From Chitinophagales bacterium (GTDB lineage Bacteria; Bacteroidota; Bacteroidia; Chitinophagales; Chitinophagaceae), in the NCBI GenBank assembly GCA_026936105.1, contig JAIXKI010000002.1:201556-265555 (forward strand): a stretch of DNA of 64,000 bases. The letters run 5' to 3'. Below are positions 1-64,000 of this stretch, piece after piece; within the stretch, counting starts at the first letter, position 1; each line of letters opens with the position of its first letter. The notes below the pieces were generated by a model. That model was not told the origin of the DNA and did no database searches. It was given only the letters and a program-made list of their open reading frames with translations. The position numbers were made by a program, and so were the translations under genes.

Positions 1-58
1 TTATCATCCGGAACATTAACAGAAACACAACAAGAAAGCCGCCAAATCGTTGCCACAT
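1..58 (-). CDS. possible N-terminus of an unidentified membrane protein (partial)
   Basis: A minus-strand reading frame starts with ATG at 58 and runs off the left edge of the window. The 19 visible residues begin MWQRFGGFLVVFLLM and are strongly hydrophobic, as in a signal anchor or first transmembrane helix. It would be divergent to rpoN with about 100 bp between the starts. Too little is visible to name it, and it may be chance. Confidence 0.35.
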   Translation of the reverse strand, partial: MWQRFGGFLVVFLLMFRMI

Positions 59-157
59 CTTTATTTCATTTGTATGTAATTTTACGGCCTGATTTTTGTA
101 ATTGCGCCGGGCTTCGCATTAGAACCGGAGCAATAAAATGACCGGACGAATATCATT

Positions 158-1654
158 ATGTCGCTTAGTCAAAACCTGCAACAGAAGCTGCTACAAAAGC
201 TATCCCCGCAGCAGATTCAGCTGATGAAACTGCTGCAGGTTCCTACTGCCAACCTGGAAGAACGCATCAAGGAAGAACTGGAAGAAAATCCTGCACTGGA
301 ACTGGATGAAGAGAAACACGACGATAACCCGGATGAAACCAAAGATGAATTCAGCAACAACGAAAGCGAAGAAAATGAGTATGATGAAGCAGATGGAAGT
401 GAAGATGAATACGAGAACATTGACATCAGCGATTATGTGCATGAAGGAGATGATGACGTTGCCGATTACAAGCTGAGAGATGACAACTATCCTGAAGATG
501 ATGAAAAAAAAGAATTGCCCTATAAAAGCGAAACAGGTTTATATGAACTGCTTCAGCACCAGCTCGGGCTTTTGAAACTGGATGAAAAAGAAAAAAAGAT
601 CGCAGAGCAGATCATCGGCAGCATTGATGAAGATGGCTATCTGAGAAGGGAAACCTCTGCCATTGTTGATGATCTTGCGTTTCGTCAAAATATTACAGCA
701 TCAGCAGAAGAAGTGGAGTCTGTAATATACCGTATTCAGCAATTCGATCCCCCAGGAGTGGGTGCCCGCAATCTGCAGGAATGTCTTTTATTGCAATTGC
801 AAAGGCTCAAAGATGAAGGTAAAGAGGTACAGATCGCCATTACTGCCATTCAAAAATATTTTGAAGAGTTTACCAAAAAGCATTATGAAAAAATTCAACG
901 CGGATTAAACCTCAGCGATGATGGCCTGAAAGAAATAATGCAACAGATCATCCACCTGAACCCTAAACCGGGAGGAACGGTGGGAGAGGTGAATAAAGCT
1001 GAAAGCTATGTAGTTCCGGATTTTTTCATTTTTAATCATAACGGCAAACTGGAGCTAACATTAAATTCCCGCAATGCTCCCGAACTGCGGATCAGCGAAG
1101 GATACAGAGATATGCTGAAAGAGTATGATCGTGGTTCCAAAAAAGACAGACGCCAGAAAGAAGCTGTTTTATTCATCAAGCAAAAAATTGATGCCGCCAA
1201 ATGGTTCATTGATGCCATCAAACAAAGGCAGCAAACATTACTGAATACTATGACTGCCATCATGGAACACCAAAATGAATTTTTTATGTCAGGAGATGAA
1301 ACAACGATGCGGCCGATGATACTGAAAGACATTGCGGAAAAAACGGGGTTGGACATTTCCACGGTAAGCCGTGTGGCTAACAGCAAATTTGTTCAAACCG
1401 AATTCGGAACTTATCGCCTGAAATTCTTTTTCAGCGAATCACTCAGCACAGACAGTGGTGAAGAAGTTTCTACCAGGGAAGTAAAGAAAATACTCAGTGA
1501 TGTAATTGAAGGCGAAAACAAGAAAAAACCCCTAAGTGATGAACGGCTCACCGATCTGCTCCAGGAAAAAGGATATAATATTGCACGCCGGACCGTTGCC
1601 AAATACAGGGAACAACTGAACATTCCGGTAGCCCGTCTCAGAAAAGAGCTCTGA
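158..1654 (+). CDS. rpoN: RNA polymerase sigma-54 factor RpoN
   Basis: Alternative sigma factor that directs RNA polymerase to -24/-12 promoters and needs AAA+ activators to open them. The Gln/Leu-rich region I is at residues 1-50 (MSLSQNLQQKLLQKLSPQQI), followed by a very acidic linker at about 50-125, the core-binding domain, and a C-terminal helix-turn-helix region with the RpoN box ARRTVAKYRE near residues 476-485. The length of 498 aa is normal for the family. The acidic low-complexity linker is longer than in proteobacterial RpoN but typical of Bacteroidota. The SGNH gene follows 6 bp after the stop, so the two are probably co-transcribed. Confidence 0.97.
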   Translation: MSLSQNLQQKLLQKLSPQQIQLMKLLQVPTANLEERIKEELEENPALELDEEKHDDNPDETKDEFSNNESEENEYDEADGSEDEYENIDISDYVHEGDDDVADYKLRDDNYPEDDEKKELPYKSETGLYELLQHQLGLLKLDEKEKKIAEQIIGSIDEDGYLRRETSAIVDDLAFRQNITASAEEVESVIYRIQQFDPPGVGARNLQECLLLQLQRLKDEGKEVQIAITAIQKYFEEFTKKHYEKIQRGLNLSDDGLKEIMQQIIHLNPKPGGTVGEVNKAESYVVPDFFIFNHNGKLELTLNSRNAPELRISEGYRDMLKEYDRGSKKDRRQKEAVLFIKQKIDAAKWFIDAIKQRQQTLLNTMTAIMEHQNEFFMSGDETTMRPMILKDIAEKTGLDISTVSRVANSKFVQTEFGTYRLKFFFSESLSTDSGEEVSTREVKKILSDVIEGENKKKPLSDERLTDLLQEKGYNIARRTVAKYREQLNIPVARLRKEL

Positions 1655-1660
1655 CTTGTA

Positions 1661-2899
1661 ATGAAAAGATTTGTTAACCAGATATTTCTCCTGTCATATA
1701 TCCTTGCTTATTCAACAGCTGCGGCACAGTTGATTCCGGTGAATGATCATCAGATTGCAAAAACCTATCCCTTCTTTAATCCGGCCAATAATCATATCAG
1801 CAGGGAAAGCGGCCTGGACAGTTTTTTTCAAAAACTCATTTCCCTTAAAAAAAATAAAGAAGGAACGATTTCAATAGTTCATATCGGCGACTCGCATATC
1901 CAGGCAGACTATTTTACTTCAGTGATCAGAAAAGGGTTGCAACAGTTTTTTGGGGATGCAGGAAGAGGGTTGATATTTCCTTATCAGCTGGCACAGTCCA
2001 ATACACCACCGGACATAACCAGTTCTTCCAATACCACATGGGAATTCAACCGGCTTGCCCATCCGGAGATCCCGATCAATTCCGGAATCAGCGGATATTG
2101 CATCCGTACAAATTTCAGCGGAGCCTCCATCGAGCTCGGCCTTAAACCCGATGATATCAACCTGACACAATCATTTAACCGTTTGAAATTCTTTTTAGGA
2201 TCAAATCCATTAGTTTCCTGGATGCTTCGAACTAATACTGATAGCTCTCTCATCCTTATCAACGGAGAGAAATCAGATTCGATGACTTACCCGGATATTG
2301 TGCTGAAACATAATGCAAGCAGTTTTATTTTATCCTCACTCTTATCTGACAGTTTAAAAGAATTTTACGGAGTATCATTGGAGAATTCGGAACCCGGCAT
2401 CATCTATCACACCATTGGGGTGAACGGCGCCACTTACAACAGTTTCAACTCCGGTTCATTATTCTGGCAACAGCTTCCTGCTTTACAGGCAGACCTCTAT
2501 ATTATTTCCCTGGGTACCAATGAAGCACAGAAGGTTGGCCTCGATCGTGATACATTTTTACTGCAACTGGATACTTTTTTTTCAAAACTGAAGCAGGCAT
2601 CTCCCGGTGCGGCGGTTATGGTCACCACAACTGCCGATGATTTTTACAAAAGGCACAGGCCAAATAAAATGCTGAAACAGATCAACTCTTATATTTCTTC
2701 TTACTGTAATACACATAAGATTCCGCTATGGGACATGTACCAGATCACCGGTGGCCATGGCTCTGCTTATAAATGGTTGAAAAGAAGATTGATGAACAAA
2801 GACAGAGTGCATTTTACCAATGAAGGTTACCGGATGCAGGGATCGCTTTTCTTTAATGCCTTTTCCAAAGCATATAACAAATTTCTGAAGGCAAAATGA
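1661..2899 (+). CDS. secreted SGNH/GDSL-type hydrolase or acyltransferase
   Basis: 412-residue protein with an N-terminal signal sequence (cleavage likely near AAAQ, residue 23). The SGNH block I motif GDSH is at 76-79 and the C-terminal D-x-x-H block is in DRVHFTNEGY. Proteins of this type remove or transfer acyl groups on carbohydrates. It converges on an MBOAT gene whose other neighbour is a second SGNH protein, the arrangement seen in alginate/peptidoglycan O-acetylation systems, so a role in O-acetylating an exported polymer is plausible. The substrate is unknown. Confidence 0.85.
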   Translation: MKRFVNQIFLLSYILAYSTAAAQLIPVNDHQIAKTYPFFNPANNHISRESGLDSFFQKLISLKKNKEGTISIVHIGDSHIQADYFTSVIRKGLQQFFGDAGRGLIFPYQLAQSNTPPDITSSSNTTWEFNRLAHPEIPINSGISGYCIRTNFSGASIELGLKPDDINLTQSFNRLKFFLGSNPLVSWMLRTNTDSSLILINGEKSDSMTYPDIVLKHNASSFILSSLLSDSLKEFYGVSLENSEPGIIYHTIGVNGATYNSFNSGSLFWQQLPALQADLYIISLGTNEAQKVGLDRDTFLLQLDTFFSKLKQASPGAAVMVTTTADDFYKRHRPNKMLKQINSYISSYCNTHKIPLWDMYQITGGHGSAYKWLKRRLMNKDRVHFTNEGYRMQGSLFFNAFSKAYNKFLKAK

Positions 2900-2902
2900 A
2901 CT

Positions 2903-4381
2903 TTAAAATCTCAGATAGATCGGCATTACAGGCTCCGATGACTTAAAGAATCCGTAGATCATTACAAAAATAAAAAACACACCCAGGTAATAAACCAGCG
3001 GCACTTTTCTGAACCGGCCAATGACCTTGTCTGCCAGATCATCCGGAATGGCATGCAGCAGATAAGCCAAAAGCATCAAAGCAAGTACCGGTTTGTAATT
3101 ATTGAAAAATGCTCCCCATACGGAAATATCGAAACTGTGAGTAATCTGGTAGATCATATCTCCTGCAATGGTGAAGTCGGCTGCTTTAAAGAATATCCAG
3201 CAAAAACACACAAAATGAAAAGTGATCAGTACTGAAAGTGCATTGATCCAAAATGAATTATTTACCGGTTTAAATATCTTTTCCGTTTTTTGTTTCCATA
3301 TCTTATGAAACGCCAGGGCTAATCCATGCAGGCCTCCCCATGCAATAAAATTCCAGCTGGCGCCATGCCATAATCCTCCAAGCAGCATGGTCAGCATCAG
3401 GTTGATGTAGGTCCTCACCACTCCTTTTCTGTTGCCGCCAAGCGGTATATACAGATAATCACGCAGCCATGATGAAAGTGAAATATGCCATCGCCTCCAG
3501 AATTCTGTAATGTTCCTGCTTTGATACGGCGACCTGAAATTGACCGGTATGGTAAAGCCCAGCCACTTGGCAATTCCGATCGCAACATCGCTATACCCGC
3601 TGAAATCACAATAAATGACCACCGCATATCCATAAACAGCAAAAAGATTTTCCAGGCCTGTATAGCGGGTCGGATCATCAAAAATGTAATCCACGAAATT
3701 CTGAGTGATAAAATCAGAAATGACCAGCTTTTTGAACAGTCCTGAAATGATCAGGTAAAATCCTTTTGCAAAATCATTTTCACTGATCGCATAAGGCTTG
3801 TCAATCTGGGGAATGAAATCCGATGCACGGACAATGGGGCCCATTACCAGCTTAGGAAAGAACGAAAGAAATAAAAGATAATCCGTGAACTTTCTTACAG
3901 GCACAAATTGTCCTCGGTAAACATCTATCGTATAACTCAGGTTCTCAAATGTGTAAAAAGAAATACCTACCGGTAACAGAATATTCAGTGGATTAAAATT
4001 CGTTTGCAGCAATTCATTACAGGTGGCAATAAAGAAGTTCGTGTATTTGAAATATACCAGCAACCCCAGGTTGAAAACAATACTGCATACCAGCAGGAAT
4101 TTTTTCTTTCTCTTATTCTGTTGCCGGTAGATGGCATTGGAAAGAAAATAATCTACAATAGCCGACAGGATTACAAACACAACAAAAAATCCGCTGGCTT
4201 TGTAAAAGAAATAAAGAGAGAAAAAAGTAAACAGGTATTTACGGGCCGGGAAATTATTACGTAACAAGTAATAAGATGTCATAAAGATGGCAAAGAAGAA
4301 CACAAAAAAGCCGTTGTTGAACAGAAGGGGATTCTTCGGGTCATACAAAAACTGGTTCAAAAATGCTTCGAAATCAAACAT
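2903..4381 (-). CDS. MBOAT family O-acyltransferase (AlgI-like)
   Basis: Polytopic membrane protein of 492 aa with about ten hydrophobic segments. It carries the MBOAT signature: the invariant histidine H339 in LGGLWHGASW, preceded by the RRWHISLSSWLRDYLY block. Relatives such as AlgI, PatA and DltB carry acyl groups across the inner membrane and hand them to an extracytoplasmic SGNH acyltransferase. The downstream same-strand gene is an SGNH protein and a second one converges from the other side, which fits an O-acetylation complex. The acceptor polymer cannot be inferred. Confidence 0.93.
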   Translation of the reverse strand: MFDFEAFLNQFLYDPKNPLLFNNGFFVFFFAIFMTSYYLLRNNFPARKYLFTFFSLYFFYKASGFFVVFVILSAIVDYFLSNAIYRQQNKRKKKFLLVCSIVFNLGLLVYFKYTNFFIATCNELLQTNFNPLNILLPVGISFYTFENLSYTIDVYRGQFVPVRKFTDYLLFLSFFPKLVMGPIVRASDFIPQIDKPYAISENDFAKGFYLIISGLFKKLVISDFITQNFVDYIFDDPTRYTGLENLFAVYGYAVVIYCDFSGYSDVAIGIAKWLGFTIPVNFRSPYQSRNITEFWRRWHISLSSWLRDYLYIPLGGNRKGVVRTYINLMLTMLLGGLWHGASWNFIAWGGLHGLALAFHKIWKQKTEKIFKPVNNSFWINALSVLITFHFVCFCWIFFKAADFTIAGDMIYQITHSFDISVWGAFFNNYKPVLALMLLAYLLHAIPDDLADKVIGRFRKVPLVYYLGVFFIFVMIYGFFKSSEPVMPIYLRF

Positions 4382-4404
4382 AATTATTCCTGTGTTGAGC
4401 CGGT

Positions 4405-5775
4405 TTATTTTTGGGTTGCTGAGTATTTATCATAATCCTGCAGTATTGCCTGAAAAAAATACTTCCCCAGGATCTCTGCGCCTTTAAAGTTCGGATGCAC
4501 ATAATCTTTGTTCGCCAATGAAGGTTTTTGGGATGCCCATTGCACTATTGAATTGGCCCCGCCCATAGTTTCAAACTGGTTATAAAAGCTGCTTCCTGTT
4601 TCATAAGCCAGCAACGCCTGAATTTTTACCAATGAATCTATACCCACCGCCGAGCGGTATTCGCCCCCATAGCGGAAGGCACGGTCGGCAGTGCTGACCA
4701 GCAAAAACTCACTTTGAGGGAAACAGTTTTTAATTTTTTTGATCACCGGCATCATTGCCCGTGCATACCAGTTGAAATTTTTATCATTGGGCCTGAATAA
4801 AAGATTGACACCATACTGAAAAATGATCAGGTCATAAGGATTTGCAGCAGCGATTGATGTAAGAAAAGAAGAATCTACTTTTGCAAACTCCAGGCCGGTG
4901 ATTCCTCTGAAAGAAAAATTATCCAGTATCACTCCCGACCCGGATTCAAAAGAAATACCGTACACAGGCAATTGTACATCAGAAACCGATACTCTTATTG
5001 AAGCGCTTTTGCTTTTCTCCAGTACAATACGATTCACCGGCTTATCAGCCATAACAGGAACCGTCACATTATTCACTTTGATATTTACCGGGTGTGAAGA
5101 GTACCCGCAAAGCAGGCTTTTTTCAATGATCGCAGAAGTATCAGTAATAGTCCGGTCATTCATCTGTACCCAATCACCACCGCTGCGGAAGACATGGCCT
5201 GAAATATAGAGCTTGCTTTTATTGCCGTCTGTTTTAAAATTCTCATCCTGCCAGCCGCCTGAATAGTTTGCATTGACTGTGGTTCTGAACTGTGACACCT
5301 GTGAAGTAATGGGTACAAAACCAACACCGCTTCCACCAAAGGCCTGCTGTAATAGTTTTCGTAATGTTTGCGTCAGCAGGTCACCTTCTATCATGCTGTC
5401 GCCAAAGTATGCAATACGGACCTTTTGTTGTTTACCGTTATTTAAGTCATACAATTTTTTAATGAATTTTTCCAATACCACAGCATTGGTGTCATCACTG
5501 AAATCGGTAATGAAATGCCCTTTATGATAAAGGTCAAAATTCCTGATCTTATCTTTCAGTGGAACGGTAACGGTGAGAAGGGAGGTGGAATCAAAGCCAT
5601 TTGCCAGGTTAGCGCTGTCTTCATTGTCTGTATTGCTGTGAATGACATCCGAGATCAGGTTGACTCTTTTTGCCGGCATCCATTTCCAGTCAAATGCAGC
5701 CGCCAATATTGAAGACAAGAGATAAATAGCGGTGGCAACTGTCACGAAAATAAGGACACGTCGGTTGGCGTTCAT
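4405..5775 (-). CDS. membrane-anchored SGNH/GDSL-type protein (AlgJ/AlgX-like role)
   Basis: 456-residue protein with an N-terminal signal anchor at about residues 7-27. The SGNH block I is YFGDSMIEGD (D126, S127) and the C-terminal block is DYVHPNFKG. It lies upstream of the MBOAT gene on the same strand with a gap of about 23 bp, so they probably form an operon. The expected role is the periplasmic acyl-transfer partner of the MBOAT protein. It shares the SGNH fold with the protein at 1.7-2.9 kb, but the two align only around the motifs, so they look like different subfamilies. A hydrolase role is possible. Confidence 0.82.
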   Translation of the reverse strand: MNANRRVLIFVTVATAIYLLSSILAAAFDWKWMPAKRVNLISDVIHSNTDNEDSANLANGFDSTSLLTVTVPLKDKIRNFDLYHKGHFITDFSDDTNAVVLEKFIKKLYDLNNGKQQKVRIAYFGDSMIEGDLLTQTLRKLLQQAFGGSGVGFVPITSQVSQFRTTVNANYSGGWQDENFKTDGNKSKLYISGHVFRSGGDWVQMNDRTITDTSAIIEKSLLCGYSSHPVNIKVNNVTVPVMADKPVNRIVLEKSKSASIRVSVSDVQLPVYGISFESGSGVILDNFSFRGITGLEFAKVDSSFLTSIAAANPYDLIIFQYGVNLLFRPNDKNFNWYARAMMPVIKKIKNCFPQSEFLLVSTADRAFRYGGEYRSAVGIDSLVKIQALLAYETGSSFYNQFETMGGANSIVQWASQKPSLANKDYVHPNFKGAEILGKYFFQAILQDYDKYSATQK

Positions 5776-5787
5776 ACTGTCGAATTC

Positions 5788-6273
5788 TTATTTAATTGCT
5801 GAAAGTTTATGCTTTCGAATAGCCGACAACACTCTTCCTTTCCAGACATCAGGTACTTCAGAATAATTGGACCTGCTGATGGCATGAACCCATAACTTAT
5901 AGTCCATATTACCTTTCAACTTTGAATAAAACTTTCTTTTTGTGATCAACCTGCAGAAATCCAGATAAGAACTTCTGGCATCCGGGTATTGTTTGTACCG
6001 GCTTTTAATTCCTTTGGTCTTCAACAGGTTGTTCTTTCCCATAATCCCAAAATGGTTATGTAATAACCTGCTGTTACGGCTGGTGCCAGCTCCGGATTCA
6101 ATGATAGCTACACCTAAAATAACAGCAGACGGAATTCCATAAACACCTTGCAATGAATCAGCTAAAACGTGATATTCTTTTATATATTTTGTTTGTGCAG
6201 GTAAAATATGAGAAGAACCTAACAACAGCAGGAGCAATAGAAATTTTACGCTAAAAGATCGGTTTAAATTCAT
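5788..6273 (-). CDS. glucosaminidase-domain (FlgJ-type) peptidoglycan hydrolase
   Basis: 161-residue secreted protein with a signal peptide ending near LPAQ (residue 26). It has one glucosaminidase domain: the motif IIESGAGTSRNSRLLHNHFG contains the likely catalytic glutamate, and the C-terminus has the family's SNYSEVPDVW-type ending. It should cleave N-acetylglucosamine linkages in peptidoglycan. It sits just upstream of, and on the same strand as, the SGNH/MBOAT genes, so the four could be a wall or surface-polymer modification set. No separate cell-wall-binding domain is present. Confidence 0.88.
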   Translation of the reverse strand: MNLNRSFSVKFLLLLLLLGSSHILPAQTKYIKEYHVLADSLQGVYGIPSAVILGVAIIESGAGTSRNSRLLHNHFGIMGKNNLLKTKGIKSRYKQYPDARSSYLDFCRLITKRKFYSKLKGNMDYKLWVHAISRSNYSEVPDVWKGRVLSAIRKHKLSAIK

Positions 6274-6355
6274 GAAAATATTGTTCTTTATCCGGATAAA
6301 GTTTGCACGGACGGTAAATATACAAAATCATGCCCCTTTTTAATAATGCCTTATT

Positions 6356-7072
6356 TTGCATGAAATTTTACAGGGTAATATGACTACAAGGCTTGCTGTG
6401 GATGAACAAAATGAATTAAAGGAGATTAGCGTTCCTGAAATGCCTCAGCAACCCGGAATGTTAAAATTTGCGACAAAGATATTTTCAGTCATTCTGCATC
6501 CATTATTCATTCCTGTTTATGTAGTTTGGTTTCTATTGTATGTACAGCCTTATTTTTATGCCGGTTTCACCAATTGGGATAAATCCAAGATCCTTATTTC
6601 GGCCACACTGATGTACACTTTTTTCCCTTTGGTGACTGTGGGGTTATTAAAAGCGTTGAAGTTTATTGACTCCATTTTTTTAAAAACTCAAAGAGACCGC
6701 ATCATTCCCTATGTGGTTTGTGGCATCTGGTATTTCTGGATGTGGTATGTGTGGAGAAACCTTCCTGAAATTCCATCCATCCAGGTGAAATTCGGATTCG
6801 CGGTCTTTCTGGCTTCCAGCATCGGGCTTATCACCAACACTTATATGAAAGTGAGCATGCATGCATTGGCAGCGGGAGTGTTAATGACCTTCATTTTTAC
6901 CTTATCATTTGCCGGAGCTTTGGATTCGGGGATTTATCTTACCATTGCCATATTGATTGCAGGACTTAGCTGTACCTCACGCCTTATCGCTTCTGATCAT
7001 TCACAAAAAGAGATCTACACCGGGCTTTTCATTGGTATCATTTCACAACTGATATCCACCTGGCTTGCCTGA
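6356..7072 (+). CDS. polytopic membrane protein, degenerate PAP2-like
   Basis: 238-residue protein with about six hydrophobic helices after a 30-residue cytoplasmic tail. It resembles the PAP2 phosphatase-like membrane proteins common in Bacteroidota: it has an ILHPLFIP segment, an arginine-containing LKTQRDRIIPY loop, MKVSMHALAAG where the PSGH motif would be, and SDHSQKEIYTG where the final histidine motif would be. The PSGH signature is not intact, so phosphatase activity is doubtful. A start at the second methionine (MTTRLAV, 6380) is possible. The function is unknown. Confidence 0.8.
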   Translation: MHEILQGNMTTRLAVDEQNELKEISVPEMPQQPGMLKFATKIFSVILHPLFIPVYVVWFLLYVQPYFYAGFTNWDKSKILISATLMYTFFPLVTVGLLKALKFIDSIFLKTQRDRIIPYVVCGIWYFWMWYVWRNLPEIPSIQVKFGFAVFLASSIGLITNTYMKVSMHALAAGVLMTFIFTLSFAGALDSGIYLTIAILIAGLSCTSRLIASDHSQKEIYTGLFIGIISQLISTWLA

Positions 7073-7119
7073 CAGATCCGGACTACTAAAATTGTTTTAC
7101 CTGATATAACCGATCATCT

Positions 7120-8175
7120 ATGTTTCGTTCAAAAATTGCAGGAATAGGAATGTATGTCCCCAAAAATGTGGTGACCAACAATGACCTGAAAAAATATATG
7201 GATACCAGTGACGAATGGATCACAGAACGAACGGGAATAAAAGAAAGAAGATTTGCCGACCGGACCAATGAAACAACCACAACGATGGGAGTGGAAGCAT
7301 CAAAGATCGCAATTGAAAGAGCGGGTATTACTCCTGCAGAGGTTGATTTCATCGTTTTTGCTACTCTCTCTCCCGATTATTATTTTCCCGGATGCGGTGT
7401 ATTACTGCAAAGAGCTATGAAAATGGAAAATGTCGGAGCGGTGGATGTACGCAATCAGTGCAGTGGTTTTGTATATGCTTTAAGTGTGGCAGACCAGTTC
7501 ATCAAAACGGGCATGTATAAAAACATCCTGGTGGTCGGAGCGGAAAAACATTCTTTTGGACTAGACTTCAGCACCCGGGGCAGAAATGTATCGGTGATCT
7601 TTGGTGATGGCGCCGGAGCGGTGGTATTGCAACCGGCAGATAGTTCTTCAGATTCCGGGATCCTCAGCACACACCTGCACAGTGATGGCGCCAATGCGGA
7701 AATACTGGCAATGTATAATCCGGGAACTCATGCCAATCATTGGGCAAAAGATCATAAACTGGCTGATTTCAACGAAGCTGAGATCGGAGACATGTTCATG
7801 AGCCATGAGATGATTGACCATGCGCAGAATTTTCCCAATATGGATGGCCCTTCAGTTTTTAAAGTAGCCGTTGAAAAATTTCCGGAAGTGATCATGGAGG
7901 CTTTGAATAAAAACGGTTATCAATCCTCCGACCTGGGTTTGTTGATACCGCACCAGGCCAATCTTCGTATTTCACAGTTTGTGCAGCGTAAATTAAAATT
8001 AAGAGATGACCAGGTGTATAACAATATTCAGAAATACGGAAACACCACTGCTGCTTCCATACCTATTGCACTTTGCGAAGCATGGGAAGAAGGGAAAATA
8101 AAAGAGGGTGACCTGGTCTGCCTGGCAGCATTCGGCAGCGGATTCACCTGGGCAAGCGCCTTGATAAAATGGTAG
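7120..8175 (+). CDS. beta-ketoacyl-ACP synthase III family protein (FabH-like)
   Basis: 351-residue thiolase-fold enzyme with the full KAS III triad: C114 in RNQCSGF, His in LIPHQANLRI and Asn in YGNTTAAS. FabH condenses an acyl-CoA with malonyl-ACP to start fatty acid synthesis. Bacteroidota usually carry a ~330-residue fabH beside acpP/plsX as well as longer homologues of this type. The lack of fatty-acid neighbours and the slightly long size suggest this may be one of the extra copies, for example for branched-chain, aryl polyene or other lipid starters. The gene stands alone between unrelated genes. Confidence 0.92.
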   Translation: MFRSKIAGIGMYVPKNVVTNNDLKKYMDTSDEWITERTGIKERRFADRTNETTTTMGVEASKIAIERAGITPAEVDFIVFATLSPDYYFPGCGVLLQRAMKMENVGAVDVRNQCSGFVYALSVADQFIKTGMYKNILVVGAEKHSFGLDFSTRGRNVSVIFGDGAGAVVLQPADSSSDSGILSTHLHSDGANAEILAMYNPGTHANHWAKDHKLADFNEAEIGDMFMSHEMIDHAQNFPNMDGPSVFKVAVEKFPEVIMEALNKNGYQSSDLGLLIPHQANLRISQFVQRKLKLRDDQVYNNIQKYGNTTAASIPIALCEAWEEGKIKEGDLVCLAAFGSGFTWASALIKW

Positions 8176-8232
8176 CCGTTTTTTTGCAACTTTTTATAGA
8201 CTGAAAATGCCTTCCGATAAGCATGCGAGCTT

Positions 8233-8655
8233 ATGAAAATATTTTTTTTAATAGCAATTCTTTTTTCTCATCATATCCTGATCCATGCTCAGGACAGTTG
8301 GGAAATAAAATGGAAGAAAAAAACCATTTTAACGGCTGACAAGGAAGATGAAGCCGCCAATACACGGAAACTAAAACCTTGCCAGTGGAAAAAGAAAGGG
8401 GATCTGCGCATCATTTATAAAGAAACCGGTCAAGACACTCTCTTATGGCATTCCTTTTTACTTTTTGATGAACAGGATGAACAACTATTTTCAGTGGAGA
8501 AAACATTGGAAGCTAAAATACCGATAAGCAAGCTTCATGAATTATTTGCAGGAAAGAAAGAGATCAGGATCTACACCATAGTATCTCCAAGGAATCCCAG
8601 GATCAGAGTGAAGATGCAGAGAGTGCATTTATGTACCTTGGAAATTTTTCAATAA
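8233..8655 (+). CDS. small secreted protein of unknown function, 3' end altered by an insertion
   Basis: 140-residue protein with a signal peptide ending at IHAQ (residue 20) and a mature part rich in Lys, Glu and beta-forming residues. I do not recognise a family. The 3' end is notable. The codons CAT TTA TGT ACC TTG at 8626-8640 recur exactly at 9648-9662, where the same frame continues CAG CTT CCT TAA and stops 3 bp before the lipid-kinase start. The original protein therefore probably ended ...HLCTLQLP and formed an operon with that kinase. The present ending (EIFQ) comes from the inserted island. Confidence 0.75.
   Translation: MKIFFLIAILFSHHILIHAQDSWEIKWKKKTILTADKEDEAANTRKLKPCQWKKKGDLRIIYKETGQDTLLWHSFLLFDEQDEQLFSVEKTLEAKIPISKLHELFAGKKEIRIYTIVSPRNPRIRVKMQRVHLCTLEIFQ
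8626..8640 (+). repeat. left copy of 15-bp direct repeat flanking the AT-rich island
   Basis: CATTTATGTACCTTG, identical to 9648-9662. This copy lies inside the last codons of the 140-residue secreted protein gene. The repeats enclose 1007 bp of distinctly AT-rich, opposite-strand sequence. Confidence 0.85.
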
Positions 8656-8690
8656 ACAAAATATTTTATCCTATTCATTTGAAAATGAAA

Positions 8691-9089
8691 TTAAAAATCT
8701 TGCCAGTTATTTGAGTTTTTCAAATCATACCCTCTCTTTTTTCTTATTTCATGCCAGCTTTTATAAGGGAGTTCATATCTTTTATCATAAAAATATTCCC
8801 CCCATCGCCAAAAATATAATGGGTTTTTCCAGAACAAGCGATACACAAGTGTGTCGTTTGTATTTGGATGCGTTTGAATAAAGCTTTTTGGAACAATTGG
8901 ACTTAAATTATACAGCCTTCCCTTAAATGGGATTTCTGAAAATGTTAGGCTCCCATCGCCATTACTATAACGATAATAGTCATCATCTAATATAAGACCA
9001 AATACTCCCTTAAGAGGAGGGAGATTGGAAATAATCATAAATAGAATTATTCCTATTATCCACCATTTAATCTTTTTTTTCTTTTGCAT
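8691..9089 (-). CDS. small membrane-anchored protein of unknown function in the island
   Basis: 132-residue protein with a lysine-rich N-terminus followed by one transmembrane helix (WWIIGIILFMIISNL, about residues 9-23) and an aromatic-rich extracytoplasmic domain with many Trp/Tyr residues and no cysteines. It is immediately downstream (24 bp) of, and on the same strand as, the broken lipoprotein. I do not recognise a family. Its position after a secreted-effector-like gene and its single membrane anchor would fit an immunity protein, but that is inference from gene order only. Confidence 0.65.
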   Translation of the reverse strand: MQKKKKIKWWIIGIILFMIISNLPPLKGVFGLILDDDYYRYSNGDGSLTFSEIPFKGRLYNLSPIVPKSFIQTHPNTNDTLVYRLFWKNPLYFWRWGEYFYDKRYELPYKSWHEIRKKRGYDLKNSNNWQDF

Positions 9090-9113
9090 TCTAAATTTTT
9101 CGAAGGTTCTTTA

Positions 9114-9371
9114 TTAATCACAAGGACCGTAGCTGATTGGAGCATGAAATGTTCCTATTTTAATATTTCCTGCTTCACTGCTATTATTATCCTTCATTTG
9201 CTTCAATGCTATATACAATCCATTAGGTGTCGTCCCATAGTTATGATGATCAATCGTATTTCCAATCCAATCAGGCACAATGATTTTATTATTTGATGGA
9301 CGAATAAAATTTAGAATATTAAGTGCAAAATCTGTACAATTAAAATCATTAAAATCATATCGCAGGCTCAT
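9114..9371 (-). CDS. C-terminal part of a broken secreted protein with an NCTDFA motif
   Basis: 85-residue frame with no signal peptide of its own and a stop immediately upstream. The motif NCTDFAL and the downstream segment DHHNYGTTPNGLY recall the C-terminal tips of large secreted Bacteroidota proteins, and the NCxxF pattern is reminiscent of papain-like (NlpC/LRAT-type) cysteine hydrolases. This is a weak, motif-level resemblance. The frame overlaps an upstream lipoprotein-like frame at 9355-9501 by 17 bp. Deleting one base near 9360 would join them into one lipoprotein of about 128 residues, so this is probably the distal half of a frameshifted gene. Confidence 0.55.
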   Translation of the reverse strand: MSLRYDFNDFNCTDFALNILNFIRPSNNKIIVPDWIGNTIDHHNYGTTPNGLYIALKQMKDNNSSEAGNIKIGTFHAPISYGPCD

Positions 9372-9501
9372 CTGCCTTTATCCTTTCTGATTGCATTGCT
9401 GCTTTTCGGCAGGAAATAATTATTGCTGTAAGAATAAAGCCTGATGTAAATAAGACAGAGCTGATAGTAAGCAGCCGGCGGCCGATAATAAATTTTCTCA
9501 A
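9355..9501 (-). pseudogene. N-terminal lipoprotein piece separated by a +1 frameshift from the NCTDFA frame
   Basis: Minus-strand frame of 48 codons from a TTG at 9501. It encodes a basic N-terminus, a hydrophobic stretch and a lipobox-like AIIISC followed by charged residues, then ends ...KADEPAI and stop. In the +1 frame the next residues are YDFNDFNCTDFA. A single-base loss at the GCGATATGA junction (about 9355-9363) would give one continuous lipoprotein. There is no ATG, so the true start is unclear, which also fits decay. Confidence 0.4.
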
Positions 9502-9535
9502 GCGGCTTAGGTTTTTGGTCTTTCAAAAGTAGTGT

Positions 9536-9547
9536 GTTTCATGAAAC
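9536..9547. promoter_or_regulatory. 12-bp perfect palindrome upstream of the lipoprotein frame
   Basis: GTTTCATGAAAC is a perfect palindrome located 35 bp upstream of the lipoprotein start on the minus strand, in the otherwise gene-free right part of the island (9502-9647). It could be an operator for a dimeric regulator. Palindromes of this length also occur by chance in AT-rich DNA. Confidence 0.2.
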
Positions 9548-9647
9548 CTGTGAATAACCTTTTTTGTGCTATTTATTAATTTAAAATTTAATTCGCTTCT
9601 CAGCGTTGTAATACCCTGCAACATAATACCTCACAGGATGAAAGATT

Positions 9648-9662
9648 CATTTATGTACCTTG
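9648..9662 (+). repeat. right copy of 15-bp direct repeat flanking the AT-rich island
   Basis: CATTTATGTACCTTG, identical to 8626-8640. It is followed by CAG CTT CCT TAA, which looks like the displaced original end of the upstream 140-residue protein gene, and then by the lipid-kinase start at 9678. Confidence 0.85.
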
Positions 9663-9677
9663 CAGCTTCCTTAAAAT

Positions 9678-10577
9678 ATGCCACGCAAAATAATCTACAT
9701 CATCAATCCTATTTCCGGAACCAGGGTAAAGACCGGCCTGGAAAAAATGATCGTTCAAAAAACAAATACCGCCGGAATACCGTTTGAGATCTTCCCATCG
9801 GTTGCAAGCGGAGATTATTCTTTTCTTCACCCCGTGATCAGGGAAAAAAAGATCACGGATGTGGTAATTGCCGGTGGTGATGGCACGGTAAGCCAGGTGA
9901 TCAACGGATTGATGCAACACGATGTAAACTTCGGAATTATCCCCTGCGGTTCGGGTAATGGGCTGGCTTTTGCTGCAAAGATCCCCAGGCGGCCTGAACG
10001 GGCCCTGGATATAATTTTTAAAGGCAAAGCCATTGCCACCGACGGATTCAATATCAATGAGCATTTTTCCTGTATGCTTGCAGGCCTGGGATTGGATGCA
10101 AAAGTGGCTTATGATTTCACCCAACAATCAACCAGAGGTTTGAAAACATATATCAGGCTGGTCATCAGAAATTTTTTTTCCGTAAAGCCTTTTTCTTTTG
10201 AGATCGAACTGAATAAAACCAAATTAGAGCTTGATGCTTTTTTCATCAGTATTGCCAACAGTAATCAATTCGGCAACAATTTCAAGATAGCTCCAAAAGC
10301 AAGCCTGCACGATGGATTATTGGATATTGTGATCGCAACCCGGCAAACCAAGATTAGTTTCTTTTTGCAAACGCTTCGCCAGATCACAGGCCTGGTGGAC
10401 CTGCAATCGGAAACTGTAGTCTCAAAAAATAAAAGCCTTATCTATTTTCAGACCAAAGGTCTTACCATCTTCAACCGGTCTTCAGCTCCTTTTCATATTG
10501 ATGGTGAACCGGCAGAAATTCCGGATAAACTGAAAATCGGGATCAGGGAAAAATGTTTCCGGCTCCTTCAGCCCTGA
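9678..10577 (+). CDS. YegS/DagK-family lipid kinase
   Basis: 299-residue soluble kinase that phosphorylates diacylglycerol or related lipids with ATP. The N-terminal DAGK catalytic domain carries the glycine-rich GGDGTVSQVINGL motif (about residues 66-78) and the PCGSGNGLA loop; the C-terminal beta-sandwich domain ends with the FHIDGEPAEIP motif. The length is typical. It was probably translated with the upstream secreted protein gene before the island inserted. The 3' end overlaps the convergent patatin-like gene by 35 bp. Confidence 0.93.
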   Translation: MPRKIIYIINPISGTRVKTGLEKMIVQKTNTAGIPFEIFPSVASGDYSFLHPVIREKKITDVVIAGGDGTVSQVINGLMQHDVNFGIIPCGSGNGLAFAAKIPRRPERALDIIFKGKAIATDGFNINEHFSCMLAGLGLDAKVAYDFTQQSTRGLKTYIRLVIRNFFSVKPFSFEIELNKTKLELDAFFISIANSNQFGNNFKIAPKASLHDGLLDIVIATRQTKISFFLQTLRQITGLVDLQSETVVSKNKSLIYFQTKGLTIFNRSSAPFHIDGEPAEIPDKLKIGIREKCFRLLQP

Positions 10578-12816
10578 GCGAGTCAACATAGTTTTTATTC
10601 ATCAATCTCAGGAGCCTGGCAAAGCTTGCCTTATTATACGGGTTATTTACTGAAGAGATTATATCATTCTTTTCACTCTGGGTCAAATGAAAATTCAATG
10701 CCGCTTTGTTTTCTTCGCTGCCGGAAGCATATTGAAAAATGATCTTATAAATATCATGTTCTTTCACTTCCGCATAATAACTGAGCATGTCATTCTGAAA
10801 AAACTCCATCATCTTATACCAGTTGTGCTGCAGCAGCAGGAAAGGTTTGGTCACATTGTCGGTGATGCTTTCGGAGACATAAGGCGCTTCCCATCCGCCG
10901 GCTTCCCTGTCCCTTATCTGAACCAGTAAAACGCCGCTTGTATTTTCTCCGATCCAATCATTAAAGGATTCAAGAAAACGAAGAGCTGTTTCCTGGCCAT
11001 AATTATCACGCAGGCCTGCATCCATCACATCTATCACCGGATTGGAAGGCAGCCATACATTGGGAAGAACGATAGGAAATGTTGCGTTCATTCTTAAAGC
11101 CGTCAGCACTCTGAGATTGCCGGGATCCTGGTCTTTAAAAAATGATCCGAAATCAATGATATCGGGATCCACTTTGGGAATACGGGCAGTATCATCACGC
11201 CCTTGCATCATGAAGCGGACCGGCTGAGTGCTGATCAGCATTTTTCTTCCATCCCGGGAGACGGTAGAATTAAAAAACATCAGGGGAATGTTTGCCGCCT
11301 TTTCATCATCTGCATAATCTTTGATCTGTTTATCAAGATAACCTTTTGTATCCAGGTTGAATTTTTGTTCAAATGCATAACCCCGGTCTTTTACATACTT
11401 GTAAGGGCCGACACTGAACTTTTGTGCTGGCGAGATAAGGTCCCGGGCAAAAAGAGAAGAGAAAACAGGATTCAGAAGATCTTCTGCTATATCATCCACA
11501 TATTCCTTGTCCTGCAAATGAATGTTCTCTCCTTTTTCCCTGCGTAAATATAATTCACGGAAGTAAGTGGCCCCCATCATTCCGCCTGAAGCTCCTGCGA
11601 TCAGGAATGTTTTTTTCATAAGAGCGCCGTGGGTGATGCTATCCAGCTGCTGAAGCACTTTCATGGTAAACGTAGCGCTGCGATGGCCGCCGCCGCTTAC
11701 ACAGATCACCACCATCAATGGTTTTTCGCTGTCCTGTTTTCTTTTCCACCGGTCCAGTATCCGGATCATGTTTTGCCTATCAGCTTCCACATTTTCTTTT
11801 GTGCAGAGTGCCATTAATCCTTCCTGCGTATAGGATGGACGAAGATCTTTGTCCAAATAGTTCAGGCCATAGGCTTTATTCCGCGGGTCTATCCAGTTGA
11901 GTTGATAAAAAATATTCAATGCCAATACCAGCACAATGAGGTAAGGGATGCTCCAGCTTTGCAGAAAAAAAGTGAATGCCGCAGCCACACCAATCAATAT
12001 GGAAAAAAAGATGGTGATGCTGGCAGCTGCCGGTATCTGAAATATCTGGTGATCCAGAAAAAAACCGATGATCACCAGGAAAATAAAAGCAGCAAACACA
12101 GAAAGTATTGCTGCAAAGTGATGGCTTTTAAAAATGGACTGAATGAACTGATCTGTATAATGCGATACATCTCTTGTCTTCCTCAGTTTGGCCGGAGTTT
12201 CAAAATACCAGTCCACATGTATCAGGTCACTATCGCCACGCTTCCCTTCATTAGCATGATAATCCCTGATATATTCTTTCGGGTTTTTGATCACCGGCAT
12301 CATTCGCCTGAGTATCGTACGGTCAGCACGAAAAAAATACAGAAAAGAAACTGCCAAAATAAATATCAATCCGGCTAAAAAACCTCCTGCAAAAAAAATG
12401 ATCTCTACCACAGGCACCAGTTCTTTGTGATGAACAAAATCATAAGCCCGGAAAAAATAAAACACAAGAAAGATCAGAGGCAATGCAAAATTATTGATGC
12501 AATACTTCAGAAACGGGTTTGTCGTTGCAGCCAGGAAATGAAAATGTTTGCTGAAAAGAATAAACGTGGCAATATTCCAGCTCATGATGAACATGCCAAC
12601 TGCTATTCCCACAATGGCATAGCTGAATGAATTTACATTACCGAGGTATTCGGGAGCAAGAAATAATGAATCGGCGCCGAATGTTTTCAGAAATCCTCCC
12701 CCAACTGTAGCAAATAAAATATACCATAACACCAGCAGCACCTGGTATTTTCTGAAATGAAGAAACAATAATTGTACAGGAAAAGAATGGATAAACCCTT
12801 TCAGCCAGGCTTTCAT
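10543..12816 (-). CDS. large membrane protein with patatin-like phospholipase domain
   Basis: 757-residue protein. The N-terminal ~310 residues contain about seven or eight hydrophobic helices. The C-terminal half is a patatin domain with the oxyanion segment CVSGGGHRS, the nucleophile elbow GASGG (Ser within AGASGGMMG) and the catalytic Asp in MDAGLRDNYG. Patatins hydrolyse acyl chains from (phospho)lipids with a Ser-Asp dyad. Fusion to a multi-spanning N-terminal region puts the active site at the inner membrane. It lies tail to tail with the lipid kinase, so both may act on membrane lipids, but they are separate transcripts. Confidence 0.88.
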   Translation of the reverse strand: MKAWLKGFIHSFPVQLLFLHFRKYQVLLVLWYILFATVGGGFLKTFGADSLFLAPEYLGNVNSFSYAIVGIAVGMFIMSWNIATFILFSKHFHFLAATTNPFLKYCINNFALPLIFLVFYFFRAYDFVHHKELVPVVEIIFFAGGFLAGLIFILAVSFLYFFRADRTILRRMMPVIKNPKEYIRDYHANEGKRGDSDLIHVDWYFETPAKLRKTRDVSHYTDQFIQSIFKSHHFAAILSVFAAFIFLVIIGFFLDHQIFQIPAAASITIFFSILIGVAAAFTFFLQSWSIPYLIVLVLALNIFYQLNWIDPRNKAYGLNYLDKDLRPSYTQEGLMALCTKENVEADRQNMIRILDRWKRKQDSEKPLMVVICVSGGGHRSATFTMKVLQQLDSITHGALMKKTFLIAGASGGMMGATYFRELYLRREKGENIHLQDKEYVDDIAEDLLNPVFSSLFARDLISPAQKFSVGPYKYVKDRGYAFEQKFNLDTKGYLDKQIKDYADDEKAANIPLMFFNSTVSRDGRKMLISTQPVRFMMQGRDDTARIPKVDPDIIDFGSFFKDQDPGNLRVLTALRMNATFPIVLPNVWLPSNPVIDVMDAGLRDNYGQETALRFLESFNDWIGENTSGVLLVQIRDREAGGWEAPYVSESITDNVTKPFLLLQHNWYKMMEFFQNDMLSYYAEVKEHDIYKIIFQYASGSEENKAALNFHLTQSEKNDIISSVNNPYNKASFARLLRLMNKNYVDSLRAEGAGNIFP

Positions 12817-12879
12817 GTTTCAAATACAGTTATCTCTAAAATTAGTGATAAATACCTGCTCTTCAAATATCTTACCCGG

Positions 12880-13953
12880 TTATTGCGGTATTTTATTACC
12901 ACGAATGATAAATATCATCCATACCAAAGAAAGTAACAGCAACATGGCCACAAACTGGTGTGCAATGGCAAGCCACAAAAAAGGGCCCTGATCCGTTGAA
13001 TTCACAACAGAAAGAATGCCCAGTATCACCTGCAGCAATACGATCCCTGCGGGCAACCATTTTGTTTTCTTAAACAGAGTCGTTGCAGTTATCATCCCGG
13101 CTTTTGCATACCAGATAAAAATAAGTATGAGGATCAGGTATGCCAGGTCTCGGTGAATGAACTGGATCATCAGTGGGTTGTCTATAAAAAATGTAAGTCC
13201 GGGAAACCGATGAGTGCCGAACGAATGAAGATTTTCAGGGATCCAGCTACCATTTATCTTAGGCCAGGTAGGAGCTGCAGAAGCTGCTTTTAGCCCTGCC
13301 ATAAAAGCGCCGTAGATCAATTGAAGCACCAGTATCGCAGTGATCCAGATCGTAAATCTTTTCAATGATTTGCTTATGACCATTTGTTCTTTGGGAACCA
13401 GCAATTCCAGTGCAAACCACAAGGTATAACACAACAATCCCAGTGCAAGAATAAAATGAATGGCCAGCTTGTAATGGCTTACATACAAAGCATCAGAATC
13501 TTCCAGCCCGCTCATCACCATGATCCAGCCCACCAACCCCTGCAAGGCTCCGAGCAGGAATAAGATGATCATGGGCCGGATCATTTCTTTCTTAAATCTT
13601 TTCCGGATCAAAAAGATCACAAATGGAATAATAAAGACCACTCCGATCAGCCTTGCCCATAAACGGTGAAACCACTCCCAGAAAAAAATAAATTTAAAAT
13701 CATGAAGCGTGAAGTCAAAATTGAGATATTTGAACTGTGCGATCTGCTTGTATTTTTCAAAAGCAATATTCCAATCATTCTCATTCATGGGCGGCAGGGC
13801 CCCCATAATAGGCTTCCATTCGGTAATAGAAAGGCCGGATCCTGTAATACGGGTGATACCACCCAACAAGACCTGTATGATGATCATTCCTACACCCACC
13901 AAAAGCCAGATAGCGACAGGTTTTGAAGAACGTTTTGATATTAGCTGATCCAT
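12880..13953 (-). CDS. ctaA: heme A synthase CtaA/COX15
   Basis: 357-residue, eight-helix inner membrane enzyme that oxidises the C8 methyl of heme O to give heme A. The family hallmarks are visible: GGITRITGSGLSITEWKP in the first loop, EWFHRLWAR with a heme-ligand histidine, the second-half FIHRDLAYL, and AIHQFVAMLLL near the end. Heme A is needed by the CoxI subunit at 27.4-29.2 kb; the heme O synthase CtaB is at 26.4 kb. This gene is separate from that operon and stands alone between unrelated genes. Confidence 0.96.
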   Translation of the reverse strand: MDQLISKRSSKPVAIWLLVGVGMIIIQVLLGGITRITGSGLSITEWKPIMGALPPMNENDWNIAFEKYKQIAQFKYLNFDFTLHDFKFIFFWEWFHRLWARLIGVVFIIPFVIFLIRKRFKKEMIRPMIILFLLGALQGLVGWIMVMSGLEDSDALYVSHYKLAIHFILALGLLCYTLWFALELLVPKEQMVISKSLKRFTIWITAILVLQLIYGAFMAGLKAASAAPTWPKINGSWIPENLHSFGTHRFPGLTFFIDNPLMIQFIHRDLAYLILILIFIWYAKAGMITATTLFKKTKWLPAGIVLLQVILGILSVVNSTDQGPFLWLAIAHQFVAMLLLLSLVWMIFIIRGNKIPQ

Positions 13954-14050
13954 GCAGTAGCAAAGTTAGGGTATGAATATCTTTAAAGATCTCTCTATTA
14001 AAAATTCAAAATAAGAGAATACACAGCTGAAAATTCATAACTGCTTATTT

Positions 14051-14659
14051 TTGAAAAAAATTTTGTTACAGGCATCTTACCAGGAAGAACTGATCGAAGC
14101 AGGCTGCGATGAAGCAGGCCGTGGTTGTCTTGCAGGACCTGTATTTGCAGCAGCAGTCATCCTGCCCAAAGGATTTTCTCACCCTGAGCTCAATGACTCA
14201 AAACAACTTTCAGAAAAGCAGCGGGAAGAATTAAGAACGGTAATTGAAGACCGTGCGTTGGCTTTTGCGGTGGCAAGCATAGATAATAATGAAATAGATC
14301 ATATCAATATTCTAAAAGCATCATTCAAAGCGATGCACCTGGCCATAGAAAAATTAGAGATCCGTCCCCGGTTTTTACTTATTGACGGTAACCGGTTCAT
14401 CAAATACAAAAGAATACCTCACCAGTGCATTATTAAAGGCGATGCGACTTTCATGTCCATAGCCGCGGCAAGTATTCTGGCCAAAACATACAGGGACGAT
14501 CTGATGAAAAGGCTTCACGATGAATTTCCCCAATACGGATGGATAAACAATAAAGGTTATGGCACCGAGGCACACCGGAAAGCCATAGAACAATACGGCC
14601 TCAGCAAATATCACCGTAAAAGTTTTCGTTTGATAACCCGGCAAGAAGAGTTGTTCTAA
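14051..14659 (+). CDS. rnhB: ribonuclease HII
   Basis: 202-residue enzyme that nicks the RNA strand of RNA/DNA hybrids and removes single ribonucleotides from DNA. The active-site motif [13 protein letters not shown] (D20, E21) and the later ILLIDGNRF-like and [14 protein letters not shown] blocks are present. The start is uncertain. There is no ATG; the listed start is TTG at 14051, but a TAnnTTTG-like box (TATTTTTG, 14046-14053) overlaps it, which would favour a start at TTG 14063 (MLQASYQ...), closer to the family's usual N-terminus. Either form includes the whole catalytic domain. Confidence 0.95.
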
Positions 14660-14747
14660 TTCTTAAAATTTTCATAACGCTTAAACTTATCACGAAAGCC
14701 TTCGTCTTAGAACAGAGTACAGTAATTGTTTCACCAAAATTTTAGAC

Positions 14748-15059
14748 ATGAAAAAATTATTTATCCTAATGCTGGCACTCGGATTCCTGACCGTATCCGC
14801 ATCAGCGCAGAAGACACAAAAAGATAACAAGACTAAATTCCGCACCGAGCAAAACTTCAAAAAAGGGATCACGACTCAGGATCAGAAGTATGGAAATAAA
14901 AAGGCCCGCAAATATCTCAGGAAAGGAAATAAGAAATTTCATAAAGGCCATTTTGCTCATTCCCGGAAGCATAGATCTTTTATGAAGAAAAACCGGATGA
15001 ATAAAAAATGGATGCCCCTGAAAAGGCATCATAACAATAAAAGCCGCAGAGTGATCTGA
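14748..15059 (+). CDS. small, very basic secreted protein of unknown function
   Basis: 103-residue protein with a clear signal peptide ending SASAQ (residue 21). The mature part is about 40% Lys, Arg and His, with no acidic cluster and no cysteine. Such composition would bind polyanions (nucleic acid, LPS, acidic polysaccharide). No family is recognised. It is a single gene with its own intrinsic terminator downstream. Confidence 0.75.
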   Translation: MKKLFILMLALGFLTVSASAQKTQKDNKTKFRTEQNFKKGITTQDQKYGNKKARKYLRKGNKKFHKGHFAHSRKHRSFMKKNRMNKKWMPLKRHHNNKSRRVI

Positions 15060-15111
15060 TTATTTGTTCTTTCATTGCCATACAGAAGGAATCGGTGAGT
15101 TGGGTAAAAGG

Positions 15112-15135
15112 GGCTGTCCTAAAAGGCAGCCTTTT
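15112..15135 (+). terminator. intrinsic terminator after the basic secreted protein
   Basis: The hairpin GGCTG-T-CCT-AAA-AGG-CAGCC (8 bp with one bulged T) is followed directly by TTTTT, 53 bp after the stop of the 103-residue gene. Confidence 0.8.
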
Positions 15136-15158
15136 TAATTTTAACTTCAAAAGTCTTT

Positions 15159-15191
15159 CTTGCCAACTACGACAGGTAATATTTAGATTTG
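15159..15191 (+). promoter_or_regulatory. putative Bacteroidota promoter for the GT2 gene
   Basis: The -7 box TAGATTTG (15184-15191) matches TAnnTTTG and lies 10 bp before the ATG at 15202. A CTTG at 15159-15162 is a poor -33 candidate with a long (21 bp) spacer. The box follows the preceding terminator, so an independent transcript is expected. Confidence 0.4.
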
Positions 15192-15201
15192 TCCCGGTAT
15201 C

Positions 15202-16317
15202 ATGATCCTTCTTTTCATTATCATACTTTTTTTTGCAGGATACGCCGTTCTGATGATCTATTACTGGCATAGCTGGCTTCATATTCCTGAGTTTACAAAT
15301 TCGGCCATTGAAAAAAATTCTTCATTCTCTGTGATCATTCCGGCAAGGAATGAAGAAGCATCCATATTTTCTTTATTAAAAAGCCTTAAAGAGCAAAGCT
15401 ACCTCAAAGAACAATTTGAAATCATTGTTATTGATGACCACTCAACCGACAACACAGCAGGCATAGTAAAGGAATTTGATGGAGTCAGATTGATTCAACT
15501 GGAAGAAGATAATATCAACTCCTATAAAAAGAAAGCAATTGAGACAGGCATTGCCTTATCAAAAAATGAATGGATCGTCTGTACGGATGCCGATTGCCTG
15601 CCACCCGTGAATTGGTTAGAAACCATTGCTGCTTTTAAAAAGGAGAAACATTCTGTTTTTATTGCCGCACCCGTGGTTTTTAAAAACAATCATTCCCTTC
15701 TGGAAATTTTTCAGTCTCTTGACTTTCTGGTGCTACAGGGAATAACTGCCGTATCGGTGTACAGAAATCTTATGTCCATGTGCAATGGGGCCAATCTTGC
15801 CTATAAACGAAGGGTTTTTGATGAAGTGAACGGTTTTTCAGGAATTGACAAAATCGCATCGGGCGATGACATGCTGCTGATGCATAAGATCCGGAAAAAA
15901 TATCCCGGTTCGGTTCATTATCTCAAATCAAAATCGGCAATTGTTATTTCTGAGCCGCAGAAAACATGGAAAAGCTTTTTTTATCAAAGGATCCGCTGGG
16001 CAAGCAAAGCAGGGCATTATGATGATAAAAGGATTCTGCCGGTATTATTATTGGTTTATATATTCAATCTTTCTTTTTTGGTCCTGCTCATAGCAGGGTT
16101 TTGGAATTATCATTACTGGCTCTATGCCGCCTGCTTCTGGGTATTAAAAACAATAATAGAGTTCCCCTTTGTCCATTCTGTTTCATCCTTTTTTGGCAAG
16201 CGGTCGTTAATGAAATATTTCTTCTTTTTGCAGCCGCTTCATATTTTCTACACCATTCTTGCAGGTTTATTCGGGCAGTTCGGAAAATACGAATGGAAAG
16301 GAAGAAAAGTAAAATAG
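15202..16317 (+). CDS. GT2 family glycosyltransferase, membrane-bound
   Basis: 371-residue protein with an N-terminal transmembrane helix (residues 1-22), a GT-A catalytic domain (SVIIPARNEE, IDDHSTDNT, the DAD motif in CTDADCLPP, and QRIRWASK matching the processive QxxRW motif) and about three C-terminal helices. It should transfer a sugar from a nucleotide donor to a lipid or growing polysaccharide at the inner membrane. The QxxRW motif leans towards a polysaccharide synthase-like subgroup. It is not next to other glycosyltransferases; the nearest polysaccharide genes are at 17.5-21.2 kb on the other strand. Confidence 0.9.
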   Translation: MILLFIIILFFAGYAVLMIYYWHSWLHIPEFTNSAIEKNSSFSVIIPARNEEASIFSLLKSLKEQSYLKEQFEIIVIDDHSTDNTAGIVKEFDGVRLIQLEEDNINSYKKKAIETGIALSKNEWIVCTDADCLPPVNWLETIAAFKKEKHSVFIAAPVVFKNNHSLLEIFQSLDFLVLQGITAVSVYRNLMSMCNGANLAYKRRVFDEVNGFSGIDKIASGDDMLLMHKIRKKYPGSVHYLKSKSAIVISEPQKTWKSFFYQRIRWASKAGHYDDKRILPVLLLVYIFNLSFLVLLIAGFWNYHYWLYAACFWVLKTIIEFPFVHSVSSFFGKRSLMKYFFFLQPLHIFYTILAGLFGQFGKYEWKGRKVK

Positions 16318-16375
16318 CGGAGAATTCTCAGATACAGATATATTTGTAACCATTGTTAATTTCATTTCTTCATCA

Positions 16376-17467
16376 ATGGAGCAGGCAAGGTCATTTCAGT
16401 CGGCAGCATGGCACAGGTTAAAAAAAAACAAGGGAGCTGTCTTCGGCCTTGTTCTGATCATTATCTCCGTCATCACTGCAATTATTGCTTATTTCATCGC
16501 TCCGGACCATTCTCCTTTTGCCAATAGGATCATTCTTGAGATAGGTGGACGGAAGCCCGGATTTGAACAGCAGTTCATCAAAGTGAAAAAAGAAAAGGAT
16601 GTCACAAACCCCGGATTTTTCGGCCAACTGTTATCAGGAAAAGAAGATGCTTATTACTACATACCGGTCACAGGATACGAAAAAAAAGGTGACAGCATCA
16701 TCGTTCAAAAGTATATTGATGAAAAACTGAGTGAACGGCAGGCTTACGATCTTTCCCAACTTGCCCCGGATCCTGTCACTACCAAAAAGTTTTTGCTGGG
16801 CACCGACAAATACGGCCGAGACATTTTAAGCCGTATTATCATCGGCACCCGGGTAAGTTTGAGTGTTGGCCTTATCACCGTGATCATTTCACTCAGCATC
16901 GGCCTGATACTCGGATCACTGGCAGGATACTATGGCGGAAAGACCGATAACATCATCATGTGGTTCATCAATGTAATCTGGAGCATTCCCACGCTTCTCC
17001 TGGTATTTGCCATCACACTGGTACTTGGAAAAGGCTTCTGGCAAATATTCGTTGCCGTCGGCCTTACCATGTGGGTGAACATTGCAAGACTTGTAAGAGG
17101 ACAGGTATTGGGAATCCGCGAACTGGAATATATTGAAGCAGCAAGAGCATTGGGATATTCCGATATCAGAACCATTGCCCGCCATATATGGCCCAACATC
17201 ATGGGGCCGGTGATGGTGATCGCTGCTTCCAATTTTGCTTCTGCCATCATTATCGAAGCGGGTTTGAGTTTTTTAGGAATAGGTGTTCAGCCGCCGCAAC
17301 CCAGCTGGGGTTTAATGATCAAAGAGAATTATAATTTTATCATTACACAAAATCCGATGCTGGCACTGGCTCCCGGATTTGCCATCATGCTGCTGGTACT
17401 GGCATTTAACTTATTGGGAAACGGACTCAGCGATGCACTGAATGTGAAGAGTAAAAATTTTTCCTGA
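16376..17467 (+). CDS. ABC transporter permease, DppC/OppC type
   Basis: 363-residue inner membrane permease. The first helix is at about residues 20-43, then comes an enlarged extracytoplasmic loop of about 90 residues, then the five-helix BPD_transp_1 domain. The EAA loop is EAARALGYSDIRTIARHIWPN and the end GLSFLGIGVQPPQPSWG is typical of DppC. These permeases pair with DppB and ATPases to import peptides or nickel, but no partner gene is in the window. Many Bacteroidota carry dispersed Dpp/Opp genes, so the other subunits are probably elsewhere. Confidence 0.92.
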   Translation: MEQARSFQSAAWHRLKKNKGAVFGLVLIIISVITAIIAYFIAPDHSPFANRIILEIGGRKPGFEQQFIKVKKEKDVTNPGFFGQLLSGKEDAYYYIPVTGYEKKGDSIIVQKYIDEKLSERQAYDLSQLAPDPVTTKKFLLGTDKYGRDILSRIIIGTRVSLSVGLITVIISLSIGLILGSLAGYYGGKTDNIIMWFINVIWSIPTLLLVFAITLVLGKGFWQIFVAVGLTMWVNIARLVRGQVLGIRELEYIEAARALGYSDIRTIARHIWPNIMGPVMVIAASNFASAIIIEAGLSFLGIGVQPPQPSWGLMIKENYNFIITQNPMLALAPGFAIMLLVLAFNLLGNGLSDALNVKSKNFS

Positions 17468-17471
17468 CCCG

Positions 17472-18920
17472 TTATTTTACTGTTTTTCTTTCCAACGCTT
17501 CGCCTGAACTTATTTTATCATCAAGAACAATCAGTACTGACAAACACAGAAAGAAAATACTCCCGATCTTATCAGTTTCAATAAGATCACTCAGAAAATT
17601 TAAAACGACCAGCATGGTAATAATTGCGCCTGCAGTAGCGGCAGCAGTCTTATAGAATCTGCCGCCGGCTTTGCTGAATATCTTTTGTGCATAATAAAAC
17701 ATAGCCCCCATCAATAAAAGAAAAAAGATCAGCCCGGGAATTCCCTGTTCAATGGCGACAAGTAAAAAATAATTATGTACGGTGGAGTGTTCCTGATTAT
17801 CACTCACCCAGGTCTTAAATGCAGGAATTGCATAGGGTTTGTAGTTGTCATAAAAAGTATTGGGGCCATATCCGGTAAGTGGGTTGCTTCCGGTCATTCT
17901 TACTCCGGCGATCCAGCGATAAAAACGTTCTTCCGTTGAAACATCTTTTAACCGGTAGGTGGCGATCAGGTGCTGTTGAAAATCTTTATGAAAGACCGTA
18001 GTCTTAAAATCAGGTGCATAACGGAGATAACGGTCATGATGTTTCAGCCAGAAAATACTTCCTGCAGCGAAGATGATAAAAGCAATAAAAGACAAAAACA
18101 ATAATTTCCGATTGATCAGCCAATAAGAAACTAGCCCTGCAAGCAAAGCCAGCCATGCGCCTCTTGAATAAGAAAAGAACAAAGCAATCAGTAAAACAAG
18201 TACAGATAAGAAAATAAAAAAATTCAGTTTTTTGGAATCACTCAATTTAAAAAATGCAAAAAATAATGGAATGACGCAAACCAGCATCGCAGAATAATTC
18301 ACATGGTTTCTGAAAAAGGGATGGACCGCATCATTCACATCAGCAAAACGAAAGTGGAGGCCTGCATGCCGGATCAAAATGATCACTGTTGCAGCAAGCA
18401 TAGAAACGGCCAGGATCACGAAAGATGTTTTGATCGCTCTTTTATCTCTGAAAAGGATCGAAGGTGCCAGCACAAAAGCTCCCAGGTACCAGCATTTTGC
18501 CAACAGGAATTTAACCGAAACAAGATGACCGGTAGAAAAAAGAACGGTAACTGCAGTCCAGATAACGGATAAAAACAAAAAGAACAATAAAGTATGAGTC
18601 TTATAATTCCCTGTCAACACTTTCGGATTATAAATAAAATATAACAGGAATACTCCCGCAGTGATCAGCATCATGAATTCATCAGGAATATCGGTGCCCA
18701 ATTCAGGAGTGACCTGGTACTCTGCAGAAAAAGGAATTGCTGCCAGCAAAAAAAAGAAAAGCAGGTTGCCATGCTGCCATCCGAAATAGCCACCGATGAT
18801 CCCAAAAGGGATAAGGATCCAGAAATAATCTCCGGTAAAAACAGAAACAAATAAAAAGACAAGGAACAACCCTGCAAGCAACAGAAATACAGACCGGTCT
18901 TTATTGACAGAAGAGAACAC
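17472..18920 (-). CDS. O-antigen ligase / Wzy-like polymerase family protein
   Basis: 482-residue protein with about twelve hydrophobic helices and one large periplasmic loop (about residues 300-390) with the Wzy_C/WaaL-type signature GYGPNTFYDNY and later HNYFLLVAIEQGIPGLIFFL. Members either polymerise or ligate polysaccharide repeat units at the periplasmic face. It is last of a likely four-gene operon (regulator, flippase, chain-length protein, this gene), which fits polymerase or ligase activity on the product exported by the flippase. Confidence 0.9.
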   Translation of the reverse strand: MFSSVNKDRSVFLLLAGLFLVFLFVSVFTGDYFWILIPFGIIGGYFGWQHGNLLFFFLLAAIPFSAEYQVTPELGTDIPDEFMMLITAGVFLLYFIYNPKVLTGNYKTHTLLFFLFLSVIWTAVTVLFSTGHLVSVKFLLAKCWYLGAFVLAPSILFRDKRAIKTSFVILAVSMLAATVIILIRHAGLHFRFADVNDAVHPFFRNHVNYSAMLVCVIPLFFAFFKLSDSKKLNFFIFLSVLVLLIALFFSYSRGAWLALLAGLVSYWLINRKLLFLSFIAFIIFAAGSIFWLKHHDRYLRYAPDFKTTVFHKDFQQHLIATYRLKDVSTEERFYRWIAGVRMTGSNPLTGYGPNTFYDNYKPYAIPAFKTWVSDNQEHSTVHNYFLLVAIEQGIPGLIFFLLLMGAMFYYAQKIFSKAGGRFYKTAAATAGAIITMLVVLNFLSDLIETDKIGSIFFLCLSVLIVLDDKISSGEALERKTVK

Positions 18921-18921
18921 T

Positions 18922-19743
18922 TTATTGAATTTTTCTTCTTTCCAGTATCAAAGCAATGCCAAGGCCAAACAGAAAACTGAGGACCATAGTGGCAACCAGT
19001 ACTTCCAGCCGTTTCGGCCTGTCAGGCTGTATTGATTCTCTTGCATTTTCCACTATCAGCAGTGCAGGAGGCTTGCTGTCAACCATCAATTGATATTCGC
19101 CAACCAGTTGGCGGTATTTCTGTAATTGATCTTTCAATATCAGCATTTCAGAAACATCGGTGTTATTAGCTGAAGAAGACTGCAATGCCACAATCGAGTC
19201 GCTTATCTTTTTCATTCCTGCTCTTAGATCATTTAATGAAGCGATGTTACTCTCGCTTTGCAGGTCCCGGTGAATGGATTGCAATTTTTCCATAAGCGCA
19301 TTGGCCAGTTTTGGTGCAATATCTTTATCCACATCCCAAACTTTCACTTTTAACTCGCCATAACCGCTCTTCTGTATTTCAGTATTCTTCTTTAACAGTT
19401 TTGCTGCTTTAAGCCTTGCTTTTTCTTTTTTCCCGCTGATCTTATAATGATCAGCCAGGCCAAACTGATCGGCGGCAGAAAGATAAATCGTATCCAGTTG
19501 ACCGGTGCCAACGATCACATCCAGGTCGTCCGGAGTGCCGAGATTGGAATACAATGCTTCAATATTCTGGCTGAAGATCCTTGACTTATCTACAGCAACA
19601 CTGCTTGCAGGCACAGCCGTGGCCACCGATAGAAATTGTGGCGGTTTAATGAAGACAACTGCACCCGCTATCAGTAAAGAAAGCGCCACTACTGCAAAGA
19701 TCTGTTTCCACCATTTTGATATCAGGGAAAAAATATCAGGCAT
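18922..19743 (-). CDS. Wzz-type polysaccharide chain-length determinant protein
   Basis: 273-residue protein with the two-helix Wzz layout: an N-terminal transmembrane helix (about residues 12-32), a periplasmic domain with a coiled coil (about 150-215), and a C-terminal helix LEVLVATMVLSFLFGLGIAL followed by a basic tail. No tyrosine-kinase domain is attached, so this is the short Wzz form that regulates modal chain length of the polymer made by Wzy. It starts 6 bp after the flippase and is followed within 2 bp by the O-antigen ligase-like gene. Confidence 0.85.
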   Translation of the reverse strand: MPDIFSLISKWWKQIFAVVALSLLIAGAVVFIKPPQFLSVATAVPASSVAVDKSRIFSQNIEALYSNLGTPDDLDVIVGTGQLDTIYLSAADQFGLADHYKISGKKEKARLKAAKLLKKNTEIQKSGYGELKVKVWDVDKDIAPKLANALMEKLQSIHRDLQSESNIASLNDLRAGMKKISDSIVALQSSSANNTDVSEMLILKDQLQKYRQLVGEYQLMVDSKPPALLIVENARESIQPDRPKRLEVLVATMVLSFLFGLGIALILERRKIQ

Positions 19744-19749
19744 AAAAAA

Positions 19750-21198
19750 TCATTTCAATTCTGAATTACGAAAAGACCCCAGCCACAGCAGCCATTCTTT
19801 TGCTCCTGTTGCAAACAAAGCTACTAAAGAGATGGCTGCCACGCCCAATAACTGCAACAAAGGTTCAACAGACATCTTACTGCACCAATAAAGGAATCCG
19901 GATAACAGAGCTGCAGTAAAAATATAGGCAAAGATGGAGCGGAAATGAATGGAAGCCATTGATTTTTTCCATGCATAGAACATGGATAATACTCCGCAGA
20001 AGAACTGGCTGATCAATGCCGCATAACAACAACCCAGCGCACCCAATGAAGGGATCAGCATCAGGTTAAGAACAACATTGATCACCACTGCATTCAGGGT
20101 GATATAGCAAAAGGGAACAATATTGCCTGTTGCCGTCAGCACGGTGCCATAAACATGGACCAAAGAATATCCGATCAATGCCGGAAGGCACCAACGCATC
20201 ACCTCAATAGCTTCAATAGAATCATAATGATAAAGTGTTTTCTGGATCCACGGAGCAATGAAGAATGCCGTTACGCCAACCGCAATTGAAAACAAGATCA
20301 GGAAATGCCTTGCGCCTAAAACCACATTGCTGTAATTCTCTTTATCACTCCAATGCCTTGCCACATAGGGTAATAAAAACATAGCAACCAATGCTCCTAT
20401 CATATTTGCCGCATCCAGCAGCCGGTAAGCCGAAGCATAGATTCCTGCCTCATGATCGCCGTTGACATGAATGCGTTCCAGTAAAAAACCATCCAAACGA
20501 TAATGGATGCTCATCAGTAATATAATGATCCCGAACGGTAGCGCCTGATAAAATATTTGTTTCTGGATGAATACCCTTTTATAAAAAATGAATTGAATTC
20601 CTTTGTTGATCAGAATAAACCAGGATACAAGTGAAGCAAACAAAGTGCAAAAGACCTGTATTTGTAAAAAACGGCCTATAGTGATGTCACCAAATACAGA
20701 AGGAAAATAAAGCAGGCTTCCGCATAACAGGGTCATCAGGGTTTTATCCAGTACTGAGAGCCATGCATCGGTCCGGAACCATTGATGAGCAGTTATTATT
20801 CCCCGGAAAAAGAGAAATAAGGATTGTAACACCTGAATGAATACCACGCTGAAAAGAATGTCCCATCTGCTGATGCCGACCAGCCAGCCGGCGGAAAAGA
20901 CAACAACGATATAGGATAAGGTGAAAATGAACTTTATATAGAGATAATTTCCCGCCCGGTCAATAAAATCTTTCTCTTTTGCTGCCAACTGACGGTTGTA
21001 AAAATTTGTATAACCCCAGTCCAGCAAAAAACTTAAAACAACAGAAAAATTAAAAAGAGAGAAATAAGCCCCATACTCAGCCACACCAACCGTATTCTGG
21101 ACTGCCCGGTCAATGCCGAAGATCCAGACCGGTTTGATCACGGCATTAAGGACGATCAGTAATCCCAGTGATGAGAAAAAGCGGGAGGATCCTTTCAT
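19750..21198 (-). CDS. polysaccharide flippase (Wzx/MATE-like)
   Basis: 482-residue polytopic protein with 12-14 predicted helices of the MOP exporter superfamily. Charged residues in the first helix loops (TNFYNRQLAAKEKDF) and the SIHYRLDGFLLERI segment in helix 7 are typical of Wzx-type flippases, which move undecaprenyl-linked oligosaccharides across the inner membrane. It lies between the Lrp regulator (10 bp upstream) and Wzz, and is likely co-transcribed with both. Confidence 0.9.
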   Translation of the reverse strand: MKGSSRFFSSLGLLIVLNAVIKPVWIFGIDRAVQNTVGVAEYGAYFSLFNFSVVLSFLLDWGYTNFYNRQLAAKEKDFIDRAGNYLYIKFIFTLSYIVVVFSAGWLVGISRWDILFSVVFIQVLQSLFLFFRGIITAHQWFRTDAWLSVLDKTLMTLLCGSLLYFPSVFGDITIGRFLQIQVFCTLFASLVSWFILINKGIQFIFYKRVFIQKQIFYQALPFGIIILLMSIHYRLDGFLLERIHVNGDHEAGIYASAYRLLDAANMIGALVAMFLLPYVARHWSDKENYSNVVLGARHFLILFSIAVGVTAFFIAPWIQKTLYHYDSIEAIEVMRWCLPALIGYSLVHVYGTVLTATGNIVPFCYITLNAVVINVVLNLMLIPSLGALGCCYAALISQFFCGVLSMFYAWKKSMASIHFRSIFAYIFTAALLSGFLYWCSKMSVEPLLQLLGVAAISLVALFATGAKEWLLWLGSFRNSELK

Positions 21199-21208
21199 TT
21201 CCGGCCCT

Positions 21209-21673
21209 TTAGATCACTTTTACGTTCCGGTTAAAACTTTCTTCCAGTGAAATAAGTGTCTCGGTTCTTTCGATGCCTTTTATTTTCTGAAGCTGATCGT
21301 GAAGCACTGAGCGCAATTGCAGGATATCACTGCATACCACTTCGGCAAACATGCTGTAATTTCCGGTAGTATAACTAAGCCTGACAATCTCAGGAACCTT
21401 TTGCAATTCTTTGGCCACCGTATCATACATAGAACTTTTTTCCAGGTAAATGCCAATGAACGCTACAACATCATAACCCAGCTTTTTCAGATCTACATTG
21501 AGTTTTATACCTTTAACGACACCTGCTTCCTGTAGTTTTTTGATACGTACATGAATGGTGCCGCCGGAAACAAACAGTTTTTTTCCAAGATCAGCGTAAG
21601 AAATCTGTGCATCTTCCATCATGTGTTGAATGATCTGAAGATCCAATTTGTCAAGATTCAATTTAGTCGCCAT
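21209..21673 (-). CDS. Lrp/AsnC family transcriptional regulator
   Basis: 154-residue regulator with an N-terminal winged helix-turn-helix (DLQIIQHMMEDAQISYADLGKKLFVSGGTIHVRIKKLQEAGVV, about residues 11-53) and a C-terminal RAM/ligand-binding domain (about 70-140). Such proteins assemble as octamers, bind amino acids and activate or repress nearby genes. It precedes the polysaccharide operon by 10 bp, which would place its own level under the same promoter. AT-rich upstream DNA with repeated AAATATTTG suits autoregulation. Confidence 0.95.
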   Translation of the reverse strand: MATKLNLDKLDLQIIQHMMEDAQISYADLGKKLFVSGGTIHVRIKKLQEAGVVKGIKLNVDLKKLGYDVVAFIGIYLEKSSMYDTVAKELQKVPEIVRLSYTTGNYSMFAEVVCSDILQLRSVLHDQLQKIKGIERTETLISLEESFNRNVKVI

Positions 21674-21711
21674 TTTATCATCTGATTTTTGAAGAATTTT
21701 ATTAAGTACTT

Positions 21712-21760
21712 AAATATTTGAATAATTTCTATAATTACAAAATTTTTATTGAAATATTTG
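21712..21760. promoter_or_regulatory. candidate Lrp operator region (paired AAATATTTG)
   Basis: AAATATTTG occurs at 21712-21720 and 21752-21760, 40 bp apart (about four helical turns), in very AT-rich DNA between the regulator gene and the structured RNA gene. Lrp/AsnC proteins typically bind phased AT-rich sites upstream of their own gene. Confidence 0.25.
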
Positions 21761-21789
21761 GAAGAAAATGAGCCATTCATTTAAATTTG
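21757..21789 (+). promoter_or_regulatory. putative promoter of the tRNA-like RNA
   Basis: The TAAATTTG at 21782-21789 matches TAnnTTTG and a TTTG at 21757-21760 is a -33 candidate (spacer 21 bp, longer than the usual 17-19). Transcription would start near 21796, leaving a leader of about 45 nt to be removed if the RNA is processed like a tRNA. Confidence 0.35.
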
Positions 21790-21840
21790 TTCTACAAATC
21801 TGATCAAACATCAGAAAAGTTCTTTAAGATAATTCAAAAT

Positions 21841-22016
21841 TGTGGGGTGATGAAACCTTTCGGCAGACATGCCCTCTTGTCTCGGGGGTGGGGATCACAG
21901 GATAAACAAAAAGTAGAGCCGGCTTTTCGACTTTGTCGGGAGGCCGACCGGGGTTGACCACCGGACTTTGCTTTTCAGCTAACTGCCCCGTGGAGGTTCG
22001 AATCCTCCCCCTACAG
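21841..22016 (+). ncRNA. structured RNA with tRNA-like ends and a ~100-nt insert in the variable-arm position
   Basis: The two ends fold like a tRNA. The acceptor strands TGTGGGG (21841-21847) and CCCTACA (22009-22015) form 7 pairs with one G-U. TG is followed by a 3-bp D stem ATG/CAT with a Leu-tRNA-like loop (CGGCAGA). A 5-bp anticodon stem CCCTC/GGGGG encloses loop TTGTCTC (anticodon position GTC), and the T arm is GGAGG-TTCGAAT-CCTCC (21992-22008). CCA is not encoded. Between 21889 and 21991, where a variable arm belongs, lie 103 nt with their own pairing: TGGGG with CCCCG, AAAGT/CCGG with CCGG/ACTTT, and a GTCGG-GAGG-CCGAC hairpin. I do not recognise the class. Position 37 is a pyrimidine, unusual for a decoding tRNA. 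Confidence 0.6.
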
Positions 22017-22039
22017 CGAACTGAGTTTTTTCATTGCAG

Positions 22040-22069
22040 AGCCTTCGTGAACAGTGCGAAGGCTTTTTT
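22040..22069 (+). terminator. intrinsic terminator of the tRNA-like RNA
   Basis: The stem AGCCTTCG/CGAAGGCT (8 bp, 9-nt loop TGAACAGTG) ends in a run of six T, 24 nt after the RNA's 3' end. Nothing else on the plus strand upstream needs it, which supports the RNA being transcribed. Confidence 0.85.
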
Positions 22070-22186
22070 CTTTTCAATACATACCTGCGACAAACACTAC
22101 GATCTTCTTCCTATCCCTTCATAAATGCTTTCTTTACAAACTCATGTTCTCTGATCGCTAAGAAATCAGATTTTCCTCCCTGAACA

Positions 22187-22215
22187 CTTGTCAAAAATCC
22201 GATAAGGTATCTTTG
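22187..22215 (+). promoter_or_regulatory. promoter of trmB, probably giving a leaderless mRNA
   Basis: CTTG (22187-22190), a 17-bp spacer and TATCTTTG (22208-22215) fit the Bacteroidota -33/-7 consensus. Start sites normally fall 6-7 nt after the -7 box, which is at or next to the ATG at 22222. This also argues against the in-frame TTG at 22213, which lies inside the -7 box. Confidence 0.5.
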
Positions 22216-22221
22216 CGCTGC

Positions 22222-22935
22222 ATGGGTCAAAAAAAATTACAAAGATTTGCGGAACTGAAAACTTTCCCCAATGTGTTGCAATTTCCCGAAAACATGAAGG
22301 GTAAGTGGAATGAATTTTTCAAAAATAAAAACCCGATCATTTTAGAATTGGCATGCGGTAAGGGCGAATATGCCTTAGGTCTTGGAACCTTGTTCCCGCA
22401 AAAGAATTTTATTGGAGTTGATTTGAAAGGAAATCGCATCTGGGTTGGCGCCAAAAAAGCCCTGCAAAACAATCTGGGTAATATAGCTTTTTTAAGAACC
22501 GAAATTGACAAGATCGCAGAATACTTCTCTAAAGATGAAGTGTCAGAGATCTGGATCACTTTTCCTGACCCTCAATTAAGGACTTCAAAAGCAAAAAAAA
22601 GGCTGACCCACCCTAAATTCCTGCGTTTGTATCAGCAATTTATTATTCCCGGGGGAATTATCCATCTGAAAACCGACAGTCCTGATCTTTACCGGTTCAC
22701 CAGGCTGGTGATCGGAACTTATCATTGTATTTTATATCAAGACCAGGAAGATGTTTATCAAATGGAGAATATTCCTGAAGAATTGCAAATAAAGACCCAT
22801 TATGAATCATTGAATATCTCACAGAGCAACAGGGTGCATTATCTCAGTTTTTCTTTGCCGGACCGTCTGCCGGGAAAAGAAAAAGATGAAGAATTAAAAA
22901 GAAGACTCTCAGGCGAGAGCACAACTGATGTTTAA
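22222..22935 (+). CDS. trmB: tRNA (guanine-N7-)-methyltransferase TrmB
   Basis: 237-residue SAM-dependent enzyme that methylates G46 of tRNA. The Rossmann motif I is LELACGKGEYALGL and the family motifs ISEIWITFPDPQ and KKRLTHPKFLRLY are present. The ATG at 22222 (MGQKKLQRFAELK) is chosen over an in-frame TTG three codons upstream because that codon sits in the promoter box. It directly follows the tRNA-like RNA gene, an interesting but possibly accidental pairing. The next gene overlaps its 3' end by 8 bp. Confidence 0.96.
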   Translation: MGQKKLQRFAELKTFPNVLQFPENMKGKWNEFFKNKNPIILELACGKGEYALGLGTLFPQKNFIGVDLKGNRIWVGAKKALQNNLGNIAFLRTEIDKIAEYFSKDEVSEIWITFPDPQLRTSKAKKRLTHPKFLRLYQQFIIPGGIIHLKTDSPDLYRFTRLVIGTYHCILYQDQEDVYQMENIPEELQIKTHYESLNISQSNRVHYLSFSLPDRLPGKEKDEELKRRLSGESTTDV

Positions 22936-23143
22936 AAAACAGATTATGAAAAAAGAAGAGCTGATCAAAGGAGTGCACTACTATTTTAATGAAGAAGGTT
23001 TAATGGTCTTTACCAGGCAATATCATTTGAAAAAAGGTTATTGTTGCGGTATGGGCTGCCTGCATTGTCCTTACGGATACGAGGCAGTGTCTGAGCCCAA
23101 AAAGTCGGCACTACTCAATCAAAGAGAGAAGAATAAAAAATAA
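22928..23143 (+). CDS. small cysteine-rich protein, DUF5522-like
   Basis: 71-residue protein with the compact motif YCCGMGCLHCPYGY (four cysteines and a histidine), which looks like a metal-binding knuckle. I recognise this as the small Bacteroidota family usually labelled DUF5522. The ATG at 22928 overlaps the end of trmB; MKKEEL at 22946 is an alternative start. It is probably in one operon with trmB and the alkyltransferase-like gene. Function unknown. Confidence 0.85.
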   Translation: MFKKQIMKKEELIKGVHYYFNEEGLMVFTRQYHLKKGYCCGMGCLHCPYGYEAVSEPKKSALLNQREKNKK

Positions 23144-23151
23144 TTTTAAAT

Positions 23152-23544
23152 ATGCCTGTACGCAAAAGATCGAATGCCCAATTGAAAGCTGTAGTTCCAT
23201 CAGGGAAAAGTGATGAAAGCTTTTTTGAACTGGTATATGATGTTACCCGGCAAATCCCGAGAGGCAGAGTGACTTCTTACGGAGCCATTGCTGCATGCCT
23301 GGGAACCAAAATGTCTGCAAGAATGGTGGGCTGGGCGCTGAATGGCTGTAGCAGAATACGGCCCAAAGTTCCGGCACATCGTGTTGTGAACCGTACCGGT
23401 TTACTCACCGGTAAACACCATTTCACTCCCCCGGGGCAAATGAAAAAACTGCTCAACAAAGAGGGTATCAAAGTAAAGGATGACCAGGTCGTGAATTTTG
23501 AAAAACTATTCTGGGATCCCACAAAAGAACTGGGATTAGAATAA
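23152..23544 (+). CDS. alkyltransferase-like (MGMT-fold) DNA-binding protein
   Basis: 130-residue protein with the MGMT C-terminal fold: the wHTH PRGRVTSYGAIAACLG, the arginine-finger region MSARMVGWALNGC and the active-site segment. The usual PCHR is PAHR here, so the alkyl-acceptor cysteine is replaced by alanine. Such proteins (ATLs) cannot remove O6-alkyl groups but bind O6-alkylguanine and flag it for nucleotide excision repair. It lies 8 bp after the DUF5522-like gene. The N-terminal extension is short and basic. Confidence 0.92.
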   Translation: MPVRKRSNAQLKAVVPSGKSDESFFELVYDVTRQIPRGRVTSYGAIAACLGTKMSARMVGWALNGCSRIRPKVPAHRVVNRTGLLTGKHHFTPPGQMKKLLNKEGIKVKDDQVVNFEKLFWDPTKELGLE

Positions 23545-23566
23545 AATCATACCTGCTCACGCATCG

Positions 23567-24382
23567 TCAAGCGGACGTTCCCTGTTTCGCTTTTTTCTTA
23601 AAAAAATAAAGAAAGGCTGCTGCTCCTCCTACTACAAGAAGTAACGAAACAATGATCATTTGTAATTGCCCTGTAAGACGGCTTTTTGATTTAGCGCTTT
23701 TCTCCATTGTGAGCCACACAATATCTTTGGAAAGTTCTGCAAGATCCATAGAATCCAACCCGCTGTAATAACCTCTTATTACCCTGTTTTTATCAATTAG
23801 AACGAATTTATCTGAATGAGCATAGTTGGTATCCACTCCATCGCCATCTATCATACCAAGTTTCATTTCATTGAGCGCCAGATCATAAATCTCTTTTTTA
23901 TCACCTGTCAACAACCACCATTTTTCCGGGTTGATTTGAAAACGGTCAGCCCAATATTTCAACCGGGGTACAGAGTCTCTTCCGGGATCTATACTAAACG
24001 AGAGAAAATGAACATAAGGGTTTGTGGTATCGCCCGTCTTTTGTGCATTGGTGATGGATTCCTGCAACCGTTTCATATTCTTAGCCATCGGTACGCAGAT
24101 AGTAGGACAATGGGTAAAGAAAAAATCCGCTACAACAATTTTACCCTTCAAACTATCCCAACTTACTTTATTACCCAGCTGATTGGTTAGTGAAAAATTG
24201 TGAATGCGGTGCCAAATGGTGTCAGTATATTGTTTCCCGTTCCGGGTAGTCACCGCCACTGAATCCACATAATAATGAGGAGGCATTACAGTAGCCTCAT
24301 CACTAAATCTTTTCATGATAAAATACCCGACGAGCGGCAGCAGCAAGGCAATCATTACGGCGTATAATGCTTTTGTATTCAC
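23567..24382 (-). CDS. SCO1/SenC family copper chaperone
   Basis: 271-residue thioredoxin-fold protein anchored by an N-terminal helix, with a second C-terminal transmembrane helix and basic tail. The copper-binding CxxxC is HCPTIC (C92, C96) and the partner histidine is in NYAHSDKFVLID. Sco proteins deliver copper to the CuA site of CoxII, encoded upstream in the same cluster. The start is GTG at 24382. A strong hairpin lies 18 bp upstream, so expression relative to the oxidase genes is probably reduced or separately controlled. The C-terminal helix is an addition common in Bacteroidota. Confidence 0.93.
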   Translation of the reverse strand: MNTKALYAVMIALLLPLVGYFIMKRFSDEATVMPPHYYVDSVAVTTRNGKQYTDTIWHRIHNFSLTNQLGNKVSWDSLKGKIVVADFFFTHCPTICVPMAKNMKRLQESITNAQKTGDTTNPYVHFLSFSIDPGRDSVPRLKYWADRFQINPEKWWLLTGDKKEIYDLALNEMKLGMIDGDGVDTNYAHSDKFVLIDKNRVIRGYYSGLDSMDLAELSKDIVWLTMEKSAKSKSRLTGQLQMIIVSLLLVVGGAAAFLYFFKKKAKQGTSA

Positions 24383-24397
24383 TTTTGGTACTCATTT

Positions 24398-24436
24398 AAA
24401 AACTACCGTCCCGCCATAAGCGGGACGGTAGTTTTG
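24398..24436. terminator. 14-bp perfect hairpin between coxIV and sco, likely a (bidirectional) terminator or attenuator
   Basis: AACTACCGTCCCGC (24401-24414) and its exact complement (24420-24433) flank a 5-nt loop. On the minus strand the stem is followed by a T run (TTTTTAAA), as in an intrinsic terminator for the oxidase operon; on the plus strand it ends in TTTT. Only 18 nt separate it from the sco start, so no promoter fits between and sco must depend on read-through. Confidence 0.75.
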
Positions 24437-24480
24437 GTTGTCAATAAAATTTTTCAAATCTCAGTAAATCAGCCATCAAT

Positions 24481-24918
24481 TCACTTCAAAGGCACCGTTT
24501 TTCCTTTAGGCGCCTGTTTTTGCGGCAGATTCATAGTTTTCGTATTGAAACTCTTGTCATACCTGTTCCGCATTTGTTTGTATGCGGTGCCATCTATTAA
24601 AAAAGCTACAATGACCCAGATGATCAGTAACAAAGGTATCAAAATAGACAAAATCATCTTGCTCATCTCATCACCCAGGTGCATGAATATGGCCACAATA
24701 AAATAAGCCTTGGCAAGAGATAGGATGATAATCACTCCTTTTATCATCATCCTTTTTGTATTATCCGGCAGATCAAGCTTATGTAATAAAAGTCCTAATG
24801 CCAGCTCAACGATTGTAATGATCAGCAATATCCAAAAAGTTTTCCAGATACGCTTTACCAGGTTATCGGCCGGGGCATGATGAAGGGTTGCTTCTACTGT
24901 TACATTTTGATTACTCAT
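24481..24918 (-). CDS. cytochrome c oxidase subunit IV-like protein
   Basis: 145-residue protein with three transmembrane helices of the CoxIV/CtaF (prokaryotic cytochrome C oxidase subunit IV) type: WILLIITIVELALGLLL, GVIIILSLAKAYFIVAIFMHLG and ILSILIPLLLIIWVIVAFLID. It is the small accessory subunit that stabilises CoxI/CoxIII. It ends the structural gene set, 18 bp after the larger CoxIII gene. Confidence 0.88.
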   Translation of the reverse strand: MSNQNVTVEATLHHAPADNLVKRIWKTFWILLIITIVELALGLLLHKLDLPDNTKRMMIKGVIIILSLAKAYFIVAIFMHLGDEMSKMILSILIPLLLIIWVIVAFLIDGTAYKQMRNRYDKSFNTKTMNLPQKQAPKGKTVPLK

Positions 24919-24936
24919 ATTTATTAAAGGCTTTTA

Positions 24937-25809
24937 TCAGATTAAATAGAAACAAAGGAATACAAATACCCAGACCAGGTCCACAAAGTGCCAGTACAAT
25001 CCAGCTTTTTCGATCATCAGGTAATGCCCCCTGCGCTCAAACACTCCCTTGGTCGTCATCACCAGCATCACGATATTGATAACTACTCCGGAGAATACGT
25101 GGAAGCCATGGAAGCCTGTGATACCGTAAAAGAAACCACCAAATCCAACTGGGCCCGCTTCATGCACATGCAGCTTAGCTACATTGACCATCTTAGCCAG
25201 TTGATCTGCCGGCATGGCCGTTAGCTGAGCCATTGACATGGATTGGTTATGTTCATAAACAAGTTTTGCCAGAACATCAGGCGAAGTATTCTTCAATGCA
25301 TCAGCAACTGCACTTCCTTCTACCAGATGACCCCAGGGATTGTGAGACATGGTTTGTGCCAGCAGTTTGATCTGCCCATTTATCAAAGTAGGGTGCTCAC
25401 CGGTCAATAAGTGGGTCCATTCCCATGCCTGACAGGATAAGAATGCCAATCCACCGACAATGGTCCATGCAAGCCATTTGACAACTCCTTTTTTATTACC
25501 CTGATGCCCTGCATGAACAGCAAGCACCATAGTAACAGAACTCATGATCAAAATAAATGTCATCAAGCTCACAAATGCAAGTGGCAGGTTAGCTTCGCCG
25601 GCTCCAGGAAATGTATTAAATACATCGCCTGGGTTGGGCCAATAATTCTGACTGAAGCGAATAGTACCGTAAGAGATCAGAAGCGCTCCGAATGTGAATG
25701 TGTCGCTCATCAGAAAATACCACATCATCAGTTTCCCATATTCCACATTGAAAGGGCTTTTTCCGCCACTCCACCAGCTTGTTTTATGCACTGTTGCAGT
25801 TGTAGCCAT
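24937..25809 (-). CDS. cytochrome c oxidase subunit III (long form)
   Basis: 290-residue seven-helix protein of the heme-copper oxidase subunit III family. It starts with the soluble segment SWWSGGKSPFNVEYGKLMMWYFLMSD and ends with the FHGFHVFSGV and WHFVDLVWVFVFLCFYLI signatures. About 75 residues (roughly 135-210) form an insertion between helices compared with the classic subunit. A second, shorter CoxIII gene follows upstream in the operon; two CoxIII homologues in tandem are common in Bacteroidota. Confidence 0.93.
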   Translation of the reverse strand: MATTATVHKTSWWSGGKSPFNVEYGKLMMWYFLMSDTFTFGALLISYGTIRFSQNYWPNPGDVFNTFPGAGEANLPLAFVSLMTFILIMSSVTMVLAVHAGHQGNKKGVVKWLAWTIVGGLAFLSCQAWEWTHLLTGEHPTLINGQIKLLAQTMSHNPWGHLVEGSAVADALKNTSPDVLAKLVYEHNQSMSMAQLTAMPADQLAKMVNVAKLHVHEAGPVGFGGFFYGITGFHGFHVFSGVVINIVMLVMTTKGVFERRGHYLMIEKAGLYWHFVDLVWVFVFLCFYLI

Positions 25810-25845
25810 GTTGGTTTTAAAGTTTTATTTTCAGTTAGTGTTTTT

Positions 25846-26415
25846 TTATCCTGCCCAAAAGAAAAATAACATTAAGTAGATCCACAGTATGTCCACAAAA
25901 TGCCAATAGGTTGAAATCAACTCCACGGGTACTGCCGAGTATTGTTTTACTTTACCCACCAAAGCCTTTACAAACATAATCAGTAATGCGACAACTCCAC
26001 CGATAACATGAAGGGCATGCAAGCCAAAGATAATATACAGAAACTGCCCTGCCCCCGATCCTTTTAATGTCACTCTTTGCTGATACCACAATTGCAAAAA
26101 TCCCATCCATTGAAAAACAATGAACAAAATACCGAGGCCTAAAGTAATTCCCATCAGCAACCGGTATGGGTTCATTGCCCTCTGTTTAAAAGATCTCAGC
26201 GCCATTTGTATGGTCAGGCTGCTTACAAGGATCACTGCTGTTGATGCCCAAAAGATCTTTGGTATCTCCACTCCCTGCCATCCCGACTGATTGCTCTTCA
26301 CAATATAAGCGCTCGTCATACCTGCAAACATCATTATCATGCTTGCCATTGCCACCCACAAGGTGAACTTGTGGGGATGTATCTTCTTTCTTTGTTGTGT
26401 GCTCACAATATCCAT
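25846..26415 (-). CDS. cytochrome c oxidase subunit III (short form)
   Basis: 189-residue protein with five transmembrane helices and the CoxIII signatures LHALHVIGGVVALL and YWHFVDILWIYLMLFFFWAG. It corresponds to the short bacterial CoxIII form (without helices I-II). It lies between ctaB and the long CoxIII gene. It supports the oxygen/proton uptake pathway next to CoxI rather than binding a redox cofactor. Confidence 0.93.
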   Translation of the reverse strand: MDIVSTQQRKKIHPHKFTLWVAMASMIMMFAGMTSAYIVKSNQSGWQGVEIPKIFWASTAVILVSSLTIQMALRSFKQRAMNPYRLLMGITLGLGILFIVFQWMGFLQLWYQQRVTLKGSGAGQFLYIIFGLHALHVIGGVVALLIMFVKALVGKVKQYSAVPVELISTYWHFVDILWIYLMLFFFWAG

Positions 26416-26437
26416 CTCACTTTTTTATTTAATAATA

Positions 26438-27313
26438 TCATGCTTTACTAAGTAAGTAGGCCAGCAATACCACCGCCAGGTATATGTAGCTGCCAAACAT
26501 CACTTTCCTTGCCGATGATACATCCATCCTTCTGTAAAGTGTAAAAGATCTCATAACCATAAACACATTGCAAAGGATCACCAGTCCAAGGCAAATCATT
26601 CCCTTTATTTCCTCAAAACGGCACATCCCAATATAAAAGGGAAGTAAGGAAACCGGAAACAAAACCAGTGAATACACCACTGTCTGTATTGCCGTGAATT
26701 TTGTTGGTCCCGACGTACTGGGCAACAACTTGAATCCTGCCGCTGAATAATCTTTGTGAGCGACCCAGGCAATAGCCCAAAAATGCGGGAACTGCCATAA
26801 AAATTGGATCGTAAACAATATCCACCCGCCTGCGGTCAACTGATCATTACCGGCTGCCCAGCCAATCAGGCAGGGAAGTGCACCCGGAAATGCTCCTGCA
26901 AATACAGCCATTGAATTCACTTTCTTCAACGGCGTGTAAATGAAACCATACAGGAACAAGCTGAATGCGGCTAATCCTGCCGATAACCAATTGAAAAAAT
27001 ATCCGAGAATAAATAATCCTGCCACTCCGGTAATGATTGCAAAAGTCCAACCTTCTTCCTGCGTCATCCTTCCGGCTGCCACAGGTCTGTTACGGGTTCT
27101 TTTCATTACCGCATCGGTATCTTTTTCTTTTGTCTGGTTAATGGCATTGGCGCTGCCTGTAACCAACATCCCACCTGCAAAGAGCAATCCAACCATCTTC
27201 CATTCAAATTCCACAACTTTCGGCGCCAGCAAATAACTGATCACGCTGCTGAACACCACCAATATACTCAGCGAAGGTTTGATTAAAAGAAAGTAGTCTC
27301 TTATTTTCTTCAT
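26438..27313 (-). CDS. ctaB: protoheme IX farnesyltransferase (heme O synthase) CtaB/CyoE
   Basis: 291-residue polytopic UbiA-family prenyltransferase that adds farnesyl to protoheme IX to make heme O, the substrate of CtaA. The aspartate-rich prenyl-diphosphate site is NQTKEKDTDAVMKRTRNRP, and the second conserved loop is YTPLKKVNSMAVFAGAFPGALP. Its placement between CoxI and CoxIII couples heme supply to oxidase synthesis. Confidence 0.96.
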   Translation of the reverse strand: MKKIRDYFLLIKPSLSILVVFSSVISYLLAPKVVEFEWKMVGLLFAGGMLVTGSANAINQTKEKDTDAVMKRTRNRPVAAGRMTQEEGWTFAIITGVAGLFILGYFFNWLSAGLAAFSLFLYGFIYTPLKKVNSMAVFAGAFPGALPCLIGWAAGNDQLTAGGWILFTIQFLWQFPHFWAIAWVAHKDYSAAGFKLLPSTSGPTKFTAIQTVVYSLVLFPVSLLPFYIGMCRFEEIKGMICLGLVILCNVFMVMRSFTLYRRMDVSSARKVMFGSYIYLAVVLLAYLLSKA

Positions 27314-27375
27314 TCCTTCACTTTATAATATCAAGAACTATTTCGAAATACTACACAAATCCGCTGACCGGCATA

Positions 27376-29205
27376 TCAGTGTTCAATTTTTTCATTAGCC
27401 CCAACCGGTTCTGTTTGCGGAATAAAATCTCTCCCGTCTTTGCTGTAATCATAAGCCCAGCGATGTACTTCAGGAATTTCTCCGGGCCAGTTTCCATGTC
27501 CGGGCTTGATAGGAGTCGTCCACTCCAATGTATTAGCTTTCCATGGATTTAGTGTTGTCACTTTTCTTCCTTTGAAGATCGAGTAAAAGAAATTGAACAC
27601 AAACATCAGCTGTATGGCAAAAACAATAATTGCAACAATAGAGATCATTCTATCCAAATCACCAAACTGGTTGAAGGAAACCCAGGGGCTCTTATCCAGA
27701 TATCTCCTGGGCATCCCTGCCAGTCCCTCATAGTGCATCGGCCAGAAGATCAGGTATGCCCCGATCAGCGTCACCCAAAAATGAATATACCCCAAAGTAG
27801 GATTCATGTAACGGCCAAACATTTTAGGAAACCAGTGATATAATCCCGAAAACATTCCAAAGAATGCTGCCACTCCCATTACCAGATGGAAGTGAGCTAT
27901 TGAGAACATGGTATCGTGCAACTGAATATCCAGGGTAGAGTTTCCAAGATAAATTCCTGTCAATCCACCGGAGATGAACAAGCTTACAAAACCGATAGAA
28001 AACAACATTGCAGGAGTAAACCTGATATTTCCTCTCCACAATGTGGTAAGCCAGTTGAACGTCTTGATGGCAGAAGGCACAGCGATCAGCAAGGTGAGCA
28101 ACACAAAGAAAGATCCCAGAAGCGGATTCATTCCGGAAACGAACATGTGGTGTGCCCACACCAGGAATGAAAGGGTTGTGATCGCAAATAATGATCCGAT
28201 CATTGCAATATAACCGAATATAGGTTTGCGTGAATTGATACTGATCACTTCGGAAACAATTCCCATCGTTGGCAGTATTACAATATAAACTTCCGGATGA
28301 CCCAGGAACCAGAATAAATGCTGGAATAATATAGCGTTTCCTCCTTCATTCGGCATGATCTGCCCGTTCACTACGATATCACTCAGGTAAAAGCTTGTGC
28401 CAAGGTTGCGGTCAAAGAACAGAAGAATCAGTCCCGATAAAAGAACCGGGAAAGCTAACACACCTACCATAGCCGTAAAGAACACCGCCCAAATAGTGAG
28501 CGGCAGCCTCGTCATGCTCATGCCTTTTGTACGTAAATTGAGCACGGTGGAAATGTAATTAAGTCCCCCCATAAGTGTTGAGATAACGAACAGTGCAATG
28601 GAGATGATCCATAGATCCATTCCCAGCTCTGACCCGATGGAGGCATCGTGCAATGCACTCAGAGGCGGATAAACGGTCCAGCCTCCTGCCGCAGGGCCTG
28701 TTTGAATAAACAATGACGACATCATAACAACACTGGCTAAAAAGAAAAACCAGTAAGAGAGCATATTCAAAAACGGTGATGCCATGTCTCTTGCACCTAT
28801 CTGCAATGGAATTAAAAGATTGGCAAATGTTCCGCTAAGGCCTGCAGTCAGCACGAAAAATACCAGGATGGTGCCGTGCATGGTGATCAGGGCATAATAA
28901 AATTCAGGCTTGATGGTGCCGCCCGGTGCCCATGTCTTTCCAAATACAGTTTCAAGTATCGGAAATGATTCCCCTGGAAAACCTAATTGAAGCCGAAACA
29001 GAACAGAGAATAAGCCCCCGATAATCGCCCAGATCATCCCCGTAATCAGGAATTGCTTTCCGATTGTCTTATGATCCTGGCTGAAAATATATTTGGTAAT
29101 AAAGCTCTGATGATGCTCATGATGCCCATCATGCTGAACATCATGAGTCGTTACCACTTCAGGATTTGCATGCATAGCGTCCATATTATTCTGATTTGTT
29201 GGCAA
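27376..29205 (-). CDS. ctaD: cytochrome c oxidase subunit I
   Basis: 609-residue catalytic subunit with twelve or more helices that reduces oxygen to water at the heme a3-CuB centre and pumps protons. Visible ligands: the early heme a ligand in ALITMHGT, the CuB histidine and cross-linked Tyr in FLGHPEVYIVILP, the CuB pair in WAHHMFVSG, and the heme ligands in HFHLVMG. The His-rich N-terminus is family variation. It is preceded by CoxII in the operon (22 bp). The GHPEVY motif places it among A-type oxidases. Confidence 0.98.
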   Translation of the reverse strand: MPTNQNNMDAMHANPEVVTTHDVQHDGHHEHHQSFITKYIFSQDHKTIGKQFLITGMIWAIIGGLFSVLFRLQLGFPGESFPILETVFGKTWAPGGTIKPEFYYALITMHGTILVFFVLTAGLSGTFANLLIPLQIGARDMASPFLNMLSYWFFFLASVVMMSSLFIQTGPAAGGWTVYPPLSALHDASIGSELGMDLWIISIALFVISTLMGGLNYISTVLNLRTKGMSMTRLPLTIWAVFFTAMVGVLAFPVLLSGLILLFFDRNLGTSFYLSDIVVNGQIMPNEGGNAILFQHLFWFLGHPEVYIVILPTMGIVSEVISINSRKPIFGYIAMIGSLFAITTLSFLVWAHHMFVSGMNPLLGSFFVLLTLLIAVPSAIKTFNWLTTLWRGNIRFTPAMLFSIGFVSLFISGGLTGIYLGNSTLDIQLHDTMFSIAHFHLVMGVAAFFGMFSGLYHWFPKMFGRYMNPTLGYIHFWVTLIGAYLIFWPMHYEGLAGMPRRYLDKSPWVSFNQFGDLDRMISIVAIIVFAIQLMFVFNFFYSIFKGRKVTTLNPWKANTLEWTTPIKPGHGNWPGEIPEVHRWAYDYSKDGRDFIPQTEPVGANEKIEH

Positions 29206-29227
29206 TTTTTATTGCCTGTTTTTTCTA

Positions 29228-30301
29228 TTATTGTCTTGTTTTTGCCTGGTTATTTCCTACTGATACTGCAGCACTTCCTGCTGATGTCGAATCCGGCTTA
29301 AATGCAGGATTGGACGGATCTTTATCAGGGAATGCAACATAATATTGTGGCTTTTGAGAAAACATCCAGGTATCAAATTCTTCCTGCGTTTCAACTATCA
29401 CCACACCTCTCATGCTCCAGTGTCCTTTTCCACACATCTGATCACATGATATTTCATACACAAAGTCAGGATTGCCGGTGATCTCTTTCATTTGTTTGGT
29501 AGTGTACTTAGGAGTAAACCACATGGTAGTCGGTGTTCCGGGTACTGCATCCATTTTCTGGCGGAAATGTACCAGTCCCACATCATGGATTACGTCTTTT
29601 GCTCCAATGATGAACTTCACGGGCTTGTTGACCACAATATGAACTTCTCCGGTGGTGTGAATGTCATCATGATTTGCCGGGTCGTCCCATACTTGTCCAA
29701 GAGGATTATTTGTAGCCGCATTTATATTCTTGTAATATTTCTTGCCAAGAATTTTATCTTTTCCGGGGTAACGGAAATCCCACTGAAACTGGCTACCGGT
29801 CACTTCCACCACCATTGCATTCTTTGGAGCTTCCCCTGTGATTTTAAACCAATAGTACAAACCGAAACCTATCATCACTGTCAACGTAACAGCAGGAATC
29901 ACGGTCCAAATAACTTCCAAAGTACTGTGGTGTGGAAAATAGTACGCAGTTCTTTTATCGGACTCTCTGTATTTGAACGCAAACCAGAATAAAGCAATCT
30001 GGGTTATTATAAAAACAAATCCGGTAAGTGCGGTTGTGATCCACATCATAGTATCAATATTCTCGCCTTCTACTGATGCAGATACATACAGGATTTTATC
30101 TTTCAGTGTTTCATTACAATAGTACACACCGAATAACCCAATGATCAGAAACGCCAATAAAAGGAAAGCATTGATATTGTTACTTTGCCTGCGGGACTTT
30201 TCTTCGCCTCGTAAGACTGAAACATATTCGCTGGTCTTGGCAATCTGAAAGGTGATCAGAAAACCAAGGACTAATATCGCCACAATGAAAAAAGTCTGCA
30301 T
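29228..30301 (-). CDS. ctaC: cytochrome c oxidase subunit II (CuA-binding)
   Basis: 357-residue protein. It has an extra N-terminal helix, a cytoplasmic loop, then the two CoxII transmembrane helices and the periplasmic cupredoxin domain. The CuA ligands are in SCDQMCGKGHWSM, and the upstream aromatic QFQWDFRYPGKD is the electron-entry region. There is no fused cytochrome c domain, so electrons must arrive from a separate cytochrome or directly from the adjacent ACIII hemes, consistent with the ACIII-oxidase supercomplexes known in Bacteroidota. Confidence 0.97.
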   Translation of the reverse strand: MQTFFIVAILVLGFLITFQIAKTSEYVSVLRGEEKSRRQSNNINAFLLLAFLIIGLFGVYYCNETLKDKILYVSASVEGENIDTMMWITTALTGFVFIITQIALFWFAFKYRESDKRTAYYFPHHSTLEVIWTVIPAVTLTVMIGFGLYYWFKITGEAPKNAMVVEVTGSQFQWDFRYPGKDKILGKKYYKNINAATNNPLGQVWDDPANHDDIHTTGEVHIVVNKPVKFIIGAKDVIHDVGLVHFRQKMDAVPGTPTTMWFTPKYTTKQMKEITGNPDFVYEISCDQMCGKGHWSMRGVVIVETQEEFDTWMFSQKPQYYVAFPDKDPSNPAFKPDSTSAGSAAVSVGNNQAKTRQ

Positions 30302-30347
30302 AATTTACTTCAATTGATGATTATAAATTATTGTTCTTAGCTCTTAC

Positions 30348-31577
30348 TTATGTATGATGAATGATACTTTCTTTGATCAGCGGATGATTCCTGACTATCA
30401 AAGGTGATTTACTCAATACATTTCCTGTCACATACATGATCAGTCCCGAAAATCCAAGCGCCACACCAAAATCATAAAGGATCATCGGTACTTTATCAGG
30501 ATTAGGTCCCGGAAATACCATCTGGAAAAAGTCAAGCCAATGGCCAAACACTAATGATATTGAAACAAAAGTTATCGTTGCATAATTTCTCTTGGATCCG
30601 CGGCTCATCAAAATCAGTATCGGACCCACAAAATTGATGATAAACATCAGCCAGAAAATTCCGCTGTAAATTCCGTAACCACGGGGCATGAAATAAGTGG
30701 TTTCTTCAGGAATGTTGGCATACCAGATCAGCATGAACTGGTCAAACCATAAATACGCCCAGAAAATTGAAAAGGCAAAAATGAATTTTCCAAGATCATG
30801 CAAATGCTCCTGGTTGGTCAGCTCGAGGTAATCATTATTTTTGAGAAACACTACAAACAATGTAATTAAAGCAATACCTGCAACATAGGTACTTCCGAAT
30901 GTGTACCAGCTGTACATGGTACTGAACCAATGTGCATCAATACTCATGAGCCAAAGCCACGGCGTGGAAGACAAGACTGTTAATGCAAACACTACAATAT
31001 AAATGGCAGACCATACTGTAGTCTTCCACATATATTTTTTTCCGGCCTCAACACTTTCCAAAGGTTTTTCATCAAGGCTGTGCGACAACTTTCTCATCTT
31101 CCACCCGATCAAAGCCCAGGAGCCAATTGTAAATATGGTCCATCCGACAAAAAATCCTTTATTCAAAAAACCGGACTTGAACTGAATGATCTCATCTTCA
31201 TTAACCACTTTTGCATCTGCCCAGCGGTATATCTCGTGATTATTACCGAAGACAATGGCAAAAAGTATAGCTGCGCAAATCACTCCGATTACGGGCACAC
31301 AAGCCGAAATAGCTTCAGTGACCCTTCTAAACGACATTTGCCAGCCTCCCCATGATAATATGGTGGAGCAAATGAAGAACATGGCAGTATTTACCAATAA
31401 TAAAAAGTAAACGCTGTTTTGTAAGAGTGATCCCCAGAAACGGGCTTGTTCCTTCGGATCGCTTTTAGATCCATGTGCGAAGTACAAAGCAATTATAGCC
31501 AGAATTCCGATACCCATCAACAGCATCGAAATCATTTTGTACCGCTTTGTGACTATGAATTGTTCCTTAATGACCAT
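30348..31577 (-). CDS. actF: alternative complex III subunit ActF
   Basis: 409-residue membrane protein with about ten helices, of the NrfD-related quinol:cytochrome c oxidoreductase family. It is the second, shorter quinone-module subunit of ACIII and a homologue of ActC. The WLMSIDAHWFSTMYSWYTFG segment is characteristic. It closes the act gene set and is followed 46 bp later by CoxII, so ACIII and oxidase are likely made from one transcript. Confidence 0.94.
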   Translation of the reverse strand: MVIKEQFIVTKRYKMISMLLMGIGILAIIALYFAHGSKSDPKEQARFWGSLLQNSVYFLLLVNTAMFFICSTILSWGGWQMSFRRVTEAISACVPVIGVICAAILFAIVFGNNHEIYRWADAKVVNEDEIIQFKSGFLNKGFFVGWTIFTIGSWALIGWKMRKLSHSLDEKPLESVEAGKKYMWKTTVWSAIYIVVFALTVLSSTPWLWLMSIDAHWFSTMYSWYTFGSTYVAGIALITLFVVFLKNNDYLELTNQEHLHDLGKFIFAFSIFWAYLWFDQFMLIWYANIPEETTYFMPRGYGIYSGIFWLMFIINFVGPILILMSRGSKRNYATITFVSISLVFGHWLDFFQMVFPGPNPDKVPMILYDFGVALGFSGLIMYVTGNVLSKSPLIVRNHPLIKESIIHHT

Positions 31578-31600
31578 CCGTTTTTGTTTAAAAGTTCAAA

Positions 31601-32233
31601 CTAATTTCTTTTCGTCGTATCGGCTACCGTTGCCGGTGAAGCAGTAAGCTTTCCCTGTTTTGATTTAATATAAGTGATCACCATCCAGATTTCTTTTGTG
31701 CTGAGCTGCGATGCATAGCTGCCCATTGCATTCTTACCATACTTAACAGAATAGAACATCTGGCCTTCAGGCATATTTTCATAAGTAGCATCTCCAACCA
31801 AAGTAGCCGGTTTTGCGGGATAAGGCCCATCACCTCCTTTATATAAAGGTCCGTTTCCATCTAATTTGGCTCCATGGCAAATGGCACAGTTCACAAGAAA
31901 TAATCTTTCAGCTTCAGTCATGTCCACAGAATCAGGATCCAAAGGGTTTTTGACCTGACGGGAAGCAAAATAGTTTGTCGTATCTCCCATTTTATCCTGA
32001 GCTATAGGAAAAGGGCTTTCATCTCCTCTTGCCATTGTACCTTCCACAGGCCTTGCATTATAGAAGATACCCTTTTTCGTCAGCGCTTCAGTAGATGCAT
32101 AGCTTTCATAAGCCCGGCTGAATCTCATATCGGGCATATAATCCCTTCCGGGAGTACGGCGTACCCTGTTGCAGCTTGATGTCATCAGAACAGTTATAAT
32201 ACCCGTGGTTATGATCAGAAATTTCTTCATCAT
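31601..32233 (-). CDS. actE: alternative complex III monoheme cytochrome c subunit ActE
   Basis: 210-residue lipoprotein-like cytochrome: the signal ends at LMTSSC (lipobox), followed by RVRRTPGRDYMPDM and one class I cytochrome c domain with heme motif CAICH and distal Met in the KYGKNAMGSYASQL region. It carries electrons from ActA/ActB hemes towards the oxidase. It sits between ActD and ActF, its normal position. Confidence 0.94.
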   Translation of the reverse strand: MMKKFLIITTGIITVLMTSSCNRVRRTPGRDYMPDMRFSRAYESYASTEALTKKGIFYNARPVEGTMARGDESPFPIAQDKMGDTTNYFASRQVKNPLDPDSVDMTEAERLFLVNCAICHGAKLDGNGPLYKGGDGPYPAKPATLVGDATYENMPEGQMFYSVKYGKNAMGSYASQLSTKEIWMVITYIKSKQGKLTASPATVADTTKRN

Positions 32234-32249
32234 TATTTTATTAATTCAA

Positions 32250-32840
32250 CTAATGAACTTTTTCTGCTTTAGGTTCAAATATTTTTCTCTCTTTATCATA
32301 TCGTCCCCACCACCAACCGGTCTCTTTATGCTGTACCTGCACATCTTTGGCACCCAGGCTTTGTAAAAAAGATAAAGATTCAGCTTCGTTGGTCTTATCG
32401 GTACACTCCAGGGCCATCACAAACAGATCGTCAGTGGACCGTGGATTGAAGTGGTCTTTTTTTACAAATGGCGCCAATTGGCACAGCCAACAAAAAGTCC
32501 ATACCATTCCTACTGCTGAAAATAACACCGTCAACTCAAAGGTGATCGGTATCCATGCAGGTAGAGAGAAAAAGGGCTTACCGCCAAAATTGATCGGCCA
32601 ATCATAAGTCAGCGCCCAGGTGATGAACCCCAAAGCAGTAGCAGTACCGGTAATACCATAAATAAATCCCGCTACGTGCAGACTGGTATCCCGAAGACCC
32701 ATTGCTTTATCCAACCCATGGATCGGGAACGGTGTAAAGACATCATGGATCTTATATCCTTTTTTACGCACCTGCTTCACCGCAGGAAACAAGACCGCCT
32801 CATCATCAAAACATCCTGTAATAAATTTTTTTACCGCCAT
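32250..32840 (-). CDS. actD: alternative complex III subunit ActD (DUF3341)
   Basis: 196-residue protein with a soluble N-terminal domain (VKKFITGCFDDEAVLFPAVK) and two central transmembrane helices (about residues 60-80 and 95-120), followed by a cytoplasmic tail. It is the DUF3341 subunit of ACIII, which binds no cofactor and stabilises ActC. The internal segment DVFTPFPIHGLDKAMGLRDT is the family signature. Confidence 0.94.
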   Translation of the reverse strand: MAVKKFITGCFDDEAVLFPAVKQVRKKGYKIHDVFTPFPIHGLDKAMGLRDTSLHVAGFIYGITGTATALGFITWALTYDWPINFGGKPFFSLPAWIPITFELTVLFSAVGMVWTFCWLCQLAPFVKKDHFNPRSTDDLFVMALECTDKTNEAESLSFLQSLGAKDVQVQHKETGWWWGRYDKERKIFEPKAEKVH

Positions 32841-32872
32841 AATTTTTCCGGTTCTGGTTTTAATTATTTGTT

Positions 32873-34327
32873 CTATGCTCCATGATCATGACCATGAATA
32901 TTTGCAAAATCTTCCATGCTCTCATGTTCCAGTTCGCCCATTTGATTTTTATAGCTTTCACCGCTCCTTTTTAAAATATGTTTGATCTCCGCAAATGCTA
33001 CTACAGGGAAGAACTTCACAAACAGGAAGTAGCAGGTGAAGAACAATCCGAATGTACCGAGATAGAAACCGATCTCCCAGATGGTAGGCGAATAATACGG
33101 GCCCCACGCTGAAGGCAGGTAATCCCTGTGTACCGAAGTCACGATGATCACAAAACGTTCAAACCACATACCGATGTTGACAATAACGGACATGAAGAAA
33201 GTAACCATCAGGTTTCTTCTCATCTTCCTGATCCAGAAGATCTGAGGGAAAAGAACATTACAAGCCATCATGCAATAGTATGCCCAGCCATAAGGGCTGT
33301 TCAGATTTGCACGGGTATCCCAAAAAGCAAAGTTTTCGTAAGGATTGGCGCTGTACCATGCTACAAACAACTCGGTCAGGTAGGCAATACCCACAATAGA
33401 ACCGGTCAGCAGGATAATCTTGTTCATCACATCAATATGCTCAATAGTAATGTATTCTTCAAGATTCAATACTTTTCTTGTTACTAGCAGCAAGGTCTGT
33501 ACCATGGCAAAACCTGAGAACACGGCACCCGCAACGAAATAAGGAGGAAAGATGGTAGTATGCCATCCGGGAACAACGGAGGTTGCGAAGTCGAAAGACA
33601 CGATGGTATGAACCGACAATACCAGCGGAGTACTTAAACCGGCCAATACCAGAGCCAAAGCTTCCAGTCTTTGCCAGTGTTTGGTGCTGCCCGTCCAACC
33701 CACTGCAGTCACACCATAAAACATTTTTCTCCATTTCTTCTTAGCCCTGTCGCGGAGTGTGGCCACATCCGGAATCAGGCCGCTATACCAGAATAATACT
33801 GATACGGTGAAATAAGTGGAGATTGCAAATACGTCCCACAACAATGCCGAGTTGAAATTAGGCCACAGCGGACCCCTTGTATTCGGATAAGGAAGTACAA
33901 AAAAAGCATCCCATACACGACCCATATGCCAGATAGGGAACTGACCTGCACACATCACCGCAAAGATGGTCATTGCTTCAGCCGCACGGTTCACTCCTGT
34001 TCTCCATCCTTGTCTAAATAAAAGTAAGATCGCAGAAATAAGTGTTCCGGCGTGACCAATACCGATCCACCAGACAAAGTTGGTAATATCCCAACCCCAG
34101 CCGTTCGTCCTGTTCAGGTTCCATTGACCCACGCCGTATGTGACCTCACGATACACGGAATATATGCCAAAGCATAAGAGAAATACGGAGATGATAAATC
34201 CGATCCACCATAATTTAGTAGGCCTGGCCTCAACAGGGCGGCAGACATCTTCTGTCACCTGGTGATAGTCTTTATCGCCTACAACCAGTGGTGGTCTTAC
34301 CTGTGATTCGTATCTGATTAATGACAT
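32873..34327 (-). CDS. actC: alternative complex III NrfD/PsrC-like quinol-binding subunit ActC
   Basis: 484-residue membrane subunit with about ten helices. It is the main quinol oxidation site of ACIII and probably contributes to proton movement. It starts with the conserved RPPLVVGDKDYHQVTEDVC-type segment and carries the GIGHAGTLISAILLLFRQGWR signature and RFVIIVTSVHRDYLPS near the C-terminus. It follows the FeS/molybdopterin-like subunit ActB, as in characterised act operons. Confidence 0.96.
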   Translation of the reverse strand: MSLIRYESQVRPPLVVGDKDYHQVTEDVCRPVEARPTKLWWIGFIISVFLLCFGIYSVYREVTYGVGQWNLNRTNGWGWDITNFVWWIGIGHAGTLISAILLLFRQGWRTGVNRAAEAMTIFAVMCAGQFPIWHMGRVWDAFFVLPYPNTRGPLWPNFNSALLWDVFAISTYFTVSVLFWYSGLIPDVATLRDRAKKKWRKMFYGVTAVGWTGSTKHWQRLEALALVLAGLSTPLVLSVHTIVSFDFATSVVPGWHTTIFPPYFVAGAVFSGFAMVQTLLLVTRKVLNLEEYITIEHIDVMNKIILLTGSIVGIAYLTELFVAWYSANPYENFAFWDTRANLNSPYGWAYYCMMACNVLFPQIFWIRKMRRNLMVTFFMSVIVNIGMWFERFVIIVTSVHRDYLPSAWGPYYSPTIWEIGFYLGTFGLFFTCYFLFVKFFPVVAFAEIKHILKRSGESYKNQMGELEHESMEDFANIHGHDHGA

Positions 34328-34394
34328 ATTTTCTTGCTTTTAGCGCTCTTGCAATGGTGCTAACCGTTATTTATTATTCCAGCTCTTCGGTTTT

Positions 34395-37300
34395 TTAACT
34401 GTTGTGTGCCGAAGGAATTGCTTCCTTTTTGGCTTCGTCATGATGCCCTTCAACTATTTCATTCGTATTCCGGACTTTAGCCAGATAACTCACATTGGGC
34501 AATGTATGTAACTGCTCAATGACATAATACATTCTTTGCGGGTGCACTTCACGCTCTTTGCTTATCTGGCTTTCCGTATCATGAACATTTCCGAATACTA
34601 TTGCTTCTGTAGGGCAGGCCATTTGACATGCTGTCCTGGCTTCTCCATCTCTTAATGGGCGGTTCTCTGCTTTTGCATCCAGCTTTGCCGACTGTAATCT
34701 CTGTACACAGAAAGTACATTTTTCCATAACACCACGGCTTCTCACTGTAACATCCGGATTCAATACCATTCTTGTCAGATCATCATTCATCTGGCTGACA
34801 ACAGGATCCAGTTCACCCACACCGGTAAAGTTCTGATTATTGGGGAAGCTGTCAGCGCCATTATAATCGGCCCAGTTAAAACGCCTTACTTTATAAGGAC
34901 AGTTATTGGCACAATATCTTGTTCCCACGCAACGGTTGTAGGCCATCATGTTCAGGCCTTCAGCGCTATGGCTGGTGGCGCTTACCGGGCAAACATTCTC
35001 GCAGGGTGCATTATCGCAATGCTGACAAAGCATTGGCTGAAATACCACTGACTTCAGGTCGTCTGGGTTTTCGGGAGAGGAAACAAAGTAGCGGTCAATG
35101 CGCATCCAATGCATTTCATGAGCCCTCATCACTTCATGCTTGCCCACTACCGGTATATTGTTCTCGGCATTACAAGCCACCACGCAGGCGCCGCAACCGA
35201 TGCAAACATTCATATCTATACTCATTCCCCACTTAATGCCCGGCTGTGCATGTTCAGGATATAAAGTCGCATTGCTGCGATAATTCCCCTTAGATTGATC
35301 GTAAAATTCTTTAGCAAGTTCTTCCCTGTATTCAGGAATCACTTCCGGATCTTTTTTGAAAGTAGCCAGCGTTGTTTCACGAACCACTTCAAACCGGTTC
35401 TCATAAGTATTATGCAGTTGTGTACGGGCCAGCTTATACGTTTTGTGCTGGTCGGTTACCGACACATCAGCAACTGAATAAGAAATATTATTTCCGTCAA
35501 ATGAAGCAAAAGGATAAGTATTCTTACCGACACCGGCAGCTGCTTTTCCCAACTTTTCATTCCTTCCATAGCCTACAGCAACGGCAATAGTATTTGCATT
35601 CATTCCCGGAATAACAAGTACAGGCAATTCCATCTCTGTTTTGCCTGCAGAAATTTTAATGACCGGTTTCTCCGGGAAATACTCATAATTAACGTCAAGC
35701 TTGATACCCAGGTCCTTTGCCATGGCCATGGAGATCATAGCATAATTATCCCATGTTGCTTTTGATACGGGATCAGGCAATTCCTGCAGCCAGGGATTAC
35801 CTGCCTGGGAACCTGTACCGATAGATACTTTCTGATAAAGTACCAATTCATTTTTTCCGCCTTTTTTCGCCGAAGAAATGACTGAAGCCGAATTAGAAAT
35901 GGCAGCGTCATTGAATGAGCCGGCACTTGATGCAGCAGAAGCTGATTCTATGATACCATCCTGCAATGCTTTCTCATATGCAACAGTAGAGCCGAGTTTC
36001 TGTGTCCAGTAATTCTTAAAATAATCTTCGTATGTAGTATTATTTCCTGACCATGCCATTAAAGAGGTCTGATAAGGACGTGTTTTGAACAACGGGTAGA
36101 TCGTAGGCTGAATGAAAGCGGTGCATCCTGTTTTGGGAGATGCATCACCCCAGCTTTCCAGGTAGTGATGAGTGGGAACCACATAATTGCAAAGCTGAGT
36201 GGTCTCATCCATCTTCTCTCCAAAGGAAACGCTCAATTTTACTTTCTTCAATGCAGATTTAAAACGCTCTGCATCATAATAATCATAAGCAGGGTTAGCA
36301 CCGTATATAAAAATAGCCCCTACCTGGCCTGCATCCATTTTATCTACCAGGTCACGCATGTCTTTATCAATTCCTTTGCGGTAATTGAGTGACACCGACC
36401 AGTCAATGGTATTTCCATAAGCGCCGATCAGGTTGTTGATCGCATTCACGATCACCTGTACGTTCACATCATTACTTCCGCAAACCACCAAAGCTTTTCC
36501 ATTGGCAGCTTTCAGGTCGTTTGCCACTTTAGCGATTCCGTTTTTAAGTTTTTCATCAGCAAGAGCAGGAGCTGAAGCATTTCCACCCAATGCAGCATAT
36601 AAAGCAAGCGCCACGGTACCCGTTTCTGAAGGACGGTGAGTAAAACGTTCATCAGCGCTGCTGCCTGTTGTACTCAGATAGCTTTCGAACTGATAATGCT
36701 TGCTCATTGCCGGATTCTTTTCATCTATCCTGCGACCCTTTGCATATTGATGAGCAAACTCCACAGGACTCAGCCATGTGGCCAGGAAATCAGCGCCAAG
36801 GCTGATGATCAGGTTCGCTTTATCAAAATTGTATTGAGGAATTTCTTTTTTGCCGAAGGTAGCCTGGTTGGCTTCCAGCATTCCGCTGTACGAAACACCA
36901 TCATATTGAACATGTGTCCCATTGTATTTTTTCAGAAATGCATCAATGATCTCCTGGGAAGAAGGAGATACCAATGTGCTGGTGAGCAAAGCAACAGAAG
37001 TTCCTCCCAATCCTGTCAATGCATCACCGATCATCTTGTCCAGTTGCTCAAAAGTGGGAATCTCTTCAAACTTTCCGCTCTGAACTTTTCTGCTCGGATA
37101 CCTGTTGCGATACATATCATACAGGTCAAGGACTGAAGCCTGGGTACGGGCAGAAGTTCCGCCTTTGGTGAAAGAACACAATTCATTTCCTTCAACTTTG
37201 ATAGGGCGGCCATCACGAACCTTGGCAACCACCGGTACCACATCGCCATCCTGAACATAAGTGGTTGCATAATACTTAGCTACTCCCGGAACTATATCAT

Positions 37301-37547
37301 CCGGTTTGTTTGCATAAGGAATAGCTTTGATGACCGGCATTTTACAGCTTGCGGCTATTGTTGCTGCGGCTGTACTAAAGCCCAGATATTTTAAAAAGTC
37401 CCTGCGGGGCGCTTTGGCATCCAGCAATCCTTTGTCTTCAAGATCTCCAAAAGGCAGATCTTCCTGAAACTCATTTTGCCTGTGCTTTTGAAGTTTCTCC
37501 GGTTCATTGAGTTCTCCGAATCCCTGCCAGTATTTTTTTTCGCTCAT
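34395..37547 (-). CDS. actB: alternative complex III molybdopterin-oxidoreductase-like iron-sulfur subunit ActB
   Basis: 1050-residue protein fusing a molybdopterin oxidoreductase-like domain (about residues 70-720) with a four-cluster ferredoxin domain (about 760-1010). A variant Tat-type segment RRDFLKYLGFSTAAATIAASC is internal, near residue 49, rather than at the N-terminus. Cysteine motifs: MNVCIGCGACVVACNAEN, CQHCDNAPCENVCPV, RYCANNCPYK and CTFCVQR...CQMACPTEA. In known ACIII the large domain lacks the Mo cofactor and only the Fe-S clusters work, passing electrons from ActC to ActA hemes. Confidence 0.97.
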   Translation of the reverse strand: MSEKKYWQGFGELNEPEKLQKHRQNEFQEDLPFGDLEDKGLLDAKAPRRDFLKYLGFSTAAATIAASCKMPVIKAIPYANKPDDIVPGVAKYYATTYVQDGDVVPVVAKVRDGRPIKVEGNELCSFTKGGTSARTQASVLDLYDMYRNRYPSRKVQSGKFEEIPTFEQLDKMIGDALTGLGGTSVALLTSTLVSPSSQEIIDAFLKKYNGTHVQYDGVSYSGMLEANQATFGKKEIPQYNFDKANLIISLGADFLATWLSPVEFAHQYAKGRRIDEKNPAMSKHYQFESYLSTTGSSADERFTHRPSETGTVALALYAALGGNASAPALADEKLKNGIAKVANDLKAANGKALVVCGSNDVNVQVIVNAINNLIGAYGNTIDWSVSLNYRKGIDKDMRDLVDKMDAGQVGAIFIYGANPAYDYYDAERFKSALKKVKLSVSFGEKMDETTQLCNYVVPTHHYLESWGDASPKTGCTAFIQPTIYPLFKTRPYQTSLMAWSGNNTTYEDYFKNYWTQKLGSTVAYEKALQDGIIESASAASSAGSFNDAAISNSASVISSAKKGGKNELVLYQKVSIGTGSQAGNPWLQELPDPVSKATWDNYAMISMAMAKDLGIKLDVNYEYFPEKPVIKISAGKTEMELPVLVIPGMNANTIAVAVGYGRNEKLGKAAAGVGKNTYPFASFDGNNISYSVADVSVTDQHKTYKLARTQLHNTYENRFEVVRETTLATFKKDPEVIPEYREELAKEFYDQSKGNYRSNATLYPEHAQPGIKWGMSIDMNVCIGCGACVVACNAENNIPVVGKHEVMRAHEMHWMRIDRYFVSSPENPDDLKSVVFQPMLCQHCDNAPCENVCPVSATSHSAEGLNMMAYNRCVGTRYCANNCPYKVRRFNWADYNGADSFPNNQNFTGVGELDPVVSQMNDDLTRMVLNPDVTVRSRGVMEKCTFCVQRLQSAKLDAKAENRPLRDGEARTACQMACPTEAIVFGNVHDTESQISKEREVHPQRMYYVIEQLHTLPNVSYLAKVRNTNEIVEGHHDEAKKEAIPSAHNS

Positions 37548-37571
37548 TATATCTGTTTGATAGTATGTTGA

Positions 37572-38837
37572 TCAATAGTGACATTTCTGACATTCCAGAC
37601 CACCAATATCTTTTACAGTTACGCTATCCATTTTCCCGGATTTAATATCCTCATGGAATTTTTCGTATATGCTGTAAAATTTATTTCCTTTCGTATCGTC
37701 GTAGTTGAAATTCACTTTGGTTTCACGATGGCAATTGATACACCATCCCATACTTAATTCAGCAAATTGTTTTACTTCATTCATTGAGGTGATCTCGCCA
37801 TGGCAGGTCTGGCATTGTACATTGCCCACTCTTACATGCTGTTCATGGCTGAAGAAAACATGATCGGGGAGATTGTGGATCTTGGTCCACTCTATAGGTT
37901 TGGCTTTGGAAGGATCCCAGCTGTTTGCATTATTGGGATCAAAGCCTGCATAAGAATATAATTTTTGAATTTCTGCAGTTCCGTCCACCTTTTTACCATC
38001 GGCATCAAAAAGTTCAGGCCCTTTTTCATAAGTGTTGATGGACTTGTGGCAGTTCATACAAACATTTACCGAAGGGATAGATGCCTGTTTGCTTTCCCAG
38101 GCGCCGCCATGGCAATACAGGCAATTGATCTGGTTAATGCCTGCATGCACCTTGTGAGAATAAAAAATGGGCTGAACTGGTTCATAACCTATCGTTCGCC
38201 CTAATCCGATACCGCCTTTGGTAATGTAATAACCTGCAAGGATAAAGAGAAGAATGGCGAAGATTGCGATATAGGTCTTATTCTTATAAAAAGGAACCGG
38301 CTTGGGTTTCACAATGCCTTCCGAATCTTCACTGAGTTTTTTCAGATTGCTGTTCACCTGCCACAGGATCAAAGCTACGACCGCCATGATCAGGGAGATG
38401 ATCCCAAAGAATACTGCGTTATTGGAACTCTTGGCTGTTGCTTCACCTTCTGTCGGCGCTTTAGGCGCATTCTTGGCGGCTACTTCAGCATCAATATAAG
38501 AAACAATAGCATCAATATCTTTTAAGGTCAATTCAGGAAAAGGAGTCATCACTATTCCATACTGAGCCTTGAGGCCAGCAGTGTAAGGATCTTTCTCCAT
38601 GAAAGCTGCCGGGTTATGCACCCATTCCAGCAGTTTATTATGATCTGCCCAGGGGCCTCTTTGTTCCATTCCCATCAATTCAGGACCCGTCATAGGCTTG
38701 AAGATGTTGTGGCACACAGCACATTTTTGCTGAAACAATGCTTTACCATCTTGTGCTGATAACTGAATTTCCGAAAAAACAAAAACTAAGAAAAATAATA
38801 GTGTTAGTTTTTTTGTCGTTGGCTTATGTGGACTCAT
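37572..38837 (-). CDS. actA: alternative complex III multiheme cytochrome c subunit ActA
   Basis: About 421 residues from the chosen ATG at 38837 (MSPHKPTTKK then a hydrophobic signal ending LSAQ). The frame is open to 38885, but that would put translation through the promoter. Six CxxCH motifs are visible: CAVCH in an N-terminal monoheme domain, then after a transmembrane region (about residues 195-215) CLYCH, CMNCH, CQTCH, CINCH and a C-terminal CQKCH. The second half corresponds to the pentaheme ActA; the first heme domain is an N-terminal addition. First gene of the respiratory operon. Confidence 0.94.
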   Translation of the reverse strand: MSPHKPTTKKLTLLFFLVFVFSEIQLSAQDGKALFQQKCAVCHNIFKPMTGPELMGMEQRGPWADHNKLLEWVHNPAAFMEKDPYTAGLKAQYGIVMTPFPELTLKDIDAIVSYIDAEVAAKNAPKAPTEGEATAKSSNNAVFFGIISLIMAVVALILWQVNSNLKKLSEDSEGIVKPKPVPFYKNKTYIAIFAILLFILAGYYITKGGIGLGRTIGYEPVQPIFYSHKVHAGINQINCLYCHGGAWESKQASIPSVNVCMNCHKSINTYEKGPELFDADGKKVDGTAEIQKLYSYAGFDPNNANSWDPSKAKPIEWTKIHNLPDHVFFSHEQHVRVGNVQCQTCHGEITSMNEVKQFAELSMGWCINCHRETKVNFNYDDTKGNKFYSIYEKFHEDIKSGKMDSVTVKDIGGLECQKCHY

Positions 38838-38882
38838 AGCAGCAATTGTTCTGAGGTATGTGGATAAATTCCGTCTTAGGCA

Positions 38883-38890
38883 CAAATGTA
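38883..38890 (-). promoter_or_regulatory. putative promoter of the act-cox respiratory operon
   Basis: On the minus strand TACATTTG matches the TAnnTTTG -7 box. The expected start site near 38876 lies inside the longest open frame of actA, which supports the downstream ATG at 38837. The -33 position (around 38910) has only a weak CTTTT. Confidence 0.45.
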
Positions 38891-39126
38891 AGTAAGGAAA
38901 GCATTAAAAGAACATTCGTTTTAAAAATTTTTTAACGCCCTGCCACACTGCATTTCACAAGGGTTACAGCTTTTTTATTATCAATAAACTTGATTTGTCA
39001 CTGTAAAGTAAATGTCCACACACAGAAATAAACTCAGCTTAATTTCCTAACACTTGGAGGTTTTTCGTGATTTTTACTTTATTAAAATATATGAACACTT
39101 CTTTTTATTAAAAAGATAATGATGAA

Positions 39127-40008
39127 ATGTTTGAAAAACTAAAACAAAGATGGAATGTTAACGGACTGCAGCTAACGATCGTTATTCTCACTTTTGCCAC
39201 TGGCGGAAGCCTGACAGGATATGTGGGTAAAAAATTAATGGGTCTTCTTCCGATCAGTAATGGCGTACTATGGACCATTATTTATATAATAGTGATCACG
39301 ATCATCTGGCCGGTGATCATATTGGCTGTAAGTGTGCTGACTGGTCAGTTCCGGTTTTTTCTTAATTATGTACACAAGATCGGAGTGAGACTTCGACTCA
39401 TAAAACCGGGCATTGACAAAATGAAAGACACAAAAGACCTAAAAAGGATCGCCATTTTTGCTTCCGGTGCAGGATCCAATGCTCAAAAGATCATTAATCA
39501 TTTCAGAAACAGTGATTCCGTTAATATAGCGCTGATCGCCTGCAACAAACCCGGAGCAGGGGTTTTGAATATCGCAGACAAAGAGAATATCCCGGTATTA
39601 AGGATCGAAAAAGAAAAATTTTTCAGGGGCAATGCTTACACCGATGAACTGAAGCAGCAAAACATTGACTGGATCATACTTGCCGGATTTCTATGGAAAA
39701 TTCCTGAACTGTTGATCCGCTCTTTTCCCCAAAAGATCATCAATATCCATCCTGCCTTGCTTCCCAACTATGGAGGAAAAGGAATGTACGGACAAAAAGT
39801 ACATGAGGCCGTTTTGGCCAATAAAGAAGAAGAAAGCGGCATCACCATTCATTACGTTGATAATTTATATGATCATGGCAAGATCATTTTTCAGGCAAAA
39901 TGCCCCGTACTCCATAATGATACTGCTGAGTCCCTGGCACAAAGGATACACGGACTGGAACATCAGCATTTCCCTCTGATTATTGAGCAGTTGGTCACAT
40001 ATAAATAA
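39127..40008 (+). CDS. purN: fusion of a DUF6787-like membrane domain and phosphoribosylglycinamide formyltransferase (PurN)
   Basis: 293 residues in one open frame. Residues 1-95 (MFEKLKQRWNVNGLQL..., two transmembrane helices, basic end) look like the small Bacteroidota membrane family I recall as DUF6787. Residues 99-293 are a full PurN: IAIFASGAGSNAQKI for GAR binding, IINIHPALLPNYGGKGMYG with the catalytic Asn-x-His, and YVDNLYDHGKII with the catalytic Asp. PurN transfers formyl from 10-formyl-THF to GAR in purine synthesis. An internal ATG at 39421 (MKDTKDLKRIAI) sits exactly where a normal PurN would start, so both a fusion and a separate PurN could be made. Confidence 0.93.
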   Translation: MFEKLKQRWNVNGLQLTIVILTFATGGSLTGYVGKKLMGLLPISNGVLWTIIYIIVITIIWPVIILAVSVLTGQFRFFLNYVHKIGVRLRLIKPGIDKMKDTKDLKRIAIFASGAGSNAQKIINHFRNSDSVNIALIACNKPGAGVLNIADKENIPVLRIEKEKFFRGNAYTDELKQQNIDWIILAGFLWKIPELLIRSFPQKIINIHPALLPNYGGKGMYGQKVHEAVLANKEEESGITIHYVDNLYDHGKIIFQAKCPVLHNDTAESLAQRIHGLEHQHFPLIIEQLVTYK

Positions 40009-40055
40009 TTTACCGGTTATTTTGTTACTTTATTAAGCAATCAAAACTCTACAGG

Positions 40056-41330
40056 ATGTTTAAAAAGATTTTCTTCACATACATTTTTATTATTAGCCTG
40101 TCAGGCCTGCCGGATGCACAGGTAATACAGGTAAACAATGCAAAACAAAATACTTCGATTGATTACCGTAGGCTGTCACGTATTGATTCTTTGATGAATG
40201 AATATGTAAAAAATCATTGGCTTGTAGGTGCAGTAACCCTGGTAGTAAAAGACGGCCGGTTGATACAATACAAAGGCTATGGCTACTCTGATGAAGAAGC
40301 AAAAAGACCTATGGCAAACAACAGCATATTCCGAATCATGTCGCAAACAAAAGCCATTGTGAGCATCGGGGCAATGATCTTATATGAAGAAGGAAAATTT
40401 TTACTGGACGAACCTATTTCTGATTTCATTCCTGAATTCCGTCATCCCACTGTGATCGAAAAGTACAACCGGGCCGATACCACATTTACCACAGTACCGG
40501 CAAAAAGAGAAATCACATTCCGCGACCTGCTTACACAAACTTCCGGCATCGGTTATCCAGATATCGGCAACGACAGCATGATGGCCATTTATGCCAAAGC
40601 AAAAATATTTTCCGGCCTCGGGTATTCAGGTGAAAGCCTGCTGGCGCAAATGAAAAGCCTTGCAAAACTGCCTCTTGCTTTTCAACCAGGAACGCAATGG
40701 ATGTACGGGTTGAATTCAGACCTGCTGGGCTGCCTGATCGAAGTAATCAGCGGAATGAACCTGGAAGATTATCTCAGGAAAAATCTCTTTGACCCTTTGG
40801 GCATGAAAGACACTTATTTCAACCTGCCCAAAGAAAAAGCGAACCGGCTGACTGCTGTTTACACCGAAGATGCTTCCGGCAAGATCATCAGGTGGAGCCA
40901 TAGTTTCAGAAACATTGATCCTGATTATCCTTTGATGAAAAAGAATTATCTCTCTGGCGGAGCCGGGCTTTCCTCCACTGCCTGGGACTATGCAGTTTTC
41001 CTGCAGATGCTGCTGAATAAAGGGATCTACAATGGCCACCGCATCCTGTCGCCACGCACCGTTGAACTCATCACTCAAAATCAAATCGGCGATATCTGGA
41101 TTGCACAGGATAAGTTCGGACTTGGTTTTCAGATCACCACGGACAAAGGAGCTGCAATCGGGCCACGCAGCACAGGCACCTTCTCCTGGGGAGGTTATTA
41201 TGGCACAAAATTCTGGGCCGATCCTGAAAAGAATCTTGTCTGCCTGTTCATGATCCAGCAAACACCCAACAGCCATTCCGATATTTCAAAAAAATTTGAG
41301 GTGGCAGTGTATCAATCGTTGATAAAATAG
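40056..41330 (+). CDS. secreted serine hydrolase, class C beta-lactamase/DD-peptidase fold
   Basis: 424-residue protein with a signal peptide ending PDAQ (residue 22). The SxxK motif is S96-Q-T-K99 in RIMSQTKAI. The second motif region is QWMYGLNSDLLG, giving Y-G-L-N rather than the classic Y-x-N. The C-terminal block is TFSWGGYYGTKFWADP. This combination matches the EstB-like esterase/DD-peptidase branch more than true beta-lactamases. Substrate unknown. It is the first of three serine beta-lactamase-fold proteins within 23 kb. Confidence 0.9.
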   Translation: MFKKIFFTYIFIISLSGLPDAQVIQVNNAKQNTSIDYRRLSRIDSLMNEYVKNHWLVGAVTLVVKDGRLIQYKGYGYSDEEAKRPMANNSIFRIMSQTKAIVSIGAMILYEEGKFLLDEPISDFIPEFRHPTVIEKYNRADTTFTTVPAKREITFRDLLTQTSGIGYPDIGNDSMMAIYAKAKIFSGLGYSGESLLAQMKSLAKLPLAFQPGTQWMYGLNSDLLGCLIEVISGMNLEDYLRKNLFDPLGMKDTYFNLPKEKANRLTAVYTEDASGKIIRWSHSFRNIDPDYPLMKKNYLSGGAGLSSTAWDYAVFLQMLLNKGIYNGHRILSPRTVELITQNQIGDIWIAQDKFGLGFQITTDKGAAIGPRSTGTFSWGGYYGTKFWADPEKNLVCLFMIQQTPNSHSDISKKFEVAVYQSLIK

Positions 41331-41423
41331 AATGCATGATTTATCAATCATTTTAAATTTTCTTTTGTTACTTGCCTGTTACAATTCTGTGTTCTGAAAA
41401 ATTTTCTCATCATATTTTTCATT

Positions 41424-42161
41424 ATGGTGTCCTGGCTCATAGAGATGACGGGTGCTTCAGCCCAGCAATTGTACACCATAAAAGGAACCGTATATGACAG
41501 CTCCCGGAATTATCCCATGCCCGGTGTCAGCGTGCTCACAACATCGGGCAGAGGCACTTCCACTAATTCCAACGGCCACTACGAGGTTACTGTTATGGAA
41601 AAAGATTCGATATGGTTTTCCTATCTCAACAAACCGACCATCAAATTCCCGGTGCTGTCTATAAAAACCCCTCTTCAGTTCGATATTGCTTTACAAATAA
41701 GTATTCCTGTGCTGGGTGAAGTAAAGATCAGGCCACCCGATTACAGGCTCGATTCCATACGCAACAGGCAGGAATATGCAAAGATCTTTGATTACAAAAG
41801 GCCGGGACTCAAAGTAGGACCCTCCAGCTTTGGAGCAGGAGTGGGAATTGATCTCGATGAACTGATAAACGTCTTCCGGTTCAAGCGAAAAAGAAGCATG
41901 CTCAGTTTTCAGAAAAGGCTGATCCGGCAGGAGCAGGATAAATTTGTGGACCACCGTTTCAGCAAAGCGCTGGTGCGCCGCCTGACGAAACTGACCGGCA
42001 ATGAACTGGATAGTTTTATGTTGCTGTACCGCCCTTCCTATCTGTTCACCAGCATTGCTTCCGATTACGATTTTCAAAAGTATATCCTGGACTCCTTTCA
42101 CAGGTTTGAGAAAGGATTACCACCTTTGAATGAATGGAAAATGGAAGAAGATGAATTCTGA
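41424..42161 (+). CDS. secreted protein with carboxypeptidase-regulatory-like (CarboxypepD_reg) domain
   Basis: 245-residue exported protein. After the signal (ending ASAQ) comes a beta-sandwich domain of the TonB-associated CarboxypepD_reg-like type: YTIKGTVYDSSRNYPMPGVSVLTTSGRGTSTNSNGHYEV. The remaining ~150 residues are basic and alpha-helical with no known motif. The annotated ATG may be preceded by a few more hydrophobic codons, because the frame is open upstream without an ATG. It is a common Bacteroidota architecture (surface or periplasmic), with unknown function. Confidence 0.85.
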   Translation: MVSWLIEMTGASAQQLYTIKGTVYDSSRNYPMPGVSVLTTSGRGTSTNSNGHYEVTVMEKDSIWFSYLNKPTIKFPVLSIKTPLQFDIALQISIPVLGEVKIRPPDYRLDSIRNRQEYAKIFDYKRPGLKVGPSSFGAGVGIDLDELINVFRFKRKRSMLSFQKRLIRQEQDKFVDHRFSKALVRRLTKLTGNELDSFMLLYRPSYLFTSIASDYDFQKYILDSFHRFEKGLPPLNEWKMEEDEF

Positions 42162-42209
42162 TCAGCGTTCATAGTAACTAAAAACATAGTAATTTAACTT
42201 TTGCAAGTT

Positions 42210-42332
42210 ATGAGCGATAAGCTGCACCATGAAATAAGAAAAGAGTTTCAATTGGGGCGCACGTTCTTTTTCAATGAAGCGATAGTTGAAATTATCATCA
42301 CCATTGTCAATGGACGGAATGGAAAATTATAA
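42210..42332 (+). pseudogene. 40-codon remnant resembling the first helix of a TMEM175-type K+ channel
   Basis: A short frame MSDKLHHEIRKEFQLGRTFF... ends after 40 codons. Its pattern EFQL-x-R-x3-F-(N/S)-(E/D)-A-(I/V)-x3-I-x-IT matches the first transmembrane segment of TMEM175 family (DUF1211) proteins, in which the RxxxFSD motif is conserved. The rest of such a gene is absent. It may be a relic of a deleted channel gene or a chance small ORF. Confidence 0.35.
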
Positions 42333-42362
42333 AACAACTTAAAAAACATCAATCCAACTGAT

Positions 42363-43904
42363 ATGCGTAAAATCTTTTTTGTCTTTTTGGTTTTGATCTC
42401 ACATCAACTGTTTTCACAAAACGGAAGCACTCCGGCTTTCATAAAAGACAGTCTGGATGCCTACGTAAAGAGGGCCTTGACCGATTGGCAAATTCCGGGA
42501 ATTGCAGTCTGCATTATCAAAGACGGGAAAGTCGTTGTAATGAAAGGATATGGAGTGAAAGATTGGGACAGTAAAGAACCTGTAGATGAAAATACACTGT
42601 TTATGATCGGCAGCAATACCAAAGCTTTCACGGCTACCGCATTGGCAATGCTGGATGCAGAAAAGAGCTCGGAAAACGGAAAAGAAAAATTTTCACTCGA
42701 TGATAAAGTGACCAAATGGATCCCGCAATTCAAACTGGATAATAAGGCTGCAGGTGAACAGGCCATCATCCGCGACATGCTCTGCCATCGCATAGGGTTT
42801 GAGACTTTCCAGGGAGATTTTACTTACTGGACCAGCAATCTTACCCGCAATGAAGTGATCGAAAAAATGAGCCACATAAAAGCTGTTTATCCTTTTCGCA
42901 CCACCTATGGTTATACCAATGCGGCATTTGTGGTGGCCGGACAAATAATTCCTAAAGTAACCGGCATGGAATGGGAAGATTTTCTGAAACAAAAAATATT
43001 TGACCCGCTGGAGATGAAAAACACTCTGGCTTTGAGCAAGGATTTTCCCAATGCCCCCAACAAATGTTTTCCATATACCATGAAAGACGGGAAAATTGAC
43101 AAGATCCCTTTTTGCCTTATAGACAACCTGGCACCTGCCGGAAGCATAAGCTCATCTGTAAATGATATGAGCCATTGGGTGATGATGCAACTGGATAACG
43201 GTAAATACAACGGTAAACAGATCATTTCTCCTTCCGCTATAGCACAAACAAGATTGCCACATTCTATTATGGGGAACGGAGGCGCCTTATTCAATGAAGG
43301 GCATTTTGCATTGTACGGCCTTGGCTGGAGGTTGCAGGAGTATTGCGGCAGAAAAATCATTTCTCATACCGGTGGTGTGAATGGATTCGTCACCAGCGTG
43401 ACGCTGATCCCGGAAGACAAACTGGGCATCCTTGTTTTTACCAATACCGATCAGAATAGTTTTTATGAAGCATTGAAATGGGAGATCATGGACGCCTATT
43501 TTGACAAACCTTACCGCAATTACAGCAGTATTTATCTTAAAGCAGGCAAGGTCCAATCTGCTGCAGCAGAAAAAAAAGACAAGATCATCAGGGATTCGGT
43601 AGCCATGAATTTAAAACCAGAATTGCCGTTAAAGGATTATACCGGAAATTATTTTAGTGATGTTTATGGAAACATGAAAGTGGTTCTGGAAAACGATGAA
43701 CTGAGAATGCGGTTCTCCCACCATCCCAATATGTATGCAAAACTGGAACCGCTCGGCGGCAGTCGTTTCTATGCAGTATTCACCGACCCGGAATTCAGTA
43801 AAGCAATATTTCCTTTTCATGTAGAGAACGGCAAAGTAAAATCTGTAACGGTGAAAGTGGCTGACTTTGTAGAATACAATCCTTATGAATTTTATAAAAA
43901 ATAA
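42363..43904 (+). CDS. secreted serine hydrolase, beta-lactamase fold with C-terminal DUF3471-like domain
   Basis: 513-residue protein with a signal ending LFSQ (residue 19). The penicillin-binding fold motifs are complete: S84-N-T-K87 (GSNTKAF), Y184-T-N186 (YGYTNAAF) and HTGG in ISHTGGVNGF. Residues from about 405 form a separate beta-rich C-terminal domain (YTGNYFSDVYGNMKV...). This is the AmpC-like family of esterases/D-aminopeptidases, not necessarily a resistance enzyme. It is paralogous in fold to the genes at 40.1 and 62.2 kb. Confidence 0.92.
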   Translation: MRKIFFVFLVLISHQLFSQNGSTPAFIKDSLDAYVKRALTDWQIPGIAVCIIKDGKVVVMKGYGVKDWDSKEPVDENTLFMIGSNTKAFTATALAMLDAEKSSENGKEKFSLDDKVTKWIPQFKLDNKAAGEQAIIRDMLCHRIGFETFQGDFTYWTSNLTRNEVIEKMSHIKAVYPFRTTYGYTNAAFVVAGQIIPKVTGMEWEDFLKQKIFDPLEMKNTLALSKDFPNAPNKCFPYTMKDGKIDKIPFCLIDNLAPAGSISSSVNDMSHWVMMQLDNGKYNGKQIISPSAIAQTRLPHSIMGNGGALFNEGHFALYGLGWRLQEYCGRKIISHTGGVNGFVTSVTLIPEDKLGILVFTNTDQNSFYEALKWEIMDAYFDKPYRNYSSIYLKAGKVQSAAAEKKDKIIRDSVAMNLKPELPLKDYTGNYFSDVYGNMKVVLENDELRMRFSHHPNMYAKLEPLGGSRFYAVFTDPEFSKAIFPFHVENGKVKSVTVKVADFVEYNPYEFYKK

Positions 43905-43909
43905 AGACC

Positions 43910-44455
43910 ATGGATCAAACAACACTTGGAATCGGAACCAGACTACAACACACACAGCATGGCCCCGGCGTGATCGTAGGAGTGAAGTATGCCACTTATC
44001 TTATTTCATTCATCAATGTGGGCATTAAAGAAATTGAAAAGACTGACCCGCAGTTGGATGAAATCATTCCTGAAAACATAACGGAAGAGATCGAAACACA
44101 TTCGGAAGTTGAAAAATCCTTGCTGAAAATTTTAAGACTCTGGGGCGGCATCACAGAAACGGTGCCTCTTGGTGATCGCTGGAAAAACGGTATGATGCTG
44201 TTGCAACCAGCAGACAAATCTCAAAAACCAAAAGAAATACCGATTGATGTGTTTTTTCACAAGATCGTAATGCTCCGGGACCGCTTAAGAGTATTGGAGC
44301 AAAACATCAACAGCCATAAGCAACTCAGCGATGAAGATAAGGTGAACCTGCAGCAATATATTACAAGAGTTTACGGCTCATTAACCACATTCAATGTATT
44401 GTTTAAAAATAAAGAGCATTGGTTCATTGGTGAGAAAGGGAGTAAGGAAGATTGA
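43910..44455 (+). CDS. conserved hypothetical protein with CarD/SH3-like N-terminal domain
   Basis: 181-residue cytoplasmic protein with no signal peptide. The N-terminal part, GTRLQHTQHGPGVIVGVKYATYLISFINVGIKEI, has the small beta-barrel pattern of CarD/Tudor-like domains (hGpGvI plus a strand with VxF). The C-terminal half is charged and helical (VMLRDRLRVLEQNINSHKQLSDEDKVNLQQYI). It starts 5 bp after the serine hydrolase stop, so it is probably co-transcribed. No function is known to me. Confidence 0.7.
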   Translation: MDQTTLGIGTRLQHTQHGPGVIVGVKYATYLISFINVGIKEIEKTDPQLDEIIPENITEEIETHSEVEKSLLKILRLWGGITETVPLGDRWKNGMMLLQPADKSQKPKEIPIDVFFHKIVMLRDRLRVLEQNINSHKQLSDEDKVNLQQYITRVYGSLTTFNVLFKNKEHWFIGEKGSKED

Positions 44456-44585
44456 CCTTTATCCATAATAAGAAAATACGACGAGTACGATAAAAAAAAT
44501 CGTTCAGCTGTATCCTTATGGAATGGCCGGCAAACAGCATTTCGTAACTTACGGCTTCTTCAGTGAAAACCTAACCTCTTTTAAA

Positions 44586-46772
44586 ATGAAAAGAACATTT
44601 CTCTTTCTTCTGTTATTTCCTTCTTATTTATTTGCTCAGAATTTTTCCCGTCAGGAAATTGCCCGCTGGGAAAACGAAGCAAAGAACGTGACCATCATCC
44701 GTGACAACTGGGGCATCCCGCATGTGTATGGCAAAACGGATGCTGATGCTGTGTTCGGGCTGATGTTTGCCCAATGCGAAGATGATTTTCCAAGGGTTGA
44801 AATGAATTACGTGGAGAAACTGGGAAGAATGGCGGAGGTAAGAGGTGTTTCTTCTTTATATGATGACCTGCTGAACCGGCTGGTGATTGATACAGTCGCT
44901 TCGATCAATGATTATAATCATGCGCCTGCCTGGCTTAAAAAATTATGCAATGCATTTGCCGATGGCATCAATTATTATCTCTATAAACATCCGGAAGTGA
45001 AGCCCGCCTTACTGTCCCGCTTCTATGCCTGGTACCCGTTGATGTGGACCGACGGAAGCATCGGCGCCATCAGCACTGCCGATATCAGCATGCAGGAACT
45101 TCAGAATTTTTACTCCGGTGAAAAACCGGTTACCATTAAACAAAAGCCGGTTGAAGAAAAAGTGACCGGCTCCAACGGTTTTGCTTTTTCTCCAAAGATC
45201 ACAGCGGCCGGAAATGCCATTCTATATATCAACCCGCATGTAACTTTTTATTTCCGGCCGGAAGTGCACATGGTCAGCGAAGAGGGGCTGAATGCATACG
45301 GGGCCGTTACCTGGGGACAGTTCTTCATTTACCAGGGATTCAATGAACATTGCGGATGGATGCATACGTCCAGCTATACCGATGCCGCCGATTCTTATAT
45401 TGAAAAAATTTCACCTAAAGGGAGCGGCTATGTTTACGAATACAACAAGAAGCAACTCCCGGTTACGGAAAAGAAGATCCTGATACAATATAAAACTGAA
45501 AAGGGAAAAGCCGGCAAAACTTTCAATGCCCTTTTTACTCATCACGGTCCTATCATGGCAAAACGCAATGGTGAATATCTGAGTATGCGTGCCGATAACC
45601 GGATCATGAACGGCCTCATTCAATGCTGGCAACGCACTAAAGCAAACAACTTTGCTGATTTCAAAAAGACATTGGAACTGAAAGGAAATATTTCCAACAA
45701 TACTGTTTATGCGGATGCCGAAGGAAATATTGCTTACTGGCACGGGGACCGCATTCCCATCCGTGATACAAAATATGACTGGAGCAAACCGGTGGATGGC
45801 ACCACTTCTGCCACCGAATGGAAAGGTTATTACAATATTAATGACATTGTTCACAGCATCAACCCACCGAACGGATGGTTGCAGAATTGCAATTCCACTC
45901 CATTTACCTGTGCCGGGCCTTACAGTCCCAAAAAAGAAGACTATCCGCCATTCATGGCGCCTGATGGAGAAAATTTCCGCGGCATCAATGCAGTGAGGGT
46001 GTTATCGGAAAATAATAATTATACAATAGATAAAGTCATCAAAGCGGGTTATGACACCCGGCTTGCTGCATTTGAAGTATTGATGCCTGCATTGGTGAAT
46101 GCATTCGAAAAAAACATTTCTCCTTCTGATTCTTTGTATGCCTGGCTGGCGGGTCCTGTTGCCGTGTTGAAGAACTGGGATATGCGCTGCGGTGAAAATT
46201 CCATCGCTACCACGCTGGCAATAGAGTGGGGACAAAGAATATTGCCTGCAATCTTCCGGACAAAGATCGTTGACGATGAAGAAGCGGACCAGGTAACCAA
46301 AACACATCAGTTTGCCGCCACAGCTTCTGCAAATGAATTGCTGCAACCGCTTTTAAAAACGATCCTTGATCTGCAAAAAAGATTTGGCCGCTGGCAATTG
46401 CCCTGGAGTGAGATCAACCGCTTTCAGCGTATTTCGGGAAATATTGAAAATGTCTTCGATGATCGTCAGCCGAGCATTCCTGTGGGATTTGTTTCTTCCA
46501 CCTGGGGAATGCTTCCTTCATATACCAGCCGGACTTATCCCGGCACTGAAAAACGGTATGGAGTAAACGGGAACAGTTTTATCTGTGCTGTTGAATTCGG
46601 AAAAAAGATAAAAGCAAAATCCCTGTTAGCGGGAGGAGAAAGTGGCGATCCTCATTCGAAACATTTCGCCGACCAGGCATTGATGTACAGCAAAGGGCAG
46701 TTCAAAGATGTGCTGTTTTACAAAGAAGATGTGCTGAAGCATGCGGAAAAGAACTATCATCCGGGGGAATGA
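44586..46772 (+). CDS. penicillin acylase family protein (Ntn hydrolase)
   Basis: About 728 residues from the ATG at 44586, chosen because it begins directly with a signal peptide (MKRTFLFLLLFPSYLFAQ); the frame is open to 44523. Autocatalytic cleavage before S196 in TGSNGFAFSP would give the alpha chain and an N-terminal-serine beta chain. The N-terminal RDNWGIPHVYGKTDADAVFGLMFAQCEDDFPR and late YGVNGNSFICAVEFG are family hallmarks. Members hydrolyse amides such as acyl-homoserine lactones or beta-lactam side chains. Substrate cannot be predicted. Confidence 0.95.
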   Translation: MKRTFLFLLLFPSYLFAQNFSRQEIARWENEAKNVTIIRDNWGIPHVYGKTDADAVFGLMFAQCEDDFPRVEMNYVEKLGRMAEVRGVSSLYDDLLNRLVIDTVASINDYNHAPAWLKKLCNAFADGINYYLYKHPEVKPALLSRFYAWYPLMWTDGSIGAISTADISMQELQNFYSGEKPVTIKQKPVEEKVTGSNGFAFSPKITAAGNAILYINPHVTFYFRPEVHMVSEEGLNAYGAVTWGQFFIYQGFNEHCGWMHTSSYTDAADSYIEKISPKGSGYVYEYNKKQLPVTEKKILIQYKTEKGKAGKTFNALFTHHGPIMAKRNGEYLSMRADNRIMNGLIQCWQRTKANNFADFKKTLELKGNISNNTVYADAEGNIAYWHGDRIPIRDTKYDWSKPVDGTTSATEWKGYYNINDIVHSINPPNGWLQNCNSTPFTCAGPYSPKKEDYPPFMAPDGENFRGINAVRVLSENNNYTIDKVIKAGYDTRLAAFEVLMPALVNAFEKNISPSDSLYAWLAGPVAVLKNWDMRCGENSIATTLAIEWGQRILPAIFRTKIVDDEEADQVTKTHQFAATASANELLQPLLKTILDLQKRFGRWQLPWSEINRFQRISGNIENVFDDRQPSIPVGFVSSTWGMLPSYTSRTYPGTEKRYGVNGNSFICAVEFGKKIKAKSLLAGGESGDPHSKHFADQALMYSKGQFKDVLFYKEDVLKHAEKNYHPGE

Positions 46773-46917
46773 ACAATTAATATCATGTCTTAACTCTCTT
46801 TAAAATCCTATTCAGGTAAAAGTCCTCGAACCTGATTCAAGCTCTTCTGTCTTTAATAAATAAAGAAAGAAAAAGCATCATATAATCTGCATTCTGCATT
46901 CTTGCCCTAAAATTCAT

Positions 46918-46939
46918 ATTTTTTGCACGAAAAATCCTA
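46918..46939 (+). promoter_or_regulatory. shared 22-bp element, copy 1 (upstream of the SDR gene)
   Basis: ATTTTTTG followed by CACGAAAAATCCTA. The same element (ATTTTTTG, then ACCTGAAAATCCTA) occurs at 55874-55895; 18 of 22 positions agree. This copy is 122 bp before the SDR start in an otherwise empty 290-bp gap. It may be a regulator binding site. Confidence 0.35.
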
Positions 46940-47061
46940 ACAACCCCCATTCTGAGGGAGGTAAATTCGTTGGTACACTTCTCATTTGATGTCAAATAAA
47001 ACCAAGAGTGTAGAGCGTTGAAATAAAAGGGCATTACAACTCTTCAAAATTTTATAATATC

Positions 47062-47934
47062 ATGTCAAACATTCTCATCACGGGCTGCAGTTCAGGAATT
47101 GGCTTTGCTACAGCAGTGTTACTCGCTAAAAACGGGAATATAGTTTTTGCCACCATGAGACATCCGTCTGAGAATACGGAACTCCGGGATTTGGCAGATA
47201 ATAAAAACCTGCCCATAATCATTCTTTCGCTGGATGTCACCAATGATGACTCTGTCAAAAATGCCATGGCACAGGTGCTGTTCCATACCGATAAGATTGA
47301 TGTACTCATTAATAATGCAGGCATCGGAGCCATGGGCGCCGTGGAAGAATTACCCATAGAAGAGTTTATCAGAGAAATGGATACTAATTTCCTGGGGGCA
47401 GTCCGATGTACAAAGGCGGTATTGCCCCGTATGCGCCAACAGAAAAGCGGATGCATTATCAATATTTCTTCTGTTGGAGGAAGGGTTTTCAATTATTTTA
47501 ATGCCCCTTATTGCAGTTCCAAAGCTGCTCTGGAAGCTTTCAGTGAATGCCTGGCATTGGAAGTGCTACCCTTTGGTATTCGCGTTGCAGTAGTGGAACC
47601 CGGAGTGACTGACACTCCTCTTCAGGATAAATGTAAAAGCCAGATCAAAGAATCCGTTTATCCTAACCTTGAGAGGTGTGTGGCATTTTTTTCAGCAGCA
47701 AGAGATCATCATATACCACCTGAACTGGTGGCAGAATCTATTTTGAAAATAGTAAACGGAGAGAGCACCCACTTTCGCAATCCCACCGGGCTGGATAGTG
47801 TACCTATGCTTGGTTTCAGGGCATCTATGAGCGATGAAGACTGGATAGCCGCTGCGGGTGTGGATGAAGATACCTGGATAAAAATGATGGAAGGAATGAA
47901 TCTGGATGTGAGGAAATATATGATAAGCAGGTAG
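47062..47934 (+). CDS. short-chain dehydrogenase/reductase (SDR) family oxidoreductase
   Basis: 290-residue classical SDR. NAD(P)-binding motif TGCSSGIGFATA (residues 7-18), NNAG, catalytic Ser in NISSVGGRV, and the YCSSK Tyr/Lys pair. Fold and length fit 17-beta-HSD-like or retinol-type dehydrogenases, but the substrate is unknown. It is preceded by a 290-bp gap containing a possible regulatory element and followed by the metallopeptidase cassette. Confidence 0.93.
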   Translation: MSNILITGCSSGIGFATAVLLAKNGNIVFATMRHPSENTELRDLADNKNLPIIILSLDVTNDDSVKNAMAQVLFHTDKIDVLINNAGIGAMGAVEELPIEEFIREMDTNFLGAVRCTKAVLPRMRQQKSGCIINISSVGGRVFNYFNAPYCSSKAALEAFSECLALEVLPFGIRVAVVEPGVTDTPLQDKCKSQIKESVYPNLERCVAFFSAARDHHIPPELVAESILKIVNGESTHFRNPTGLDSVPMLGFRASMSDEDWIAAAGVDEDTWIKMMEGMNLDVRKYMISR

Positions 47935-47987
47935 GAAATAAATTAAGAATGTTTTGAAAATTCATCGGCAGCAATAGAATGGAATAA

Positions 47988-48010
47988 TAAAATAGAAAAC
48001 AGAATTATTT
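47988..48010 (+). repeat. left copy of 23-bp perfect direct repeat flanking the metallopeptidase cassette
   Basis: Starts TAAAATAGAAAACAG and ends AATTATTT; identical to 51289-51311, 3301 bp away. It lies between the SDR gene and the first HELGH gene. Confidence 0.85.
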
Positions 48011-48099
48011 GCCCGTTTACTAAACAGGTGGGCTTGTTTACTATTACAAATGATAAACAGGGAATGGAGAAAACGAAAATGATTTTAAAAATTAAAAAC

Positions 48100-48954
48100 A
48101 TGAAATCAATAATCACTTTAGCAGCCATTTTAATTACTGCAGCAAATACCTATGCCCAGCGGCCTTACTCTGATTCGGAAAGAATACATGATCACAATAT
48201 AGAAGAAGGTATCACTACTTTACAATTGCAAACCCTTGCGGGTAAAGTGCCCATTCTGTACAGCAAAGGATATCTGGTTCGGGCAAAAGCCATTCAGTCT
48301 ATCATGCAACAATGTGTGGCGTTTTATGAAAAGAAATTCTCCGGCGCCCCGTTTGATTTCCAGATATTCCTTTTAAATTATAATGACTGGCAGAAGGCAA
48401 ATTTAAGTGAATTGGTATCTTATGGCATGTCGGATGCAGAACCGCTAATAAACAAAATATTTATGGCAGCAGATAAAAAGGCAGTTGGTAAGCTATTTGG
48501 TGAAACGGATAATTCGCCCGACAGTGTATTGTCTGATTTTGATTGCATTGCCTTACATGAGTTGGGTCATATTTTCCTCATAAGATATAATCATACTAAC
48601 CTCTACAAAATGTGGGCGAATGAATTTTTAGCCTCCTATTTCGCAATATGTTTTTTTGAACAAAATAAAAATTACCCCGGTTTGCCCCAAGTAGGTGAAA
48701 CCGGTTATACACCAAAATACAGAACCCTCGCAGATTTTGAAGGATTATATACAAATGTAGGTGCACAGAATTATGGATGGTACCAGGCCCAATTTCAAAA
48801 CCTCGGTTATGAGTTGTATCCAAAATTCAAGACAAGGTTAATCAAAGAATTTATCAATAATGCTTCACCATCCGGGAAGAAATTAGATCCGCAGGTGCTG
48901 CTTCAGCATCTTGCGCCGGAGATAATGAATCAATGGCTGAAAGGAATGGAATAA
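48100..48954 (+). CDS. secreted HELGH zinc-peptidase-like protein, copy A
   Basis: 284 residues from ATG 48100 (MKSIITLAAILITAANTYAQ is a signal peptide); the frame is open further upstream from a GTG at 48028. The zinc-peptidase motif is H153-E-L-G-H157 in CIALHELGHIFL, with a gluzincin-like third ligand candidate in NEFLASYFAICFF about 27 residues later. Paralogue of the gene at 50416-51288, with which it shares a near-identical 3' end. I know no named family. Likely a periplasmic or extracellular peptidase. Confidence 0.82.
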   Translation: MKSIITLAAILITAANTYAQRPYSDSERIHDHNIEEGITTLQLQTLAGKVPILYSKGYLVRAKAIQSIMQQCVAFYEKKFSGAPFDFQIFLLNYNDWQKANLSELVSYGMSDAEPLINKIFMAADKKAVGKLFGETDNSPDSVLSDFDCIALHELGHIFLIRYNHTNLYKMWANEFLASYFAICFFEQNKNYPGLPQVGETGYTPKYRTLADFEGLYTNVGAQNYGWYQAQFQNLGYELYPKFKTRLIKEFINNASPSGKKLDPQVLLQHLAPEIMNQWLKGME

Positions 48955-48967
48955 AAAAAATAAAAAA

Positions 48968-50410
48968 ATGAAATCAACTGTCACTCTCGTCATATTTCTA
49001 CTCTTCGCACAAAGCATCTTTGCCCAGCAGGCAATTAAAATCCGACAGGATGGTGAACAGATTTATACACTCAGCTATGATGGATTTCCTAACAACATTT
49101 CTATTGATATTCGTTTGCCCAAAACACACAAAGGTTCTGTTCAATTAATTATTCCCCGATCGGCTCCCGGCGATTATGGAGTTGTTTTTTATGATCATTA
49201 TTTATCCAACATAAAGGGATACGATGATAATGACAATTTAATACCTGTAACACGCGGCGAAGGTCCGCGATGGATAATTGGAGGTACTTCATCCAATGTT
49301 TCTCACATTACTTATGAAATGGATTTGAAAAAGATGGAGAAAGAAGAACCTTCAGGCGCTGATGCTTCCAAGATACGGCAACATTATGTGGGCCTGTTAG
49401 GTTATTCCGTATTTGGGTATGTTGACGGTTATGAATACACGAAAATAAATCTTCACATAAAAGCGCCGGATGGATGGCCTGTTTTCACAACTCTTCGCCC
49501 CACAGTTCCCTTGATAAAAAATAAGATGGATTTGCAGATTGATAATTTTGATTTGCTCTCAGATGCACAAATCATGATGGGTTCTGCCTTACAGGTAAAG
49601 AGATTTGATGGAGGCCCCGTTCCTTTGTACGTGGCACAGTATGCCGAAACATATTCCTCTATTGATGAAATGGGGAAAATCGGTGTGTCGTCTATGAAAC
49701 TGCTGCATCAATATTTCGGACAAACCCCCTTTCCCTATTATACTGTTTATGTAGAATACCTGAAGCCGCTGGATGATCAACACAGTTATAACTTTGGAAT
49801 GGAACACCTGAACAGCTACACAGGATTCAATGATGTATCACAAGCTATTACTACGCCATTAGATTCTGCCTCTTTTATAAAATACCAGATTCCCGTTTTG
49901 CATCACATGGGGCACGGCTATATTCCATTGAGGTGCTATGGGAAAGGATACAGGCCATTTACCTGGGAGATGGCGCCAATTATTAATACCATTTGGTTCA
50001 ACGAAGGTTTTATCTGGTACATCACCACACAATTATTAAAAATAAATGCTGACAGCATTTTTGATAAACGCGTTTATGAAGCCCCTGATTTTTTAAAAGA
50101 ACTATCTATGAGAGACCTTTCTGCACTTGCCTCCACCCAGTATTCTGCAGATTTCAGAATTGGCAGACATATCTATTCAAGAGGAGCATTAATGGCGGGA
50201 GAGTTGGATCGCCTTATCAATGAAAAAAGCAATCATAAGAAATCGCTCAGAGATGCTTTGATATACATGCTCAACTGGACAAAGGAAAATACAAGAGCAT
50301 TTACCATTGAAGAATTACCATGCCTTTTTCAAAAGGCAACAGGCGTAAATGTAAATGCAGTTTTTGAAAGGTGGATGAAGCCGGTGCCAGAATTAAAAAT
50401 TGAAAATTAA
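48968..50410 (+). CDS. secreted M61-like protein with a degenerate HHMGH active site
   Basis: 480 residues with a signal ending IFAQ. The layout resembles M61 glycyl-aminopeptidase-like proteins: an N-terminal beta domain with LPKTHKGSVQLIIPRSAPGDYG, then a helical catalytic-type domain. The HExxH position reads H312-H313-M-G-H316, so the catalytic glutamate is replaced by histidine. The downstream NEGFIWY with E346 as zinc ligand is kept. No PDZ domain is present. Probably an inactive or altered metal-binding protein. It sits 13 bp after copy A and 5 bp before copy B. Confidence 0.8.
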   Translation: MKSTVTLVIFLLFAQSIFAQQAIKIRQDGEQIYTLSYDGFPNNISIDIRLPKTHKGSVQLIIPRSAPGDYGVVFYDHYLSNIKGYDDNDNLIPVTRGEGPRWIIGGTSSNVSHITYEMDLKKMEKEEPSGADASKIRQHYVGLLGYSVFGYVDGYEYTKINLHIKAPDGWPVFTTLRPTVPLIKNKMDLQIDNFDLLSDAQIMMGSALQVKRFDGGPVPLYVAQYAETYSSIDEMGKIGVSSMKLLHQYFGQTPFPYYTVYVEYLKPLDDQHSYNFGMEHLNSYTGFNDVSQAITTPLDSASFIKYQIPVLHHMGHGYIPLRCYGKGYRPFTWEMAPIINTIWFNEGFIWYITTQLLKINADSIFDKRVYEAPDFLKELSMRDLSALASTQYSADFRIGRHIYSRGALMAGELDRLINEKSNHKKSLRDALIYMLNWTKENTRAFTIEELPCLFQKATGVNVNAVFERWMKPVPELKIEN

Positions 50411-50415
50411 AAAAC

Positions 50416-51288
50416 ATGAAATCAACTATCATTTTTGCGACATTCCTGCTTTGTGCAAATACCAGCTTTTCACAGCAAAAATTTACCGGAGCAAAAGACT
50501 ACTATCGTTTTGAAGCCAGAGAAGCTGCACGAATTGGCGCCGCCATCAATTCATTCCACTGGGATACGTTGCCGGGAAAAATTCCTGTGTTATACAGCAA
50601 AGGGTATCAGGTGCGTGCTAAAGCCATCCAGGCGATGGTAGAGGAATGTGCTGAATTTTATAAATCGAAATTCCCGAAAATAAAATTTGATTTGTATATA
50701 ATGGTGCTCACGCAAAAAGACTGGAATAAGATTCACCTGACCAGCCTGAGTTCTTACGGAATGCCTAATTATATTCCCGAAATCAGAAAGTTATTTATGG
50801 CGGCTGATAAAAAAGCTGTCGGCGAATTATTTGGCGAAGTAGACAATACTCCCGACACTCATTTATCAAAGTATGACTGTATCGCCCTGCACGAATTGGG
50901 TCATGCTTTTCTGCAAACCTTTAAAAAACTTTATACGGGAAAACTTTGGACAGATGAATTCTTAGCTTCCTATTTTGCCATTTGTTTCTTTGAGCAACAC
51001 AAAAATTATCCTGGTCTGCCCCAGGAGGGCGAAAAAGGATATACACCGAAATATAAAAGTCTCGCAGATTTTGAAAGTTTGTATTCCAATGTGGGGGATG
51101 AAAATTATGGTTGGTACCAGGCCCAATTTCAGAACCTCGGTTATGAGTTGTATCCAAAATTCAAGACAAGGTTAATCAAAGAATTTATTAATAATGCCTC
51201 ACCAGCCGGGAAGAAATTAGATCCGCAGGTGTTGCTTCAAAAACTTTCACCAGAGATAATGAATCAATGGCTGAAAGGAATGGGGTAG
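50416..51288 (+). CDS. secreted HELGH zinc-peptidase-like protein, copy B
   Basis: 290 residues with signal ending SFSQ. Motif H159-E-L-G-H163 (CIALHELGHAFL) and DEFLASYFAICFFEQHKNYPG match copy A. The proteins are similar throughout and almost identical over the last 60 residues, where a 56-nt stretch is identical at DNA level. Starts 5 bp after the M61-like gene. The three genes look like one operon and one functional unit of exported metalloproteins. Confidence 0.82.
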   Translation: MKSTIIFATFLLCANTSFSQQKFTGAKDYYRFEAREAARIGAAINSFHWDTLPGKIPVLYSKGYQVRAKAIQAMVEECAEFYKSKFPKIKFDLYIMVLTQKDWNKIHLTSLSSYGMPNYIPEIRKLFMAADKKAVGELFGEVDNTPDTHLSKYDCIALHELGHAFLQTFKKLYTGKLWTDEFLASYFAICFFEQHKNYPGLPQEGEKGYTPKYKSLADFESLYSNVGDENYGWYQAQFQNLGYELYPKFKTRLIKEFINNASPAGKKLDPQVLLQKLSPEIMNQWLKGMG

Positions 51289-51311
51289 TAAAATAGAAAA
51301 CAGAATTATTT
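51289..51311 (+). repeat. right copy of 23-bp perfect direct repeat flanking the metallopeptidase cassette
   Basis: Identical to 47988-48010. It begins immediately at the end of copy B and is followed by the histidine-kinase remnant. Confidence 0.85.
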
Positions 51312-51328
51312 ACCTACGGCGGGCATGC

Positions 51329-51433
51329 GTGATTCAGACAACTTATGATATTGTAAAATCACACAGAGGGGAGATATCTGTCAATAGCATTGATGGGGAG
51401 GGGACAGAATTTGCAGTGAGGCTGCCTTTATAA
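51329..51433 (+). pseudogene. C-terminal remnant of a sensor histidine kinase
   Basis: From 51341 the frame reads TYDIVKSHRGEISVNSIDGE and then GTEFAVRLPL with a stop at 51431-51433. This is the recognisable end of a HATPase_c domain (AYDIVKAHGGxIxVxSxxGxGTxF). The upstream kinase is missing; the remnant begins just after the 23-bp repeat, as if the cassette had replaced or truncated a kinase gene. The rest of the gap to 51588 shows no gene. Confidence 0.75.
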
Positions 51434-51588
51434 AATTTAACCTTCACTGTTTTACCGGGCAGCAAAGCCTTCTCTCAAATCTCAACGATTTTCAGATCAA
51501 TAATTATCCGTAAGTTTGAGCCTGCTTCGAAAACAACGAAACGATAAACTAAGATTTTGATGCTGTCCGGGGCATAACAACCCAATTC

Positions 51589-54500
51589 ATGGGAATCGGA
51601 AAATTTATCCGGCTGATTCATCTTCAAATTCCAAAGAAAATTATTCTGTGGTTATCAGCATCTCTTACACTTTCCGTAAGTGCCCAGCAATTGATAAACC
51701 CTCATTTCTCCCATTTTACAATTAATAACGGCCTGTCTCAAAATCTGATCTACAGTATCACTCAGGATACTACCGGCTTTATGTGGTTTGGAACCAAAGA
51801 CGGACTGAACCGTTTTGACGGATATGAATTCAAAATTTTTCATCACGATCCCTTCGACCCGGTTTCGATAGCAGACAATGCCATATCTGCATTATTTACG
51901 GACTCAAAAGGAAGGTTATGGATCGGCACTATGAACGGTAGCCTGGATCTTTATGACAGCAGAAGAAACAGGTTCCGTCATTTTCTGAAAGAAAATATCA
52001 ACAAAGGCAATATCAATGCCATTACCGAAGATCCTTCCGGAAATCTCTGGATCGGCACTTACGGAAACGGAATCTTTGAATTGGTTTTTAATAAAACAAA
52101 TCAAAAAGAAATCGTCGACACTGTTTTTCATTTTATCAACAGGCCCGGAGACAGCACCTGTATTAATAACAATCTTATCATTGATGTTTTTGCCGACAAA
52201 AAAGGAGGGTTATGGGTCTCCACTACTGAAGGGCTTTTTCAATATGCTATACCCAAGGGATCGGAACCCCGGTTTTCAGCGCCTTCTTTGCAGGTTTTAA
52301 AAGCAGAAAAGACTTTCATTCCACATGGAGTAAAATTCAGTCTTTCTAAAACAGTGCCCATCCCATTCAATTCTTTTAAATTAGGAGGTGCAAGATTTAT
52401 AGAAGACCCGCAGGGACAGATCTGGATGGCTACTCCTGCCGGATTGTTTTTGCTGGATCAAAAAAGACAGAAGCTTTTTTTCTTTGATCCTTTAATGCCC
52501 GGGCTTGATAAAGGAAATATCCGGTCAATTTCCAAAAACTCTTTTTCAGGGAAGGAAAAAAATTCGGATAAACTCTGGCTGGGCCTGATCGGCGGAGCAG
52601 GAGTTTTGGATACAAAAAACTTTACGCTTCAGCTCATTACCCACGATCCGGGATACTCTAAAAGCATATTGCCGGGAAGTATTCTCAGCATTTACCAGGA
52701 CCGTACGGGTTGCACCTGGTTTGGCACCAGCGGATCAGGATTGAGTGAATTCGATGCTCATGCCACATTATTCCCAATGCCCGAGTTTCATTCTGCCGAC
52801 GGAAAGATCAGGACTGAAAACCTGAGTGTCCGCTCTTTCCTTGATACAAAAAATTACCTGTTTATCGGTACTCAGGATGCATTGATGATGGCGGACAAAG
52901 AAACATTGCTGATGAAGCAGATAAAATTCGGGAAAAGTGTACCGGAATCTTTTCTCATTTTCAGTATACTTTCATCAGATTCTGAAAGTTGCTGGATAGC
53001 CACCAATTCCGGACTGTTTTTATACAATTATAAAAAACGCACCTCCAAAACATTTGCCCCGGACATACAGAAAAATAGCCAGGCTGATAACCGTATTTTT
53101 AAATTATATAAGGACAAACAGAATAACCTGTGGTGCCTGACTCCTTACTCTCTCAGTTTTTTTGACATCCGGCTGCATACTTTTAAACATTATTTTTTTG
53201 ATGAACGGCCGGTCAATGGTTTTACCGAGCCCACTTATGGAGACATTTATCAGAATGCAGATGGAAACTTTTGGCTGGGAACAGGCAACGGGCTTTTGTA
53301 TTTTGATGTAGCCGCCAAAAAGTTTACCCGGTATGTTACCAACACATCGGATCCCAACAGCCTGAGCTTTGATGCAGTGCGATGTGTATTGCCCGATCCA
53401 AAGTACCCGGCTAAATATTTATGGATCGCCACTTCAGGCGGCGGATTGAATAAACTGGATCTGCAAACTAAAAAGTTTATTCACTTTACCGAAAAAGACG
53501 GACTACCCAATAATGTTGTTTATGGAATTCTATCCGACGAAGATGGCAATTTGTGGATGAGTACCAATAAAGGTATTTCAAGATTCAATCCTTCCTCGCA
53601 AAGTTTCATCAACTACGATGTAAACACAGGGTTACAAAGTAACGAGTTTAATTCCGGCGCTTTTTATAAAAACAGTGAAGGCAAACTTTTCTTCGGCGGT
53701 ATTGAAGGATTTAATGCCTTTTTTCCCGCCAATGTCAAAGGTGATGATAATATTCCTCAGCTGGCATTCACCGGCTTCAGCCTCTTTAATCAACCCGTAT
53801 CCATAGATGACAAGGATTCCCCTTTGGAATATACCATTACCGAAACAAAAAAAATTGTGCTTCCCTACCGCGATAATATCATCAGCTTCAAGGTGGCAGC
53901 GCTGGATTATTCCGATCCCGATAAAAAGCAGTATGCGTATATGTTGGAGCCTTCCAATACAAGCTGGATACAAATGGGGAGTAGCCGGTTGATCACATTC
54001 AGTAATCTGTCACCCGGAAATTATACACTACGGGTAAAAGCGGGAAGCCTGAACGGAGCATGGAATGAAACCGGGATATCTTTAAATCTGATCATTCTGC
54101 CTCCCTGGTGGAAAACCTGGTGGGCCTACCTTTTCTACATTTGTATTATTGCTGCATTCCTTTATTTTATCCGCAGGTATGAACTCAGGAGAGTGTTCCT
54201 GCGAAACCGGCTCAAAGTAGAACAAATGGAATCGCAAAAGTTAAAAGAACTGGATCACCTGAAATCACGTTTTTTTGCTAACATTTCACATGAATTCAGA
54301 ACACCGCTTACCCTGATTATGGGCCCGGTGGAAGACCTGTTAAAAACAGGGAACGCCGAGCAGTTTAAAAAAATTTTGCCAGATGTTCATCGCAATTCCG
54401 TCCGGTTATTACATCTGATCAACCAACTGCTGGACCTGTCAAAACTGGATGCAAAGAAATATCGAATCAACACGAACAGGGAAGATATCATTCCGTTTGC

Positions 54501-55821
54501 AGAGCAGATCGTTCACTCTTTTTATTCTCTGGCTGAACGAAAAAATATCAACCTGAAATTTGAAGTAGATCCGGGTTTAAAGGAAAAGCTGCAGGACGGC
54601 GAAACAAAATTTTATTTTGATGAGGACATGATCGAAAAGATCCTGAATAACTTATTGTCCAATGCTTTTAAATTCACCGGGGATTCGGGCAATATCACCG
54701 TCATAATGAAAACTGCAGAAAAGAAAACCGGTTTCCTGGAATTGTCTGTGCAGGACACCGGCATAGGGATCCAACCTGAAAAACTTGCCCATATTTTCAA
54801 TCGTTTTTACCAGGCAGATGATACGGATGAAAGACGTTATGAAGGCAGCGGCGTAGGCCTTGCCCTGTTAAAAGAACTGGTGGACCTGTTGCAAGGCGAG
54901 GTATCGGTAAAAAGCGTACCGGGCAAGGGCACTACATTCTTCTGCTATCTGCCATTTAACAATAAGATCATTTCAGAGAAAACAACAACAAGTTACCAAA
55001 AGCCCCAGGCTGCAATTACGGAAAGTTCCTTTCTTGAAACAGAGTTGCCGGACCAACCTGCAGGAGCAGAAGACAAAGAACTCATATTAATAATAGAAGA
55101 TAATACAGACGTAAGAAAATATGTCAAAGGGAAATTAGATAATTCTTATTCGGTAATTGAAGCGGGCAATGGTTCGGATGGGCTGCAAATGGCCCGTGAC
55201 CGGATCCCAGATTTAGTGATCAGCGATGTGATGATGCCCGGAATGGATGGTTTTGAACTTTGTGAAAAACTGAAGACAGATAACATGACCAGCCATATAC
55301 CGGTGATTTTACTCACTGCCAAAGCAGAAGAAAGCGATAAAATGACAGGGCTGGAAACCGGCGCCGATGCTTACCTGACCAAGCCCTTCAATTCACAAGA
55401 GTTGGATATCCGGGTTAAAAAGCTGATAGAACTCCGGAAAAGACTGAGAGCCAAATTCAGTAATCAACTGGTGGTGAAACCGAGTGAAATCACGGTGACT
55501 TCCATAGATCAGGAGTTTATGAAGAAGCTGTTATCGGTGGTGGAAGAACATTTGGGCGATGCAGGATTTTCCGTAATCCAATTGGGAGGTGAAATGAATA
55601 TGAGCGTTTCACAACTCAGCCGCAAACTAAAAGCGCTCATTGACCAGTCGCCTCAGAAATTCATCCGTTCTATCCGGATGCAAAGAGCTTTGGATTTGTT
55701 GAAAAATGGAAGTGGCAACGTTTCAGAAATTTCCTGGGAGGTGGGATTTGAAGATCCTGGTTATTTCACCCGGGTATTCAAAGCGCATTTTGGTTATCCT
55801 CCTTCGGAAGTTAAAAAGTGA
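51589..55821 (+). CDS. hybrid two-component system sensor/regulator (HTCS)
   Basis: 1410-residue one-protein signalling system. Signal peptide, then a ligand-sensing beta-propeller region of repeated GLWIGT/NLWMST motifs (about residues 35-735), a Y_Y_Y domain (about 765-835), one transmembrane helix (WWAYLFYICIIAAFLYF, about 847-863), HisKA with H901 in ANISHEFRTP, HATPase (NNLLSNAFKF, DTGIGI, GSGVGLAL), a receiver with D1213 in VISDVMMPGMDG and lysine in LTKPF, and a C-terminal AraC-type HTH (about 1310-1410). HTCS proteins sense periplasmic oligosaccharides and switch on nearby genes; no SusCD pair is in view. Confidence 0.97.
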   Translation: MGIGKFIRLIHLQIPKKIILWLSASLTLSVSAQQLINPHFSHFTINNGLSQNLIYSITQDTTGFMWFGTKDGLNRFDGYEFKIFHHDPFDPVSIADNAISALFTDSKGRLWIGTMNGSLDLYDSRRNRFRHFLKENINKGNINAITEDPSGNLWIGTYGNGIFELVFNKTNQKEIVDTVFHFINRPGDSTCINNNLIIDVFADKKGGLWVSTTEGLFQYAIPKGSEPRFSAPSLQVLKAEKTFIPHGVKFSLSKTVPIPFNSFKLGGARFIEDPQGQIWMATPAGLFLLDQKRQKLFFFDPLMPGLDKGNIRSISKNSFSGKEKNSDKLWLGLIGGAGVLDTKNFTLQLITHDPGYSKSILPGSILSIYQDRTGCTWFGTSGSGLSEFDAHATLFPMPEFHSADGKIRTENLSVRSFLDTKNYLFIGTQDALMMADKETLLMKQIKFGKSVPESFLIFSILSSDSESCWIATNSGLFLYNYKKRTSKTFAPDIQKNSQADNRIFKLYKDKQNNLWCLTPYSLSFFDIRLHTFKHYFFDERPVNGFTEPTYGDIYQNADGNFWLGTGNGLLYFDVAAKKFTRYVTNTSDPNSLSFDAVRCVLPDPKYPAKYLWIATSGGGLNKLDLQTKKFIHFTEKDGLPNNVVYGILSDEDGNLWMSTNKGISRFNPSSQSFINYDVNTGLQSNEFNSGAFYKNSEGKLFFGGIEGFNAFFPANVKGDDNIPQLAFTGFSLFNQPVSIDDKDSPLEYTITETKKIVLPYRDNIISFKVAALDYSDPDKKQYAYMLEPSNTSWIQMGSSRLITFSNLSPGNYTLRVKAGSLNGAWNETGISLNLIILPPWWKTWWAYLFYICIIAAFLYFIRRYELRRVFLRNRLKVEQMESQKLKELDHLKSRFFANISHEFRTPLTLIMGPVEDLLKTGNAEQFKKILPDVHRNSVRLLHLINQLLDLSKLDAKKYRINTNREDIIPFAEQIVHSFYSLAERKNINLKFEVDPGLKEKLQDGETKFYFDEDMIEKILNNLLSNAFKFTGDSGNITVIMKTAEKKTGFLELSVQDTGIGIQPEKLAHIFNRFYQADDTDERRYEGSGVGLALLKELVDLLQGEVSVKSVPGKGTTFFCYLPFNNKIISEKTTTSYQKPQAAITESSFLETELPDQPAGAEDKELILIIEDNTDVRKYVKGKLDNSYSVIEAGNGSDGLQMARDRIPDLVISDVMMPGMDGFELCEKLKTDNMTSHIPVILLTAKAEESDKMTGLETGADAYLTKPFNSQELDIRVKKLIELRKRLRAKFSNQLVVKPSEITVTSIDQEFMKKLLSVVEEHLGDAGFSVIQLGGEMNMSVSQLSRKLKALIDQSPQKFIRSIRMQRALDLLKNGSGNVSEISWEVGFEDPGYFTRVFKAHFGYPPSEVKK

Positions 55822-55873
55822 ATGCCTTGTAGTAAAAAGCCCCTCTTCATTTCCCGGATGCATTAAAAATCCC

Positions 55874-55895
55874 ATTTTTTGACCTGAAAATCCTA
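55874..55895 (+). promoter_or_regulatory. shared 22-bp element, copy 2 (between the HTCS and NTF2-like genes)
   Basis: ATTTTTTG followed by ACCTGAAAATCCTA, 18/22 identical to 46918-46939. It lies 65 bp before the ATG of the NTF2-like protein gene and 52 bp after the HTCS stop. Confidence 0.35.
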
Positions 55896-55960
55896 TCACT
55901 TGCCTCATTGCACACTCTAATTTCACTAACGATTTCTATCACAATTAAAATAAATCAATA

Positions 55961-56908
55961 ATGAAAAAAATTATGCTCTTCGGCATCAGTTCATTCCTGA
56001 CTGTATGCTTCTCCATGAGTGCCACTCAAATCCACGCTCAAAAATCTGACGAAACAGCTATTAAAACTGTTTTGAATCAGGAAACCAATTATTTTTTCCA
56101 TAAAAATTATGACGCCTGGGCCACCACATGGTCTCATGATACTGCCGCCAGCCTGCTCGCTATAGGCCCTGCCGGTTTCGGCCAGATAACCGGGTGGAAT
56201 GCCATTGCTTCTAAATACAAAACAGATATCGAAAACCTCCGGCCGCGAACAGAATCCGAAATTGCGCCTTTCTTAAATAAAACCGATTATCATATTTATA
56301 TAAACGGGAATATAGCAACAGTAAGCTTTAAAGAAGGAGATAAGAGTCCTAAAACAGAAATGCGCACAATGATAAAACAAAATGGCTCATGGAAAATTCT
56401 TAATTATACTTTAGTCAACAGCGACAAATATGATATGAACCATATCATGGACAACATGAAAATATTTGTAGGTAAATGGGTGCTGGATGGAACACCGACA
56501 ATGGTGCCCAATATCGGGGGAACACTGAATTCTGCTGAATTTGAGTTGTGGGAAACTCCCACAGGACTGGAACAAACCTCTAAATTTATGTTTACCGACA
56601 ATAAAGGTGTAACTGCTGCAAGACCTACCTCGTACGAATATTTTATTCCGGATAATAATACAAGTACAATTTTCTACCTGAGTGTAGATAAAAATCTTGC
56701 CGGGCAGACTTTTACCGGGAGGGGAACAATTTCCTCTGAAAAAATGAATTCTTTTACTGTTACCTCAACATATCCCGATAAACCGGACGCAATTGAAAGC
56801 GAATACACGGTAACCTTAGAGAACGGTAAATGGCACCAGGTAGGCAAGCGCTTTGATAGAGATGGGAAACAAACCAGTACCAGCACGCTTGATTTGAGGC
56901 GGTTGTAA
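55961..56908 (+). CDS. secreted protein with an NTF2-like (SnoaL/DUF4440-type) domain
   Basis: 315-residue protein with signal ending IHAQ (residue 27). Residues 30-150 follow the NTF2-like pattern (DETAIKTVLNQETNYFFHKNYDAWATTWSHD ... GNIATVSFKEG ... NGSWKILNYTLVNSD). The remainder is a beta-rich domain (WVLDGTPTMVPNIGGTLNSAEFELWET...) similar to lipocalin-like/DUF1579-type modules. It could be a stress or scavenging protein. It is the first gene after the HTCS and may be its target. Confidence 0.8.
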   Translation: MKKIMLFGISSFLTVCFSMSATQIHAQKSDETAIKTVLNQETNYFFHKNYDAWATTWSHDTAASLLAIGPAGFGQITGWNAIASKYKTDIENLRPRTESEIAPFLNKTDYHIYINGNIATVSFKEGDKSPKTEMRTMIKQNGSWKILNYTLVNSDKYDMNHIMDNMKIFVGKWVLDGTPTMVPNIGGTLNSAEFELWETPTGLEQTSKFMFTDNKGVTAARPTSYEYFIPDNNTSTIFYLSVDKNLAGQTFTGRGTISSEKMNSFTVTSTYPDKPDAIESEYTVTLENGKWHQVGKRFDRDGKQTSTSTLDLRRL

Positions 56909-57046
56909 AAAATCTTCAGGGAGTTAATTCCAGGGAATATTCTTTGTATTAAGATAGCCGGCCCTATTTCATAACACAATTCTGAAAATTATAAGGAATT
57001 GGTTTTTGATATGCATATTCTTTTATTCAGTCTAAAAACATAAATT

Positions 57047-57493
57047 ATGAAAAAGACAATCTTCATCGTTTTTATTTGCGTTTCCTCAATTCTACTCTTT
57101 CATGAAAATACAAATGCCCAATCGGCAAAACCTTATTCCGACGGGCCGGTCTGGACGCTTGAATTTATTAAGGTGAAAACGGGTATGAATGATATATACC
57201 TGAAAGACCTGAGTGAACACTGGGCTAAATTTTACAAAACGGCAAAAGATCAGGGTATTATCATGGACTATAAAATACTTGGGTCAGATGCTTCCGGCCG
57301 GTCAGACTGGGATCTAATGCTGATGACCGAAGTCAAAAACTATGCAGCGCTGGATGGCTTAGGTGATAAGATGAATGCCTTGGCAAGAAAGGTTCTTGGT
57401 TCTGATGATTCACAGCACCAGTCTGCCATTAACAGAAATGATATGCGTGAAATAATAGGTGGGAAACTGGCACAGGAGATCATCTTTAAATGA
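57047..57493 (+). CDS. small secreted protein of unknown function, possible dimeric alpha-beta barrel
   Basis: 148-residue protein with signal ending TNAQ. The mature part (VWTLEFIKVKTGMNDIYLKDLSEHWAKFYKTAKDQGIIMDYKILGS ... DWDLMLMTEVKNYAALD) alternates strands and helices like ferredoxin-like dimeric barrels. No catalytic motif is evident. A strong terminator follows, so it ends the transcript that may start at the NTF2-like gene or before. Confidence 0.72.
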   Translation: MKKTIFIVFICVSSILLFHENTNAQSAKPYSDGPVWTLEFIKVKTGMNDIYLKDLSEHWAKFYKTAKDQGIIMDYKILGSDASGRSDWDLMLMTEVKNYAALDGLGDKMNALARKVLGSDDSQHQSAINRNDMREIIGGKLAQEIIFK

Positions 57494-57551
57494 CAAGCCC
57501 GTTTCATTTTTCCTGATAGAGTTTTAATAACACTCTTATGTCTGAGGTACC

Positions 57552-57580
57552 GGAGAGGGCAGCTCTGCCCTTTCCTTTTT
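57552..57580 (+). terminator. intrinsic terminator before the four-paralogue array
   Basis: GGAGAGGGCA and TGCCCTTTCC form a 10-bp stem (one G-U) around loop GCTC, followed by TTTTT. It separates the HTCS-downstream genes from the array starting at 57636. Confidence 0.85.
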
Positions 57581-57635
57581 CTTAAAAAAATTGAGGTGAT
57601 AAGCTAATCGCAACCCCTGATTGAAAAACATTTGT

Positions 57636-58379
57636 ATGGAAGTACACCATCATCCGAAAATTGAAAAGAAAAGGTTTAAAGAATATTTCTTTGAATTCAT
57701 CATGATCTTTCTTGCGGTAACGCTGGGGTTTTTTGCGGAAAGTATCAGGGAACATTTCGTGGCAAAAAATATTGAAAATGAATATATCCACTCTTTGTTA
57801 CAGGATTTAAAAAGCGATTCATCCGACTTTGATAAAATCATTGCCCGTAATGACGCCGGTTTAAAAAATATTGACGCTTCCATCCACCTTCTCAATGCTC
57901 CTGTAATTACGGACAGTATAAGTAAAATGCTGTATTATTCACACAGAAGCAATCCGTATTTCGGTACGTTACTTTTTAATCTTCGTACCATTACACAATT
58001 GAAATCGGCAGGCGGTTTTCGGTTAATATCCAATCAGCAGGTTTCTGACAGTATTGTTATATATAATGAGGGAATAGAATGGGCAGCATGGTTAAGAGAA
58101 GAATTGCTTGCAGCGCTTAAAAACGACAGGGAAAGCGGATTTTATATCTTCAACGATGCCCTGGTAAGTGAATACAACTCTGATTCGGCTATATTAAGTT
58201 CGCCTAAACAATTCAGGCTATTAACCACTGACAAGAATATTTTAATTCCCTACGCAAATAAGCTGATGATTCGATACGACTGGCTGGCATCTTATAGAGG
58301 TCAACTGGCAAAAATGCAGAGGCAATGCAATAATTTAATACAATTAATCAAAGAAGAATATAATGTACATGAAGAATAA
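57636..58379 (+). CDS. membrane-anchored paralogue 1 of a four-gene array (DUF6090-like)
   Basis: 247 residues from ATG 57636 (an in-frame TTG at 57621 adds five residues). Architecture shared by the array: a conserved cytoplasmic start MEVHHHPKIEKKRFKEYFFE, one transmembrane helix FIMIFLAVTLGFFAES, the motif IREH, then about 200 helical residues outside with a central TITQLKSAGGFRLI block. I recall this as an uncharacterised Bacteroidota family (DUF6090, not verified). Intact, ends EEYNVHEE. Function unknown. Confidence 0.85.
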   Translation: MEVHHHPKIEKKRFKEYFFEFIMIFLAVTLGFFAESIREHFVAKNIENEYIHSLLQDLKSDSSDFDKIIARNDAGLKNIDASIHLLNAPVITDSISKMLYYSHRSNPYFGTLLFNLRTITQLKSAGGFRLISNQQVSDSIVIYNEGIEWAAWLREELLAALKNDRESGFYIFNDALVSEYNSDSAILSSPKQFRLLTTDKNILIPYANKLMIRYDWLASYRGQLAKMQRQCNNLIQLIKEEYNVHEE

Positions 58380-58414
58380 AAAACAAGCAGAAACAAAAAA
58401 CCAGAACTAGACAA

Positions 58415-59161
58415 ATAGACGTCCATCATCATCCTAAAGTAGAAAAAAAGAGATTCAAAGAATATTTTTTAGAATTCTTAATGATTTTTCTTGCGGTAAC
58501 ATTGGGCTTTTTTGCAGAAAATTTCAGAGAGCACCAGGTGGAGCATAAAATGGAGAAACAGTATATGCAATCGCTTGCTGAAGACCTTAATACCGATAGG
58601 TTACAATCCCAAAAACTTGAAGTGCAATTACAAAATCTTATTGCCCGGCTGGATTCCCTGTCCGATGAATTTAATCGCACCCATGATGGCAATCCGCCTT
58701 TTATTGCTTTTAAACAACTATCTCAAAGTATCGGCTTCCCTGATTATATCTATACTGACCGTACTATGCAGCAATTGAAAAATGCAGGCGGTATGAGATT
58801 GATCCGGAATTTAAAAGTTGCAGACAGCATTGTACATTATGATGTAATGGTGCGGCGTGGGTTGGGGCACCAGGAACTTCTCAATTCCATTTATATGCCC
58901 AGGCTCTTTGATAAAATAAATTCATTAGTAAATGTTTCCGTACTTAATAAGTTGACAGCAGGCATTCATCCCGATTCCGACACAAGTATTTTTAAAAGTA
59001 CACTGCTTTTATCTCATGAAAAGCCGGAACTGATAAAATTCAGCAACCAGATTATAGACTACAGATTAAGTATTAATATCCTGTTCACGTATGTTCGGAA
59101 TAATAGTGAAATGGCAACACGCCTTTTATCACTGATAAATAAAGAATATCATCTTAAATAA
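58415..59161 (+). CDS. membrane-anchored paralogue 2, conserved start codon changed to ATA
   Basis: The conserved N-terminus is encoded from 58415 but starts ATA GAC GTC CAT (I-D-V-H-H-H-P), where the paralogues have ATG GAA GTx CAT. No ATG, GTG or TTG lies in frame between the upstream stop at 58370 and the ATG at 58481, which sits at the beginning of the membrane helix (MIFLAVTLGFFAENFREH). Starting at 58481 gives 226 aa and loses 22 conserved residues; starting at ATA gives 248 aa, matching its sisters. Ends NKEYHLK. Either a rare ATA start or a shortened protein. Confidence 0.75.
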   Translation: MDVHHHPKVEKKRFKEYFLEFLMIFLAVTLGFFAENFREHQVEHKMEKQYMQSLAEDLNTDRLQSQKLEVQLQNLIARLDSLSDEFNRTHDGNPPFIAFKQLSQSIGFPDYIYTDRTMQQLKNAGGMRLIRNLKVADSIVHYDVMVRRGLGHQELLNSIYMPRLFDKINSLVNVSVLNKLTAGIHPDSDTSIFKSTLLLSHEKPELIKFSNQIIDYRLSINILFTYVRNNSEMATRLLSLINKEYHLK

Positions 59162-59167
59162 CATTTT

Positions 59168-59908
59168 ATGGAAGTACATCGTCATCCGCATAGTGAAGGT
59201 AAAGGAATCAAACATTACCTTTTTGAGTTCTTTATGTTGTTCCTTGCTGTGTTCTGCGGATTTCTGGCCGAAAACATAAGGGAGCACAGCATTGAAAAAA
59301 AGCAGGAAAAAGAATTTATAGTTTCCCTTATTTCAGACCTGGATGACGATACGCTGATTATTGCAAGCCATATTAACGATATGGAAAAAAGTATTCGGTT
59401 ATTTGATACATTAAGCCATTTGCTCGAGTCGCCCGACTCGGCAAAAAAACATGGAGCCGCTATTTACTATACATCCAGGATGGGAATCCGTCAATCTCCC
59501 CTTGCCAACAACAGCAGGACATTTGATCAGTTAAAAAATTCCGGTGGTTTCCGCATCATCCGAAAACAGGAAACCTCCGGCCGCATTATGGATTATTATT
59601 CCCTGTTTCCCGAACTGCGGATGATGGAGGGGATATTTAATACTGAAAACACGGCTTTTAAAGCAGTAGCATCACAAATTATGGATCATGCCATTTACCA
59701 GGACCAGGTAAATCCCGACGGGTCAGTAAAAAGGATTCCCGGTAATCCTGCATTGCTTACCTATAATCCGCCATTGCTGAGGCAACTTGGATTTTATACC
59801 GTTGAAATGAATGGCAGCCGCCAGGGTATGATACCCCTGTTACATAAAATGAAACAAGCTGCCGGCGAATTATCAGCATATCTTAAACAGGAATATCATC
59901 TTAAATAA
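59168..59908 (+). CDS. membrane-anchored paralogue 3 of the array
   Basis: 246 residues, intact. Start MEVHRHPHSEGKGIKHYLFE, membrane helix FFMLFLAVFCGFLAEN, then IREH, a helical outer domain with RTFDQLKNSGGFRIIRKQE, and end QEYHLK. Begins 6 bp after paralogue 2 and ends 5 bp before the start of paralogue 4, so the array is one operon. Closest in its membrane helix to paralogue 4. Confidence 0.85.
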   Translation: MEVHRHPHSEGKGIKHYLFEFFMLFLAVFCGFLAENIREHSIEKKQEKEFIVSLISDLDDDTLIIASHINDMEKSIRLFDTLSHLLESPDSAKKHGAAIYYTSRMGIRQSPLANNSRTFDQLKNSGGFRIIRKQETSGRIMDYYSLFPELRMMEGIFNTENTAFKAVASQIMDHAIYQDQVNPDGSVKRIPGNPALLTYNPPLLRQLGFYTVEMNGSRQGMIPLLHKMKQAAGELSAYLKQEYHLK

Positions 59909-59913
59909 TTTTT

Positions 59914-60710
59914 ATGGAAGTGCATCATCATCCTCATGTCTCCTCCGGAAAGAAAAGGGTTTTAAAGAATATTTCTTTGAATTCTTCATGTTGTTCCTCG
60001 CAGTGTTTTGTGTTTTTTTAGCTGAGAACTTCAGGGAACACCAGGCAGAACATCAACAGGAGCAGCAATACCTGTACAGCATGGCAGAAGATCTGAGATC
60101 AGATACGGCTCAGCTTCACAGGGTTATTGCTTACCGTGAGACATGGCAAAACAAAATTGATACTGTGCTGAAATGGCTTGCCAGTGGGGAATGTGACAGT
60201 CAACTCAATGAGATATACGATGAATTCAGGTGGGTAAGCGGTGGCATGCGTTTCCTGAATAATGACAGAACTTTCCAGCAACTAAAAAATGCAGGCGGGC
60301 TAAGGCTTATCAGGAAAAGGGCCGTCTCTGACAGTATCATTTATTATGACCAGGAACTACGGAGATTACTGTACCTGAGCGAAACAGAAACCCAGATGAA
60401 ACATGACAACAGAAAAATTGCATATAAAATTTTCAGGTGGGATGCTGAAGGCAAAACAGATTCTTCTTCAAACCAAAATCGTTACAATCATCTTTCGCTG
60501 TTGAGTGAAGATCCTGTTTTGCTGAATGAATTTTGCGGTGATGTAAAACATATTCAGCAGTTAGATGACGGCCTTTTATTTAATGAGAGAAGAATTGAAA
60601 AAAATGCAACAGACCTGATCGGGCTGATAAAAAATGAATATCATTTAAAATGGCCCATTGTGAAATCTATTTCCACTCACACACAGAAGTCCGTGCCGGT
60701 CAGCAGATGA
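59914..60710 (+). pseudogene. membrane-anchored paralogue 4, N-terminal 2-bp frameshift and lost stop codon
   Basis: The normal start MEVHHHPHVSSGKKR is present at 59914, but two extra bases in AGGGTTTTAAA (about 59956-59966) shift the frame, which then stops at 60019. The body is intact from an in-frame ATG at 59988 at the membrane helix (MLFLAVFCVFLAENFREH), 240 aa. The conserved end NEYHLK is followed not by TAA but by TGG, adding 19 residues to 60710. It is decaying, or expressed from the internal start. Confidence 0.7.
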
Positions 60711-60784
60711 ATTATCACATTTGTTAGCTTTGATAAAGTAAATAGTGCGATTGGTAATAAAATGTTTAATCCTGAAATTTGTTT

Positions 60785-62203
60785 ATGAAACGGCGGTATT
60801 ATCAAATAATTATTTTTTCGCTTCTGCTGTCAATCCGGTGTCCGGCACAACAGGTTTCACCGGTAGTAAAGCAATTCATCAGCGTAAATGCGGATACATT
60901 GGCTTTAACTCATGTAAAAATCGTTGACGGCACCGGCGGTCCTTCAAAAGCTGATCAAACCATTCTGATCATCAAAGGGAAAATTGCAGCGGTTGGAAAA
61001 AATGTTCCAGTTCCGGCTAAGGATAAGACATTGGATTGTTCAGGAAAGACTATTATTCCCGGTATGGTGATGATGCATGAACACCTGTTCTACGGGGAAT
61101 GGGTTCCCCCGTATTACCTGGGGCTGGCCATGCCCTTTTCATTCCCGAGATTATATCTCGCCGGCGGTGTGACCACCATGAGAACAACCGGGACTGTAGA
61201 ACCACAGACAGATCTGAACCTCCGGAATGATATCAATGAAGGCAAAATACCGGGGCCCGATATTGATGTAACAGGTCCTTATATTGAAAGAGCCGGGGCG
61301 CCCATTCCTGAAATGCTTTATATAAAAAGCCCGGAAGAAGCCGCAAAAGAAGTGAACTATTGGGCAGACATGGGATGCACTTCGTTCAAATTGTATATGA
61401 ATCTTACAAGAGCCGACGCCAAAGCAGCCATTGATGCCGCACACAAAAGAGGATTGAAAGTTACCGGGCATTTATGCTCGATTACATTTCGTGAAGCTGC
61501 CGACCTGGGCATTGACAACCTGGAACACGGATTCTGGGTGAGCAGCGATTTTGATAAAAATAAAAAAGAAGGCCAATGCAACAGGTTCGGGCAAACAAGT
61601 TCTGTACAGGCGCTGAACGTTAACAACGCTGATATGAAATCTTTGATGCAATATCTTATTCAAAAGAATGTTACCATCACTTCAACACTTCCGGTATTTG
61701 AGCCATCAACCGGCTATGAAGTTTTTCCGGGGAATAGTGGCGATGCCCTGGTATCAGGCATAAAAGAAAAAATTGAAAACGAATACAACGGTACTGTTGG
61801 AAAAGATTCAGCTACGATCAACATGTTCAAAAAAGAAATGGCCTGGGAAAAACAATTCGTGGAAATGGGCGGGCGGCTGATGGCAGGCATTGACCCCACC
61901 GGTGCGGGAAGAGTAATTCCAGGATATGCAGACCGGCATGTACCTGAGCTGTTGGTGGAAGCAGGATTTACTTTTTCGCAGGCAATAAAGATCTGCTCCC
62001 TGAATGCTGCTGAATATCTCGGAAGAGACAAAAAGATAGGAACAATTGAAGCGGGAAAAAATGCAGATCTTGTACTGATCAATGGCGATCCGGAAAAGGA
62101 TGTAAAAGAAATGCGCAATACAGAAACGGTTTTCAAAAACGGGATCGGTTTTGATTCCAAAAAATTATTCGATTCGGTAAAAGGCAAAGTGGGCTTGTAT
62201 TAA
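60785..62203 (+). CDS. secreted amidohydrolase family protein
   Basis: About 472 residues from ATG 60785 (a TTG two codons upstream is in frame). Signal ending CPAQ. Metal-dependent hydrolase with the beta-barrel entry DGTGGPSKADQTILIIKGKIAAVG, metal motif MVMMHEHLFYG (H-E-H rather than H-x-H), a lysine-containing segment TSFKLYMNLT, histidines in KVTGHL and NLEHGFW, and the Asp in MAGIDPTGAG. Ends with the typical GTIEAGKNADLVLINGDPEKDV. Related proteins include imidazolonepropionase-like dipeptidases/prolidases. Substrate unknown. Confidence 0.93.
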   Translation: MKRRYYQIIIFSLLLSIRCPAQQVSPVVKQFISVNADTLALTHVKIVDGTGGPSKADQTILIIKGKIAAVGKNVPVPAKDKTLDCSGKTIIPGMVMMHEHLFYGEWVPPYYLGLAMPFSFPRLYLAGGVTTMRTTGTVEPQTDLNLRNDINEGKIPGPDIDVTGPYIERAGAPIPEMLYIKSPEEAAKEVNYWADMGCTSFKLYMNLTRADAKAAIDAAHKRGLKVTGHLCSITFREAADLGIDNLEHGFWVSSDFDKNKKEGQCNRFGQTSSVQALNVNNADMKSLMQYLIQKNVTITSTLPVFEPSTGYEVFPGNSGDALVSGIKEKIENEYNGTVGKDSATINMFKKEMAWEKQFVEMGGRLMAGIDPTGAGRVIPGYADRHVPELLVEAGFTFSQAIKICSLNAAEYLGRDKKIGTIEAGKNADLVLINGDPEKDVKEMRNTETVFKNGIGFDSKKLFDSVKGKVGLY

Positions 62204-62217
62204 ACACATAAAAAAGT

Positions 62218-63192
62218 ATGAATATAAAAGCGGTAACTGAAATGTACCTGAAATTTGGACCCCTGTTCTTCATTTGTTTCTGTTTGAGTTTGCCTGTTTT
62301 CCCGCAACAAAAAATTCCCTCTTATTTCAAACAATCACGGAAGTTTTCCCGCACATTGCAACAAATCGTTCATGAGGTGGGGCTCGACAGCACTTATGAT
62401 GCCGGAGAGGATGGAATGGAAACCATATCGTTTGCAGTCATTGACCTTACAAAGAAAAAGCCCGTGATAGGAGGAGTGTATGCAAACAATTTTATTTATC
62501 CTGCCTCGGTATATAAAATGTATGTGGCCATGGAGGTTTTAAAACAGGTAAATGAGGGAAAATATTCTTTGTTTGCCCCGTACATTGTCCGCTCACCCAA
62601 TGACGTGGATAAGGGAAAAGAAATTGATTATGACCCGAGGCCTTTATTACAGAATAACGATACGGTCACCATTGATTACCTGCTCGACCTGATGATCACC
62701 CGCAGTGATAACTCGGCCGCCAATTGCCTGATAGATGTAGCTACCCGGCCTGCTATCAATAAGACCATGCTGGAACAAGGATGGCAGGGAAGTGAAGTGA
62801 CCCGGAAATTTTTATCAAGAAAATACGAGGATCCCGGTTACGACACTGTAAGAGGAACCGAGACAAGCGCCTTGCATGCTGCTGATTTCATGTACAAGAT
62901 CTACAAAAACCAACTGATCAATCCGTGGGTGAGCATGCAACTGAAAGCATTGCTGGGAAGGCAACTGGATACCACCAAGCTCTCTATCGGCCTGCCTTCA
63001 TCCGCAATGTTCTATCACAAAACGGGATGGTGGGATATTTATACCAACGATGTGGGAATTGTGGAAGACGGGAAGATCAAATACATAATATCTGTATTCA
63101 CACCCATAACAGAAGAAAAAGTGAGGCCAAGGCTTAAAGAATTATCACGGAGGGTTTATGAATTGATTAAGGAAATGCACCGGGGCAAATAA
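62218..63192 (+). CDS. secreted class A beta-lactamase-like serine hydrolase
   Basis: 324-residue protein. The signal peptide ends near FPQQ (residue 31). Class A motifs: S97-V-Y-K100 (YPASVYKMYV), S163-D-N165 (TRSDNSAANCL) and K268-T-G270 (YHKTGWWDIY). The omega loop is atypical (KYEDPGYDTVRGTETSAL), with no clear ExxxN, so deacylation and real beta-lactamase activity are uncertain; a D,D-peptidase or esterase is possible. It follows the amidohydrolase by 14 bp and is probably co-transcribed. Confidence 0.9.
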   Translation: MNIKAVTEMYLKFGPLFFICFCLSLPVFPQQKIPSYFKQSRKFSRTLQQIVHEVGLDSTYDAGEDGMETISFAVIDLTKKKPVIGGVYANNFIYPASVYKMYVAMEVLKQVNEGKYSLFAPYIVRSPNDVDKGKEIDYDPRPLLQNNDTVTIDYLLDLMITRSDNSAANCLIDVATRPAINKTMLEQGWQGSEVTRKFLSRKYEDPGYDTVRGTETSALHAADFMYKIYKNQLINPWVSMQLKALLGRQLDTTKLSIGLPSSAMFYHKTGWWDIYTNDVGIVEDGKIKYIISVFTPITEEKVRPRLKELSRRVYELIKEMHRGK

Positions 63193-63357
63193 ACTATCCG
63201 CAAAGTAAATCCGGAATCAAAAATTAAGACTGCAGCAGGTTTAAAATTCATGTTTCCTTACATCCGTATTAAGAAAATTAAAAAAGTGTAACTTTAACTT
63301 AGCCACGGAGTGCTACTCCAAAGGCACCTTTTACGCATGTACCATTAAAAAAATATT

Positions 63358-63846
63358 ATGTTACAAGGAGCATTATTCGGAGCAATCGGTGCCGTCATAG
63401 GCATTCTCATCGTTCTTATTGTGAGAAACCAAAAGGTAACTTCTTTAAAAAGAAACATTGCCCATCTCGGCGCAGAGTATTCCGGATTTTTTTATTACGC
63501 TTCTCCCAAGAGATATAAAAAAGCCCTGAAAGTCTATGATTCATCCGGCATTCTGTATCTTATTGGAAATGTTCTCTATTATAAAACAGGTACAGCTGCC
63601 GCCCCGATAGCCTTTAATCTTGCAGAATGTACCTTGAAAATGGAGCCTGACTGGAGAAAACTCAAATGGTTTTCCATTACCACTCCCGCGGGAATAAAAT
63701 ATTATTTTGATTCTTATAAAATGGGAGCATTCTCCAATAACAGCGAGGAAACATTAAGAGCATACAATATTTTTCAATCGAAAATTCCTGTGCACATACA
63801 ACAGTCTTCCGGCCCGCCACCGCCACCGCCCCCTCCTGCGAATTAA
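63358..63846 (+). CDS. membrane-anchored hypothetical protein with a polyproline tail
   Basis: 162 residues with an N-terminal transmembrane helix (LQGALFGAIGAVIGILIVLIV), a basic stretch, a beta-rich cytoplasmic domain, and a C-terminus of eight consecutive prolines before AN. The domain pattern (YDSSGILYLIGNVLYYKTG ... WFSITTPAGIKYYF) could be PH- or GRAM-like, but I do not recognise a family. Preceded by a 165-bp AT-rich gap that probably holds its promoter. Confidence 0.7.
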   Translation: MLQGALFGAIGAVIGILIVLIVRNQKVTSLKRNIAHLGAEYSGFFYYASPKRYKKALKVYDSSGILYLIGNVLYYKTGTAAAPIAFNLAECTLKMEPDWRKLKWFSITTPAGIKYYFDSYKMGAFSNNSEETLRAYNIFQSKIPVHIQQSSGPPPPPPPPAN

Positions 63847-63895
63847 ATCATGTTGATTTGCACAACAGAGTTTCCTTTATATAAAATGCTTTAAA

Positions 63896-64000
63896 ATGAA
63901 TTACAGGTATTCAGGACTTCTGATCGTCTTTCTTTTTTTTAATTTATTTACATGGTCGCAGGTAAACATTGCTGAGGTCAATTATGATCCTCATGAATTG
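63896..64000 (+). CDS. N-terminus of an unidentified secreted protein (partial)
   Basis: An open frame starts with ATG at 63896 and runs off the right edge. The 35 visible residues are a signal peptide (MNYRYSGLLIVFLFFNLFTW, then SQ) followed by VNIAEVNYDPHEL. The product cannot be identified. Confidence 0.6.
   Translation, partial: MNYRYSGLLIVFLFFNLFTWSQVNIAEVNYDPHEL

Follow-up and report, generated by a model that had tools for sequence, protein, structure and literature searches.

The locus

The window, by which we mean the whole stretch of 64,000 nucleotides analysed here, carries at 21841-22016 an RNA of 176 nt that reads from the sequence as a complete tRNA body, and upstream of it a divergent gene for an AsnC-type regulator (Table 1). 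The first-pass annotation had described a tRNA-like fold at this place, with a 7-bp acceptor stem, a Leu-like D loop, an anticodon arm of 5 bp with a 7-nt loop and a T arm, and each of these elements is confirmed, as is the spacing of 103 nt between the anticodon and T arms. The cloverleaf has GG in the D loop and a TTCRA-type T loop. Its anticodon loop contains GUC at 21879-21881, U33, a pyrimidine at 37 and C38 at 21883, and its 3' end, like those of the host tRNA genes, is a discriminator followed by C. The insert has helices of its own, as had been proposed, including a covarying long-range helix (V3 in Table 1); the AAAGT/ACTTT register originally drawn for it did not hold, and the GTCGG hairpin of the same proposal sits in a freely varying stretch. 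A DUF5522 protein is encoded at 22928-23143, between trmB and an O6-methylguanine-DNA-methyltransferase-like gene.

Table 1. Features of the RNA locus, in positions of the window
Feature	Position	Strand	Basis
AsnC-type regulator gene, 154 aa, divergent from the RNA	21209-21673	-	Pfam AsnC_trans_reg and HTH_AsnC-type
TAnnTTTG promoter box	21782-21789	+	sequence
AGTTCTTT, boxA-like leader motif	21818-21825	+	sequence; motif count
Whole tRNA-like RNA, nt -1 to C74	21840-22017	+	covariance-model match, 116.5 bits, E 1.4e-28 (the window sequence is itself among the 36 used to build the model)
Acceptor stem, 5' side, U1 G2 U3 ...	21841-21847	+	7 bp with 22009-22015
Anticodon arm	21872-21888	+	5-bp stem, 7-nt loop TTGTCTC at 21877-21883
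Variable-arm base, 5' side, helices V1 (21890-21893) and V2 (21898-21900)	21890-21900	+	98-100% paired; 5 pairs changed on both sides
Conserved internal loop GAUAAA, opposite CUAA (21979-21982)	21901-21906	+	alignments
Helix V3, 5' side, partner 21971-21978	21907-21913	+	92.1% paired; 7/7 pairs changed on both sides, 29 sequences
Conserved hairpin with GGRUNGACCAC core	21949-21963	+	90.4% paired
Variable arm, 3' side: V3, CUAA, V2, V1	21971-21989	+	alignments, covariation
T arm GGAGG-TTCGAAT-CCTCC	21992-22008	+	100% paired in 36 sequences
Acceptor stem, 3' side, discriminator G73 (22016) and C74 (22017)	22009-22017	+	G73 in 276/276 distinct copies
Intrinsic-terminator-like hairpin and T run	22040-22069	+	AGCCTTCG/CGAAGGCT, then T run

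The promoter box and the terminator-like hairpin are found as previously claimed. Among 202 distinct upstream stretches of the family, a TAnnTTTG box occurs in 103 (shuffled mean 10) and G[TC]TCTT or GTACTT in 66 (shuffled mean 8). We liken this leader motif to boxA; a 16S gene, sought for comparison of the leaders, was not found in the host assembly. Downstream, a T5 run lies within 70 nt in 155 of 202 copies, as a raw count.

A structured RNA family

Rfam 15 gives no match at E<=1 within 20501-23500, ARAGORN finds no tRNA in the window, and the 40 RF00005 matches in the host genome do not include this RNA. A tmRNA was rejected from the lack of an Rfam match at the locus and the presence of the host tmRNA elsewhere (G000:C36). 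We could not find this conserved structured RNA family in Rfam 15 or, as judged from titles and the openings of abstracts, in the literature searched.

BLASTN with the element detects homologues in 55 of 99 genomes of its own and related species. These are 44 of the 60 genomes from the same family, counting its own, and 11 of the 39 from elsewhere in the order; some genomes carry two or three nearby copies. In an alignment of 36 sequences with shortened arms, 96.1% of pair cells are paired over 32 pairs, compared with 49-58% in slid controls, and 16 pairs are changed on both sides, compared with 3-7. The covariation score is 0.345, against 0.09-0.13 for slid registers and 0.17 for shuffles. 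Compensatory changes occur in all helices of this alignment except the anticodon stem. In the hairpin with the GGRUNGACCAC core, which is common to bacterial and viral copies, two of four pairs change on both sides and two are invariant; the outermost is open in 11 of 28. The folding energy of the single sequence is modestly low (z -1.93; 6 of 200 shuffles are equally good). The tRNA body and the long arm are under structural selection, and a chance fold or pseudogene is ruled out by the covariation together with the breadth of distribution.

A covariance model (R1) matches 377 of 395 genomes of the phylum at E<=0.001. Most of these matches are about 85 nt long and score at most 62 bits, and are taken from their length and from partial reading as canonical class II tRNAs. 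Matches of at least 64 bits occur in 40 genomes, to which a short member in G165 (58 bits, 78 nt, loop AUC) was added by eye. A scan of named genomes with an anticodon-loop pattern yields at least 101 copies of at least 78 bits confirmed by R1, in 79 of 80 loci searched, the sole exception among the 80 being L171 (Spirilliplanes), where R1 finds no match. Genera carrying the RNA include Chitinophaga, Ferruginibacter, Terrimonas, Pedobacter, Mucilaginibacter, Hymenobacter, Pontibacter, Algoriphagus, Cyclobacterium, Dyadobacter, Spirosoma and Neolewinella, besides an Ignavibacteriales genome and others; members are spread over several orders of Bacteroidota as well as phage contigs.

Short copies, of 78-130 nt, exist, and these, together with the Leu-like D arm and the class II layout, would speak for a tRNA-Leu pseudogene in decay, or for a tRNA that an inserted element has split. 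The latter had been considered in the first-pass annotation. On the other hand, long copies and most short ones share a conserved, covarying base of the variable arm, compensatory changes are seen in the insert as well as in the body helices (not the anticodon stem), and a single architecture is kept across several orders and phage contigs, so that the credence left to this explanation is close to nil. Compared with tRNA-Leu, with which it shares the D-arm sequence TGRTGAAA..GGCAGAC and a long variable arm, the RNA has G73 for A73, a GUC loop and an arm that is usually several times longer.

Two further observations concern tRNA-related sequence. A small extra hairpin-like insert in the D loop (such as GGCGTAAGCC) is present in a few bacterial and viral copies of the family (L026, L036, L275, L310, L314, L347). 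Outside the window, the host genome has 8.4 perfect copies of an 86-bp unit (L074:667-1390 = G000:C22:54066-54789) that starts with the 3' part of tRNA-Thr(GGT), forming a tandem array of tRNA 3' ends.

Aspartate and asparagine identity elements

The 276 distinct copies compared comprise three sets: 109 copies found without a pattern, and two sets of listed matches found through a loop pattern in which U35, C36 and C38 were prescribed and A37 was disallowed. Two copies were left out, one with its anticodon region broken by a contig end (L048) and one with a broken anticodon region at 25.8 bits (L210:303-415). G73, G34, U35, C36 and C38 are strong determinants of aspartate identity, while U1-A72 confers amidation of Asp-tRNA-Asn, which G1-C72 and U20a block in tRNA-Asp, as described in a review (PMC9976931); the U1-A72 rule for recognition of tRNA-Asn by GatCAB is likewise supported by PMC4206432. 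In our family, G73 is found in 276 of 276 copies and G34 in 259; U35, C36 and C38 are carried by all 276, which is informative for the 109 pattern-free copies alone (109/109). All five aspartate determinants are combined in 259 of 276 copies, the window copy among them, and 258 have U1-A72 in addition. U1-A72 itself replaces the G1-C72 conserved in bacterial tRNA-Asp in 275 of 276 copies, while G2-C71 is kept (275/276). The D loop reads GGCAG in 255 of 263 copies with a readable motif, placing A at 20a by our own numbering. The antideterminants of GatCAB, G1-C72 and U20a, are not the rule in this family.

The host tRNAs do not offer such a combination. Among the 39 read (of 40), U1-A72 occurs only in tRNA-Asn and two tRNA-Gln, G73 is limited to tRNAs for Ser, Asn and Asp, and none (0/39) has the five aspartate determinants together with U1-A72. 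The host tRNA-Asp shares GUC, C38 and G73 with the RNA but begins with G1, and a normal tRNA-Asn is encoded too, whose GUU anticodon is absent from the window RNA with its GUC. The coexistence of the aspartate set and U1-A72 in one molecule joins AspRS identity to GatCAB identity; in a tRNA that takes part in decoding, this would be hazardous.

Residue 33 is U in ordinary tRNAs. In the family it is U in 218 of 276 copies, including that of the window, and C, G or A in the other 58. Residue 37 is U in 250, C in 19 and G in 7 of the 276, the pattern having disallowed A37 in two of the three sets; among the 109 pattern-free copies it is U or C in 105 and A in none. These features bear out the earlier doubt, raised from GUC with a pyrimidine at 37 (U or C in 269 of 276), that the RNA decodes normally. 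An unusual decoding tRNA for Asp codons would account for the GUC anticodon and for the U33 of most copies, but it is highly improbable: U33 is lost in more than fifty copies, residue 37 is mostly a pyrimidine, an amidated form would misread Asp codons, and normal tRNA-Asp is present both in the host and alongside the RNA in three viral arrays (L316, L325, L344).

G34 is missing in 17 of 276 copies, where A (9), C (5) or U (3) takes its place (L103, L120, L122, L131, L158-L160, L177, L181, L186, L187, L202, L205, L207, L211, L218); such copies come chiefly from Hymenobacter, Pontibacter and their relatives, nine of the 13 named ones belonging to these two genera, and L131 (78 nt) is without the long arm. 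Loss of G34 should weaken recognition by AspRS. In family f29, the three tested genomes with non-G34 loops lack GlnRS and two have AsnA, suggesting that a task in asparagine supply may be relaxed there. However, G408, whose loop is UUC, has GlnRS and no recognised asparagine synthetase, and does not fit an account in which G34 was lost because the task was unneeded. Both the copies without G34 and the replacement of G1-C72 of bacterial tRNA-Asp count against the asparagine reading developed below.

Viral copies

The viral set is the best 79 of 147 matches from a loop-pattern scan of viral contigs. A copy of at least 66 bits is found, among the matches listed, in 79 of the 80 viral loci searched; L319 (49 bits), truncated by its own end, was left out. 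The full aspartate set with U1-A72 is present in all 67 distinct viral copies listed, U35, C36 and C38 being fixed by the pattern. In 40 viral loci run through ARAGORN, the RNA is either the sole tRNA-like gene of its stretch or lies among tRNAs, and the program detects only three short copies, as tRNA-Asp (L294, L306, L348).

Directly after the GGRUNGACCAC hairpin, a perfect palindrome of 6-12 nt follows in 40 of 45 distinct viral regions (e.g. L312, L337, L316), a count uncorrected for viral kinship, with a mean longest palindrome of 3.4 nt in shuffles and lone 6-nt palindromes not significant. Its letters differ between copies (GCGCGC, GCATGC, GTGCAC, GCTAGC and others). Palindromes of at least 6 nt are mostly absent from bacterial copies (4/44 and 5/27 in two sets). 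That the palindrome persists although its letters change suggests that two RNA molecules pair with each other, and the viral copies may dimerise through palindromic loops.

In 32 of 79 viral loci (e.g. L312, L320, L340) the RNA has a terminase-large-subunit-type gene (phrog_6681-type) downstream of it in the same orientation, and in 15 of 79 it follows, at a distance of 0-24 nt, a gene of about 170 aa with no assigned function. The idea of a packaging RNA common to the phages was rejected, since the terminase gene belongs to one viral lineage and was not seen near other viral or bacterial copies. When one viral copy and the copy of the window were compared by BLASTN with 50,697 named phage records, neither had a match. 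A second family of viral tRNA-like genes was also seen: L302:5129-8252 on the minus strand (IMGVR_UViG_3300035670_010555) has seven copies with an identical T arm and 3' acceptor side (ACAGGTTCGAATCCTGTCCTGACTAC), in which the anticodon arm is replaced by stretches of variable length and sequence, and single copies occur in L313, L316 and L361.

The AsnC-type neighbour

Genes within 3.5 kb of 247 loci (168 bacterial, 79 viral) were clustered; the bacterial loci are partly dependent, as a few genomes are present twice and named records may repeat species of other genomes. A gene of the Lrp/AsnC family is the leading bacterial neighbour, found at 116 of 168 bacterial and 0 of 79 viral loci, and the next bacterial cluster covers 20 loci. 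It is upstream and divergent in 116 of 116, with a gap of 87-252 nt (median 152). Of the 52 bacterial loci without it, some end at contig ends. A homologue of at least 154 bits exists in all 41 RNA-positive genomes compared below, unlinked cases included, and one above 150 bits in three of 39 RNA-negative ones. The gene trmB, which had been singled out as a neighbour of the RNA, loses its significance in this comparison, trmB-like genes being near 19 loci.

The best match of the window protein among solved structures is E. coli AsnC (2cg4, 115.6 bits, E 1.9e-32), compared with 42.7 bits (E 6.3e-10) for E. coli Lrp (2gqq), so that by sequence comparison it is closest, among solved structures, to AsnC within the Lrp/AsnC family. 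In E. coli, AsnC is an activator of asnA whose effect is weaker with asparagine; it also represses its own gene and is divergent from its target (PMC8707732). The arrangement here is alike in that an AsnC-type regulator diverges from a candidate for asparagine formation, but the partner is an RNA rather than the AsnA enzyme.

The neighbourhood also bears on another possible role, in which Asp- or Asn-RNA would pass on the amino acid it carries, outside the ribosome, to a peptide, a lipid or a cell-wall precursor. Chargeable non-decoding tRNAs with such tasks are known: the staphylococcal tRNA-Gly of cell-wall synthesis is kept for donation to peptidoglycan and has no giant arm, whereas the window RNA has one and is proposed to carry a biosynthetic reaction. 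The main recurrent bacterial neighbour within 3.5 kb is, however, the AsnC-type gene and not a transferase, and a donor role does not predict the AsnB pattern described in the following section. We consider it decidedly unlikely.

Association with GatB and AsnB

Eighty genomes were searched for related genes: 41 RNA-positive (38 of the same class, three of a second class) and 39 RNA-negative (29 of the same class, ten of others). The RNA-negative genomes, a subset of those available, were picked by hand from the R1 scan before the gene searches, G239 being left out; RNA-negative means no R1 match above about 62 bits under the stricter filters of Infernal, weaker matches having been read in part. 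The presence of GatCAB was judged by GatB over cut-off.

Within the class, GatB is found in 38 of 38 RNA-positive but one of 29 RNA-negative genomes (Fisher 4.9e-18), and an AsnB orthologue (554 aa) in 0 of 38 and 23 of 29, respectively (9.0e-13); AsnA occurs in four of 38 and eight of 29. Including the second class, all 41 RNA-positive genomes have GatB. The association is also seen within families: in f1 and f23 together, GatB is present in 19 of 19 RNA-positive and 0 of 5 RNA-negative genomes (p 2.4e-5). In f23, seven RNA-positive genomes have GatB and no AsnB orthologue, while three RNA-negative genomes show the reverse; in f1, GatB is present in twelve RNA-positive genomes and absent from two RNA-negative ones, and neither group has the AsnB orthologue.

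AsnRS is over cut-off in 41 of 41 RNA-positive genomes and GlnRS in 34. Since both synthetases are present, GatCAB has no evident decoding task in these 34 genomes. Among class members with AsnRS and GlnRS, GatB is found in 34 of 34 RNA-positive and 0 of 28 RNA-negative genomes. The only RNA-negative genome of the class with GatB, G135, lacks GlnRS and would need GatCAB for glutamine. In PMC4206432, Bacteroidetes are noted among the genera that have AsnRS, GlnRS and GatCAB but lack an asparagine synthetase, and synthesis on tRNA-Asn is supposed there.

Several findings weigh against the asparagine reading. Other TIGR01536 proteins are over cut-off in 36 of 41 RNA-positive genomes and might make asparagine there, and AsnA is present in four of 41; in favour of the reading, five RNA-positive genomes have neither. 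GatB is present in all ten RNA-negative genomes from other classes, and G110, G126 and G185 among these also have GlnRS; the association between the RNA and GatB is therefore claimed for the class alone. The co-occurrence is in part due to shared ancestry, and 52 of the 168 bacterial loci have no AsnC-type neighbour.

AspRS was compared by eye in 20 relatives (12 RNA-positive, eight RNA-negative). A His that we take as the mark of non-discriminating enzymes is found in none of them, and in f23 the enzymes of RNA-positive and RNA-negative genomes alike read RDLG, the same as chains 1efw and 6hhv, of which 1efw is the discriminating AspRS of T. thermophilus.

Proposed role in asparagine synthesis

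Three lines of evidence, the identity elements, the AsnC-type neighbour and the gene-content pattern, agree on asparagine. From these comparisons we consider it probable that the RNA is a tRNA set aside for asparagine biosynthesis and taking no part in decoding, charged by AspRS and amidated by GatCAB. The proposal builds on data for the family, its structure, its identity elements, its neighbourhood and its gene-content association, with the promoter read from sequence. The RNA would be transcribed from the TAnnTTTG promoter through the boxA-like leader to the terminator, then processed like a tRNA and provided with CCA. Its aspartate identity set would let AspRS load it with aspartate, and its U1-A72 pair, that of tRNA-Asn, would let GatCAB convert the bound aspartate into asparagine. 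The asparagine would presumably be freed off the ribosome and feed AsnRS. On the ribosome, the amidated RNA would place Asn at Asp codons; it may be kept out by the variability at position 33, the uncommon residue at 37 and the size of the variable arm. The divergent AsnC-type regulator may tune the level of the RNA to asparagine, by analogy with E. coli AsnC and asparagine synthetase A, and a phage-borne RNA might raise the supply of asparagine.

A regulatory tRNA mimic, or a scaffold, had been suggested at the outset. In the first case, an AsnC-controlled RNA would bind AspRS, GatCAB or both, or report their charging state, and tune the use of Asp and Asn without carrying a metabolic intermediate. 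The identity elements and the AsnC-type neighbour fit this too, and the conserved internal loop and GGRUNGACCAC hairpin of the long structured arm resemble binding sites. However, it leaves unexplained why RNA-positive genomes of the class retain GatB and lack the AsnB orthologue, and the 3' end stays chargeable in form, with G73 in every distinct copy. The earlier suggestion keeps some standing, yet we consider it unlikely; the identity elements and gene content favour a substrate of amino-acid synthesis, which the first-pass annotation had not put forward.

The proposed asparagine-forming RNA resembles the known indirect pathway, in which tRNA-Asn, a non-discriminating AspRS and GatCAB act together in the transamidosome, in having U1-A72, G73, G34 and U35, in the presence of GatB and in the proposed conversion of Asp to Asn on an RNA. 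It differs from that pathway in its GUC and C38 of the Asp type instead of GUU, its free residue 33, its class II body with a usually long structured arm, the adjoining AsnC-type gene and the additional presence of AsnRS; moreover, it would need no non-discriminating AspRS. With bacterial tRNA-Asp (GUC) it shares G34, U35, C36, C38, G73 and G2-C71, but it has U1-A72 for G1-C72, A where U20a is expected (GGCAG), a Leu-like D arm, a giant variable arm and mostly a pyrimidine at 37.

A more extended form of this proposal, towards which we lean only slightly, regards the RNA as a cofactor of chimeric identity, which a discriminating AspRS would read as Asp and GatCAB as Asn; it would make free asparagine and replace asparagine synthetase across several orders of Bacteroidota under AsnC feedback. 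Its giant arm may assemble AspRS and GatCAB, and the viral copies, perhaps as dimers joined by their palindromes, would be an auxiliary metabolic RNA of phages.

If the proposal is true, a tRNA would have given rise to an RNA that serves amino-acid production instead of codon reading, a living example of an RNA biosynthetic cofactor. It would explain the retention of GatCAB in Bacteroidota that have both AsnRS and GlnRS, and predictions of asparagine auxotrophy would change for large environmental clades. A metabolic RNA would also join the host functions borne by phages.
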